A stretch of 64,000 nucleotides of DNA, taken from Branchiostoma floridae (Eukaryota; Chordata; Leptocardii; Amphioxiformes; Branchiostomatidae). Made by a program: the position numbers and the translations under genes. Shown here in pieces: positions 1 to 64,000 of the stretch (the first letter of the stretch is position 1; every line of letters starts with the position of its first letter). Under the pieces are notes generated by a model, which worked only from the letters and a program-made list of their open reading frames with translations, searched no databases and had not been told where the DNA came from. The stretch covers positions 15,524,963 to 15,588,962 of the forward strand of contig NC_049983.1 in assembly GCF_000003815.2 (NCBI RefSeq). The letters run 5' to 3'.

Positions 1-37
1 TATTATCATACAGAAACAAAAACATGGTAGTGAGAGT

Positions 38-866
38 TAGCCTGGGTACCATCCGGAAAGTAGTTTGCTTCGGCATTTATTATATACTATATACAGTCGC
101 TTCTAGCTGTGACATTTATTATACACTATATACAGTCACTTCACTGTGTTTCAATCAGGGAACGCGGACCATCTTAACGTCTGGAATCGTCCAAATTTTG
201 GAAGCGCGCGCTGATTGGTCCTCACACATGAGCGAATTATGGAATGGGTTCTCAAGCGCTCGTTTGAACAGGCGTTCCAAGACTGGAAAATCATCAACAT
301 GGCCAACGAAGAAGCGGACGGTCGGGCCCGCTCGATGGATGAAGCAATTTCGTCCGTTCTTACCAAGGTCGAAGGGATTTCAGAGCTTAAACACGAACAG
401 AGAGATGTGTTGAAAGCTTTCGTTGGCGGGTAGGACGTTTTGGCCTTGTTACCAACCGGCTTCGGAAAGAGTCTCATTTATCAACTCGTGCCGGGCGTGT
501 GGAAGAAGGTGTCGGAGACGTCGACGGAGTGGCGTGGTGTGGACAAACCGATTGTAATTGTTGTCAGCCCGTTGCCGATCTAAGGTTTACACTACATAAA
601 TGGCACAAATCAGTTAAACACGGCGGTGACATGGTAAGAAAAAACCCGCTGAAGACACTACAACAAAGTCAAGACACTTGAAGTGGTAAATGATTGCTGT
701 ATTTGAAGAGGTGTTAGAACACCTGTTTGAACGAGCGCTCTAGAACTCATTCCTTGATTCCCTCATTAACTGGCGTCACCACCAAATGGTTTGAATGCGC
801 ACGTCTCCAGACGGATAGCAGAAGCGAACATAGGAGTGAACTAGTATCCGGATGGTACCCAGGCTA
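38..866. mobile_element. Non-autonomous TIR DNA transposon (MULE-like?) carrying a RecQ helicase fragment
   Basis: The ends are inverted repeats starting TAGCCTGGGTACCATCCGG at the left and its complement at the right. They are flanked by a perfect 9-bp direct repeat AGTGAGAGT (29-37 and 867-875), read as the target-site duplication. A 9-bp duplication fits Mutator-like elements, but no transposase is present, so the superfamily is inference. The 829-bp element contains a piece of a host-type helicase gene (239-583), which makes it resemble a Pack-MULE. Inside the left end there is also a short AT-rich repeat: tttattata-cactatatacagtc occurs twice at about 78-140. Confidence 0.75.
239..583 (+). 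pseudogene. RecQ-family DNA helicase N-terminal fragment, interrupted by a stop
   Basis: The reading frame from ATG 239 encodes a short N-terminal region ending in SELKHEQRDVLKAFVGG. An in-frame TAG follows at 431-433, and the same frame then continues as DVLALLPTGFGKSLIYQL, a textbook RecQ motif I/Walker A, and on to IVIVVSPL (motif Ia), with a stop at 581-583. RecQ helicases unwind DNA 3' to 5'; here only the first two helicase motifs are present, so no activity is expected. The TAG sits where RecQ-like proteins usually have Arg before DVL, so a single substitution is the likely cause. It lies wholly inside the 38-866 transposon and is best read as a captured, decayed exon. Confidence 0.75.
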
Positions 867-1744
867 AGTGAGAGTTGCATTTGAAATCAAATATATTTTG
901 TGCTATAATGCTCTTTTGTATCTGGAGCACATTGAGGTGGGAGTGCTTGTTACTGCACCACTAGTAGATTTCTGGTGAGGACATGCTTTCCAAGTCCATT
1001 CTGTGACATGGAAAATAGCAAAATTCTAATTGATCTGGTGACAAGCGAGGGATGAATATTTCACAACTATTGTCTATTGATTACAAAGGAATTTTTTGTT
1101 GAGCTTCCTTTTAATAGTTTGTTAGTTATTTGGATTAGAAAAAAGTAGAACGTTATATATGATAATGCAGTTTAGTCGTATTCTTACGTTATAAGTTTTA
1201 GAACTGCACACTATGATGTCTTTACGTACAATTTTTGAAATACAACTACAAGATATTATGAAGAATGCATAATGTGCTCATTTAGCTAAAGAATTGTCTG
1301 CAATGTAGAAGTTTTACTTGCAAGTTCTTGCCTGAGGGCTAATTGCACCGTGGAACATACAGAATATATAGTAGTAAGCATACGGAAAATGAAAGACTTT
1401 GCTATAGTTAACTATGGTTACAAGTAGAAACAAGTGGCTATTACCACTGGCTAATTTGTTTTCTTTTTACAAATGAGTTGCGAATACCAAAATTAAAACC
1501 AAATTGCCAGATGTGTAATGTTTCACCAATAATCTTAAACTATCAGTATCACTGTAATATATTTTAGTAAATGCACAGAAATACATGTAGCAGCAATAGA
1601 TATCAAGGAGGTTATTATGTATAAAACTTCACAATTTTTTTGGGGGGGTCATAAGAAGGAAAGCTTTATGTAAAGCAACATTTCAATCATACATATACGA
1701 CCGTATAACAGTGACGAATAGTGAAAAATTATTGAAAAAAGAAA

Positions 1745-1815
1745 ATACACCTAGGGTTCGAACCAGAGTCCATGAGTTAAAAGTCTCTTCGCCAATTCAG
1801 TAACCAGTGTGTTAA
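1745..1815 (-). repeat. tRNA-like sequence (SINE head or tRNA relic)
   Basis: On the minus strand the stretch has a box-B match GGTTCGAACCC, an A-box-like TTACTGAATTGGCG at normal spacing, and a Lys-like TTTTAA in the anticodon region. The outer 7 bases at each end pair 6 of 7. The anticodon and T stems do not pair well, so it is not a functional tRNA by eye. A tRNA-derived SINE head is the likelier origin. Confidence 0.35.
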
Positions 1816-2189
1816 TACAACTGGAGTGACAGAGCGTGACAATATCAGACTTTTGACTGTTGCAGGTCCATTTTTTCAAAAATCTGAAGGCGTAAGATAT
1901 GTCTAGTCTCTTCACCTTTTGGTCATCAAAGTTAACTTTTTAAATTGATATGAATAGAACTGATGTTTGTGTAAAACTCCCTTAGGGTGCCTGCTTGGTG
2001 TGAGTTTGTCATTTACATGATAGGCAGGGGACTGGGAAAAATAACTAGGATAGTTGAGACCTGAAAATGGTCATAAAGGACCCCAAAATGGTGACAATGA
2101 CATATGTTGGATATTATGTGCTTACCTTAAGTGTGTTCAGGACAGGTGGTTCTGGAGAACTGAAAGGCTGTATTCGGTTGAACTTGACA

Positions 2190-3300
2190 ACTGGAGCACC
2201 CACACCATCTGGAGAATCTTAGAATGTAGTTTTTGGCACGAGTTCTGAGATAGGGAGGGGCGCTCACAACCTGTATGTGCTTGTTCTCACCGAGTTACAG
2301 AGTAGTTCAAGTTGTCCTGAAGACTGCAGTAATTTCGAAAACTGTGCTGGTAGTACCTTATTTTCTTCCGGAGCGCCCACACCTTCTGGAGAATCTTAGA
2401 ATGTAGTTTTTGGCACGAGTTCTGAGGTAGGGAGGGGCGCTCACAACCTGTACGTGCTTGTTCTCACCGAGTTACAGAGTAGTTCAAATTGTCCTGAAGA
2501 CTGTAGTAATTTCGAAAACTATGCTGGCAGTGCCGTATTTCCTCCCGGAGCGCCAACCCCTTCTGGAGAATCTTAGAATGTAGTTTTGGTACGAGTTCTG
2601 AAGTGGGGAGGGGGCGCTCGGTACATGTATGTGCTTGTTCCCGCTGAGTTTTTGTCCGTTTCTATCCGGTGAAAATTTCACGAATTATTGTTGATACAAA
2701 GTACTTCAAATTGTCCTGAAGACTGTAGTAATTTCGAAAACTATGCTGGCAGTGCCGTATTTCCTCCCGGAGCGCCAACCCCTTCTGGAGAATCTTAGAA
2801 TGTAGTTTTGGTACGAGTTCTGAAGTGGGGAGGGGGCGCTCGGTACATGTATGTGCTTGTTCCCGCTGAGTTTTTGTCCGTTTCTATCCGGTGAAAATTT
2901 CACGAATTATTGTTGATACAAAGTACTTCAAATTGTCCTGAAGACTGTAGTAATTTCGAAAACTATGCTGGCAGTGCCGTATTTCCTCCCGGAACGCCCA
3001 CACCTTCTGGAGAATCTTAGAATGTAGTTTCTGGTGCGAGTTCTGAGGTAGGGAGGGGGCGTTCACTTTTCGTAGTACATGTACGTACTTGTTTCTGCCG
3101 AGTTTCTGTCCACAATCTCGTGAAGTTGTCGATTAATAATTAAGAAAGTAGTTCAAAATATCGTCAATAATATACTAAGTTCGAAAACATTGATGTCCAG
3201 CGCCTTACTCCCCCCGGAGCGCCCACACCTTCTGGAGAATCTTAGAATGTAATTTTCTGGTGCAGTGCTGAGTGGTGGGTGGGGCGCTCACTATCTGTAG
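2190..3300. repeat. Tandem repeat, six units of about 177-225 bp
   Basis: The anchor GGAGAATCTTAGAATGTA recurs at about 2211, 2389, 2566, 2788, 3010 and 3234, giving spacings near 177, 177, 222, 222 and 225 bp. The two units beginning near 2484 and 2706 look identical over 222 bp, so part of the array is very recently duplicated. The long units carry an extra 45 bp or so (ccggtgaaaatttcacg region) that the shorter ones lack. Open frames in the repeat are shared only because the DNA is duplicated; no protein is proposed. Confidence 0.85.
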
Positions 3301-5039
3301 AAGCCAGCCATCGCTGAATTTTCTTCGAAACTGAAAGTTATCTGGTGTAATCCTTGGATTTACAAAGTTCCACTTTGTCTATAATATCGGAATCCGATTT
3401 GAGAACAGTCGATGTATAGTCTTTCCTGGTTTTTGTTCTGAAAAATAACAGAAAAATGAAGAAATTTTTACTTTGTTAGAGACCCGGTCGTGTATCTGCT
3501 CAATCTGCCATCTTTTTCAATGTCGCTTTTGTTACTAAAATCCTTGAACTTTTAACGGTAAATTTGACATACAATCGCGGTCGTAGCATCATTATTACAT
3601 TGTTTACCGAATTATCCTTTTCGTATATACTTATATTTGCTAAAATTTTGTATCCTCGAAAAGACAGAAGCAAATATTAGTACCTTTTCAAAGTTGACAA
3701 CTATCTCTTCTTGTCCTGTTGTCTCCTTTCTTCAAGTGGCATGGTGTGATTGTGACGTCATATTTTCGCACATCCGGGATCTCGGGGTGACAGCTGAAGT
3801 TGAGTTGGAGGTGAAAGGTCACCATTACAGACATGCGAAGATGGCTTGCAAAAGTAAGTGTAAGAAGCCTTTTTGTTGGGAAATGTTGGCATTTTGGGGT
3901 CGGAAATTAGAGGTAGGGGATCTGGCTATTTTATTTCGTGAGAAAAATAGGCTTTCTACCATGTTTGGAGTGTTTTAGACAGTCTAAAGTATGTATAGTT
4001 TGGGTGTTATCAGGGAGGTCAAAGGTCACCAGCGTTTCTTATTCTGTTTGTGGGGGCGCATTGCGCCGAACCGAATGTTTTCAAAATCGCCATATGCACT
4101 CTTTAGAAGTCAGACTTGCCTGCTAATGTGAGATTTTCACCAACTAAACCTTAGGTAGTTGACTTTTGACATACTTTTTCCTACATCTTATGCATGCAAC
4201 AGGTGCCTGGCAGCCAGTGGAGGTCTGTACTCTGGACGAATCACGAAAGCGAAACTTGCGATGTTGCGAAACTAATGGGAGGAATGATTGCAGATTCAAG
4301 TTGCAAGTTCAGGCACCTGATTGGAATCTTTCTTTTATATTGTAATGACTTACATCAAAGAAGTGTAATTAATACTCTTGGAGAGTACAGAAATATGTTT
4401 GAAATATTTTTTGTTTTCCCTTACAGCTGTAGTACAAATTGAAAAACTTAATATGTTTCGTATGGCTGTTGTAGTCCTGTTTATGTGTGTGAAACGTCAT
4501 TGATCTCCAAGCAGATGTGAAGGAGACCATGTTTAATATGTTCAAGGAGGTTGAAAAGAGGAAGATATGCTGTATATATGGAGGTTCTGAATAGGTTCAA
4601 TTTTGTGTAACATATTTTGCTTGCTGAAGTAAAGATGTGCGGTGGTTGAATTCAAGGGACCCTGCAATTGTATAAGTACAGCAAGGAGAGTTTGGTACAG
4701 TGACATGAGAATAAAATTTGTATGTATTGCAAATTGTTACATTCTGAGGCAGATTGTTCTATTTTAATAGTGAGCAAGGGTGTTTGTTGGAATTTCTGAG
4801 AGGTGCTATGTGCGGTTTGCAGTAGCTGCATAGTTAGGTCTTTATATATTTAGTGGTGTGAGGTAAACAGTAATGTATTATTATGTACTTTTTGATTCTA
4901 CATTTTGATTGTTGTTGTTCTTGAAGAAGAAAGTTTTTGTGAGTCTTTTGTTTTCTTTGAACACAGAATTTCTCAACTTTTGGGGTGGGGGGATGAGATT
5001 GTTTCATTGTAGTTTGTATTCGTAGATTGTTATGTAACT
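3301..5039. other. No gene recognised; 3' flank of the Helitron ORF
   Basis: AT-rich unique-looking sequence. Short frames (for example 3637-3978) show no recognisable domain. A single copy of the ATCTCCAAGCAGA terminus seen in several MITEs of this window lies at about 4503. The Helitron 3' terminus (CTRR preceded by a hairpin on the minus strand) should lie here, but I could not place it with confidence. Confidence 0.4.
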
Positions 5040-8000
5040 TTAAGTATCTTTTGATTGCTGAGGTTGTTTATTCTGTTCAACACTTTCAGTTAGTCTGGTC
5101 ATTTCTTTTATAACAGATTGAAAGACAGAGATTCTCTTTGGTTCAAAAGCTAGAAGTGCTAATCCTTCAAGTGAAGTAACCCTGCTGAGTGCAACGTATG
5201 TTTGACCAGGGGAGAACACTTTATGTCCAATGTCAAGTACTGCTTTTGTCAAAGACAAACCCTGTACTTTGTGCACTGTTGACCCGTACGAAAGTTGGAG
5301 CGGATACTGTGTTCGAGTAAACACTGTGCTGTAATGTGCAAAAAATCTTGCTGTGATTGGTGAAATAAGAATAGCATTGTTTTTGGAAGGGTCCTGTATT
5401 GTTTGGCCAACCTTGGGGTTATCAAACTTGACATAAACTCCAGTAATTACTTGTTCATTTACATTTGACTGTTCATTTGTGGCAGAGCTTTGAAATAAAA
5501 ACTCTTCAACTGTGCCTTGTGCACCATTTACAAGTCCGTCTTCACTTAATATGTTTCTTAAGAGCATAACACGGCATCCTTGGGCAAGATGAAGGTTCTT
5601 TTCAAGACCAGCTGTTTCACTTGTGTTTGCTGATATGAGATCGTCTGCAGGGATGCTTTTTGTATTTACAGGACCATCAATCATTTCATCATTTGCTTTT
5701 AGTATATGTACCTGTGTGTTTGTTTGAAGGTGCAGTCTTTCAAGTTCCTCTTTATTATATTCTGCAGCTTGCTTCCTTGTTGGAAAGATATGAAGTGCTG
5801 ATGAAAATGGAGACTGCTCAATGTCTGATTTTGTCATGAGACGACTTTCGAGAAGTTTGATATCTGCACTGCTGGGGAGGCCAAGACGGACTCTGTTTAG
5901 CAGCTCTGTGTACTGTTTGTCATTTTCTTGTCTGTGATTGATTGTAAGGAATAATGGCTTAAAAAATGATCTCCATAAGTGAGGGAATGGTTCTTGATGA
6001 TTTTGTGAGTCTTCAAATATGAATTTTCCAAACACAGGTTTCAGCTGGAAGAAGTCGCCAAACACAATGATATTCAAGTTCCCAAAGTAGCTGTGTTGGT
6101 CTGCTGTAGTGTCTTTGATCTCTGATAGGCGGAGGTGAATGTGTTCTAGTCTGTCATTGCTTATCATACTGATTTCATCTATGAAAATTGTATGAATGTT
6201 GTTGAACTTGCGACGAAGTTGTGACAGTTTTTCAGCACCGAGGGGTAGGTATTTTGTTTTCCCTCTTTGGGTATGGTCAACTGGTAGTGACAAAGCTGAA
6301 TGTACTGTAGAGCCTCCTATGTTGAAGGCGGCGACACCTGTTGGTGCAGTGAGAATGACAGGAGATGTTGGGTGGTTTGATATTCTGATCAAGTATTCAT
6401 TGAGGACTTTTATAAGAAAACTCTTGCCACAACCAGCTCCTGATGTTACAAGGAGCCGTAAAGGCTGAGGTTTGGGATTACCTTGGTTAGCATGATGTTT
6501 TTGCAGTTCTGTAAAATGCTCTTTGATTGTGTTAAAGACCTGTTGTTGGTCATGTGACATGTTAGTAAGTGCTTGGTAGAATGCATCATCTGTCATTGTG
6601 TTGGAAGTCAGAGTATTCCATGCCAGTGAATCATCATGTACTATAGTAAGATTTTCAGATATGTTGTCAACATCGTGTGCTGTAGTAGTTTGGGTAGCAG
6701 CTGTTGCTTGATGTGCATTTTGTGATGTCCAATGTGGATCAAGATAAAGGTCAGCAGTGTCAAAGTCATGGTAAGTTTGTAGCTGCTGATGAGTCACATT
6801 GGGTGCAAGAGTATCGGCAATAGATGAAAGATCATTTGACAGCAGGCGCACTTGCATGATGGCTTGTTCTATTTCTGATGTGAAATGCACATGTTGTGCA
6901 ATGCTATAGTCAAATAGATTCTTTTTTGCAATGAAAGCATCTTGGGCAGAAGTGTAGCCATGTAATATGTCATTTTCATCCCTCCAAGGGCAGTATAGAT
7001 ATAACAGACCATAAAAATAGTCATCTCCATTTCCAGAGCTCAGTCTTGTGCCTCTAACACATGCATATTTGCTGCGTTTCTTTATCCATTTGTCACATTC
7101 CTGCAACTTGAAACTTTCACAAGAACTAGATGGTTCAGTTGAGATCATTGAGTAGGATGCTGCAAATGTGTATAATGACATTTTGTCCCATATCTCACCA
7201 TGTGGTCTCATTGCATAATACTGTGCAGTGCCTTTTATGAAAATGTCTGTTGATGCGTTATCAAGTTGAGCAAGTTCATCTCTGGGTTTGAGCAGGCGCA
7301 TTCTACTCTCTGGTGGTCTGGTGTTTATTGAGAGAGTTTGTCTTGATGATCTTATGAGTGGCAGGTTTGCAAGTCTGTATCCAACTTCTTGTGCACTGAC
7401 CAAACGATGACTAAGTACTGTGTTCCCAATTTGGGCCAAACGTTGTCTTTTTGTACTCTGAGGTGGAAGAGTAGACAGAGCAGTTGAAATGGCTCTTCGA
7501 AGATTTTCAGGCTCAGCTTTTGAGATGTACATGCACGCATAATAAGCAGCACCATACTTGGAACCAACCATTTGTATGTCCATATTAGATTGCATGTGCA
7601 TGAGCAATGTAGGGTTGAATGCATTTATCCAGATATCTCGCTGTGCTCGCTTTGTGACATAAAACTGTGCACTTCTGTTTGGATCAACATCCAGTCTGAG
7701 TCTTGTTGTGTCTGAAACTTCTCGAGGAAAGTAAAATCGGCAGTTTACTCGTCTCTTTTTACACGTACTGGTGTGATGATGAGTCTGGTATTTGGACACT
7801 AGTTGATACAGCAGAGAGTTTTGGTCATCTGGTAGTTGTGTGGAAATATACTTGTCAATGAATGCAGGTGCGCTTTGTCTTCCTTCTATAGTATCAAGGT
7901 CGGGGGCATTTTCAACCCAGAACATACAGTGCAAATGCGGCGAACCTCGTAACTGGAACTCAACACGAATCCAGTGGTCAGTTATCACACCAATAGGATG

Positions 8001-11000
8001 GTTATGGCTGTTCAGTATGAAACGTAGAACTGCATCAGTGCGTCGGTTAAAGTGTATGGCACACATGACAGGGTCTGATCTCATCAGGTTCCATTTTACT
8101 TGCTGAGGTAATACTTTAGCTTGTTCATAGGTAAGATCTGGATTGAGGGTCATGAATAATTCTGGCCAGTTCAAATCATTAGCAGACATAGTTACAAACC
8201 AGGTTGGTGGACCAATAGTATTTATTTTTGCTAGTAAGTTTAGTAGTTGGTCTTTGAAATAACCTGCTGTTCCACGGATGTTCTTCATAAAAGTATATGA
8301 TGTACTTTGAACATCTTCATTGATTTGCTGATGGAAATCGCCTGCTGTTACTGGCTGTGCCAAGGACTGTGAGGTTACATTTCCCTGTTTCTGTATTCTA
8401 CATACAATAGATATTTGATTGTACAGTTTCTTTATTTCATATGAGTTTAAGGCAAAGAAGAGCCATGGGATGTTTTTCCTCCAGCGGTCGTTAATATTTA
8501 GCAAACGTGATTGGAAGTACTGCAAGTCTGTTAGTGATACATCACGTGTCTGTTTGAAGCCATTTTTACCATATGGATATAGCTGTGGAAAACAGTGTTC
8601 CTCAAGATCAGTCTCTTTAAAGATACTTTGTGGTGTTGATGTTTCACGAGGTAGCGATATTGCTGGTACATTGTCAATTGTACCCTGTAGCAGAGATTGT
8701 AAATCTATGTCTGGATTGATGTAATTACAAGGAAAAGAAGAGAGTTCTTGGACATCAGAAGGTACACTTGATAAATCTGTTTCATCATGGTCTGTGGCCA
8801 CTGGGTTGAATTCACTTGAATGTTCTGCCCAGTCTGCAAAAGTAGCTATGTTGACATGTGAGTAGAGATGATTGTGCTCAATTAGCCATGTAAGTGCTTC
8901 ATGCATTTTGGAAAAGCGTACAATGTGTTGCGGATCTGTACTTTGAATTTGAGTTTTATCTGTCTGGGAAGGATGCACTATTACCAGTCCAGCTGTATCT
9001 TGGCTGCGTGGTAATAGTTGACAAGAAGTTTCAATGTTGGTAGGAAAACTTATGGCTTGTCCTTGTTCACCATATTGTCCACCTGGTAAGACGATCAGCT
9101 TAATAAATGTATATTTTAGACTAACAAGTCTTGTTTCCATTCTAGTCAGCTGTTTTAGGCATAATGGGATATCTCCTGGGTCCATATTATTACTCCAAGC
9201 ATTAGGTATAGGTTTCTGTTTATCAAGAAAAGTTGAGCATTTTGAACAGAGAAAGTATTGACCAGAATTATCACTTTGATTCACTATTGTGTCAGCAATA
9301 GTGTTGTTGCTGCAATTTTGAACTTGATCATGAAATAAAAGTTTTTTACAGATTATACAGTAGTACTTAGGTTGTTGCTGTATATAACAATGAAATGCAG
9401 GATACTCTGATTTGTATTGTTCACTGGTATAGTCAGTGAAGGTTGTGCTATGTTCTTTAACATATTTCTTGGCAGTTGCACGTCTTTGATAGTCACAACA
9501 CTTTCTCAGTCGCTGATGTCTTTCATCAGGAGTTTCGTGTAATGTTTTAGCTTTTCGGTTTAATCTTTGCTTTTCAATTCTTTGCATCTTTTGGTCATGT
9601 GTTTCGGCTTGTTTCTTGCTTGTTTTACTCAATTGGTCTTTTTGAAGTCTTTTTTTATGTTGCTCATCTGTCTCTTGTTGCCTCTTGCTTCTTTTTCTCA
9701 ATTGGTCTTGTTCAAGTGTTTGCTTATGTTGCTCATTTGTCAGTTGTTGCCTCTTGCTTCTTTTTCTCAATCGGTCTTGTTCAAGTGTTTGCTTATGTTG
9801 CTCATTTGTCAGTTGTTGCCTCTTGCTTCTTTTTCTCAATCGGTCTTGTTCAAGTGTTTGCTTATGTTGCTCATTTGTCAGTTGTTGCCTCTTGCTTCTT
9901 TTTCTCAATCGGTCTTGTTCAAGTGTTTGCTTATGTTGCTCATTTGTCAGTTGTTGCCTCTTGCTTCTTTTTCTCAATCGGTCTTGTTCAAGTGTTTGCT
10001 TATGTTGCTCATTTGTCAGTTGTTGCCTCTTGCTTCTTTTTCTCAATCGGTCTTGTTCAAGTGTTTGCTTATGTTGCTCATTTGTCAGTTGTTGCCTCTT
10101 GCTTCTTTTTCTCAATCGTTCTTTCTCAAGTCTTTGTGCCTTTTGATCATTTGTCTCGTTTTGTTTGTTAGCTTTGTTTGTCTCCCTTTTCTTCTTTAAT
10201 CTTTCTGCTTTTTCCATGCTAGATTCGTTTTCTATTCTTCTTTTGTATTGCGCCCTTCGCTTGGCAGCTTTGTTTGTTGTATAGTCATTGTTGTTGTTAT
10301 TGTTTGTTTGTGTTCTAGGAATGTGTTGTAGCATTCCTTTTGCTCTTGGCAAAGTCATTTTCTCAATATCATCACATGATTGTATTCCAGCTGTGGAGTT
10401 GGCACTTTGTTCTTGAGGGGAACTAACCAAAGGGCTTATTATGGATGAATTGCTGCAACTCATAGGATCACAGAGTACATCAGTAGGGTTTGTTGAACAG
10501 CCTACACTTTTTATTTCTGCAGGTACAAGTTCAAAATTGCATGCTATCTTTTCATTCTGAAAAAGTTGTTGTAAGAATATACATAGGTCACTGATTGATA
10601 CATGCATACTTAAAGTGCATAAGCCGTCAATATCTGGTAATGCTGTATGCTGGTTTCTGGCATGTGAATCAAAGACAAAATACTTGTTATGTGTGCAAAG
10701 TAAAGCTACAGTTGAACCTGACATTTCTGATGCTGCTATAAAGAAACAGGTGTCAGATATATCAAATGCTTCTGTCAGGGCATTTTGTAATGTATAGTAA
10801 GGATACTCCGCTTCTGTGGTAAAGATGTCACCTGTGTAGGATTGTTTGATGGATATGTGTGCAGTATCAAAATTGTTGTTAACTTGTAAATATTCTGGTA
10901 GATCATCAACTGATAAATACTCAACACCCGTAGGTAGTGATGACTTTATGGACATGTAAAGTTCATCACCTTTGAATAGAATAATGTCAAGATCTGTACT

Positions 11001-11141
11001 GTTCCATGTTGTTACCTGTTTGCAGATATTGTGATAAACAATAGCAATCAAACAATTTGACGTGCATTGTCTACCTCTACTTGCATCGTTGAAAACTGTA
11101 TCACCTTGATGGTAGTTTGCTGATAATGTTAGTTCAGACAT
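5040..11141 (-). CDS. Autonomous Helitron Rep/helicase polyprotein with N-terminal cysteine-protease-like domain
   Basis: A single uninterrupted ORF of 2033 codons starting at an ATG. Residues about 10-200 look like a papain-fold cysteine protease of the herpesvirus-tegument deubiquitinase type: Cys26 in GRQCTSNC, and Asp158/His160 in VFDSHARN. Residues 306-558 form eleven contiguous 23-residue basic repeats. A Cys-rich block follows (YYCIICKK and LCSKC, about 590-640; DUF6570-like). The Helitron Rep/HUH nuclease has the two-His motif GSPHLHCMFW near 1068 and paired Tyr in YGAAYYACMYISK near 1198. A PIF1-type helicase has Walker A SGAGCGKSFL near 1567, Walker B IDEISM near 1655, GDFFQL, STVHKVQG and YVALSRV near 1980. 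Helitrons transpose by rolling-circle replication: the Rep nicks and joins single strands and the helicase unwinds. All key motifs are intact, so the copy could be active. Element termini were not determined. Family assignment is from memory of the motifs; no search was run. Confidence 0.93.
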   Translation of the reverse strand: MSELTLSANYHQGDTVFNDASRGRQCTSNCLIAIVYHNICKQVTTWNSTDLDIILFKGDELYMSIKSSLPTGVEYLSVDDLPEYLQVNNNFDTAHISIKQSYTGDIFTTEAEYPYYTLQNALTEAFDISDTCFFIAASEMSGSTVALLCTHNKYFVFDSHARNQHTALPDIDGLCTLSMHVSISDLCIFLQQLFQNEKIACNFELVPAEIKSVGCSTNPTDVLCDPMSCSNSSIISPLVSSPQEQSANSTAGIQSCDDIEKMTLPRAKGMLQHIPRTQTNNNNNNDYTTNKAAKRRAQYKRRIENESSMEKAERLKKKRETNKANKQNETNDQKAQRLEKERLRKRSKRQQLTNEQHKQTLEQDRLRKRSKRQQLTNEQHKQTLEQDRLRKRSKRQQLTNEQHKQTLEQDRLRKRSKRQQLTNEQHKQTLEQDRLRKRSKRQQLTNEQHKQTLEQDRLRKRSKRQQLTNEQHKQTLEQDQLRKRSKRQQETDEQHKKRLQKDQLSKTSKKQAETHDQKMQRIEKQRLNRKAKTLHETPDERHQRLRKCCDYQRRATAKKYVKEHSTTFTDYTSEQYKSEYPAFHCYIQQQPKYYCIICKKLLFHDQVQNCSNNTIADTIVNQSDNSGQYFLCSKCSTFLDKQKPIPNAWSNNMDPGDIPLCLKQLTRMETRLVSLKYTFIKLIVLPGGQYGEQGQAISFPTNIETSCQLLPRSQDTAGLVIVHPSQTDKTQIQSTDPQHIVRFSKMHEALTWLIEHNHLYSHVNIATFADWAEHSSEFNPVATDHDETDLSSVPSDVQELSSFPCNYINPDIDLQSLLQGTIDNVPAISLPRETSTPQSIFKETDLEEHCFPQLYPYGKNGFKQTRDVSLTDLQYFQSRLLNINDRWRKNIPWLFFALNSYEIKKLYNQISIVCRIQKQGNVTSQSLAQPVTAGDFHQQINEDVQSTSYTFMKNIRGTAGYFKDQLLNLLAKINTIGPPTWFVTMSANDLNWPELFMTLNPDLTYEQAKVLPQQVKWNLMRSDPVMCAIHFNRRTDAVLRFILNSHNHPIGVITDHWIRVEFQLRGSPHLHCMFWVENAPDLDTIEGRQSAPAFIDKYISTQLPDDQNSLLYQLVSKYQTHHHTSTCKKRRVNCRFYFPREVSDTTRLRLDVDPNRSAQFYVTKRAQRDIWINAFNPTLLMHMQSNMDIQMVGSKYGAAYYACMYISKAEPENLRRAISTALSTLPPQSTKRQRLAQIGNTVLSHRLVSAQEVGYRLANLPLIRSSRQTLSINTRPPESRMRLLKPRDELAQLDNASTDIFIKGTAQYYAMRPHGEIWDKMSLYTFAASYSMISTEPSSSCESFKLQECDKWIKKRSKYACVRGTRLSSGNGDDYFYGLLYLYCPWRDENDILHGYTSAQDAFIAKKNLFDYSIAQHVHFTSEIEQAIMQVRLLSNDLSSIADTLAPNVTHQQLQTYHDFDTADLYLDPHWTSQNAHQATAATQTTTAHDVDNISENLTIVHDDSLAWNTLTSNTMTDDAFYQALTNMSHDQQQVFNTIKEHFTELQKHHANQGNPKPQPLRLLVTSGAGCGKSFLIKVLNEYLIRISNHPTSPVILTAPTGVAAFNIGGSTVHSALSLPVDHTQRGKTKYLPLGAEKLSQLRRKFNNIHTIFIDEISMISNDRLEHIHLRLSEIKDTTADQHSYFGNLNIIVFGDFFQLKPVFGKFIFEDSQNHQEPFPHLWRSFFKPLFLTINHRQENDKQYTELLNRVRLGLPSSADIKLLESRLMTKSDIEQSPFSSALHIFPTRKQAAEYNKEELERLHLQTNTQVHILKANDEMIDGPVNTKSIPADDLISANTSETAGLEKNLHLAQGCRVMLLRNILSEDGLVNGAQGTVEEFLFQSSATNEQSNVNEQVITGVYVKFDNPKVGQTIQDPSKNNAILISPITARFFAHYSTVFTRTQYPLQLSYGSTVHKVQGLSLTKAVLDIGHKVFSPGQTYVALSRVTSLEGLALLAFEPKRISVFQSVIKEMTRLTESVEQNKQPQQSKDT
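9468..10226 (-). repeat. Eleven 69-bp units coding a 23-residue STPR-like repeat array
   Basis: Within the Helitron ORF, residues 306-558 divide into eleven consecutive 23-residue units with no gaps. Six central units (9675-10088) are almost identical at DNA level. The flanking ones are diverged and begin ETNDQ, ETDEQ, ETHDQ and ETPDER. The start ET/LTxEQ..RL and the 23-residue period match the STPR (score-and-three peptide repeat) DNA-binding fold known from silkworm FMBP-1. That match is from memory and is an inference. The outer units are old and the inner six look recently amplified. Confidence 0.7.
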
Positions 11142-11238
11142 TATGGAAAAATGCAGGAACTGTTGTTACTTTGGTCACTATAGTTTGATCAAGTTTGAGT
11201 ACCAAATCTTCTGAGTTCATGTTTGCAGCGCTGGCATG

Positions 11239-11699
11239 GTTTGGTCAAGCGTGGGTGCCAAGTCTGCAACGTTGGCAGCTCTGGCACAGTTTAGTCAAGC
11301 GTGGGTGCCAAGTCTGCAACGTTGGCAGCTCTGGCACAGTTTGGTCAAGCGTGGGTGCCAAGTCTGCAACGTTGGCAGCTCTGGCACAGTTTGGTCAAGC
11401 GTGGGTGCCAAGTCTGCAACGTTGGCAGCTCTGGCACAGTTTGGTCAAGCGTGGGTGCCAAGTCTGCAATGTTGGCAGCTCTGGCACAGTTTGGTCAAGC
11501 GTGGGTGCCAAGTCTGCAATGTTGGCAGCTCTGGCACAGTTTGGTCAAGCGTGGGTGCCAAGTCTGCAACGTTGGCAGCTCTGGCACAGTTTGGTCAAGC
11601 GTGGGTGCCAAGTCTGCAATGTTGGCAGCTCTGGCACAGTTTGGTCAAGCGTGGGTGCCAAGTCTGCAACGTTGGCAGCTCTGGCACAGTTTGGTCAAG
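11239..11699. repeat. 50-bp minisatellite, about nine copies
   Basis: The unit TTGGTCAAGCGTGGGTGCC continues with AAGTCTGCAACGTTGGC and AGCTCTGGCACAGT and recurs every 50 bp. The only visible variants are a C/T change in the GCAAC/GCAAT position and one TTAGTC. It lies about 100 bp upstream of the Helitron start codon, that is, in the 5' region of the element on the minus strand. Because 50 is not a multiple of 3, all three plus frames remain open; these are artefacts. Confidence 0.93.
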
Positions 11700-12599
11700 T
11701 GCTAGGTTATATAACTGTTTAGTAAGGTAGTGGTTCTCACAGAGTATATTTTACTTGAACTGTATAATAACACAACTGTATGAATGATGTTAACTTTATT
11801 CGGATTGTTTCGCTGTTAAGAACGGCTCTGTTACAGTACAACAGGGTTTTATCAAAGTGCACTGTAATAATCAAATTTATCAGTAGATGTGTCCTGAATT
11901 TCTGAAAGAACAAACAAAGTATTGTCACCATAAACAACATAAAATATTAACATGGCATATACAGTAATGGAAATATTTTTTTAATGGCAAGATCATGTGA
12001 AAGGTAAATATTTTAAACTAAAACAGGTCTGTGGTATGTTTAATGGAACGTTTCGCTTCTTTTAGTAACGCAATTATGCTTTTACTTGACGGAGTCGTGA
12101 CGTCACGCGTCAGACTCACTCCGTCGAGCTCGGTCAGAATCTTCCCTTTCGAAATTATAAATTAAATGTGGGTAATTCTATTTTCAACGCATCCGAGGGC
12201 TACTATTTTGCTGAAAGAAGTTTGTTACACGAAAATAGCCTGAAATTTCTTAGAGTAAGAAATTTCCGAATACGCCCCCCTCCCACACCATGTCAAATGC
12301 GGCGCACGCATCTTACACAATTCTAGATTTTGTAGCGGTGATTTTCCATAAAACAAAGTAAATGACATGTCAAACTGTTCTCTACAATGTCTGTTTTATT
12401 ATAACCAAACAGCGAACATGTTAGTTTATAAATTGTACACAATGTTACGAAGAAATCCTCACCGTTCACATCCGTCTCTGCAAATTCCTGCTTATAAGCC
12501 ATGCATAAACCAAGCAGCACATTCATGGTAGGCCGATACGTATGTCATAACGTTTACATACCGTCGAATCTGCAGGGTAGAATATCTCGCTAGCACGGT

Positions 12600-12785
12600 A
12601 TGGCATGGTCGACCCGGACGGACGGACGGACGGACAGACGGACAGCAATCTAATATCAGTCTGATTGCCTTTCGCCGCCGAAGGGCGGCGAAAGACAAAA
12701 AATTCGGGACCGAGAAAAAGCGGTCGAAATGGCCAGGTGGTCGCTGAGAAGAGGTGGTCGCTCGGGCAGGTTTGACTGTATATAC
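12600..12785. repeat. Repeat remnant with GGAC microsatellite, strong hairpin and TTTGACTGTA terminus
   Basis: The segment holds a (GGAC)n run at 12613-12635 and a perfect 11-bp stem (CTTTCGCCGCC / GGCGGCGAAAG) with a 4-base loop at 12669-12694. It then has two GTGGTCGCT repeats and the end AGGTTTGACTGTA. The complement of that end, TACAGTCAAACCT, followed by GACCACCTG-type sequence, resembles the segments at about 19535-19630 and 23540-23740, so I take it as one end of a dispersed transposon family. Confidence 0.5.
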
Positions 12786-13151
12786 CCTTGAATCATCCCA
12801 GTCCCAGCTGAAGTGTGTTTGAGATAAAGGCTCATTTAATGACAATTCATTGAATTTTACTTTAGGTATTTGTCACTTGTCAAGTTGTCAGCTGAGTGAT
12901 AGGTCAGACGTGTTCCATAAAGTATAGCCTGCCTGATACTGTAAATGCAGACATTTTCGCGGTGGTTTTATGTTAATGGTTTTCTCGAGGTAGTCTTACA
13001 ACAAACATTTTTCCATTACAGTATGTCACTACAGTGTATGGCACTGCCACAAACTAAAAATCATTGCGAACACTCCACTTTCCCGCTAACACGAAATTGA
13101 ATTCCAGTGAACTTAAATGCATTCACAGTATCCAGTAGGAAGCATGTCTTA

Positions 13152-13564
13152 GGCCCAATCTACACACAGTTTTACCGATATCTGTGGAGATGTCGGGAGG
13201 GATCTAGAATGTAGGGGGCCGGACACCCATGGCACTTGCAGTCATAAACACATAGCGCGATTTTCCACATGGCGTTATGTGCTAATGAGCCTTCCCAAAG
13301 TCGGGAAGCATCTACACGCGCGCGAAGCTGTCGGGGACCCCTGCTAAGCTATTGGTAAAGTATCGTACGAATGGTCCGGACCTTTCGGGAGAAATTTTCC
13401 CGATATCGTAATGGCGATATAGTAGTTCCATCTAGACGATGAAAAAAAGCTGTCGTTGATATCGTAATGGCGATATAGTAATTCCATCTAGACGATGACA
13501 AAAAGCTGTCGGCGAGAGGTTGTAGGCTCGCCGATATTGGGAAAAACTGTGTGTAGATCGTGCC
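13152..13564. mobile_element. MITE with GGCMCRATCTACACACAG termini (Harbinger-like)
   Basis: The left end GGCCCAATCTACACACAG and the complement of the right end (GGCACGATCTACACACAG) form inverted repeats of about 35 bp. They are flanked by TTA on the left and TAA on the right, close to the 3-bp TWA target of PIF/Harbinger elements. Inside, a segment of about 64 bp (GATATCGTAATGGCGATATAG and following) is tandemly duplicated at 13402-13512. There is no transposase. Confidence 0.65.
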
Positions 13565-14478
13565 TAAAGCTCTGTTCCCAGAAAAGTTTCGGTGCCCTGC
13601 TCTTCAATTCCTGTTTGAATGAACGATAGATATGGAAACCTGACAAGAGGATATCCTTTAACACTTTACCCCTTCAACAAGACCTTATTGTTTACAACTA
13701 TATGTGTGAATAAGTGAAAAAGTCCACTTCAACAAGACCTTATTGTTTACGGTTGTACGTGTGAATAGGTGTAAAAGCCTAGTCCGGAATCGGTAAATCC
13801 TTCAATGCAACAGGTGAACAGGGGTTTCTTTTGTTGGAAGTACCTGTATATGGGGTCTTTAAAGTATCAGCTTTCAAGGTGGGCAAATAGGGTGACACCA
13901 GAAACCTTAAAAGTTAAACAAGAGAGTCTTGTATAACTGTAGGTCAATTGTTTCAGAGAGAAATTCAAGTTTGCCTTTGTCAGCATTTCTTATTGTATAA
14001 AACTGGAGAAGTAGAAAAAAAATTATAATAGTATATAGTGAATCTTAAAGATTTTGTCACAACTATTTAACTAAAATTTAGGTCTGGGGAAATATTTTAG
14101 AACAGATCTGGCAATAGACATGATTGATAGCAGGAATTTTTCCAAGTATTCTTTACTATGACAAGATGAGTTCTCTGAATAGCTTTCTTTTGAGCTGCAA
14201 GGTGACAGATGGTAAGGCAGATGATATGACAAACTGACAAAAGGATGTCTGAAGGTACAAAGTTAATTATTAAGCTTTGATCAGAGGTTTATGTGGGGAT
14301 CATACTGTGAACTTTGAAATGTTCCTGGTGATTAATTTTTGCAACAACATCTCTACTGTGAATTTACGACATCAGTAATATGGTTTTCCACAGTACATGT
14401 TACAACTGTACTACTGAATTTTTTTAAGCACGACCTTAAAAACCAGCAAGAATAAATGAATTTACAGTATTGACATGA

Positions 14479-14839
14479 CAGGGCTCGAAATTCATTTTTG
14501 GGATTAGGTGCACTGGTGCACCCAGCTTAAAAAATTGGGTGCACCAAAAAAATTTTGGGTTCACCACTTAAATTTAAGTAGAATGTCGAAAAAACCTAAT
14601 AACAAAACTTAGTTACAAGCTATCAAATTCTTTAACAAGTAACATGACAGACATTTTTATTATCTTTCTAACACTTAGATGTCAAGAATATGATGTATAC
14701 TAGTATACTTGATATCTTTTCATACATAAACCTAAGAAAATATTTGGGTGCACTCTGTGCACCCACTGAAAAAAATTGGGTGCACAGTTCCAATTTTAGG
14801 TGCACCTGGGTGCACATGCACCCAGTATTTCGAGCCCTG
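14479..14839. mobile_element. hAT-like MITE with CAGGGCTCGAAAT ends
   Basis: The termini CAGGGCTCGAAAT and ATTTCGAGCCCTG are perfect inverted repeats. The flanks CATGA (14474-14478) and CATTA (14840-14844) look like a 5-bp target duplication with one change. The interior is rich in GGGTGCACC words arranged as short palindromes. A second copy in the opposite orientation lies at 38766-39098. CAGGG termini are usual for hAT elements, though the classic hAT duplication is 8 bp. Confidence 0.75.
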
Positions 14840-15109
14840 CATTACAATGGGATCAAACCAAAGGTGTGGCAGTGACAGTGGCACCTGTCAATATACCTAC
14901 CAACCACTTTTTGCCTAACCAGGCCAGTCACTCATCTTTACATAAGGATATCTGGACTTCCTGTGACATTTTGGATTTTTTTACAGCATGACTCAACATT
15001 TTCTACTGTTCAAACTTTGAAAGTTTGAAAGAACTCAGCATATGACTCAACATTTTCTTAGGACAGATACTCCACCCCAAAAGGCAGCAAGCGTAGGATG
15101 CTCTTTTGC

Positions 15110-15300
15110 CCACCAACAAGGTGGTCTTGTGGTTAGCGATGTTGACTTCTTGGTACTGGCCATGGGTTCGAATCTCTGGCACAGGGCTCTAGCCAGCTCG
15201 ACATTTTTTTCCGTCAGCCAATTCCTGTTGTCGCGAAAACACTATTCCAGGAGTTAGAGAGACTGAACTGAGACCTTGAAAAACGGGTTTTAATGAGATT
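15110..15300 (+). repeat. tRNA-derived SINE
   Basis: An A-box-like TTGTGGTTAGCG is followed about 35 bp later by the box B GGTTCGAATCT, then by a non-tRNA body (AGCCAGCTCGACATTT, CCGTCAGCCAATTCC) ending near TTTTAATGAGATTAT. The body recurs in reverse orientation at about 28345-28512, and a diverged head and body occur at about 18905-19010. That makes this a dispersed family and not a tRNA gene. Confidence 0.65.
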
Positions 15301-15588
15301 ATCGAATTACGGAAAAACGGACGCTGAGCCCTGCTCTGGCAGGCCCCTATGCCTTGCCCTCCATGAAGGCACTTGTTTAAAACGCCTTGTCTGATCCAAT
15401 TAAAAGTAACCCAAAGGGTGGGTCTCCTGTTTCCCTATAAACCAATTAATTATCATCTCATTATCACTTGCCCAGTAATCTGGACTGTCTACAAAAGGAA
15501 ACACCTAATGATGTGATTATCACAGGTACTTAACACCATCGTGAAAGCACCCCACATCTCTGCCCACATCTATTGTATGTATTCTGTA

Positions 15589-15747
15589 TAGCCTCTACCA
15601 GGCTCCCAAGGTCGCTGGAAAATAGTAGAAATTGGCCAAAATAGACTGAAAACACACCAGAGGAGTTGGTTGGCCGAGGAGTAGTCTATTTAGTATTTGT
15701 CCAATTTCTACTATTTTCCAGCGACCTTGGGAGCCTGGTAGTGGCTA
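15589..15747. mobile_element. Foldback MITE with TAGCC terminus and 8-bp duplication
   Basis: Two arms of about 60 bp (TAGCCTCTACCAGGCTCCC and onward; complement ending GGCTA) leave a spacer of about 30 bp. ATTCTGTA occurs directly on both sides (15581-15588 and 15748-15755). The TAGCC start and an 8-9 bp duplication are shared with the elements at 38-866 and 22213-22329. Confidence 0.8.
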
Positions 15748-15999
15748 ATTCTGTATGCTCTGAAAAAAGTCTGTCAGTATGTAATTGTAAAGGCCCCTTC
15801 CCAGCAAAGTTTGTGGAAACATCTAACTCAGAGGAAACTAAAAATTTTTTTAAAAGTGGATATTTGCGAAACAGGAGAAAAAGAGATCTGGTTTGATCGG
15901 AAAACAGCTTACCTGACAAGTGTGTGAGTTCTAATTCTAAAGGACACTTTTTAGCAGAATTATGACAGCACTACACTCTCAGGCAATGTTGAATTTCGG

Positions 16000-18900
16000 C
16001 CTGCAACCCTCTAGCAATTAACAAATTTGGCCAATGGTTGTGGTGTCAGTGTGATGTTAGTTGTAAGGTTTGACAAACTTGCCCCTCACAGTGATTGACC
16101 TTATTATCATCTAATTGTCGCCATCCTAATAATCCGAATCATTTTGACCTGGTGAGAGTCTGACCATGAACTTTTGACCGGTCCTTTACCCAGTTTTATT
16201 CCCTTATAAAAATCAGGTCAGGGTTAGGGTGCCTATGTGGTGTGTACACTGACTGTACCAGAATGTGAACATGTGATTGATCATTGACTCTTTGATATTT
16301 ACCAAATTGGTATCACGTTTTTTGCCTTCCGCTTCCAGAAATATCCCAAATTTTAACAGTATACTTTTTGCAGTGGAAGTCCAAGGTCAAATTCTTTAAA
16401 TGCCTTTACATTGAAGTTTAACAGTAAACTACTGTACATCATTTTAAAAGTTTCCAGGGAATTGATTTTGCTGTAGAAGGGAACAGGAGATATTTACTGT
16501 GTTTTAAATTAATGATTGAAACAATTTTTACAGTGGAAGATAGACTACATGATAAATAGACTACATGATTATGTTGTAATGAGTTCATAATATGAAATCA
16601 CTGAAAGAGGGAACATATAGAAACCCCCTGTGTATGTTTCACAATCTACAGTAGGAATGTTATGTTCTTGCTTTATAAATTGTAACAAACTGACCACACA
16701 CTGGACTTTTGAAGAGCTTCATACTTTATTGTCTTCCCTCCAGGACTCTTAGCACCAGAGTAAACTAACGGGACTAGTCTACTTCTAAAGTACTTTAAGT
16801 AGTCATGATAAGTGATCACATGGTTTGCAGTGGGTTCATAACAAGGATGAAAGAGCTGCAGTGTTGACCATCTATTGCCCAATATGTCTATTCCCTTTTA
16901 AGATTTAGGTCAGATTGTTATTCAGATGGGTACACGTGGTGTGGGTGTGTGCTCCGAACTTCCACACAGTATCCGAATTTAGACATGTGATTCATGCCTT
17001 GATATTTTGCGAATCAGTAGCACATTTTCGGCCATCCCTCCCTGGTGATATTCATTCCTAGCCTGGATGCCCGATCTCATTGATATCTATTGTTTATCAG
17101 GGGGCCTGTGGTAGCATTTCCTTGAGGACATGTTGGTGTTGGTCCGTGCAGGTCCTGGATACAGTCTGGCAGTGGCCAGGCTTATCTATTGGTGAAAAGC
17201 ATAGAAATCCAATCCTCTAAGTCTGATCCACTTTGGATTAGGGTTTACCATGGTTGAGAGACCTGTACATGTAATTGCCTTGTTTTCTAATCTAATTTGG
17301 GATTATTAGGAAGGTGATAACTAAATGATAATTAGGTTATCTACAAGAACCCCAGGGTGCAAGTTTATTGTTAGTTTATCTTCCCTTTTATTTTGCCAAT
17401 TGGAACAGGAAGTGGTTGAAATGGAGATTATGATGGAAAGATGAGCTTGTTTTATCATCTCATAATTTTTGAAGACATTATTCTCATCAAATGCTGTGCA
17501 TAATATAATAAGGGAAATTTGGCCATTTTTTAAGGATCTCGGGCCATACCAGTTTATGTCTTTATGTCCTTATTTCTCTGGCATGTGGAAGTATGAATAA
17601 AAGCAAAATGTGAAGTTGAAAGAAAGGAAAGCTAAAAGGGAAATTTGACAAACAGTATGAACCAAAGTGCAGGCTTTCCCAGGTGTTTTTTTTTCTTTTT
17701 TCATGTTGACTGTCTTTGTTCAGCACTTTCCTTTAAAATATGACAAAAAGGAAGTAAATCAGTGCTGTTAAGCCTAAACTTTACACTGTAGCAGGCCCCA
17801 AGAAGTGTACGTGCAGTTTCGCTGCACCCAAGGTTATCGCACGAACTTTGGAATCAAGCTCATTGAAGGAAAGGACGTAGGCCATGTAGTAAGTAGGGCA
17901 TTTAATCAGAGATTGGAGTAGCCGTGCGTAACGACATGTAGGCACGCTGTTGCTTGGTTATTTATTAGCTCGATATCGTTACATATTCTATTTATAAACT
18001 TAAAGTAAGGTCAGAGATACATCAATGAAGGTTTGACATCCAGGTAATAAGATAATCAAAATCCAAGTCAGGTGGTTGAGTTCTGCAATAACTATTTGGC
18101 AAAAGCTCAGAGATTTTTTCTGGGATTTTTAGTATGTACAACACTGGAATTTGAAAATGTAATTACATGAAATTTTCAACGTTTTGCTCCAACATTCATT
18201 CATGAACTTTTTTTTAAAGGCTGGAAACAACCATGTTCAAGATTTCTCTAAATCTAGTAATGTGGGTCTAGCTCAGTTTACAATGAATAAAAAATGTTTC
18301 CCCCTCTTTTTGCATGTCATCAAATTCCCAGAAAGGTTCCAACAAAAGAAAATCCCCTTTTCACACCTGAAAGTGGGATGATGCAAACAGGAACTGCTTT
18401 TACATGAGCTCACACAAGTAAAATCACACCACTACTGGGGGCATGTTAGGGGGCGGGGCTTGGGTGATGCAATGCCTGACCAAGTTGTTTTTCAGCCAGG
18501 ACTAGTCCATTTTGTACGGGGTGCTCAGGACATGAAAACCTTTTTTCTCCTAGTTCACAAGACAAAATGTATATATCGATTACAAACAATTATGATCTCT
18601 TGATGTTTTTTGCTTGTTGGTATGTTTCTTATACTGTAAATGTGTAATATTCATTTGTTGCCACATAAAGTGTTTAGAAAAACCCTTGGTTCCCCATAGG
18701 AATGGTACAGTCTGCATCATTTGAATATCGGCCCAGTCTTGGCTAGGGGTTGCATCACACCACAGTGGCTGATTGATGGCATGTAGGACAGAGGTGTAGG
18801 TTGTTTTTCTCAACCGCTGGTCACACGCTCATCCTTCCACTGCCAAGTAGTCCTTTGTACCAGCCTGGGCCATTTTCTGGGAGAGGAAAAAATTGTTGTG
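16000..18900. other. No gene recognised
   Basis: Mostly AT-rich sequence without long open frames. Nothing here matches SAMTOR's missing N-terminal region or any family I recognise. It is probably intron or 5' flank of SAMTOR. Confidence 0.4.
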
Positions 18901-18904
18901 CAAG

Positions 18905-19010
18905 CAGCCCTTGTGGTCTTACATTTGTGAACAGAGGGGAGGCTTGTTCGTAAGCGCAGTCATGGGTTCGTTCTCGGTCTGCATCCACTTTGACCGTCAG
19001 CAATTCCCTG
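18905..19010 (+). repeat. Diverged SINE copy
   Basis: The order of GTGGTCTT, CATGGGTTCG(T)TCTC and CCGTCAGCAATTCC parallels the SINE at 15110-15300. The overlapping 88-codon frame (18893-19159) ends at a donor-like GATG|GTAAGG in the phase that would suit the next SAMTOR exon. Its protein does not resemble SAMTOR, so it is not called an exon. Confidence 0.4.
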
Positions 19011-19534
19011 AGATACAGGCGGGCATGAAGTCTTGTCGGAGCGAGTATCAACAATATGAACTTCAGTGGCCGCTAGAAGATATAGATGGTAAGGGCTACA
19101 GTTGGTTGTTTTGTGTAGGTGTATTATGCTGTACGACTGTATTTCTTTTAAATTTTTAATTGTTTTTTATGGCAGTTGCAAATGAATGGGATTGGGCCTT
19201 TATTCTATTGTTAACGTCAGTTCTTTTGAACTTCATTGACGGCAACTTCGTTTCAATGCACAAAGTGTTCCTGGGACTCAGTGTCGAGCAAAAATTTGAT
19301 TTAGTTTGAATGGAAAAAAGGATTTTTATACATCATTAGATCATAATAAAACATAAAGACTGGTATTTTACAGGCTTCAGTTGAGGCTGCCTTATTTTAG
19401 ATGATGATATTCAGGTGGTTTATGTCTTTGGTGTTTAGGAGGTTAAAGAGAAGATATTAAAGGAAAATGTCAGAATAAGGTATTGCATCCCTGTGCTAGT
19501 ACACAACCTTTCTATGGCTTCTTTTTGGTCCTTA

Positions 19535-19630
19535 GTAATAGGTTGACCACCTGTATGTAGAGATCACTCTGGATTTAAATGTCTTGAAAAGTCACTGTAG
19601 TCAGGTTTTACTATATTTCCTGTTGAAAGT
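19535..19630. repeat. Fragment of the TCAAACCTG/GACCACCTG transposon family
   Basis: Contains GTTGACCACCTGTATGTAG and ends GTAGTCAGGTTTTACTAT, whose complement resembles ACAGTCAAAACCTG at 23546. Similar words occur near 12760. Only a fragment is visible. Confidence 0.4.
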
Positions 19631-20110
19631 CAAACAGTTTGGTTCAAGCATTTCCTGTGAAACATACTTCATTATTTGGTTGAAGGTTATTATTTTTTGT
19701 GAATAAGGTCATGACTGGGCAAGTTAGACGTGTTCTGGTCAGTGCTGGTCTGGTGGCCCAGATATTCTGACATGACATTTCAGTTTAGTTTTCAGTTCAC
19801 TTTATCGTCAGAAAAGTGACGCTAGTCAGGATCTCTACTGTACAAGTTCCTGTATATAGTATATAGTAGTAAGGTCATGACTAGGTCGGTTGTACATGAA
19901 ATGGTCAGTAGTGTGCTGGACGTTCAGTACGTGAACTAGCCACAGTACGTGAATCGGTCAGTGTGTCCAATGGTCGATACAATATAACTTTATTGCACAA
20001 CAATTGTACGAGGTACAAAGTATGGCATCTACATAACTACAGTGCTATAACTTAACTTAGGGCTTATCTAACTAATACAGGAGTTGTAGTATGGGATAAG
20101 TTTCTTACAA

Positions 20111-20449
20111 TCATTGGAGGCTTTTACAATCATTTGGGGAATTTCTAATGTCAAAACCTTCTTTGATATATTTTCCTATATCTGCCATGCAGGGATTGTC
20201 ACATGTCATTATGTATCTGAATTTGCACTTCAGGTCCATTTGGATAAATCCTTGTGTACAAAATGACAGCCTTCTGTATAGAGAATTGCGTATATCGGAA
20301 TATTTGGGACATACAACCATAAAGTGATATTCGTCTTCGATTAGCTCTGGACAGAATGGACAAACCCTCTGGTCAATAGGGATTTTTTGGAATCTTCCAG
20401 TTTCTACATTTAATTTGTGACAGCCAATTCTGACATGTGCACTGGTCAA
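20111..20449 (-). pseudogene. C-terminal fragment of a non-LTR retrotransposon (post-RT zinc-binding region)
   Basis: The frame of 112 codons begins TSAHVRIGCHKLNVETGRF and continues with RVCPFCPELIEDEYHFMVVCPKY. That Cys-x2-Cys...His...Cys pattern is typical of the region after reverse transcriptase in LINE proteins (zf-RVT type). RT itself is missing, so this is a 5'-truncated relic. It is oriented opposite to SAMTOR. Confidence 0.65.
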
Positions 20450-22212
20450 CCAGCTATTGAGCTAAGGTCATGCCTTCTGTCAATAACTGATTAGGGGTGG
20501 GCAGGACGTGGGATGGTCACCCCGCTTTCCATATATGGAGGTGTTTTTCCCAGCAAGCCTCAGACTTGAAGGGTTGTTTTCGCTCACCGACAGCACATGT
20601 TTTAAACATTAGATTAAAGATCCCTCCTGTACAGAACCATTCAGTCTTTACAATGTTGATTGTAGAAATGGTATTTTCCAATAGAAATAAGTTTTAGACA
20701 TGATTGTTTGTGGTGCAGTTGCCTCAATTTTTCTCAGCTTACTAAGTTTTTGCCATCAGATTTTAGATGAGATACCGTGGAAAGAAAGGCTTGGAGAATA
20801 CTGTAGATAAAATCTTAGCAGATAACATTTTGGCAGATTGACTTACCTTCTACAGAAAGCCATTCTGACTTAAGAAAAATTTGGAGCGGAACATGTAGTC
20901 TTACAATTACAGCTTAATCAATTTTCGCTTAATTACAATAAAAAGTTACTTGTTTTTTTTTGGTGATATTATAGATCTGCGCCTGCAGAATAAAAATTGT
21001 TCCAAAAAATTTTAACCCCCGAAGCTATTTTAAACTTGACTTATTTTATCCTTTTTTTGCATTAGTTCCAAAAACTGTTTAAAAATCTATAAAAAAACTA
21101 AGGAACAAATTTAAAAAAAGTCTACAAGTCTGGAACAGTATAAATCTACACAAAAAAAGATTTTTGTGTTCTGTAGCTTCTGTTGCACATGTCTATTGTC
21201 AGGTTACATTGTTGTAGAGCAGCTCCTTGTCAGTGGAAAAGTACATCAAAATGATGTCAAGCGTTAAGAATGCTGACAGCTGCTAAGGGCAATGAACTCC
21301 AAACATGACCTGTGTCATTGTCGACAGTAATAATGCTATGGAAAATTACTGTTAATATCATAAGCATAACTGGAAAGGTTTATGAAGACAAATTTGTCTA
21401 TATATTCATTTTCTTTAGATGCTGACCCAGACATAGTTTTTATAATAATAATACATGGAAAATTACTATCAATGGAAAGGTTTCTGAGGACAAGTTTGTC
21501 TGACATTCATTTCACTTCGGACACTGATCGAGACAATGACCGTATTTGTTTCCTGTTCCCAATGGCTTTCAGAAATACTGGAGCCTGGTTACAGAAATGG
21601 ATGTAAGTTGGAAACTGATTCAAATTTGCTGGGTTGTTCACCTTCAAAAAATGTCAACACCTCCAAATTTGAATATGTCGTATCCGAAATTGGTATTATT
21701 GAAATGTCATAGATCATGTGTTCTTGAATATTCTGTTACAAAGTCAAAGGTTCTGATGTTATGTTGTATATTATTCAGTATATATCATGCTTATGACAGG
21801 AGCAGTAACGCAACTCCACTGTTTAGCTATCTGGGTCAAATTCCACAAAGTTCGATGTCTACTGTTGGACCCAGCTCACACATGTTGTAAGGGATTGCAT
21901 TCGTAATTTCGGGATCTTGAAGTAAAGCCTGACCCTGTGTATAAGGGAGCTTCAGGTATAACTTATGTAAGCTTCAGCTTTAAACCCTTGCCTTATAGTT
22001 AAGAACCCAGAACACTTATCAAGAAGAGGAGGTGACCCGATGTGCTTGTCTAAAACGATCTGTAGCAAATTGCCCTTCTAAACTTGGCATCAACTTTGGT
22101 AGATCATATTTCCCTTGTTTCTGCATCAATTTCTATGCATTATATATCAATAGATAAAAATTAAATAAAATAAAAAATAAAAAATTATTTCCTTTTCAAT
22201 GGAATCAAATTC

Positions 22213-22329
22213 TAGCCTGACTATCATCCTCCGTAGTGACCACTGGCTCACGACTTTCGCTTGCTAATCCGTGGTTAGCAAGCGAAAGTTGTGAGCCAGC
22301 TGTCACTACGGGGGATGATACTCAGGCTA
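22213..22329. mobile_element. Foldback MITE with TAGCC terminus and 9-bp duplication
   Basis: A hairpin of two arms of about 50 bp (TAGCCTGACTATCATCC...; complement ending GGCTA) around a 7-base loop. It is flanked by perfect ATCAAATTC repeats (22204-22212 and 22330-22338). It lies about 130 bp upstream of a SAMTOR exon. Confidence 0.85.
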
Positions 22330-22462
22330 ATCAAATTCATTATCATTGTAAACTCTTGGAACGAGCACCAGGCCTGCTTACGTGAGTGGGTCACACAAAA
22401 ATTTGCCTAAATTTTCTATACTTGGTATTATCATTAACCGTATGTCTATGTTCCCGTCCCAG

Positions 22463-25400
22463 TTGGAGACTTTGACAAGATCTGGCAGGAGCATTGTGAA
22501 GACGAGCAATCCCTGAGCGAGTACGCCTGCGCCATGAGACTCCTGGCCGTGGACCACTGGAAGAAGACGACGCCCAGCGACCACGATCGCATCGAGTGGT
22601 GCAGACGGACGTGCTACGAGTTCTTCCGCGGCGGCGGGCTGTCCAAGTGTCTGGAGAAGGACGACAGGAGGAGGCAGCACGCGCTAGGGGGCGCTGCTAA
22701 CGGGGACAGCTGCGAAACGGAGAGGAAAAGGATGAAAACGGCAGACTACAACACAATGTAAGTAAAACCTTCTTTGCTCTTGTACTCGTGTCTTTGTGAA
22801 TCTTGAAATGTTCACTGTGTTTTTTGTAGTTTCATTGGCTTCCAGTTGTAACTAGGGAATTTTTCGTACATCCCGTTAAAATTTTATCTTCTGTTAATGA
22901 TGCGTAGACCTCTTCAAGTTATTGTAGATTGCTCCAGAATCTTTTTTTTCTTCTTAAAACCACCTGCCAAGAAAAGCAGTGTATAAGTTATGAAAAGGCA
23001 GTACATAATACTACATTAACATGTGTCCAAGTTTTTAAAAGAAATACTAAAATGTACAGAAAGTAACCATCTACTTGATTTTCAAGAAATTCTTCAGAAC
23101 ACACAGTCTTCAAAAGCTTAAGATTGAAAGACATATATATATCTAGGCAACCACCTGTTCAGAACAGAATTCCCAGTGGGACATTAGATACATGTACTGC
23201 GAATCATAAAACATCTGCCATGGTGCTACTATTAACCTCTCCACTGTAAAATATTACACTGCAAGATATGCATTTTCTTTCCTACAGCATCATTTGGATT
23301 GGCAAATTTGAAACACCACAAAAGCCTTCTCTTTCATCCCACCGCCAAATTAAGTCCCTGCAAATATGAATGAATCTAAAGTACCTATTTGAGAATAAAC
23401 TGCGCTTCTGCTATCCATGGCTCACTGTTGCTAGGCAGATTTTGCATCTCATTAAACCCACCAGGCCGAGAGTTTTCGCTTTTCCCCTGTAAACAGGAAA
23501 CAGTTGGTCTCTGATGTCCCTCACAGCTGTTAGATTTCCTCTGCAAATAACAGTCAAAACCTGTACATAAGGACCACCTGGCAACAGCCAAACCTGCTCA
23601 TAAGGACCACTTGGCCCTCTTGGCAGTCCCTTAGGTAGTTTTTCCCATTGACAAGTGAAGAACCCTACCTATAGTGACCACCTGTCCGCATAGATGTGAT
23701 TTTATTGGTCCTAAGTAAGTGGTCTTTTGAGTAGTTTTGATAGTACCCAATAATGCAACAAAATGTATAGATCATTACAAGCAGAAGTACTTCTTCCAAT
23801 GAGGTTTACATAAAAGACTTTGTAATGTGTGGTACAAATGTATTTTCAGTTTGAGATGTTTGTTTCAGTTTGGTATTTTCAATTTCACAATGGAGCAGTC
23901 AAAACTACAAACATAAAATGAATGTGAATGTTTTTGTTAAAAGCAAAATATTTTCCCCGTAAATTATGATCAAGTTTTTGCATCTGTGGAGGTCTAGAAA
24001 TTAAAGACCCATTTTTACAAATCTCTTCAGAGTTTTAAAGAATTACTGTGTATATAACTGCACCGTGGTTCCAATTCCTCTATCTTGTCAGAAGCAGGTG
24101 GTTCTGTTACTTAAAGCGTTGAATTATCATTTAGGTTCACATCTTCAGGGTTTAAAAGGACTCTCGTTTTTACAAATCTCCTCAGAATTTGAAGGAAGTA
24201 TGATATATTTGTAGCTGCAGTGTGGTTTGAAAACCCCTTATATCTTGTCAGAAGCAGGTGGTTCCGTTACTTAGTTACAGCATTAATGGCTAATTCATGC
24301 AGAAAAGGGCCTAGCAACTGTAGCTATTTATAGTCTAACTGAGGAGAGGCATTACATGCATGTATAATGATGGCTTTCGCAGATCAACAACTTTCCCGCT
24401 CTGAATCCTGCAGGCTTGAATACTAATGACACACTCACCTTTTGACTTCTTGCCCTCATAGCGACATCAGGGGCAATTGATTATGTGACTAGATAGGAGT
24501 AAGATGAGGTGCTTTGGTGCACACAACCTAAAAATTAGGTGGGCAGGAACAATTCTTGGGGCGCTCAACATAGAATTAATGAATCTGAATTCCATTTGCA
24601 ACTGTGTAATTCAAAACTAGTAATTTTTACTTAATTTTTTATTTCAAATTTTTAATGTCTGTTCACTCACAGTCTATGTCTTTTTATATGGGTCATGGCC
24701 TGAAGTAAAGAATAAAATAAGTAAGTGATAAATAAGTTCATTACAGCAATTTTTTTTTTTTTAATTTTTTCTGACTTTAATTAAAATTCTAGTGTAATAT
24801 AAATCTGCAACCTTTCACAAATATCGAGGGGCACACTCACAGTCACACTCCAAAATGCAGTTCACAGCTGAATTTTTTCCAATTTCAATAGTTCAAGCCT
24901 TGCATTCTGTAAATTTGTTTATTTTCCCAGGGACTTTTCTTAGGGAATTGTTATGAACATACAATGCCCCCCCCCCCCCCCATAAAGTCTTTGAATAATC
25001 ATAAATGAAATAAAACATTATAGAAAAATGCTAACATTTTATGTACAGCACTGACATCAAACTATTGGGACTTTAAGACAAACATTAATTAAAACATTGT
25101 TTTCCTCAATTGCTGACACTTGGTCATTCCTGCCCTTACAGAAAACTTCCCTTCACCAGTAAGATCCGGCTACTGGACGTCGGCAGCTGCTACAACCCCT
25201 TCATGGAATTTGAGGACTTCCTGGCCATAGGGATCGACATCGTACCTGCTGTAGAGGTGGGCGTAATGCTTAGACATCAGTCATAGAGTTTTTAATGAAA
25301 CATAAACCAGAAGAAGAATGTCTTAAACATCTTGATATCTTAAGTGTGCATTCCTCATTCGATTGCTAAAGCTGCATATTGTCAATGTCATAGTTAGAGT

Positions 25401-26184
25401 ACCCATGTCATAAACAGCCCTCCTCTATTCAGTGATTTTTGCTACAGCCTAAGGAATTGTCCTGGAATGTTAAAACTCAGTGTAGAATTTATGAACAACT
25501 ACATTCTCCTCACAAAGCATGCTCTTTTTACTAAAAGAACTTTCTATAAACCATGAACTTGATGAAGAAGTCTGAATTCTAACAATAATATCTTTCCATG
25601 CATTCCAGAGTGTTTTCAAGTGCGACTTCCTCAACCTCCAAATCCAGGAGCCTCTACAACTGGCGCCGGACACGATAGACACTTTTCTCCGAGGAAGCTT
25701 ACGCAGCCCGCTGGAGAGAGTACCTCGTGAAATCTTCCACGTCGTCGTGTTCTCCCTTCTACTGTCGTACTTTCCCTCGCCGTACCAGCGGTGGATATGC
25801 TGCCAGAAGGCGCACGAACTTCTCGCACTAAACGGACTCCTGTTGATCATAACACCGGACTCGAGCCACCAGGGGCGCAACGCGGCGATGATCAAGAGTT
25901 GGAAGAAAGCGATAGAGTCGATGGGTTTCCAGAGGTGGCGGTACGGCAAGGACAGGCACTTGCACCTCATGGCATTCAGGAAAGTCTCGCGGGACACGAG
26001 AAACAATCTCCTGAACAACGACGCCACGCCAGACATGCTGTACATACCACAGGACTTCAACGAGTTCGAGGAAGAGAGTGTGTTTACGGACGCTTTCACA
26101 CGCTCAGACAGCGAAGAGAGACTATTGGTGGAAGGTTTCGGGGCGTTGCCGGAAGGAATGATGGACGAGCTTGATTTCAGTTAG
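22463..26184 (+). CDS. SAMTOR: SAMTOR/BMT2 (S-adenosylmethionine sensor for mTORC1), 3' three coding exons
   Basis: Exons are 22463-22757, 25142-25256 and 25609-26184, each with AG/GT borders (cccag|, |gtaagt; acag|, |gtgggc; ccag|). Joined, they give a continuous frame from [11 protein letters not shown] through [14 protein letters not shown] (the SAM-binding motif I) and GIDIVPAVE, then [40 protein letters not shown] and [11 protein letters not shown], to TAG at 26182-26184. SAMTOR binds S-adenosylmethionine through a methyltransferase-like fold and, when empty, holds GATOR1-KICSTOR to restrain mTORC1. The first exon here starts in phase 1, so at least one upstream exon is needed. The roughly 50 N-terminal residues expected from the vertebrate protein were not found in this window. 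The 3' UTR contains a MITE (26270-26483). Confidence 0.93.
23540..23740. repeat. MITE-like repeat with ACAGTCAAAACCTG end
   Basis: The left end ACAGTCAAAACCTGTACATA is followed by AAGGACCACCTGG and, 50 bp on, a second AAACCTGCTCATAAGGACCAC. The right end GAGTAGTTTTGATAG is a weak inverted match. It lies in the SAMTOR intron between 22757 and 25142. Confidence 0.45.
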
Positions 26185-26269
26185 GGTCACGTCGCATTGT
26201 GTCATGTCTGTGTTCTGTATGTATGGTCGCCCATTCCACTGTCATGTGCCATATTAACCATGTATGTGC

Positions 26270-26483
26270 TGATCTCCGAGCAGAACCTACGGCGGCATAA
26301 GATAGTATCAAAACTGCCTAAGGGTTGTACATTTGCCACCTAGGATCTATCCTCACTCATCATCATCATAAGGTTCCGTGCCAGTACTGCCATGGCCTTC
26401 TCGTTAGCTTCTAGCAGGTCATGGTTGGAGGTGTTAAGATGATGATGCTATCTTACGCCACCATTGGATCTGCTTGGAGATTA
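26270..26483. mobile_element. MITE with CTCCAAGCAGA-type ends in the SAMTOR 3' UTR
   Basis: The left end TGATCTCCGAGCAGA and the complement of the right end (TAATCTCCAAGCAGA) begin inverted repeats of about 40 bp that run on to GGCGTAAGATAGCATC. Related termini occur at 27799-27913, 41985-42154 and 47494-47649. It lies about 90 bp after the SAMTOR stop codon, so it may be part of the transcript. Confidence 0.75.
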
Positions 26484-26949
26484 CTGAGGTTGCCTTTTTG
26501 GCGCTAAAGTTGTATCTGTCAGTGACAGATGCTCGCCGCTTCAATCAAATTGATAGGTTCACAGATTTTATAAGTCAGATCCTTAAAAATCTGTGAGGAA
26601 TTTGAATTGGTGCGGATTTGGTACGGTCTGAAAGCCAATCTGCCCTATCCAAGCCAATGAGGAATACAAACAAGGAGTGGAATATTACATAGAAAACTGT
26701 AATCAATATCTATATGTGGAATAATATCATGTGTATTGATATTTACTACCAAATATATGCAATATTCATCTACATGTATGTACCTGGCAGCATCTAACCC
26801 AAAATTTTTGTAAAACTAAGAGGGCAAAAGATGACAAATCATTTGAAATCAGATTTTAGAAAGGGAAAGAGCTAAGTTTTTTCTATTGTTTTGTCTCTAT
26901 CATGTGTTCTGCTATATATCATGTTACTAAAAGTATTTGTATATTTTGC

Positions 26950-26955
26950 AATAAA
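26950..26955 (+). promoter_or_regulatory. Candidate SAMTOR polyadenylation signal
   Basis: An AATAAA in GCAATAAATGTG, 766 bp after the stop codon. T/G-rich sequence follows (TGCTGTTGTGATATTTGT). No transcript data are available, so this is only positional. Confidence 0.45.
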
Positions 26956-27798
26956 TGTGTAAAACAGTGTACATGTATATGATACTTATATGCTGTTGTG
27001 ATATTTGTATACTTGTTATGCCGTTAAATACTGCCTAAAGCAGCTTTTGTTTTATTATATATCAGTGCAGCTGGTCAGACTACCTCTTCTTTGAATTAGC
27101 GAAAATTATCAAAACTATAAAAGTTTTACTCTTGTGGCAAAATCTAAACTCTGATATGCTAAAAGTCTGATATGAAAATTAAAAATAAATTGATACTTTA
27201 TTTCACAGCAAACTTTGACCATATTTTTCAGTCTTGCTTACTTGTCACCTTGAGAAATGGAACTCAAAACTAGGACAAACTGTTTCAAATGTTTCTGCAA
27301 CTTCCATTTAACAAGTTCTTTTGTGAAGAGATCGAGTTGTGTTGTGAGAAGACAAGCATAAAATGTATGACATCACTTGTAATTCCACCACATATCCTAA
27401 GACCGCCACATAGAAAAAAATGGTGAATCTAAGGAAATCGGCTAATGCAAAATCAGCAGTTTCTGAGGTATGCACACTTTGGATATCATAGCCTGGTATC
27501 CAAACCTATTATAGCTCCCGAGTTTCCTCTGTCCTCTCCAAACATAGAAGAGAAGTTGGGAGTTCTAATAGGTTTGGATATCATGCCACAGGCATCCAGG
27601 TGTTCAAAACAGTCTTGAGAACAACTCAATGGTAATTTTTTTTTTAATGTGAGGGTTTTAGAGTACCCAGCAGAATCTTGAGAGTTGATGTCAAACATAT
27701 CTAAGAAAGAGTGTGAGAAGTTTGAGCAGTATTTTCAGATTGTCATATCAGGAAACTTGAAAGAGTCCTCATCTGATATGTGTTGGTTTGTGTTGAAC

Positions 27799-27913
27799 TA
27801 AAATCCAAGCAGATGAAAGGATCCGACGCCATGTTTTTGTGTTCCCAAATCTGGGGAAGACGTACTGTGAATCACTGAGGCTGAGTCGGACCCTTACGTC
27901 TGCTTGGAGACTA
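27799..27913. mobile_element. Small MITE with TCCAAGCAGA ends
   Basis: The left end TAAAATCCAAGCAGATG and the complement of the right end (TAGTCTCCAAGCAGACG) are inverted, continuing with GGATCCGACGCC against GGGTCCGACTCA. No clear target duplication. Confidence 0.65.
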
Positions 27914-28344
27914 AGTACAGTGGCAAAGGAAGAAGATAAGTTGGCTAAGTTGAGATGGAAGGAGGGATGAGACTATTTATAGAATGCCTAGAACTATTGA
28001 AATGGAGTTGCACATTTGAATCTCAACATGTTCTTGGTTGGGATGACTTGTTCACTGTTGGAGTTCTCGTTGGCCTTTGAATTTGTTCACATTGTATACT
28101 TTGAGACCATCTGAATGCACAATTACATTCACTGTTCCGTTTATTCCATGCAGAAGAAACACTGGAATAAAAAAGTAAACTTGCTTTATGTGCCTTGTCT
28201 TCATTCATACATTATTTGATTTTTCATAAACTCTTGGGGGTAAGGCTTAGGTTTTGTGAATAGCATAAATTGAGAAGATGCCAATGGACCTGTACAATAT
28301 GAGTTAAGTGGTCAGGTGCTGACAAATGTCGGTGTTCTTTTGCA

Positions 28345-28512
28345 TACCATAATCTCATTAAAAACCCGTTTTTCAAGGTCTCAGTTCAGTCTTTCTCACT
28401 CCTGGAACTCCTTATCAAGCATTCTACGAACTTTGATAAATAAATTTTTACGGTTTTCGCGACAATTGGAATTGGCTGATAAAAAATATTTCGAGCTGGC
28501 TAGAGCCCTGTG
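28345..28512 (-). repeat. SINE body copy, reverse orientation
   Basis: Reads as the complement of the SINE body at 15180-15300: ATTAAAACCCG-like end, TCTCAGTTCAGTC, GCGACAATTGGAATTGGCTGA and GAGCTGGCTAGAGCCCTGTG. The tRNA-like head is absent beyond the GCCCTGTG junction, so it is truncated. Confidence 0.6.
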
Positions 28513-29280
28513 ACAAAATGAAGTTGAAACCCCTTGCAGCTTTCTGTGGTACTGCAGCAGAACTTCCCATTTTGATATGTACTGGGCGGGGATCGTTGTG
28601 ATGTAGCTGGTTGTTTCATAAGAAATGGGCTTGGGTCCCCTTGCAGTTTTTTTGGGGGGGAAACTGTAGGCAGTCTATATTTTTGGGATGGAAAGCCAAA
28701 ATGTCTACCTCCTTGTCCAATTGAAAAGAGTTCAATAATCTGTTGATCCATGTAGTTTCATCAGGTTTGCATGTCACTGAAATGCTGAATAAAGAGACTT
28801 TTTTCACAACCACTGCTTTATTGTCATTGACGTTTCACATTATACCTGGTTATACTGCTTCACAATATACCACTGTAATACACCGACACCTATCGCTGCA
28901 GTACAATGTGAACCACTCAGAATTGCCCTGAAGAAGGTAACAGAAGGTCACTGAAAAGTCGGTGAAAATGAAGCAGTGGTTGTGTAAACTGAGTCTCTCA
29001 ATTCAGTTCACTTGTAATCTTTTTAATTTCATCCCTCCCAACCCCCCCTCCCCCTCCTTGTCTCTTCCATGGTCGACAAGCGTCAAGCCACCATGTTTGA
29101 TTTATCAGTAGTTTTACCAACTCTGACCAAGGAGCTCCTTGCTCTGACCTGCCACTTCTTGCATGTAACCTTTGAGTTATCTTTCCATTCACTTCATTGC
29201 AATCCAGCGAGACCTTACCTAAGACCCATCAGTGTATTCAATTGCGAATAACTATGGAATCCCATACTTCTGTCAATTAT

Positions 29281-32200
29281 TTAGACTTTTTGCAAATTAC
29301 TTATTTTACTTCTAAAAGTTTTCAAAAGACCTGAAAGAATTCTTTCACGGAGATAAATGGCATGGTTCTGTATCATATGCAGTACCAATGCACCCCGCAT
29401 ATGGAGCTTCTGAAATGCCCTAAATTCCTCCGGCATGTTATGAGTCCTATTGGCAGTATGGCTGATCATCTCCTTGGTGTCGTAGTAGTGGTGCCGCAGC
29501 GCCCTGCCTCGTGTGTCCTCGCTGAACGGATAGAAGCCGTACATGTGGATCTGGTCGCAGATGGTGGCAGCCAGGGTGTACATGTGAGCACCCGTGGACG
29601 GTCGGAGCGCAACGATCTTATACCCAGCCTCTGTCCAAATTCTGTAACATACATTGTATACATTATGTATATATATCTTACGTTCGTGAAGTTAAAAAAA
29701 ACATCCATCCAAGTATATATTCTCGAGTTATCATGTTGGCACACAAACCCAACAAATAGGCGCACCCCGAAAGCTCCGGAAAACATAGCCCTCCATTTTT
29801 CATGTGAAACTTACTTGTTCATGAGTTTGTTGATTCCCGCCGGTGGAAAAGCAGTCTTGATGGACAGGTTGTGTTGGAGAATAATCTCTATGATCACCCT
29901 CGCGTACTTATCTCCAAAGGCGGACGTTAAAACAGGTACATACAGGATCTGGTCGCCAACTTGTTTCAGACGTCCTAACAACCGATCGTAATCTGTGTGT
30001 GTTTTGTTGTTCCACTGTCCGAAGTTATTCTTGACCACGGATGGGTTCATTGTGGTTAGATTCACCTTGGAGCCGACATCTTTCTCATAACCTTCGATTT
30101 GAGGCAGGTTACACCGAATGACGAAGTCCATGGAGTCGATTTCTTGACCACAGCTGCTGTTCAACACAATCCCAGAGTTGCCCACGACTGCACACGTGTT
30201 GAAATGGCGGTCCTTCAGAGGTGATTCTTCTGGGATTAAGTTAAAGAAGTCGTCGGTGACCTTGAATGACTTCGACTTCTTAGGACGATATGCAGATCCA
30301 TATTTTAGACCTTGTCCAATCCGGACGCCGGATTTCTTTAGAGTCATATGTTTGTCAGGGTTGTAAAACTTGAGTATATGTTGTCTGGAAGTAGAAAATA
30401 TTCTATTCAGCCAGTTTCACGAGGTAAGACAAGCAGAAACACGTGATGAAAAAGAATGCATGTTACGAATAGGTCATTTCATCAGGAATACTGCATAGTA
30501 AAATAGAAATAGACAATTACCCCATGTGTTTAACATATAGTTACGATGTAAGCATGTGCATTATTTGTCTAAAGTTTTGTTTGAAGTTGTCACGGACTGG
30601 GAATGATGGTGGTGGCATGGGTGGCAAATGGGTCGCCCCTGACATACTCCGATGCTGTGTCCATGGGAAATGCACTTTACGCCAATCACCTCACTTTACT
30701 GAGTGAAAATAAGTACCTAGCTTTGGCTTTTTCACGGAGGCTTCTAACTTCTTACTAGCTGAGATAAAGGACAATGTACCGCTTACCTCATCTTCTGCAC
30801 CTCTGTACTGTTGAAACAGCAATGCTGTTCGGAGTCATTTACTGTCGCATTTGTTTCATTAAAAGTTCCGGTTTTCGGTGGGGATAGGGCGTTTGTACTC
30901 TCTGTTGGTGGCGTAGTAAGTCGAGCTAGTGATAGTTGTGCTGTACTGTTTTTGACAGTGGTCTGATTGATGGAATCAGCGATGACGCTTTCTGTGGTAC
31001 TAGCTATAGTTGGCCGTTTTGTGGTTGTTGGCGTAACAAGTCCAGGTACCGGCAATAGTTGTGCTGTACTGTTTTGGACAGTGGTCTGGTTGGTTGTATC
31101 AGCGTTGACGCCGCTTCCTATGGTACTCGGCCGTTTTGAGGTGGTTTGCGTAGTAATTCCAGGTACCGATAGTTGTGCTGTACTGTTTTGGACAGTGGTC
31201 TGGTTGGTTGAATCAGCGTTGACGCCGCTTCCTATGGTACTCGGCCGTTTCGGAGGTGGTTTGCGTAGTAATTCCAGGTACCGATAGTTGTGCTGTACTG
31301 TTTTGGACAGTGGTCTGGTTGGTTGTATCAGCGTTGACGCCGCTTCCTATGGTACTCGGCCGTTTCGGAGGTGGTTTGCGTAGTAATTCCAGGTACCGAT
31401 AGTTGTGCTGTACTGTTTTGGACAGTGGTCTGGTTGGTTGTATCAGCGTTGACGCCGCTTCCTATGGTACTCGGCCGTCTTGACGTTGTTTGCGTAGTAC
31501 TGAGTCCAGGTACCGACAGTTGAGCTGTACTGTTTTGGACAGTAGTCTGATTGATGGAATCAGCGATGACGCTTCTTATGGTACTAGCTATAGTTGGTCG
31601 TCTTGAGGTTGTTGGCGTAGCAAGTCCAGGTAACGATAGTTGTGCTGTACTGTTTTGGACAGTGGTCCGGTTGGTTGAATCAGCTATGACGCTTCCTATG
31701 GTACTCGTCCGTCCTGGGGTTGTTTGCGTAGCACTGAGTCCAGGTACCGATAGTTGTGCTGTACTGTTTTGGACAGTGGTCTGATCGGTGGCCTCAGGTT
31801 TGACGCTTCTTATTGCACTCGGCCGTCCTGAGGTTGTTGCCACGTTATCTTTGGTCAGTATAATTTTTGCTGTCTGCTTTTCGACACTGCAAGCAAGATA
31901 AGAGGTGATAGAAATGTATGCGTTAGACCGTTTTATATGATAATTTTTATGTATTTTGTTACACAGGCAGTTTAAGGCCTGTGACACCTGTATATTCTCA
32001 GTCGAGCAGTTATATGGCCATAACTTTTGATGTAACCATCTGTTTTCAACAATTTTTGGCTAGTTAACGTAATTCACCCATATTCAAAATATGATGACAA
32101 GAAAATTGTGGATCCTCACTGTTTTGGGTTTAAAAACCCATTTTTTGGTAAAAAATAGGGATGCTATTTAAATGGGTCTGTGCCCACTATGAAATGATTG

Positions 32201-33669
32201 TCTAACTGAGTTATATTTTCTGGAGTAATAGATTATATCTCTGTGATATCTAATATGCCTGGGGATCTTGCCGCTATACCTAGGTAAGGCTTCATTTTGG
32301 CGCAAAAACAGAATTTTTTGACAATTTTTGGGTATTTTTCGTACAAATATCAATACAGCCACGGAAATAAAAGATATTGCAAGAAGACCCGCTTGATTTC
32401 CGAAGGTCTGAGGCTTAATGAACCAAAATCTGCACAAAACTCGTAATAAAACTGGTGCCCTGATGTGGGCAGGGGCCGACGAAACACTACTTACCCTACA
32501 AGAACTGCGTCCAAAGACATGTTTGACTGTACGTAACATAAACCGATGGTAAAATATGAATGTTTTATGTCTGTATCTGTTAAATCGCTGTTGTATCAAT
32601 GCGAAATTTCGCAAGCAGTTAGCCTTATAAGGCATCAGTCAACTGCCATACAATCATTTTGGGCTAGAAATATCGATTTATAGCATTATTTTGCTGTTTC
32701 CTTGAAGTATGAGCGCCTCGCTGTTTTCCCGCCACTCCACACCCCGGGAGGTTGGAACACATGTTCGGACTGTACCACTTGCAGCTCTCGCGGGGGTGCC
32801 CTTTTGTTAACCGCTTCTAGTTATGTGGATATTTGATAAATACTAGATCAATATCTTTAACACTCAACATTAATAAGTCTTAAAAAGTAGTTAGTGTAAC
32901 CCATACATCGTAAGTTTCATCCTGTTTTCGCAATGTAACATTAGATACTGAAGTTGGACCGTTCTAAAAACACTCCGGCCCGGCGGGGTTACCTAAGGTC
33001 ACGCAGTGGTTCGAATTTCATGTTCGACCAAAATTGTCACAGGCCTTAAAGTGCCCGTGTATTGTTCATTTTTCTGCCCCTGTCAGTTCCATTTGTATTG
33101 TCTTCTTCTCCGTTAGACGTGTTAGCCCTTTTGTTATAGCCACAAGCTACACATGTAGTTAGGCAGTCTGGTTGTGCGTCCTGAACAGCCAAACCAATAG
33201 ATAAATGTATAATTCTCTTATTACAACATGGTCTATGTTATATTTTATTTAGTTTGGGGAGGAATATCGTCTGTATCTGTAACTCTGTGGCCGGTATAAC
33301 ACATCTTTTGTGTTTTATCCAGATAAAGGTGAAAAGGTTGACCGAACCTTTGGTCGATTGTCAATGTTTAACCTTGCCGCCTCACACTGAAGATAGAGTG
33401 TAAGCCATTTTGTTGAAAGAAAAACAAACGAAACGATACATTTTGGTTCAGAAGCAAATGGCCACAACGTGTCTGAGTTCATACAAACACGTAAGATACT
33501 ATAACACCGACATAGTGACATACCTGTGGGTAGTGATAGACTTCCTCGGGTGAAATCGTAGTTCTGAAATCATGGACCGTTGGAGCCTACTTAGGTATAA
33601 CGTAACCAAGGTCAATGTAAAAAGGAGCGCTAGTCCTGTCCTGAACATTCTCGGCTTGTTACACGTCAT
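29281..33669 (-). CDS. ST8Sia-like alpha-2,8-sialyltransferase gene A (frameshifted)
   Basis: Exons (minus): TM 33669-33524 (MTCNKPR, then the membrane span TGLALLFTLTLVTLYLS); stem 31886-30787; motif-L exon 30384-29815; motif-S exon 29641-29281. Sialylmotif L shows CAVVGNSGIVLNSSCGQEID...FVIRCNLP; motif S shows MYTLAATICDQIHMYGFYPF; motif III is HHYYD; motif VS is HNMPEEF. The stem exon is expanded by eight mucin-like repeats and is 1100 bp, two bases over a multiple of three, so the frame breaks. The C-terminus has a 4-bp insertion after GALVLH that removes the usual TEPC ending and adds about 20 other residues. Probably inactive, unless these are assembly errors. The intron between TM and stem exons holds a TTAA-flanked element. 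Confidence 0.85.
30925..31830 (-). repeat. Mucin-like coding minisatellite in the gene A stem exon, eight units of 114-123 bp
   Basis: Units anchored on TAGTTGTGCTGTACTG start at 30933, 31056, 31170, 31285, 31400, 31517, 31637 and 31751. Spacings are 123, 114, 115, 115, 117, 120 and 114 bp. Each in-frame unit encodes about 38-41 residues rich in Thr/Ser with two N-glycosylation sequons (NQTT and NSTA in TTVQNSTAQLS). The two 115-bp units share a CGTTTCGGAGG where the others have CGTTTTGAGG, a 1-bp insertion that breaks the frame and was then copied along with the unit. Confidence 0.85.
31976..33045. mobile_element. TTAA-flanked non-autonomous transposon (piggyBac/Kolobok-like)
   Basis: GGCCTGTGACA at the left and TGTCACAGGCC at the right are perfect inverted repeats. 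Each is flanked by TTAA (31972-31975 and 33046-33049), the target of piggyBac and Kolobok elements. The 1070-bp interior has no transposase; the 155-codon minus frame at 32168-32635 shows no recognisable domain. It sits in the first intron of sialyltransferase A. Confidence 0.8.
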
Positions 33670-33822
33670 GACGAAATGTTTCCTCTGCACATGCAGAACG
33701 CTGTTAAAACATGACTTCAGGACTGTCTTCTTGACTTCCTTGTTATGACATAACAGGCCATATTGAACCAGAACCAGAATCCGGTGTGACCCAACCCGGT
33801 CAGTGTTCTCTGTTAACCTTTC

Positions 33823-33890
33823 AGTGTCTCAACATTCATACGTCAATCACAAACAAGCCCGGCCCAGTAGCCAGTTCATACCTTCGTGAC
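33823..33890 (-). promoter_or_regulatory. Conserved upstream block, gene A
   Basis: GTGTCTCAACATTCATACGTCA followed by ATCACAAACAAG lies about 165 bp before the start ATG. Near-identical blocks lie upstream of genes B, C, E, F and G. ACGTCA is a CREB/ATF-type half-site. Promoter function is inferred from conservation and position only. Confidence 0.5.
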
Positions 33891-34552
33891 AGGGTAGGTA
33901 TTGTGACTCATATCGGTAATTAGTGTATATGTTGCCCGCCATTTTATGGAGTCTTTACACTGTTATTACTTTCGTGAAAAAGGAGATATATAGTTTTCGG
34001 TCACCTTGTTTCTTTGTGTGGGTATGTGTCCGTTGATGGCCTATGTGACAATCTAGTCAGGCATGCATGAAATAAATATTGCTATTGATGAAGTCAAACA
34101 CCCGAGGATGGCATACAGGTGTGGAGAGTATAATGTGGGAAATGAACACGGTTGTGTCGAATATTGTCAAGAAATTGACTAAAAGTCCAAGTATTACGCT
34201 TGGAAGTGAGGTCTTTTTTAGAATCTGTATTCAAGATATTGCAAGAAAAGGGGCGAATTCAGGGTGTCATAATCTCACACGTGATCATTCTGGGTCATGA
34301 CAACTCACCCTACACAGTAGCACGATATGACAAGTGCCCAATTCATTTCAATGCAGAACAGAATGACATGGACATGAGAAGACATTTATGTCCAACTCGA
34401 GGCACACTTGGACATGGTGACACAGGACATGACTGTAAGCTTATACGGGACACCTCATCTTACACCATACGTACATATGTGTGTAGATGCCTGATCATCG
34501 ACAATGTACATTGTATAAGAGAGATATGTACAGCTACGTATTCGGTAAAATA

Positions 34553-36150
34553 TCAATAGCAAGGTTCTGTATGCAGTACCAATGCACCCCGCATGTGGAG
34601 CTTCTGAAATGCCCTAAATTCCTCTGGCATGTTATGAGTCCTATTGGCAGTATGGCTGATCATCTCCTTGGTGTCGTAGTAGTGGTGCCGCAGTGCCCTG
34701 CCTCGTGTGTCCTCGCTGAACGGATAGAAGCCGTACATGTGGATCTGGTCGCAGATGGTGACAGCCAGGGTGTACATGTGAGCTCCCGTGGACGGACGGA
34801 GCGCAACGATCTTATACCCAGCCTCTGTCCAAATTCTGTAACATACATTGTATATAATTATATATATATATTCTACGTTCATGAAGGTTAGACATCAACA
34901 CAATCCATCCAAGTATTCTCGAGTTATCATTTTTGCACACAAAGCCAACAAACATTCGCACCCCGAAAGCTCCAGAAAACATTGCCCTCCACTTTTAATG
35001 TGAAACTTACTTGTTCATGAGTTTGTTGATTCCCGCTGGGGGAAAAGCAGTCTTCATGGACAGATTGTGTTGGAGAATAATCTGAATGATGACCCTCGCG
35101 TACTTCTCTCCAAAGGCGGACGTTAAAACAGGTACATACAGGATCTGGTCGCCAACCTGTTTCAGACGTTCTAACAACCGATCGTAATCTGTGTGTGTTT
35201 TGTTGTTCCACTGTCCGAAGTTATTCTTGACCACCGATGGGTTCATTGTAGTCAGGTTCGCCTTGGAGCCGACATCTTTCTCGTAACCTTCGATCTGAGG
35301 CAGGTTACACCGAATGACGAAGTCCATGGAGTCAATTTCTTGACCACAGGAACTGTTCAACACAATCCCAGAGTTGCCCACGACTGCGCATGTGTTGAAA
35401 TGGCGGCCCTTCAGCGGTGATTCTTCTGGGATTAAGTTAAAGAAGTCGTCGGTGACCTTGAATGACTTCGACTTCTTGGGACGATATGCAGATCCATATT
35501 TTAGACCTTGTCCAATCCGGACGCCGGATTTCTTTAGCGTCATATGTTTGTCGGGGTTGTAAAACTTGAGTATATGTTGTCTGGAAGTAGAAAATATTCT
35601 ATTCAGCCAGTTTCGCGAGGTAAGGCAAGCAGAAACACGTGATGAAAAAGAATGCATGTTACGAATAAGTCATTTAATCAGGAATACTGCATAGTAAAAT
35701 AGAAATAGACAATTACCCCGAGTGTTTAACATATAGTTACGATGGTAACACTATCGTCTGTATCTGTAACTTTGTGGCCGGTATAACACATCTTTTGTGT
35801 TTTATTTAGATATATATTGTCAAGGTGAAAAGGTTGTCCGAGCCTTTGGTCTATTGTCAATGTTTAACCTTGCCACCTTATACTGAAGAGTGTAAGCCAT
35901 TTTTGAAAGAAAAACAAAACGATACATTTTGGTTCAGAAGCAAATGGCCACAACGTCTCTGAGTTCATACAAACATGTAAGATGATTGCAACACTGACAT
36001 AGTGACGTACCTGTTTGTAGACTTCCTCGGGTGAAATCGTAGTTCTGAAATCATGGACCGTTGGAGCCTACTTAGGTATAACGTAACCAAGGTCAATGTA
36101 AAAAGGAGCGCTAGTCCTGTCCTGAATATTCTCGGCTTGTTACACGTCAT
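34553..36150 (-). CDS. ST8Sia-like alpha-2,8-sialyltransferase gene B (no stem exon)
   Basis: Exons (minus): TM 36150-36011, motif L 35580-35011, motif S 34835-34553. They total 993 bp, a 330-residue protein that is fully open. The TM exon ends AAC AG|gtacgt and the L exon begins A CAA CAT, so direct joining gives ..NRQHILKFYNP in frame. Only 430 bp separate the two exons, and no stem exon with the NSTEVQNM ending lies between them. Motif L, motif S, HHYYD, HNMPEEF and the TEPC C-terminus are all present. Length is near that of vertebrate ST8Sia enzymes (about 350-380, from memory). B is closest to A and C in sequence. Confidence 0.9.
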
Positions 36151-36290
36151 GACGAAATGTTTCCTCTGCACATGCAGAACGCTGTTAAAACATGACTTCC
36201 TGTCTCCGTGACTTCCTTGTTAAGGCATAACAGGTCATATTAAACCAGAACCAGAATCCGGTATGACCCAGCCCGGTCAGTGTTCTACCT

Positions 36291-36365
36291 TTCAGTGTCT
36301 CAACATTCATACGTCACTGATTCACAAACAAGCCCGGCCCATTAGCCTGTTCATACCTTCGTGAC
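36291..36365 (-). promoter_or_regulatory. Conserved upstream block, gene B
   Basis: CAACATTCATACGTCA, then TTCACAAACAAGCCCGGCCC, about 155 bp before the start codon. Same block as upstream of A, with a short CTGA insertion. Confidence 0.5.
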
Positions 36366-36989
36366 AGGGTAGGTATTGTCGCTCATATCAGTAATTAGTG
36401 TATATGTTGCCCGCCTTATACTTTAGACTGTTATTGCTTTCGTGAAAAAGGAGGTATATAGTTTTCGGTAACCTTGTTTGTTTGTGTGGGTATGTGTCCA
36501 TTGATGGCCCATGTGACAATCTAGTCAGGCATGCATGAAATAAATATTGCTTTTGATGAAGTCAAACATCCGAGGATGGCATACAGGTATGGAGAGTATA
36601 ATGTGGGAAATGGACACGGTTGTGTCGAATATTGTCAAGAAATTGACTAAAAGTCCAAGTATTACGCTTGGAAGTGAGATTTTTTTAGACTCTGTATTCA
36701 AGATATTGCAAGAAAAGGGGCGAATTCAGGGTGTCATAGTCTCACACGTGATCATTCCGGGTCATGACAACTCACCCTACACAGTAGCACGGTGTGGCAA
36801 ATTTCAATGCAGAACAGAATGACATTTACATGAGAAGACATTATGTGTAACTCGATGCACTTGGACATGATGACACAGTTCATGACTGTAAGGGACACCT
36901 CATCTTACATCATACATACATATGTGTGTAGATGCCTGATCATCGAGAATATATAGAGAGATATGTATAGCTATGTATTCGGTAGAATA

Positions 36990-39900
36990 TCAATGGCATG
37001 GTTCTGTATGCAGTACCAATGCACCCCGCTTGTGGAGCTTCTGAAATGCCCTAAATTCCTCTGGCATGTTGTGAGTCCTATTGGCAGTATGGCTGATCAT
37101 CTGCTTGGTGTCGTAGTAGTGGTGCCGCAGTGCCCTGCCTCGTGTGTCCTCGCTGAACGGATAGAAGCCGTACATGTGGATCTGGTCGCAGATGGTGGCA
37201 GCCAGGGTGTACATGTGAGCACCTGTGGACGGTCGGAGCGCAACGATCTTATACCCAGCCTCTGTCCAAATTCTGTAGAATTACATTGTATACATTAATT
37301 ATACATATATATCCTACGTTCATGAAGATTAGACATCAACACAACCCATCCAAGTATTCTCGAGTTATCAAGTTTGCACACAAACCAACAAACAGGCGCA
37401 CCCCGAAAACCTAGTCCCGAAAACATAGCCCTCCAGTTTTCATGTGAAACTTACTTGTTCATGAGTTTGTTGATTCCCGCTGGGGGAAAAGCAGTCTCCA
37501 TGGACAGATTGTGTTGGAGAATAATCTGAATGATGACCCTCGCATACTTCTCTCCAAAGGCGGACGTTAAAACAGGTACATACAGGATCTGGTCGCCAAC
37601 CTGTTTCAGACGTTCTAACAACCGATCGTAATCTGTGTGTGTTTTGTTGTTCCACTGTCCGAAGTTATTCTTGACCACCGATGGGTTCATTGTAGTCAGG
37701 TTCGCCTTGGAGCCGACATCTTTCTCGTAACCTTCGATCTGAGGCAGGTTACACCGAATGACGAAGTCCATGGAGTCGATTTCTTGCCCACAGGAACTGT
37801 TCAACACAATCCCAGAGTTGCCCACGACTGCGCATGTGTTGAAATGGCGGCCCTTCAGAGGTGATTCTTCTGGGATTAACTTAAAGAAGACTTCGGTGAC
37901 CTTGAATGACTTCGACTTCTTGGGGCGGAAGGCAGATCCATATTTCAGACCTTGTCCAATCCGTACGCTGGTTTTCGTTAGTGTCATGTTTTTTTCGGGG
38001 TTGTAAAACTTGAGTATATGTTGTCTGGAAGTAGAAATGATTCTGTTTAGCCACTTTCACGACTCAAGACAATGAGAAAGACGTGACGAAGAAGTATATT
38101 CATGTTTAGATTTTATGTACAGTACTTAGAATATTGCTAATATTTTTGAATTTTTCTATCCATGTCAGTTCCATTTGTATTGTCTTCGTCTCCGTCAGCC
38201 GGGTTACCCCTTTTGTTATAGCCACAAGCTACGCATGTAGTTAGGCAGCCCAAGTTGTGAGTACTGAACAGCCAAACCAATAAATGAATGAATGTATAAA
38301 TGTATGATTCTCTTGTTACAACATGGTCTAGGTTATATTTTATATATTGCCCAATCCTCAGACTTGCTCGCGTCAGAGTCAGGCTTGTTTCCGGGTTGTA
38401 AAACTTGAGTATATGTTGTCTGGAAGTAAATACGAGTCAGCCAGTTCGATGAGATGAGACAAGGTGAAAGTTAACAGCAACATGCTTGTGATAAGAAAAG
38501 TATGTTCACGACAATGTTCAAAACACAAGATATCATAACCGCTAATTTCGCTGCAGTACGAAGTGAAGCCACTAGGGGGCCCGAAATCTAATCATTTCCA
38601 GTGTTCGTCACACCAGGGACGTTATATATGTGATATAACGTCCTTGATCCATTCATGTCCATCCAGTCGTTCTTAAGTTTTCTAGCTAACAGACACAAAG
38701 ACAGACAAATGCTACTGAAAATATATCATACATGAATATTTAATGAATGTAATAATGTCACTGTGCAGGGCTCGAAATACTGGGTGCATGTGCACCCAGG
38801 TGCACCCAAAATTGGACCTGTGCACCCAAATATTTTCTTGGGTTTATGTATGTAACGATATCAAAGTACACTAGTATACATCATATTCTTAACATCTCAG
38901 TGTTAGAAAGATAATAAAAATGTCTTTCATGGTACTTGTTTAAGAATTTGATAGCATGTAACTAAGTTTTGAAATTAGGTTTTTCTGAAATTCTACTTAA
39001 ATTTAAGTGGTACACCCAAAAATGTTTTGGTGCACCCAATTTTTTAAGCTGGGTGCACCAGTGCACCTAATAATCCCAAAAATGAATTTCGAGCCCTGCT
39101 GTGCTTACCTCATATTCTGCACCTCGGTACTATTGAAACACCAACGCTGCTTGCCGGATCCATTCGGCCAAGCACAACTCTCCTTTGTTCCTGTTTCATT
39201 CAAAGTGGATGTCTCCGTTGGGGCTGGGATCCCTTCACTCTCATTCTTTGACACAGAAATCTCAGGTCGCAGCAGCTGTGCTGTATTGGCTTGCATAGAA
39301 GTCTGCTTTGTGGAATAGTATCCTATGGTACTGGGCCGCGTTGCAGGTGCTGCCACGAATACCTTGATGAGATTTTTTGCTGTCTGCTTTTCGACACTGT
39401 AAAAGAACGGGTGGCTAATGATGCTGATAAGAATGGTACAGTTCTCTCACTATGGTCTACAACTCTTGATTATATTGCTTTTTTGGAGGGCAGGAGGGAT
39501 ACTTGTTTAATTCATTGTCAAGGCACTGAGTCTCGTGGTTTGGTTTGTTTCCTCTCTCATCTCTGATCACAATGAATATACAATGTATACGCTTTCCCCA
39601 TAATTGCTAAGACACACAAGACAGCCGATATCTTGGTACACCAACGCGTACGGCTACCCTTAGAGCATCGTCACCGGAACGGACTGCGCCTGCGCGACCC
39701 CTGGGGGTTTGNNNNNNNNNNNNNNNNNNNNNNNNNNNNNNNNNNNNNNNNNNNNNNNNNNNNNNNNNNNNNNNNNNNNNNNNNNNNNNNNNNNNNNNNN
39801 NNNNNNNNNNNNNNNNNNNNNNNNNNNNNNNNNNNNNNNNNNNNNNNNNNNNNNNNNNNNNNNNNNNNNNNNNNNNNNNNNNNNNNNNNNNNNNNNNNNN

Positions 39901-41735
39901 NNNNNNNNNNNNNNNNNNNNNNNNNNNNNNNNNNNNNNNNNNNNNNNNNNNNNNNNNNNNNNNNNNNNNNNNNNNNNNNNNNNNNNNNNNNNNNNNNNNN
40001 NNNNNNNNNNNNNNNNNNNNNNNNNNNNNNNNNNNNNNNNNNNNNNNNNNNNNNNNNNNNNNNNNNNNNNNNNNNNNNNNNNNNNNNNNNNNNNNNNNNN
40101 NNNNNNNNNNNNNNNNNNNNNNNNNNNNNNNNNNNNNNNNNNNNNNNNNNNNNNNNNNNNNNNNNNNNNNNNNNNNNNNNNNNNNNNNNNNNNNNNNNNN
40201 NNNNNNNNNNNNNNNNNNNNNNNNNNNNNNNNNNNNNNNNNNNNNNNNNNNNNNNNNNNNNNNNNNNNNNNNNNNNNNNNNNNNNNNNNNNNNNNNNNNN
40301 NNNNNNNNNNNNNNNNNNNNNNNGCATTGAAATCCCGCTGTTGGCACAGTATATGTTAGAGACATGGTTTCATGTAAAACGTACACGGAGTTTTACCCTT
40401 ATATACGCACACACTTTTTTAAATGCGGCCCTTTAGTAAACCGGGATATTAGCATGTCTATACTTTTCGCGCAGGCGCAGTACGTTCCGGTGACGTGCTC
40501 TACCTTAGTGACGTCAAGGACAAAAAAAAAACACAGTACGGTAATCAGTTCAGACAAACAAGTGACTGCCGTAAAACTCAGAATCGAGCAAAGCAGTACG
40601 ACGAAGTCTACGGTGGGAAAAGGGGGAGGTGTTACTTTCCAGCGTACGTAAAGCAAACAGTCACAACACAAAGTTTGATGTCAAGCCACCGTGCCACGTG
40701 CACCTCATATTACAGATGGATCCTAAAGGGGTGCTTAAGCATTTGCACGAACCCTATGACATTCGTACGAATATTATGTGATACGCACGAATCTTATGAA
40801 ATTCGCACGAATCACTATGTGATACACACGGACCTTATGAGATTTGCACGAACCTTATGCGAAATTGCGCACCACTGCCTGGGTCACGTGACAGACGGAG
40901 CGGGATTTTCAAGATGGCGGCTTCGATCGGCGGCGACGGAAAACGATGTAAGACACAGAAATGAAGGAAAACAGTAGCTCACATGCTATCAAATACGTCT
41001 TCGTGGTGGTATATGTCCATTCCATGCCTTCAAATATGAATATAACGGGTAGAAACGCTCAAAATCATGTCTTCTCCCGGTCGCCGTTTTGCATAAGGTT
41101 CGTGCAAATCTCATAACCTTGATACCTTGATACTGCATCCAGGAGAGAAGGCTTCATATAATTCAGCCTGTTGTGTCCTGATCTTCGCTCTTCACGTGAC
41201 ATACTTTTGACAATCCTAGTATAAGGTTCGTGTGTATCACATAGTGATTCGTGCGAATTTCATAAGATTCGTGCATTTTCGCATAGTGATTCGTGTGTAT
41301 CACATAATATTCTTACGAATTTCATAGGGTTCGTGCAAATGCTTAGGCACCCCTGTCCTAAGTCATATCAAGGTGTGATATAACCTCCTTGGTCATATCT
41401 TTGAATGGAAGGAACGATACATTTGGCTATGAAACAAATAGGCGACAATGTCTCTGAACATGTAAGATAACGTTAGATTCTAAGTCATATCTTAAACGTT
41501 AAATGAAAGGAGCGATACATTTGGTTTACAAACAAATAGACGACAACGTCTCTGAACATGAAATCACCCACCGTGTAGCCTTGTCACGGAAATTATTCAG
41601 GTGAAACCGTAGCTCAGCAAACATGGACTGCTGGCGCCAAACCACGTACAACATGGGCAAGTTCAACACGAACAAAAGCACCATTCCTGCCATGAACATC
41701 AGTCTTGGTGTATTACACGTCCTCTTTAAGCTCAT
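36990..41735 (-). CDS. ST8Sia-like alpha-2,8-sialyltransferase gene C
   Basis: Exons (minus): TM 41735-41572 (MSLKRTCNTPR, span MVLLFVLNLPMLYVVW), stem 39396-39109, motif L 38024-37455, motif S 37272-36990. Sum 1305 bp, 434 residues, all in frame. The stem exon carries VEKQTAKNL at its start and NSTEVQNM at its end, like the other copies. Intron 1 contains the N gap and a foldback element. A truncated L-exon start (38350-38419) lies between the stem and the real L exon. A hAT-like MITE ends 9 intron bases from the stem donor. The link between the TM exon and the rest crosses the gap and is inferred from order and phase. Confidence 0.85.
38350..38419 (-). pseudogene. Truncated sialylmotif-L exon relic (5' end only)
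   Basis: Reads cttccag|A CAA CAT ATA on the minus strand and encodes QHILKFYNPETSLTLTRASL then RIGQ, matching the first 23 or so codons of the L exons (closest in wording to D and E). Homology stops there and joins sequence (TATAAAATATAACCTAGACC) that elsewhere lies in the TM-stem intron. The junction looks like an unequal-crossover scar. The 3' splice site is intact, but there is no donor. Confidence 0.8.
38555..38755. repeat. Dispersed 'TAGGGGGCCC' repeat copy
   Basis: Contains CACTAGGGGGCCCGAAATCTA, ATTTCCAGTGTTCGTCACACC, CATCCAGTCGTTCTTAAG, GACAGACAAATGCTACTG and a tail AATATTTAATGAATGTAAT. The same block order recurs at 42690-42802, 43850-44010 and 61330-61620. Confidence 0.65.
38766..39098. 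mobile_element. hAT-like MITE with CAGGGCTCGAAAT ends, second copy
   Basis: Same family as 14479-14839 but inverted in orientation. Flanked by a perfect 5-bp duplication CTGTG (38761-38765 and 39099-39103). The right end is 9 bases inside the intron from the gene C stem-exon donor. Confidence 0.85.
39661..40502. repeat. Inverted repeat enclosing the assembly gap
   Basis: TAGAGCATCGTCACCGGAAC followed by GGACTGCGCCTGCGCGA (39661-39697) is matched by its near-complement at 40467-40502 (TCGCGCAGGCGCAG, then TACGTTCCGGTGACG, then TGCTCTA). These look like transposon termini, with the unsequenced part between them. Confidence 0.65.
39712..40323. other. Assembly gap (612 N)
   Basis: Unresolved bases inside intron 1 of sialyltransferase C. 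The stated length may be arbitrary. Any element or exon here is invisible. Confidence 0.99.
40726..41355. mobile_element. Foldback transposon with AGGGGTGC ends and a captured exon-like core
   Basis: Arms of about 135 bp at 40726-40860 and 41220-41355 are inverted copies: AAGGGGTGCTTAAGCATTTG at the left, and CAAATGCTTAGGCACCCCTG ending the right. Both arms are full of short repeated words (TTCGCACGAATC, ATGTGATACACACG). Flanking TCCTA (40721-40725 and 41356-41360) is a 5-bp duplication. The 360-bp core is quite different in composition and holds a promoter/first-exon-like stretch (40883-40947). Confidence 0.8.
40883..40947 (+). other. Captured promoter and first-exon-like segment
   Basis: GTCACGTGAC (40883-40892) is a perfect E-box palindrome of the USF/TFE (CLEAR) type. 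Then CAAGATGGCGGC gives a start codon in strong context (40914), an open run coding MAASIGGDGKR, and a donor GAT|GTAAGA at 40947/40948. It lies in the core of the foldback element. The parent gene is not recognised. Confidence 0.45.
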
Positions 41736-41910
41736 GATGAAAGTTTCCTCCGGGCAGATCTTAGTAATGGTTGATGGACAACGATGGTTGCCGAGGCTCT
41801 CCCGCCTGCGAGCCTTTCTTGTGCAATTATTACGTAACTGCAAACGCTTGAACAAGAACCAGAAAGGACCCACCCAGGTTATTGTTCGCCCTTCATCTGT
41901 TAGATTTCAG

Positions 41911-41975
41911 GGAGCGTGTCAACATTCATACGTCATTCACAAACAAGTGCATGTGGCTTGTTCATACCTCCGCGG
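41911..41975 (-). promoter_or_regulatory. Conserved upstream block, gene C
   Basis: GTCAACATTCATACGTCATT and CACAAACAAG, about 190 bp before the start codon. A MITE begins 10 bp further upstream, at 41985. Confidence 0.5.
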
Positions 41976-41984
41976 CACGAGGGG

Positions 41985-42154
41985 TACGCTCCAAGCAGAG
42001 GTTAGGCTCCGGCTGTTTTTCACGTTTCTTGAGTCGTTTTTATCGGGCTTTCTATATTGTATTGTATTGTATTTGAATTTTCGTTGTGTAGCCCAATAAA
42101 AACGACTAAAAAACGTCAAAAATCGGCCGGCGCCTATCCTCTGCCTGGAGAGTA
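41985..42154. mobile_element. Foldback MITE with CTCCAAGCAGAGGTTAGG ends
   Basis: Arms of about 70 bp: TACGCTCCAAGCAGAGG, then TTAGGCTCCGGCTGTTTTT on the left; the complement of CCGGCGCCTATCCTCTGCC and onward on the right. Flanks ACGAGGGG and ATGAGGGC are possible diverged target duplications. A half-element relic of the same family lies at 46540-46684. Confidence 0.7.
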
Positions 42155-42689
42155 ATGAGGGCACTTGACTCGTACCGGTAATTATTATGAAGTCTTTAGA
42201 TTGTTCTTAGATTGAAGCTACTTATGAAGTCTTTAGATTGTTTTTGGCTCACAATGTGTGAAATGCACATGAATGCGCTATATATTGTCAAGATATTTAT
42301 TAAACTTCCAAGTATTTCGCGGAGAAAGGTGGTCTTTGGTTTCTAGAATCTGTATTCTGATATATTGTAAATTAATTAGTAAATTCAGGGTGTCATAATC
42401 TCATCCGTGAACATTACAGGTCATGTCACAAGAACTCACCCTACACTGTAGCACGGCACGTTACGTGTGGTTAAATTTCGATGTTTTCTGTACTGTGGAA
42501 CAGAAGGACATGAAAATGATGAGAAGACATTATGGGCACTTGAGGTGACATGAGTCTAAGAGACACCTCACCTTACTTTTGTCAGCCATGTTTTTTCTGC
42601 ATCAAATTACATTCACATGTAGATACCTAATGATCAAGAACATATAAGAAATAAAATGTAGAAAGTCAATGGCAATGCCCCTGCTATCC

Positions 42690-42802
42690 CAATAATAGCC
42701 GCTAGGGGGCCCAGACGTATGTCACTTACTCCTGAGCACAATTTATTAAGACAGACAAACGCAGGGGAAAATATAACCCCCATGACATTTCATGGAGGTA
42801 AT
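42690..42802. repeat. Dispersed 'TAGGGGGCCC' repeat copy
   Basis: GCCGCTAGGGGGCCCAGACG, GACAGACAAACGCAGGGGAA and the tail ATGACATTTCATGGAGGTAA. It lies just 3' of the gene D stop codon. Confidence 0.6.
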
Positions 42803-42820
42803 CAAAGCATCAAATAAAGA

Positions 42821-45800
42821 TCAATGACATGGTTCTGTATGCAGTACCAATGCACCCCGCATGTGGAGCTGCTGAAGTGCCCTAAATTCTTCCGGCATGT
42901 TGTGGGTCCTGTTGTCGATCATCTTCTTGGTGTCGTAGTAGTGGTAGCTGAGCGCCCTGCCTCGTGTGTCCTCGCTGAACGGATAGAAGCCGTACATGTG
43001 GATCTGGTCGCAGATGGTGGAAGCCAGGGTGTACATGTGAGCCCCCGTGGACGGACGGAGGACCTCAGACCCAAACTTTGTCCAGATTCTGTAATGCATT
43101 GAGTTAGATATTCATCATGCACTTTATCATCATGATTTCGATTCAATTACTGAACAAAAACAAAAAAGGTCACTGAAGAAAAAGGTAAACTATTATACAT
43201 CCCATTTTTCCAATTAGAATAGTTGAAGTGGTATCTCTACTTGAAAGGAAAACTTACGATTTGATGAGAGTGTTGATTCCGGTCGGTGGAAAGACAGTTT
43301 TGATCGGCAGGTTGTGCTGGTTAACAACCTCTATGATCACTCTCAAGTACCTTTCCACATGAGGGGCCGTTAAAGCGGGCACGTACAAGATCTGGTCGCC
43401 AACTTCTTCCAGACGTCGTAACAACCGATCATAATCGTCTTTTGTTTTCTTGTACCATTGTCCGAAGTTATTCCTGACCACGGAGGGGTTCATTGTAGTC
43501 AAGTTTGCCTTTGAGCCGACATCTTTCTCATAACCTTCGATTGGAGGCAGGTTACACCGAATGACGAAGTCCATGGAGTCGATTTCTTGACCACAGCTAC
43601 TGTTTAGTAGAATACCTGAGTTGCCCACGATTGCACACGTTTTAAAATGGCGGTCTTTCAGAGGCGATTCTTTTGGGATCAACTTCAAGAACTCTTTGCT
43701 GACTTTGAATGTCGACTTGGTACCAAATTCAAATGTCAAGCGTTGCCCAATCCGTAGACTTGATCGCGTTAGTGTCAGGCTTGATTCCGGGCTGTAAAAC
43801 TTGAGTATATGTTGTCTGGAAGTAAAAACGAGTCAGCTAGTTCGATGAGTTCTAATCATTTCCAGTGTTCGTCATACCCTACCAACACACCAAATATGTA
43901 ACCAATCCATTTATATCCATCCAGTCGTTCTTGAGTTACCTAGCTAACAGACACAAAGACAGACAAATGCTACTGAAAATATATCATACATTGATATTTC
44001 ATGGGGGTAATGTAGTGCTTACCTCATATTCTGCACCTCGGTACTATTGAAACACCAACGCTGCTTGTCGGATCCATTCGGCCAAGCAAAACTCTCCTTT
44101 GTTCCTGTTTCATTCAAAGTGGATGTCTCCGTTTGGGCTGGGATCCCTTCACTCTCATTCTTTGACACAGAAATCTCAGGTCGCAGCAGCTGTGCTGTAT
44201 TGGCTTGCATAGAAGTCTGCTTTGTGGAATAGTCCTTGACGCTTCGTGTGGTATTAGGCCGCAATGCAGGTGCTGCCACGAATACCTTGATGAGATTTTT
44301 TGCTGCCTGCTTTTCGACACTGTAGAACGGGTGGCTAATGTTGATAAGAAAGGTAGTTCTCTTGCTATCACATGGTCTAGATTATATTGCTTTTATTTTT
44401 TTTTGGGGGGGGGGGGCTACTTTTATAATTCATTGTCAAGGTACATAAAGGACTACTAACCCGGGAGATATTTTTGCAGTTGTACATGTAAATCGCATTC
44501 AGCGTAGCAGGAAGTAATCAAAACCTTATTTTTATGATAATATAAACACGGCATTGAACAAGACGCGTGTGTAACTCTAGATTCTTCACATATAGACGTG
44601 CGACTTGAAGTATAGAATAATGTAGTGCTTACCTCATAGTCTGCACCTCGGTACTGTTGAAACACCAACGCTGTTCGGAGTCAATTCCTGCTGTATTTAT
44701 TTCATCCAAAGTGCCTGTCTCAGACTTGGCAGCTTTTCTACGCTTCACTACTCGCTTAATGATTTTGCTAACTTTCCTTCTCTCCTTCGGTGGGGTTGGA
44801 GCTCGCTTACTCTCCGTTGTTGTCATAGTAACTCCAGGTGCCGATAGTTGTGCTGCACCGCTTTGCAAACAAGTCTGATTGGTGGAATAGGCTCTGACGC
44901 TCCCTGGGGTATCGGGTCGTTTTGAAGTTACTGCCACGAATTCATTGATGAGATTTTTTGCTGCCTGCTTTTCGACTCTGTAAGATTTATTCCAATTATC
45001 CGTTGAAAAAAAGTATAATTCTCTTGTTATCACATGGTCTAGATTATATTTCATTTAGTTTGGGGAGAAATACTTGCAAATTGCATTATCGTATTTTTTA
45101 CTATCAAGGTGACAATGTTGGCCTAAAGTGCCCTGGTTCCAATTCCACGGTAACGAGGCCTTGGGAAAGGCACGGAACACATACTCAGTTGATGATAAGT
45201 AGGTAGGGGCGCCCTCTCGGACCAGACGTTATGTCGGAGGTCCATTGTTTGAGGGGAGCCACACCTCGAGCACGTTAAAGAAGCTTGACATAATTATGTT
45301 ATTAAGCTTCAATGTAATTGTCACTAGGTGAGTTTTTGTCAAGCTGATTGACCGACCTGGTGTGCTACGTATCTGTGACTACTATTTATGGTAGTTCAAA
45401 ACTTCAACAACGCATAAGGCAAGAAATCGATCGAGTAGGCGCTATATTGATCGAGCGAAAAACAAACGACTGAGTCACTCAAATGTAAACACAACTCATG
45501 AAAGTTCAATGTTCACTGTTTCACATTGTCACCTCACATTAAAGAGAGACTAAAACCTATTTCGTTAAAAGAAATTAGCGGTTTGGTTCAGAAACAAATG
45601 GACGGCACCGTAAGATACTGTAATACCCACCGTAATGTCGTGTCATGGGAGTCACTGGCAAACTTTTTCAGGTGAAATCGTAGTTCTGCAAACATGGACT
45701 GCTGGCGCCAATTCACGTACAACATGAGTAAATTCAACACAAATAGAAGCACCATTCCTGCTCTGAACATTCTTGGTGCATTCCAGCTCTTCTTTGAAGG

Positions 45801-45842
45801 TATGAGGAAAGGCTTCCTCAGAACAGATCGCTGTTCAAGCAT
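42821..45842 (-). CDS. ST8Sia-like alpha-2,8-sialyltransferase gene D (two stem exons)
   Basis: Exons (minus): TM 45842-45631, stem-1 44977-44633, stem-2 44319-44023, motif L 43815-43258, motif S 43088-42821. Sum 1680 bp, 559 residues, open throughout. Both stem exons begin with VEKQAAKNLI and end NSTEVQ(T/N)M, so they are duplicates; the longer one has a Lys/Arg-rich stretch (KIIKRVVKRRKAAK). At the conserved start position D has ATA, so the nearest in-frame ATG is 18 or more codons upstream (MLEQRSVLRKP). The upstream block found in the other genes is not seen. Motifs L, S, YHYYD, HNMPEEF and TEPC are intact. Confidence 0.87.
43850..44010. repeat. Dispersed 'TAGGGGGCCC'-family repeat copy (truncated)
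   Basis: Starts within TTCTAATCATTTCCAGTG and runs through CCATCCAGTCGTTCTTGAG and GACAGACAAATGCTACTG to the tail ATTTCATGGGGGTAATG. It abuts the donor of stem exon 2 of gene D. Confidence 0.55.
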
Positions 45843-46539
45843 AGTTGCCAAAGACGGGCTCAAAACGTCCCATGTCCAGCCGAATTCGAACTTTGTTCGA
45901 CATGTTCGATTTTCCGTAATTTGAACCTAACCCGTATTCTACTTGGGGTCTTCTGCAGTCATGGCTGGTTTAATACTTAACCTTAAATCATTGCCATCGG
46001 CCATTTTTTCCCGAGAGCCTTATATCAGACTAAAAACATTGTTTCTCATCAATATAAGGATTTTGCTGGACAGTGCATTTGTGCCCTTACTTTGTTGGGC
46101 ATTTGTGCCCTTACTTTGTTACTTTGTTTAACGAAGCTACTGGTGTTAGTGTTGGTGACTTAAAGGAAATTCGTGCATTAGCTACATTGGGCAAGGGAAC
46201 TCGACATTTGACATGCCAGATTTCCCTGCATTATAGTACATTCATGTGATGCCTGATAAGGCCACACTGACTTAATTTTATGGATGACATCCGCGCGCGC
46301 ATTAGTTTTCGCCTGTTCTAAAAAAAAAAATCACCTCCTCCAAGGCTCCACGCAAGCCCGGAAATTGCCGACCCAAAGGGCCAGCATATGTCTGTTTGTC
46401 GTAAAGCTTCCCCAAACGTGCTAATTTTGTAGTAATCGGTACTTCTGCACATGCGTCTTGCTTTGCCACGAATTCGAAATCTGGCAATATGACCATGATA
46501 TGACTGCTATCCAAGCTCCGGGTATTTTTCAAACCTTTT

Positions 46540-46684
46540 TTTGTTTTGTTTTTATCGGACTTTCTATTTTATAATGTTTTCTTGATGTCTCACAGCCGAC
46601 AAGAGAACAGCAAAAAATAGAGGACCCGAAAAAAAACGCCTAAAAATGTAAAAACAGCCGGAGCCTAACCTCTACTTGTATAGT
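46540..46684. repeat. MITE relic related to 41985-42154
   Basis: TTTTTATCGGACTTTCTATT at one end and AAAAACAGCCGGAGCCTAAC followed by CTCTACTTG at the other, matching the arms of 41985-42154. Confidence 0.6.
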
Positions 46685-47000
46685 AAGATATGATGAAAAC
46701 ACGTGATGAAAACAAAATGCGTCAGCATCAAAGGAGGGCGTTATTATTGAGGGCGTGAACAATACAACCTACATGTGCCTCCTGCAAATAAAGACTTGTT
46801 TCTTTTGATAAACCGTGTTCTGTTCATAATGCCAGCTTTATAGTCCTGTGGTTTAGCATCATTTTTTTTCTTTGCTGGATTTTTATTGTTTTCGCCCTCT
46901 CGCAGTAGTTTTGGGGTCTCCAGAGGATGTCATCCATAAAATTAAGTCGTTGTGGCCTAATCGAAAAATATCAAATGAAATCTCTTTTATTCCTAGAAAA

Positions 47001-50000
47001 TCATTGGCATGGTTCTGTGTGCAGTACCAATGCACCCCGCATATGGAGCTGCTGAAATGCCCTGAATTCTTCCGGCATGTTATGAGTCCTGTTGCTGATC
47101 ATCTCCTTGGTGTCGTAGTAATGGTAGCCCAGCGCCCTGCCACGTGTGTCCTCGCTGAACGGATAGAAGCCGTACATGTGGATCTGGTCGCAGATGGTGG
47201 CAGCCAGGGTGTACATGTGAGCTCCCGTGGACGGACGGAGGGTCTCAAAACCAGCGTTTGACCAAATGCTGTAAAAAGATATTTTGTTTACATGCTAATT
47301 ATGTAGCTCGATTTGGATTACAAAATCAAGACAACAGTGCAATTTCCAAACAAGCAAAATACCCTGATATTCTTATTTAGATAGGACTGAGGTGATGTCT
47401 TGTTTATTTGCTTGTTTGTTTGAATCGCACAGCAAAAATATTACATAAAACAAACACAATGAAGAAAAACAAGTACAGGAGGAGGGGAAAGCATAATCTC
47501 AAAGCAGACTCCCGGTGACATATAAGATACAATTTAGCATCAAAGCAGGCCAAGGTGTAAGGAGGTCAGCCTCTGGTCGGCTATACTCCTTGGCCGGCTT
47601 TGATACTTAATTGTATCTTATATGTCACCGGGAATCTGCTTGGAGATTAATGAAAGCGTGCGTGGCTTGTACTCAGCCCTCTCCATTGAGCTAAAGAAAT
47701 TTAATTATGTAGATAGCAAAGTATTTGTATCTGTATCTATATAGCCAGTATAACCGCCCTTCGGCGTAACACACCAGCTTCGCAGGCACACGGCGCGGCA
47801 GCAGCTGGTTATATTACACTGAACGATCCGTCACACCTAACTTTTGCACATCTATCTGCAAGCTTTCTTTAAAACTATCCAGACAAGATGCTCCTACTGT
47901 GCTTGGTGATAACAAGTTCCATTTTAAAGTAATATACCAACTTACGATTTCATGAGAGTGTTCATTCCCGCCGGTGGAAAGGTAATCTTGGCCGCCAGTT
48001 TGTGCTGCAGAACGATCTGTGTGATGATCCTCACGTGCATCTCTCCTGACGGTGACGTCAAACCCGGCACGTACAAGATCTGGTCGCCGACTTGTTTCAG
48101 ACGCCGCGACAACCGACGGTAGTCCTTCCCGAAGTCGTGCGGGATCACGGAGGGGTTCATGGTGGTCAGGTTCGCCTTGGAGCCGACATCTTTCTCATAA
48201 CCTTGTTAAAATTGTAAATATGTAAAAATTGTGCATATAGACGTGTAGAATTATAAGGCTCATAAAGACTTTAAACGATGTAAATTGTATCTCTGTTACT
48301 AAGTATATGCTTTGTCTGACCCTTACTTCTTCCCTCATGACCTCATGACATCTCTCTCATAACCTTGTTAAAATTGTAAATGTGTAAAAATTATGTATAT
48401 AGACGTGTAGACTTATAAGACTCATCAAGACTTTAAACGATGTAAATTGTATCTCTGTCACTAAGTATATGCTTTGTCTGACCCTTGCGTGCTTCTTCCC
48501 TCATGACCTCATTGAAAAGCGGCTTGCAGGCCGATTTGAGCTTTCATGAATAAACAAGGGTTCAAACAAACAAACAAACAAACAAACAAACCTTCGATTT
48601 GAGGCAGGTTACACCGAATGACGAAGTCCATGGAGTCGATTTCTTGCCCACAGGAACTGTTCAGTAGAATCCCAGAGTTGCCCACGATTGCACATGTGTT
48701 GAAATGGCGGTCCTTCAGAGGTGATTCTTCTGGGAGGAGCTTCAGTAAATCTTTGGTGGCCGTGACCTTCTTAGATAATTGAATTTCATATGTCAAACGT
48801 TGCCCAATCCTTACACTGGACTGCGTTAGAGTCAGGTTTGTTTCCGGGTTGTAAAACTTGAGTATATGTTGTCTGGAAGTAAAACGATTATATTTAGCCA
48901 TCTCCAAGAGTAAAACTAAAAGCAACAGCAAGACGTTGTATCGGGAAAACTGTAACTTTTACCAAACTTCGAGTGAAATTCGTTCAATCTGAGATATCAC
49001 GTGTATATAGTTGAATAAAAACTTTGCTTCTGTGTTTAATCGGTTTTCTTCTCTATCTTAAGTTGTCCGGCTCTGACATGGTTCGTGCCATCACAAGCCA
49101 TGCAATGTCTCGCACTGAGGCAGTTCTATCAAAGTGATGATTACTGAACAACTAGCAATCCTTTGAGATATAAAATACGGTAGCACTTACCTCATATTCT
49201 GCACCTCTGTACTGTTAAAACACCAACGCTGCTCCGATCCATCTCGCCTGGAGCAACTCCGCTTTGTCCTTGCTTCATTCGTACCTGCACCTGGCGTTGC
49301 AGTTTTCTTGCGCTTCAATACTCTTACTTTCGGCTTCGGTGACACCTTTTTAGTTTCCTTCTTGGAACCAGTAATCCCATGTCCTAATAGTTCTGCTGTG
49401 TTCTTTTGTACAGAAGCTTTATTCGTGCCATCGGCTTCGGTACTTCCCATGGTTGTTGTTGACATGAAATCTTTGATGAGGCTTTCGGCTGTCTGCATCT
49501 CGACGCTGTCAAATGATGATGGTTAAAAATGTGTAAATTGTTATCCAAATGACGAATTATGTTCGTTTGCTGGTAAGATACGGTGGGATATTTATTGATA
49601 AGTGTCTATTCTCCATCGTGCCTGTATTCATTCCCAACCCAAGACACGCGATACTTTGATAACAACGGCTCCCTTTCAGAGGGCCTCATGGATAAACAAG
49701 TGCTGATCTGGCGACAATAAGGATCCGGATACTGTATCATGAAACGGAGTAAGATCGCCTTACAACAAGGGACCGGTTGTAGTGCAGGTGGCCATATATT
49801 CTTATGCATCTCTTTCTCAGTTTTTTTAATCTCTTGAAGATGTTTTCTATCCTCATGGTAGTCCTTCGGTTGATTCCCCTGACCGCTATATCTTAACGCA
49901 ATATTTTATGTCCACTCAAAATGAAATAAAGTGAACAAATAAAACCAAACGATTTTTGAACCAGCCTCACATCAACGACAAATTACGAGCTATTTCGTCG

Positions 50001-50286
50001 AAAGAAAGAAACGATAAATCTTCCTGAAGTAGAAAGGGAAGACAATGTTACACAAAATTACGATAATAACCACATACCCTTGAGATGTCTGACGGAAGTC
50101 ACTTGTTGCCATCTTCCTGTGAACTCGTGCTTCTGCATACGTGGACCGCTGGTGCCAACTTATACACAGCATACCCAGGGTCCATACAGATAGATTTACC
50201 ATCCCTGCCATGAATATTCTTGGTATGTTACACCTCTTTAAGCACATGAAGAAATGTCCCCTAAACACAGACCACTGTTCAGTCAT
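47001..50286 (-). CDS. ST8Sia-like alpha-2,8-sialyltransferase gene E (L exon split by an insertion)
   Basis: Exons (minus): TM 50286-50078 (alternative conserved start 50247, MCLKRCN), stem 49505-49191, L-5' part 48872-48592, L-3' part 48201-47946, motif S 47268-47001. With the 48591-48202 insertion removed the total is 1329 bp, 442 residues, fully open. Without removal, translation stops soon after RCNLPQIEG. Neither half of the L exon has other lesions, which suggests the product is still under selection. Relative to paralogs the protein has lost about nine residues after NPSV. The stem exon is Lys-rich near its middle (KPKVRVLKRKK). Confidence 0.87.
47494..47649. mobile_element. Foldback MITE with TAATCTCMAAGCAGA ends
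   Basis: Arms of about 65 bp: TAATCTCAAAGCAGACTCCC then GGTGACATATAAGATACAA on the left; the right arm is its complement, ending GGAGATTA. Weak flanking similarity (GAAAGC on both sides). It lies in the intron between the L and S exons of gene E. Confidence 0.75.
48202..48591 (-). other. Retroelement insertion acting as a candidate new intron in gene E
   Basis: A 390-bp insert interrupts the codon for Gly in PQIEGYEK. On the minus strand it begins GTTTGTTTG and ends TTTTAACAAG, so it has GT-AG borders, and AAGGTT occurs at both edges as the target duplication. On the plus strand it is a retroelement 3' tail: GAAAAGCGGCTTGCAGGCCG, ATGAATAAA and an (AAAC)n end, the same tail as at 63581-63650. 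The body is partly duplicated in tandem (offset 162 bp) together with about 20 bp of exon (GACATCTCTCTCATAACC). Splicing is predicted, not shown. Confidence 0.75.
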
Positions 50287-50374
50287 GTCTCCTCTGTCTA
50301 CGTGACTACTCTGTTATGGCATATAGCAGAGAATCTGCATACTTGAACCAGGTATGACCCAACGGTTCACCTGT

Positions 50375-50440
50375 TAGGGGAGCGTCTCAACATTCAGATG
50401 TCATTCACAACCAGGTTCAGTTATACCTGTCCATATTGTC
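50375..50440 (-). promoter_or_regulatory. Conserved upstream block, gene E
   Basis: GCGTCTCAACATTCAGATGT followed by CATTCACAACCAGG, about 110-150 bp before the start codon. The core reads ATGTCA instead of ACGTCA. Confidence 0.45.
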
Positions 50441-51062
50441 ATGGCGTCGTGTGAGGCATAGCTGGTAGAGTGCCGTTGGGTTCGGAACCTAGATAGTTGT
50501 GTCCTTGAGAATGCTAGGCACTTAAAACATGACTTTCCTCACTTCACCCAGGTGGAAAAATGAGTACCTGACTTCAGTCGGGGAGGTGAAATACTACCTT
50601 TAGCTAATGATAAAATGTTAGCTATTACATAGCCTTTGAATTGAGTTCTTCCCGCCGGCTAATACACAGGCAGGAAATAATTCATTTTTTCTTCATCAAG
50701 TCAGGGAGCCTTGGAGGGTAAGTGAGAAATAGTGTTACAGTTGTGCTATATATTTGGCAAGAAATCTAGAAATTGGCAAGAACACTTCTAAAATGGGGAA
50801 AATGTCTGATTTTTAGAATGTTTATTGAAGAACATGTGAACCAGGACATTTCCGCATGTCATAATATTACCAGTGAGCATTTCCGGTCATAAAATCACAC
50901 AGTCACATACCTGACATACACACAGTCACATCTTACATTGGGCGACACCTGACAACTCAACATCTGGCAGCCAAGTTAGACAACATTACAGTGCATTCAT
51001 ATGTAGGTGTCCAATGATCGAAATTAATGATCGAAAAGAAAATCTATGCATTTGCTAAAAGG

Positions 51063-54000
51063 TCAATGACATGGTTCTATATGCAGTACCAATGCACCCC
51101 GCACGTGGAGCTGCTGAAATGCCCTAAATTCCTCTGGCATGTTGTGGGTCTTTTTGCCTATCATCTTCTTCGTGTCATAGTAGTGGTAGCTGAGCGCCCT
51201 GCCTCGCTTGTCCTCGCTGAACGGATAGAAGCCGTACATGTGGACCTGGTCGCAGATGGTGGCAGCCAGGGTGTACATGTGCGCTCCCGTGGACGGACGA
51301 AGCGCTAGCATCTTAAACCCAGCCTTTGTCCAAATTCTGTAACATACATTTACTTTGTATTTTGTATATCGTATTTAGTCTAGTAGTGGGTGCCGGTACA
51401 GAAAAATCAGCTACAGGTCCGGTTTAGGTCCAGAGGATCATTTTCCAATCGGTCAAAATCCGGATGCGGATCTTGAACCCTGCTGTTTGCCCAAATTCTG
51501 TAACAATATAATGATACTTACTTCAGATACTCATCAAGCATAATGGTTTTGATTCAAATTAATGAACCAAGACAACAGTACAATCAAACCTGCAATATTT
51601 GTTACAATGGGAAGATAAGACCTATCCTTATTTTGCAATTGCTTTTTCTTTCTTTTCTTCTGTGAAATATGAAAAGGGAAACTCACGATTTTATGAGACT
51701 GTTCATTTTAATTCTTGCCGGTGGAAAAGTAGCCCTTATCGGCAGTTTGTGTTCCAGAAGAATCTGTGTGATCACCCTCACGTTCTTCTCCTCCCTCGGA
51801 GTTGTGAAAGCGGGCACGTACAAGATCTGGTCGCCAATCTGTTTAAGACGTCGTAACAAACGATCATAATCATCCGTTGTTTTGTTGTGCCATTGTCCAA
51901 AGTTACGTTTGACGATGGATGGATTCATTGTAGTCAGGTTCGCCTTGGAGCCGACATCTTTCTCATAACCTTCGATTTGAGGCAGGTTACACCGAATGAC
52001 GAAGTCCATGGAGTCGATTTCTTGACCACAGCTACTGTTTAGTAGAATACCGGAGTTGCCCACGACTGCGCAGGTGTTGAAATGGCGGTCCTTCAGAGGT
52101 GATTCCTTTGGGATGAGTTTCAAGAAGTCTTCGGTGACGTTGAAAGATTTACCACCGAATTCATATTCCAAACGTTGCCCAATCCGTAGGCTCGACTGCG
52201 TTAGACTCAGGTTTGTTTCGGGGTTGTAAAACTTGAGTATGCGTTCTCTGAAAGTAGAAAAAACTCAAGATGAAGAGTGAAGACAAATAGCAAGACGGAA
52301 GTTTGTGATGAGAAAACTATGTTGACTACTGATGATTTGTATCAACGTCGCTCAATAAAAGTTTATATGCTTATAATCATATTAGAATGACAGAAACTTT
52401 TGTGTTTATTACATGTGGGATAAGAACGCTTGTCATTTTTTTCCTTTTTGAAGTTGCCCGTGGCTAGCAAGACAGGCTTTCCATGCAGTGTACCGAATAT
52501 TGCTACATAGATTTATTTCACGTCGTGAGTTAGTCTGGGTGTCACCTAATTAGTTTTATCTGGCACCCATACTCGCTAGTCAAAAGGCTTTCTATCTTCC
52601 CGCTTTTTTTTAGGAAAGTATAATCGTAATCGGGTTGACATTGTTCCTATTTCGGAATACCTTGTGATTTGTTGAGAACTTCAGATATAGAATAATGTAG
52701 TGTTTACCTCATATTCTGCACCTCGGTACTGTTGAAACACATTTTACTCTCGTTCTGTGGCGCAGTAAACCCAGCTCCTGATAGTTCTGCTGTATTATTT
52801 TGCACAGAGGTCTGACTTGTGGAATCGGCATTGAGGAATGCTGTGCTACAGGTCCGTCTTGAACTTGCTGCCAATAAATCTTTGAAGAGATTTCTTGCTG
52901 TCTGCTTTTTGACCCTGAAAGAGAATGGCTAGATTAATGATGGTAAAATGTCCTCGTATAATCCCCTCGTTATCACATTGTCTACGCTATATTTGATCTT
53001 GATTGGGAAAGACTAAAGCATTACAGGAGTTGAGTGAACCCTTCCCCTTTGACTGATACATTATGCATATTTTGTAATAAATGAAAAATGAAGCATGTTT
53101 ATTATAGACGTAGATAAAGTGCAGCAATGCATGATATACTCAAGATGTCTAGCTATAGCTTAATGCATTATATCCAATGGTGGATGTCATTTAGATGTCA
53201 TTGCCATTGTCATTCGAAGTTTTCTAAAAATATTATTGTTATCTGGTTTGTTACAGCCGAATAGTGGCAATACTAGCTGACCTATTCAGATTCCGACAGA
53301 TTTGTGAATGCCTTTTCACGTACCGCCATTGAACTATGCTATAGTTCTAACAACAAAGCCTGCCATGAAAACTGAGGAGGTGTTATTCTCCACATTAACT
53401 CCACTATGTGCATTCAGTCTCAAGACAAACTGTGTTTTGATAACCTGCAGTAACCTTTCAGAATATGTCAGGTAGAAAAATACTCCCGCGCCCAACACAT
53501 TACGATAAGCACCCACAGTAAGGAACCGTTGGCACTGAAGGGTGAGCTCAAGAATCAACAAGGAAACGGTTGTGGTGCTGGTGGCCATATTTACATACAT
53601 AACGTTACATACATACATACATGCATTGTGATTTTCAGTCATCATCGTTTTCTATCCTTGTGCAACGTTGCAAGTGCAAGATTGATTCCGCTAGCCATTA
53701 CGTGGTATCACTTAATTATGTTTATTCCAGACACTTTCATATGAAAGAAAAAAAATGACCGACATTTCGTCAACATTTCAGCTAGCTGACGTTCGAGATA
53801 GATTGCAAGTCAGTTCTTGGAAGGAGAGAAGCGATACATGTTCTGCAAAAGAAAGTGAAGACCATGTGCCACGTAAATGAATTGATGTCATGCACACATC
53901 AACGGTAACAGCTACAAGGGGCCTTCAAAAAGTAATGCGACTTGTTTTATAACAGAGTCATTCATCGATTGAGTTGAAATTTGGCACAAAGGTACAAGAA

Positions 54001-55048
54001 TATATCCTCTTGAGATTTGTTGTTTAGATTTTTATGAGTGACTGAGTTCAGTTCAAGATGACCACACTCTTTGAAGCTTCAGGAGATCAGTTCCTGTAGA
54101 TCTAACCATTTTAGAACTATTATAGGAAGCTGACATCTCACCTGTATAATAACAAATGTCTCAATAGATTACATGCGCCTAAATTCTCAATGGTTCATCT
54201 TCTACAGCCAATAGAGTGGAGCGAGTTGTTATATTATAGGCAGTTTGATTAATCATTAATCAAACTGCCTATAATATAGCAACTCTAGTTCTCTTGACTG
54301 TCAAGTACGTGATTTGTTGAATAAAGGTTTTGTAGACTGCTTTTCCATTAGCAAAAAGATTATCGAAACTTGGCACAGTTATTAACTGTTTGAAGACCAA
54401 GAAGTGTGCTAAATTTGATTTTTTTGTCAGGTAATAAAAAGAGTCGGTTACGGAAACTTTAAGCAGCCTACCCTAAATCCACTCCTTATCCACGACCCTG
54501 ACGACCTCACTTCACCCCAGGAACGAAAAAAGAACAAATGATTGGGATTTAAAGATAAAACTAGGCAAGTGGCTTATAGAGAAATGCAACTTGATAGATG
54601 TGCAGATTTAGTTTTTGCCATAGCTACAAGTGATGTAGGGACATTATCAATCGCACGTTAATTGACCCTCTAACTTCTTCCGACGGGATAACAAGGGTGT
54701 GGTCTTCTTAAACTCAACTCAGTCATTGAACAACAAAAAAATCTGAACAGCAAATTGAGATATGTCAATCCCAAGAGGACATATTTTTGTACCTTTGTGC
54801 CAAATTTCAACTCAATCGATGGAAAAAAACGAGTCTGTTCATAAAACAAGTCGCATTACTTTTTGAAGGCCCCGTACTGTGGGTTGTACATACCGTTGAG
54901 ACGTCTCATGAATGCCACTTGTTAACTTTTTCAAGTGAAATCGTGGTTCTTGCACACTGATGTACAACATAGACAGGGTCAACACAAACAGAAGCACCAT
55001 CCCTCCCCTGAACAGTCTTGGTGTGTTACAAGGCTTCCTTAAACGCAT
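51063..55048 (-). CDS. ST8Sia-like alpha-2,8-sialyltransferase gene F
   Basis: Exons (minus): TM 55048-54894 (MRLRKPCNTPR, span GMVLLFVLTLSMLYIS), stem 52914-52708, motif L 52247-51687, motif S 51336-51063. Sum 1197 bp, 398 residues, open. The stem exon is short (69 codons) and joins as SVKKQTARNLF to NSTEVQNM. Motif L, motif S (ICDQVHMYGFYPF), YHYYD, HNMPEEF and an IEPC ending are present. A 960-bp mariner-like element in intron 1 ends 19 bases from the TM-exon donor. A separate TIR element separates the start region from its conserved upstream block. Confidence 0.9.
53334..53645 (-). other. Intronic segment shared by genes E, F and G
   Basis: The block around GGTGTTATTCTCCACATTAA, ATGTCAGGTAGAAA and GGTGAGCTCAAGA corresponds to 61985-62250 in gene G and partly to 49740-49810 in gene E, always between stem and TM exons. 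In F the minus strand has a 103-codon open frame; in G and E the frame is not kept. It is probably ordinary intron co-duplicated with the genes, or an old relic. Confidence 0.4.
53915..54874. mobile_element. Mariner/Tc1-like non-autonomous element with 100-bp inverted repeats
   Basis: Termini GGGGCCTTCAAAAAGTAATG continue through GATTGAGTTGAAATTTGGCA and CCTCTTGRGATT on both sides in inverted orientation, over about 100 bp. TA lies immediately outside each end (53913-53914 and 54875-54876). The centre contains a near-perfect palindrome at 54223-54285 (28-bp arms). No DDE/D transposase frame. Confidence 0.8.
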
Positions 55049-55164
55049 GATGAAATGTTTCCTCCGCACAGATCGCTAGGCAAAAATATCTGTCCCATCT
55101 GTGTGACGTTTGCTGACATTTGAACCAGAACCCGATATGACCCTTTCTCCGGTTCACTTCTAGC

Positions 55165-55760
55165 TCTAAGGCTAAGGGCACAACCCGCCGTACGTGCTTT
55201 TTGTCCGTACGTTTTTGTGGGACGTCGCATTTGCCACTTTTTTTCTGAAAACGTGGGAAAGGAATGACAAGAGCAAGGAGGGGTATGTCTCAACGCACGT
55301 CACTCGCACTGTTGCGCAAGGTGTAATACGTAAGTATGCGGTCTGCCGTGAGTCGGTTGCGTGTATCGTGAATGAATGAATGGTTTATCAAAAAACGTAA
55401 TACCTCGCAGCCATAGGCTGAATTACGTATGCGGTACAAGCGTGGCACAATAACGTAGGCTCCGTTTCAACTTATCATACACTTTAAAACTTTAAGACAA
55501 TTGATCTTAATCGGAACATGATTAATATCGACTATTCACACCGTTATTGTCAGTTGTTAAGGAGGCGGACTAAATATGGCATTGGGAAATTTCGTTATCA
55601 GTTCGTTTTGCACTTTACAGTTCTTTGCGCAAATGGTACTTGATTTGTACGTGCTTACAACGTACTTACCACTTACGGATCCCAAACGATTACCCACGTT
55701 TTGGCACGTAGACAACACGCAGTTGCACGTACGGCGGGTTGTGCCCTTAGCTTTTAGGAG
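55165..55760. mobile_element. TIR transposon (CTAAGGGCACAACCCGCCG ends) in the gene F promoter region
   Basis: The left arm AAGGCTAAGGGCACAACC then CGCCGTACGTGC is matched by the inverted right arm GCACGTACGGCGGGTTGTGC then CCTTAGCTTTT. Comparison with gene G shows continuous homology on either side (TTCACTTCTAGCTCT before, GTCGACATCCATGCGGC after). This places the element as an insertion. The target duplication is unclear. Confidence 0.8.
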
Positions 55761-55761
55761 T

Positions 55762-55820
55762 GTGTCGACATCCATGCGGCATTCACAAGCAAGCTCATGA
55801 TTAGTAAGGTGTTTATACCT
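55762..55820 (-). promoter_or_regulatory. Conserved upstream block, gene F (displaced)
   Basis: TGTCGACATCCATGCGGCAT then TCACAAGCAAG matches the upstream block of the paralogs. It is now about 720 bp from the F start codon because of the 55165-55760 insertion; without the insertion it would be about 125 bp away. Confidence 0.45.
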
Positions 55821-56490
55821 ACATGATAGATGGGTAATGTTGACTCCATGTATGATACTATTTTTGTTAGGATGTGCCCATATTTTTTTCCGGCAAAAAA
55901 TTGTCCTCGTTGGCTGAGTTGCCTAGTCCCAAACCTATCCCCACAGTCTGAGTTCTTACATATATTAGCCCAGATCCATTTTGTTTTCTTCAGAAATGCA
56001 GGAAATAAATACTAAAAGTATTTATCAAGTCAGGAATCCGAGGAGAACGTGGGAATGGCGGTAATGAATGTAGTGCTATATTTTGCAACAACAAAAAATC
56101 CAGAAAAAAACTCAAGATATGGGTATTAAATGTTCAATTTTGATCTGCATTCAAGACAATGAAAAACTAACAAGCAAATTCAGGATGTCATAATCTCATC
56201 AATGGGCACTTCCATGTAAAATAACCAACCCAATGCAGCAGTCAGATATGTGAAAAAGTCCAATCTGAATATTTACTGTGCGGCGGAACAAAAAGACGTA
56301 AAGAGAAAACTTATACAAGTTGACGCACAATATTACATACGATCCAAGGCTAGTGGGGGACACCTCACCTTACATTGGTCGACATCCGAGAACACAACAT
56401 CTGACAGCCAAGTATTATTCATACATTACAGCACTTGAATATGTAGATGCCCAATAATTGGGATTCATAATCGAAAAGAAAATCTAAGCA

Positions 56491-59400
56491 TCAACGACAT
56501 GGTTCTGTATGCAGTACCAATGCACCCCGCATGTGGAGCTGCCGAAGTGTCCTAAATTCCTCTGGCATGCTGTGAGTCTTATTGCCGATCATCTCAGTAT
56601 TCGTGTCGTAATAGTGGTACCGCAGCGCCCTGCCTCGTGTGTCCTCGCTGAACGGATAGAAGCCGTACATGTGGATCTGGTCGCAGATGGTGGCAGCCAG
56701 GGTGTACATGTGAGCTCCCGTGGACGGACGGAGCGCGAGAATCTTAAACCCAGCCTTTCTCCAAATTCTGTAAAATATTTAGTCCAGATACTCATCATGA
56801 TACTCATTTTTAACCACGTTCATAATAATTCCGATATAAAAAAAAAAGAAAAAAAAAGACACAAGTACAATAAGAAAAACAGCAGAAGATTTTACAATGG
56901 AAATTAAATAGTGTTGCACTACTTAGCACCATTTTGCAATTTCATCATACAACGTTTTACGTATCAACACTCGACTGGGTCTTTTGAAGACCGCCGGAAC
57001 AGTGATGATATCTGTAGTTTTTTTCTCTGTGAATAAGATACTGAATCGACAAATTGACAGGCAAACTCACGATTTCACAACAGTGTTAATCCTCGCCGGT
57101 GGAAAAGGAGTCTTCATCGTTAGTTTGTGCTGAAGAAGGATCTGTATGATTGCGCTTACCCACTGATCTCCGACCGAAGACGTTAATGTGGGTATGTACA
57201 AGATCTGGTCGCCAACTTGATCCAGACGGCGTAACAAGCGATCATAATCATCCGTCGTTTTGTTGTCCCATTGGCCGAAGTGTTGCCCGATCACAGATGG
57301 GTTCATTGTGGTCAAGTTTGCCTTGGAGCCGACATCTTTCTCATAACCTTCGATTTGAGGCAGGTTACACCGAATGACGAAGTCCATAGAGTCGATTTCT
57401 TGACCACAGCTACTGTTCAGTAGGATACCAGAGTTGCCTACGACTGCGCAGGTGTAAAAGTGGCGATCCTTCAGAGGTGATTCTTCTGGAATTAACTTCA
57501 AGAAATCTTTGGTAACGTTAAGTGAAGTCTTATTACCCCATTTCATTTCATATCTCAACTGTTGCCCAACCCGTAGTCCGGACTTCCTTAGCGTCAGGTC
57601 CCTATCCGGGTTGTAAAACTTGAGGATGTGTTTTCTGGAAGTAAAAACGAGTCGAGTCAGCCAGTTTCAGGAGTGTGGTGAAAAAAAACTGTTTATATTT
57701 ACTAATCACGAAGGTTTTTTGGACCTCGTATGGTCAGACTTGCAGGAGTGTCAGGGAGAGTGACAGGAATCAACTTGACATGTATTCTAGGCCATCAGCA
57801 AGGAGCAATTGTCTCGCGATACGTTAGAGTTTATCTAATAAGTAGTATCTCTTTTGAGTGCTTACCTCATGTTTTTAACCTCGGCACTGTTAAAACGTTT
57901 TTTACTACCGTTCTGTGGCGCAATTATAGTTCCTGATAGTTTGTTGTTCTGCACAGAAGTCTGATTGGTAGAATCGGCTTTTTCGCTCCCGGACCATCTT
58001 GAAGTTGCTACCAAGAATTCTTTGATGAATATTTTTGCTGTGTTCTTGTCGAAACTGTAAGAAAATGTGTGATCAACACATTTAATGATGGTACAAAAAT
58101 ACATAATTCCCTCCTTTTCACATGGTCTACATTACGTTTCAGTTTGGTGGGGGAATTTAATCATAGTTATTAATTATTAATTCATTCGGCTTACATTACA
58201 GGCAGCCAAGGTCGTATTTACCTGTGAGTATAATGTACCCTCCCCCTCGTATATATTGTCATCCAAAAGTTATCAAAAATGGAGTAGCATGCCATACCTT
58301 GTAAAAAGCCTACTATATAAGTTTCACATAGTTTGGGTCAAACATACACTGTTGATAAATGTAATGTCATCATCGTAATAATATACCATGGAAAACTCTA
58401 TAAATTCATGTTTTACCAACGCGTCTTAAAACGAGAGAACTCTCTCTCTATAAAACATATATATCGGTTTTATATATATATGTATAAATATATGAACAGA
58501 TGAATTATATATATAAATATATATATATATAGGGAGAGAGATTTACATGCTTCTTCTCTCGTTTTCAGACGTGTTTGTAGAACAGGAATGTATATATAGA
58601 GAGAGATCTCAAAGTAGAATTTTCTTATCATTCTCTAGATATCTAACCCAATGCCTTAAGCCCCGATTGCGCCAAACAAATATGATTGTCATTGTCCTCT
58701 TAACCTCTTAAGTTTTTATGAAGCTGATTAACATCTGGTTTGTTACAGTCAAATATTTAATGGCGGTTACACTAGTAGACTAGAGTTCCTCGAACACACA
58801 TATTCGCCAAATAAACATTTTTTATCGAAGGTCGTTGTTTCTCAATGATTAATGTATGTAATTATGGCTATAATGGGCCAGCTAAGCACCAAATACAGCT
58901 TAATACGAGATGTTAATATAGCAAAGCTGGATGTAAGGTCTTTAGTTAGGCTAGGTTAGGCTAGGTCTTTAGTTTTATATAAGATTTCACTCTACAAAAT
59001 GTACATTGCAGTCTTTTCGTAAAAAAAGAAATAATGAACAAACTTTGAGTGACTGGCCTATGTATTAGATAATAGGTCATCTAAGGGTTATCTAAGGGTC
59101 ATACGTAAGGATTGTTACGGCCCTGCCTTGGTGAATGTTTGTGTCCATCTCATGAAAATAGTAAGTAAAGTTTTGCAATCGCGAGTTAAGTCAGAGGTAT
59201 TTTACACAGTCTACCTGGCTGGCTATCACGCCAGGCTACTCAGATCCCCCCATCCATAGCCCCGCAAAGACAAAATAGCTGATTGACAGGCATAGTAATT
59301 GCTCCAACCCTACCAGTGACCCCAGGTCGGCCTGTCTGCTGGCTGGCTGACCCTCTGGGAGGGTTTCATTGCAGGAACACCAGCACCAGTACTGTGTGTT

Positions 59401-62400
59401 TATGCTATAGGAAAATATATCCACAAATGCTTATACTGTAGAACCAATAGTGTAAAGGACATGCTATACTCAATATGTTGACTTATTCATACCTATAGAT
59501 ATCCATACATGTATATGTCTGTTAAGTAAATGTGTCTTTAGAATGACACATAGAAAAGCGCTGTAAAAACTTTATAAAACACTGTAATAGCAAAAAAACG
59601 TGTTCAGAAGACTGTGTCATTAAAAATGACACTATAGAAAAGCGCTGTAAAAACATTATAAAACAGAGTAACAGCGAAATATCGTGTTCATTCGATCTCC
59701 CAGTGCAAGCCTTCTTCGGCCAGCTGACAAAGGATATCACAGAACTGAGAGGACCCGGCGGTTGCTAGGCACATTAACTAATTGCTGTCACTCTACCCTA
59801 CGATACCAACCTATTTAGTTCTAAGTGAGCGGGCTCACTTGCATTAGGAGAACTGTTAACCGCATCAAACCAGGATTGCGTTATCTGGATGAGTGCAGAG
59901 ACTGTCTGAAACCATGCTGAGAGTCATGAATCAGGTGATTTGTGTCCTGTAGCAATAAGTCCCGGAGAAACACCTCGTACACCTTACCCAGATAGCTCGT
60001 TAGGGAAATGCGCCTGAAATCTTCAAGACCTTTGGGCCTGGTCACCTTCGGTACTGGCACTACCAGTTCTTCTGTCCATTGTAAGGGAATGTTGTAAGCA
60101 TGCATTGTAGATATTGCACATTACAGGAGCAAGCTCTTCATAGAAGTTGGACAGTAGCCATGGCGGTATATGACCCCCCCCGAGGATTCACCTTCTTCAT
60201 TTGAAGTTCTGGTATGGCTTGAAGTAATAGATGGTCAGATATTTCTCTGTGTAACTCCTCTCATCTGCTATAAAACTTGGCCAAGCTCTTAGAACTCATC
60301 ACTCTGGTACCGAGACATTTCTCTATGCGCAAACATAAAATAATCTCTAGATACTCAGAGCCTTTTTGGAGTATAATGAATGGATCACTGTTATAAGGGT
60401 CCAGCAAGCTTCCCGAGTTGATGTCCGGTGTCGACTAATTGACTGACTGACTGTTAGACCTGGGTATTTGGACTCTCAAAAAAGTACTAGTGTCATGCTC
60501 TTTAAGCTACTAACAACAAATGTGCTACCAATATCATAGCATGGATAATAATGATCAGAATGAAGGACTGTTTGATTGCCTATTAACACTGCTAATCTTC
60601 CCAGCCTTGACTGAAAATGCCACTTGACCACTGGCTCATATTATAATGTCACCAGAAATATATTTTGCTCCAAGCAGAAAGACTTCTAATGAGCTTATTT
60701 GGTTTGAATATAAACCTCGGAGCCTAGAGACACTTGTTCATGCTTCTCTCCACTGCAAACAATTAACAGGTCAATGACATGTGCATCATCAGGCTAATCT
60801 GTTAATCACATCTCTGATTAGATTGGTAACAGAAGCAATCCTCTATTTAGTACATAGGAATAAGTTCCTTACATTTGATTGTCTCAAAGTTATGTCATGC
60901 TCACCATTAGCTATTCAAAACTAAATTCTATGAACAGCTTTTAGGTTACCAAAGATCCAAACTTGTAAATTCAAGGCATCTCCAATTACTGGGAACTGAC
61001 ATCCCTGCCACGGTCTGCCATGGCGATTAGTTCTGCTCCACCTTTGATTTGTCTTTGAGTTGAGGGGTCATCCCCCTGCTGAGGCCAGGAGGCTGAGGGC
61101 AGGGGGTTAATTTGCTGTGACTGGCCCTTTTAGGGGAAGGAGATCAGGCTAGGGTGACACTTTTGTAAGGGATATTCTTCTCCAGTATAAGTTAAAGTAA
61201 TTATATTAAGAAGATCGCGGTTTACATAATTAGCATCTCATTATGTTGATAATCACCCTAAGTACCTACCTACCAAGAGCAAAGAATATCCATCAATCCC
61301 CTCTGCAGTTATCCTTCTTAAAAGTTACGAACTATAAGACCCGCTGCAGTTCCAAACAAGCTGCTAGGGGGCCCAAAATTACACCATTCACTCCTAGTCC
61401 CAACAGCTATCCACCACTTAAAAATCATGAACATGGCACTTCTGGAAAATTTAGGCGCAAGCTTTGACGCTCACTTGCAGTACCAAAACAAGTCGCCAGG
61501 AGGCCCATTATCGAACTTGACCTTCCTTTCTGTGTCCCCTACCTATCAACAAAATATCATTAGCATCCATGTAGAACATCTCGAGTTATCGTGTTAACAG
61601 ACAAACGCAATTACATACAAAGCCAGCTACAGCACCATAGGTAAAAGCTAGCTAAACCATTCTCGCACATGACAATTCTTTACACAACCGCTACACACCT
61701 GCCAAATATCGTAGAAATCGCCCAGCTGCATTTTGAGTTATGCTTCTCGAAACAAACCTCGAAAAAATACAAAGCTCGCTGCTATACCGTAGGAAAACGC
61801 CAGGTAAACCATTTTCAAACTAGGCATGCCTTTCGACAACCGCTACACACCTACAAAAAATCAAAAAGTTCCATCCACAATTTCTCGACTTATATGCTGT
61901 TGACCTACATACAGACCCAAGTAAGCAATCTCATAATATTCGCTGGCGAATATAACCAGTTCAGATATCAAGCAAATTTGTGTAGCACTCCTTTCACCTA
62001 GGCGGTGTTCACAACAACAAAGCCTGCGCTGGGATATTGAAAAGGTGCCATTCTCCAGCGTAACTCCATACACGTGCATTCAAGCGCAATACACGTAACA
62101 TTTTGATCAGAAGATGTCAGGTAGAAAGAACTTGACGGTGTCCAAGCACATTAACGTAATACATGTACATGTACAATAAGGATCCGGTGACACTGAAAGG
62201 TGAGCTCACGAGTCATCTACTAGTGCACTGCTGTAGTGCTGGGGATCATATATGCTTCAGTTAGCTAGCCACCTTAATTGTAAGGATAGATTGTAAGCCA
62301 TTTCGCTGAAAGAAAGAAACGACGCTACATTTAGGTACAGAAGAAAAGAATAACACTGACACGTGTAACAACCACATACCTTCGAGGCGTTTTGGGGTGA

Positions 62401-62525
62401 AACCGTGGATCTGCATACGAGGACAGTTTGTACAAACTAATGTACAACATTACCAAGGTCAACACAATCAGAAGCACCAATCCTCTCCTCAATATTCTAC
62501 TTGTGTTACACTTCTGTAAACTCAT
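56491..62525 (-). CDS. ST8Sia-like alpha-2,8-sialyltransferase gene G
   Basis: Exons (minus): TM 62525-62380 (MSLQKCNTSRILRRG, span LVLLIVLTLVMLYIS), stem 58054-57866, motif L 57634-57071, motif S 56767-56491. Sum 1176 bp, 391 residues, open. The stem exon is the shortest of the set (63 codons). Motif L reads CAVVGNSGILLNSSCGQEID; motif S reads MYTLAATICDQIHMYGFYPF; YHYYD and HSMPEEF follow; the C-terminus is TEPCR. Intron 1 is 4.3 kb and holds a foldback element, an RT relic and tandem repeat copies, so its link to the TM exon rests on order, strand and phase. Confidence 0.88.
58420..58573. repeat. Foldback repeat with AT-rich centre
   Basis: CGCGTCTTAAAACGAGAGAA and the inverted TTCTCTCGTTTTCAGACGTG enclose (TA)n and (GA)n runs. 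It is a small MITE or a hairpin-prone microsatellite in intron 1 of gene G. Confidence 0.55.
59881..60105 (-). pseudogene. LINE reverse transcriptase fragment
   Basis: The frame of 74 codons includes LQWTEELVVPVPKVTRPKGL, LEDFRRISLTSYLGKVYEVF and HDSQHGFRQSLHS. These are the opening RT motifs of non-LTR elements (WxxxxVVPVPK, DFRPISLTS, xxQxGFR). It lacks the catalytic YxDD region and is truncated, in the same orientation as gene G. Confidence 0.8.
61330..61620. repeat. Two tandem copies of the 'AGGGGGCCC' repeat
   Basis: GCAGTTCCAAACAAGCTGCT then AGGGGGCCCAAAATTACACC is followed 140 bp later by GCAGTACCAAAACAAGTCGC then CAGGAGGCCCATTATC, both continuing to a CTATCAAC or CTATCCACC word and a GAGTTAT(CG)...GACAAAC end. 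Same family as 38555, 42690 and 43850. Confidence 0.6.
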
Positions 62526-62667
62526 GATGACCGATGATGTTTCCTTCGCAAGAAGGTGTTCAAATGTTAACATATGACTCCCCATCTTGTTGCTGACTAT
62601 TGTTACCGGAAACAGAACCCGATATGACCCCACCTGGCCAGCCCTCTCTATTCACCTGTAGCTCTTA

Positions 62668-62745
62668 GATTGAAGGGATCGTCTCAGCACCCATGCGTCA
62701 TTCACAGACAAGCGCATGATCAGTAGCCTGTTCATACCACGTGAC
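62668..62745 (-). promoter_or_regulatory. Conserved upstream block, gene G
   Basis: CGTCTCAGCACCCATGCGTC then ATTCACAGACAAGCGCATG, about 165 bp before the start codon. A second, shorter copy (CGTCTCAACATCTATGCGTC) lies at 63060-63085. Confidence 0.5.
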
Positions 62746-63580
62746 GCGGGAGCTATTTTTGACTCAGACCGACAGGTGTTTCCTGACTTATGAAAACTGA
62801 TGATGCCTCCGGGAAAACGGTAGATTTTTGCTTGTCTGTATGTCTGTCTGCCTGTTTTTTATGTTTCCTTTGCTAGGCTCTACAAGTCTCTTCAAGGCAT
62901 GTCAGTTTTATTGCAATGGCGCCAAGTTCTTTTGCACTCGGGTTCTTGAAGCGTCGTTCACAGCAGCGTGATATAAACCGACATGTCTGATATGATGAGC
63001 CACCGGAGAAAAGGTTCGATTCGTAGTCTTTGCTTAACAGGCTAGTTTTACCGTTAGGATCGTCTCAACATCTATGCGTCATTCAGATATACATATATCC
63101 GTGACAGGTGGTGTTTGCACGCAAGGTATATCTAAACATTTTTTGTACGGCGGAACGGAAAGACATGGAAATTATGAAATATATACACAATGACAACAAC
63201 GGTGGGAGTGCCAAAAATAAGATCATACAGATAGTTCAAATCCACATATAATCAAGAAAGATATGCAAGTAATGAAAATATGAGGCACAGGAATGCAGTC
63301 ACAAGATTAAAGATCAGCTGACACAACATGACCACACATTGAAACCCGGAAGATACACCCACCCACACCCCTTTGGAACAATGGCTATGCAGATATTATA
63401 CTAGTAATTTAGATACAATAGAGGACGAATGTCAGTTTGTAATAGAATATAGATTGTATAGCGAAGAGAAACTTGAACTGTATAAGGTTGTACAAAACCC
63501 TACTTCATTCATCCGTATTTCATTCACTCAACTTCTGTAGAAAAATCCATATTCCTAATGCAACTGACTTTACCTCCTTC

Positions 63581-63655
63581 ATGACCTCAATGAAAAGCGG
63601 CCTGCAGGTCGATTTGAGCTTCTCATGAATAAAGGAAGGATTAAACAAACAATTC
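63581..63655 (+). repeat. Retroelement (LINE-like) 3' tail
   Basis: ATGACCTCAATGAAAAGCGG, then CCTGCAGGTCGATTTGAGC and ATGAATAAAGGAAGGATTAA and ACAAAC. This is nearly the same as the tail of the insertion in gene E (48505-48575), which makes the two members of one family. Confidence 0.65.
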
Positions 63656-64000
63656 ATCGATTATAGAATATCTGTTCTTTTATCTTCACTGTAACAGAAA
63701 TGTGAGGAGAAGATAGATTTATCCATGGCCAACGATGGGCTAACTGAATCTGTTCAACATGTTTGTTGTGACCTGTACCTAGCCCAGTGTGATAAAATGT
63801 ATAATAAAGACCTTCATTCACTCACTCACTCATTCATTATTTCATTATCACCATGAAATATTCATGGTGCTTATATCTACAGTAGCGTCTTCAGCCAGTA
63901 AAGACTCTGTACAACCAAGAACGCCCTTGGTACAACAAAATAACTCGATGATGAACGGATGTTATAATCATCTATGATATACGGCCTTATAATCGAAACG

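Follow-up and report, generated by a model that had tools for sequence, protein, structure and literature searches.

The proto-splice-site idea of intron gain raises a question at the sialyltransferase gene called gene E here, namely whether a 390 bp insert in one of its exons has become an intron through a duplicated AGGT, and whether the same has happened elsewhere in the genome. The window, meaning the whole stretch of 64,000 nt that was analysed (Branchiostoma floridae, NC_049983.1, 15,524,963-15,588,962), carries GT29 sialyltransferase genes in a tandem array on its minus strand. Coordinates are window positions unless a C label precedes them. The coding exons of gene E and the corresponding sites in its paralogs are listed below with the evidence for each in brackets.

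50078..50286, minus strand: gene E coding exon 1 (442-codon join)
49191..49505, minus strand: gene E coding exon 2 (442-codon join)
48592..48872, minus strand: gene E coding exon 3, sialyltransferase motif region as far as the insertion (442-codon join and domain match)
47946..48201, minus strand: gene E coding exon 4 (442-codon join and domain match)
47001..47268, minus strand: gene E coding exon 5, including the stop codon (442-codon join)
57340..57357, minus strand: uninterrupted paralog site (CAAATCGAAGGTTATGAG search)
51962..51979, minus strand: uninterrupted paralog site (CAAATCGAAGGTTATGAG search)
43527..43544, minus strand: uninterrupted paralog site, 1 mismatch (CAAATCGAAGGTTATGAG search)
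37724..37741, minus strand: uninterrupted paralog site, 2 mismatches (CAAATCGAAGGTTATGAG search)
35280..35297, minus strand: uninterrupted paralog site, 2 mismatches (CAAATCGAAGGTTATGAG search)
30084..30101, minus strand: uninterrupted paralog site (CAAATCGAAGGTTATGAG search)

The sequence CAAATCGAAGGTTATGAG runs unbroken through all six paralog sites (6/6), as the initial annotation had claimed, although the sites are not all identical to the letter since three match exactly, one has one mismatch and two have two. Gene E lacks this sequence and has 390 bp in its place at 48202-48591, directly after CGAAG, beginning with GTTTGT and ending with AACAAG just as had been described. The six paralogs thus provide the empty sites for gene E, and the tandem array acts as an internal control. 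No insertion-free second allele of gene E was found among the 12 genome matches to exon 3, all of which were gene E itself, paralog exons or fragments.

Joining 48592 to 48201 at the AG|GT edges restores the paralog sequence and keeps a 442-codon frame open across five exons, which bears out the frame first proposed for this gene. A public B. floridae protein of 442 residues matches the joined product from end to end at 100% identity, so that a public gene model already splices at this junction; the protein is itself a predicted model. The GT29 domain PF00777 crosses the junction (Pfam match to the joined product, E=1.3e-28), and database relatives are named poly-alpha-2,8-sialyltransferase-like. 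The dN/dS values of gene E against the six paralogs, which also cover time preceding the insertion, are 0.24-0.37 for exons 3 and 4 and 0.19-0.33 downstream of the insert, and they resemble the values between paralog pairs. A protein from a B. floridae x B. japonicum assembly (P0002) aligns to the gene E protein at 89% identity, has a 7-residue gap in common with it and is identical in the last exon; it is probably the B. japonicum orthologue. The seven residues that are missing from gene E exon 4 (47946-48201) and from P0002 include an NKT-like glycosylation motif and are present in the aligned window paralogs.

The insert itself was found to contain the following features.

48202..48591, minus strand: candidate new intron of gene E, GTTTGT...AACAAG, 390 bp, an antisense retroelement insert (paralogs, open join, public protein, edges)
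48205..48591, plus strand: 3' end of a LINE-like element, 5'-truncated, with an (AAAC)n end and an internal tandem duplication (genome copies)
48589..48594, minus strand: AAGGTT on the donor side, one copy of the target duplication, overlapping in part with the tail (edge repeat search)
48199..48204, minus strand: AAGGTT on the acceptor side, target duplication copy (edge repeat search)
48185..48346, no strand: copy of the tandem duplication that holds the real exon edge, with ~17 bp of exon (self-comparison)
48347..48512, no strand: second copy of the tandem duplication, in which AAG|GTTATGAG at 48364|48363 resembles a further acceptor (self-comparison)

The AAGGTT noted earlier at both edges is the longest direct repeat across them (6 bp), and the AA on its tail side (TT in the sense direction) may derive from (AAAC)n, which leaves fewer than 6 bp as certain target duplication. 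The element lies antisense in gene E with its tail reading GTTTGTTTG at the donor, and a different genome copy covers 84% of the intron. If the insert were retained, the frame would stop ~27 codons beyond the junction, in line with the premature stop predicted by the initial annotation. That part of the insert is tandemly duplicated together with some exon also held, with an exon share of ~17 bp and not ~20 bp; the two copies show 9 differences over 162 aligned positions and one 4-base gap. The second acceptor copy that was expected near 48364 lies at 48364|48363, and its use would add GYERDVMRS before a stop that ends the frame early. The donor of gene E matches 6 of 9 consensus positions, pyrimidines occupy 12 of the 20 bases preceding the acceptor, and the predicted strength of both sites is modest.

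The insert was identified as the antisense tail of a dispersed retroelement, as had been proposed, by a genome search which gave 42 matches (the best 40 of 1745 candidates scored). An exact 3'-end pattern had 173 matches on one strand and 513 overlapping matches on the other, from which we estimate ~350 copies. The copies terminate in ..TTTCATGAATAAACAAAGGTTC(AAAC)n and their 5' truncation points vary. A simple-repeat 3' tail combined with variable 5' truncation is a LINE feature, and in this the element agrees with a non-LTR retroelement of LINE-like type. In some of the longer copies an open frame lies upstream and ends ..WNSLPPDIRTAPTLASFKRLLK; a 144-residue piece of this frame had no Pfam match, so that the class of the element stays putative, and the frame was dropped as a means of assigning it. 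A further copy of the 3' end was seen in the window at 63599-63619 on the plus strand, as a 21-letter stretch with 2 mismatches.

Introns built of the same element in the same orientation as in gene E, with AG|GT at both edges, were found in PCYT2, MCAT and a gamma-glutamyltransferase-like (GGT-like) gene, and a FAM47-like intron is probably also made of the element.

C8 (L067): PCYT2 intron, 252 bp, duplication AAGGT, 252/252 bp covered by the element
C7 (L127): same intron in a PCYT2 paralog, 247 bp
C2 (L120): same intron in a PCYT2 paralog, followed by an assembly gap
MCAT intron: 424 bp, duplication CAGGT, 56% covered by the element
GGT-like intron: 422 bp, duplication ACAGGTT, 43% covered by the element
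FAM47-like intron, probable: 484 bp, duplication AGGT, 38% covered by the element

In the MCAT and GGT-like introns the element occupies both edges with other sequence between them, and the FAM47-like intron is the weaker case because its right-edge resemblance is limited to a short stretch. Target-site duplications with AG|GT were measured at 4-7 bp in the five introns of gene E, PCYT2, MCAT, GGT-like and FAM47-like genes; they are short, and splicing in any case requires AG and GT. The five introns share element sequence pairwise, the FAM47-like one most weakly. Introner families are defined by at least four similar introns (PMC9860276), a number which these five lancelet introns, each in a different gene, reach.

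All four additional joins keep an open frame and continue a recognisable protein. The PCYT2 join aligns without a gap over the junction to ethanolamine-phosphate cytidylyltransferase (PDB 3elb) and the MCAT join does so to the mitochondrial malonyl-CoA-acyl carrier protein transacylase (PDB 8csp), and both joined products continue into Branchiostoma relatives. The GGT-like join matches PF01019 over the junction (71 residues aligned to 68 profile positions), and PF14642 is likewise matched over the junction by the FAM47-like join. The best evidence of use among the introns comes from PCYT2. When exon parts flanking the intron on either side were compared between the C8 and C7 copies, 22 of the differing codons were synonymous and 4 nonsynonymous, whereas the intron is 92.2% identical. 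The protein has remained constrained on both flanks of the intron since the duplication. The PCYT2-like genes on C8, C7 and C2 share the element-derived intron, and the upstream coding part on C8 is a single unusually long exon.

The exon that follows the intron starts with GT in 5/5 whole-element introns against 0/7 others, a comparison that omitted L121, L135 and L138 (next exon starting GT, class left open; with them the others become 3/10) and in which the whole-element introns had been picked out while both of their edges, the right one included, could be seen, so that we take it as support and not as an independent test. L066 would be a further whole-element intron, with a following exon that starts with GA, provided that its short last exon is genuine; this locus was kept unclassified, as were L135 and L138.

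What the initial annotation described as a single case thus appears to be a recurrent process in the genome. Its proposal of intron gain through a duplicated AGGT proto-splice site gains support from the same configuration in at least three unrelated genes. We consider it very probable that one retroelement family has given rise to introner-like introns repeatedly in this chordate, in gene E and in at least three further genes, by way of a duplicated AGGT.

Other copies of the element lie on donors of existing introns. At four loci (L061, L063, L071 and L124) the element sits exactly at an exon end and the intron runs on past it into other sequence, to an ordinary acceptor. The far edge of the element reads AG|GTAGGT in L063 (duplication AGGTA) and AG|GTACAA in L124 (duplication AGGT), a pattern that would suit duplication of the AG|GT of a donor already present; the two edges of L061 have no more than GT in common. 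The far-edge AG|GT in L063 and L124 are candidate recursive splice sites that would make a two-step splicing possible. Nested or recursive splice sites, as in stwintrons, offer a parallel to L063 and L124, where an AG|GT at the far edge of the element beside the old donor may permit nested removal, though at these two loci one longer intron would be the simplest outcome. On C12 (2489707-2490701; L128 and L136), a short exon (..LQIVQDVIGAASHLQ) was observed to be tandemly repeated with the element at AG|GT after two repeats.

Several of the best genome copies have AG|GT directly at the tail, beside GC-rich open frames. Whole-genome patterns for a tail at AG|GT gave 14 junctions (first pattern), 32 places (relaxed pattern) and 20 places (third pattern). 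Five of the 32 relaxed places were left out, the tail being not directly at AGGT or the element a different one, and nine of the 20 rows of the third pattern were fetched, of which L141 was then dropped as its tail does not abut AGGT. The resulting set contains 35 junctions with the tail directly abutting AG|GT (14 from the first pattern, 13 from the relaxed and 8 from the third). Backwards control patterns had no matches for the first, 3'-end and third patterns and one for the relaxed pattern. As controls we used position-chosen copies, namely 40 of the 50 counted among the 3'-end matches listed, after exclusion of L061 (an AG|GT exon case), of L031, L046 and L049 (copies already retrieved) and of six others; L091 has an N at the tail, which leaves 39 readable controls.

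Judged by eye, 19 of the 35 junctions coincide with the end of a coding-looking exon, compared with 1 of the 39 readable controls; with duplicates merged the count is 16/31, and it is 10/31 if a downstream exon or a family match is required. The AG|GT condition in itself favours donors, and for this reason an automatic proxy (GC >=0.49 and an open frame of >=40 codons) was also run. It accepted 20 of the 35 junctions against 59/474 AGGT sites in the control loci and 43/516 in the window, counting L069, L073 and L132, which were not counted by eye, and missing L068 and L136, which were. The exon-end excess is therefore present by eye and by proxy. Of 9 exon cases 5 were seen to be truncated near a pyrimidine-rich stretch of the element (reference 250-275), as were 3 of 40 controls (p=0.003); this is a hint only, as the bin was chosen post hoc and L062 was placed in it by eye, the computed truncation points giving 4/9. 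One control copy, L086 (C1:7729934-7731376), has its tail right after an open coding-looking frame at CTC|TTTG instead of AG|GT, and here the element may supply a new protein end.

Most copies of the element are not introns. The copies are not concentrated in genes as introns, with five element-built introns among the ~350 estimated copies, and 38 of the 39 readable controls lie away from exon ends, so we word the claim as an element that works like an introner. A general preference of the element for AG|GT was rejected as AG|GT stands at the tail in none of the 39 readable controls.

The exon-end excess can come from selection or from insertion bias. On the one hand, insertions in exons survive only where they are spliced out, and selection can thus yield the excess. 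On the other, the excess could mainly reflect targeting of sense-strand AG|GT in transcribed genes, within exons and at existing donors alike. The proxy counts would agree with such targeting, as would the four existing donors that were struck in addition to exon interiors and the AGGTA and AGGT duplications in L063 and L124. We nevertheless regard it as somewhat unlikely to be the main cause, for the control tails speak against AG|GT as a general target, and the share at exon ends is inflated by selection, which keeps the letters of working splice junctions while neutral ones decay. It is very improbable that the element merely replaced or invaded introns that were already there, in which case nothing was gained; this is true of L061, L063, L071 and L124, whereas the six paralogs of gene E have no intron at the site, the element spans the intron from edge to edge in gene E and PCYT2, and it holds both edges in MCAT and the GGT-like gene around other sequence.

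Gene E might instead be dying, its exon disrupted and the insert mostly left unspliced or spliced to the duplicated acceptor, with the restored frame a by-product of the target duplication. Its weak donor and acceptor and the nearly identical second acceptor upstream that leads to a stop would suit this explanation. It is improbable given that all five exons are open, that dN/dS downstream of the insert is as low as in paralog pairs, that the 442-residue model stands in public databases and that the probable orthologue has an identical last exon. For gene E we prefer the recent gain of a spliceosomal intron from the element; the sequence anatomy, the restored frame, the recurrence and the identical public model are observed, and splicing in vivo is inferred.

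According to the sequence of events that we favour, a LINE-like retroelement would have inserted recently and antisense into an exon of gene E at AAG|GTT. The nicked coding strand ending in ..AAGGT(T) may have primed reverse transcription on the (AAAC)n of the element RNA, a step that we infer. The duplicated target would then leave AAG| next to the acceptor and AAG|GTT next to the donor, where the antisense tail prolongs the start of the intron to GTTTGT; because of this pair of edges splicing would remove the entire insert and restore the protein. A subsequent tandem duplication would have lengthened the intron from ~228 to 390 bp. The same family would have made the introns of PCYT2, MCAT and the GGT-like gene, and probably that of the FAM47-like gene, in a like manner, with other copies landing on existing donors.

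Gozashti et al. (2022, PMC9860276) describe introners, transposable elements that create introns in exons and for which at least one of the two splice sites, or both, comes from the target duplication. According to their survey, introners occur in many eukaryotes, those with recognisable signatures are mostly DNA-transposon-like, and only two groups, both animal, are given for animals and land plants together. The lancelet element would be similar in making introns in exons and drawing splice sites from the target duplication. It differs from the introners with signatures in that survey in being LINE-like, antisense and 5'-truncated, in its cephalochordate host and in the small number of cases; the family would stand beside the mostly DNA-transposon-like introners as their equivalent among retroelements. 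The words Branchiostoma and amphioxus are absent from the main text of the survey, and a 2026 paper on tunicate splicing mentions introner transposons with weak splice sites (PMC13326754).

Retroelements have been described as a source of introns in PMC2394776, which cites a single SINE-derived intron in rice catalase A and four Alu-derived introns in human, all of the latter in 3' UTRs. These are comparable to the lancelet cases as retroelements that entered an exon and became a new intron, whereas the lancelet insertions are repeated cases of a LINE-like 3' end, lie in the coding exons of several genes and are bordered by AG|GT duplications. The model of intron gain by AGGT duplication, which the same paper names, likewise has both new edges as AG|GT from a duplicated AGGT, but in the lancelet the duplication is the target-site duplication of a retroelement that is still recognisable. 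No report of lancelet intron gain by a retroelement was found among titles and abstract beginnings in the open-licence literature.

The birth of an intron is seldom caught with every piece recognisable, and few cases come from animals. Here one retroelement family accounts for several cases in a single genome, and these cases, together with the empty-site control of the paralog array and the PCYT2 intron that lies between exons under purifying selection, make the duplicated-AGGT model testable in an animal. As a more general and tentative reading, which we hold to be possible without favouring it, this LINE-like chordate family would be a retrotransposon introner that inserts antisense at sense-strand AG|GT by target-primed reverse transcription, with the tail and AGGT making the donor and the truncated 5' end and AGGT the acceptor. 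New introns would then arise in exons and recursive sites at existing donors, and insertion itself, beyond mere survival, would be biased to such sites in transcribed genes.

The window also contains a transposable element of another kind. An uninterrupted frame of 2033 residues on the minus strand at 5040-11141 matches Helitron_like_N, DUF6570 and PIF1 helicase and, at its N-terminus, Herpes_teg_N; it is apparently an intact Helitron protein.
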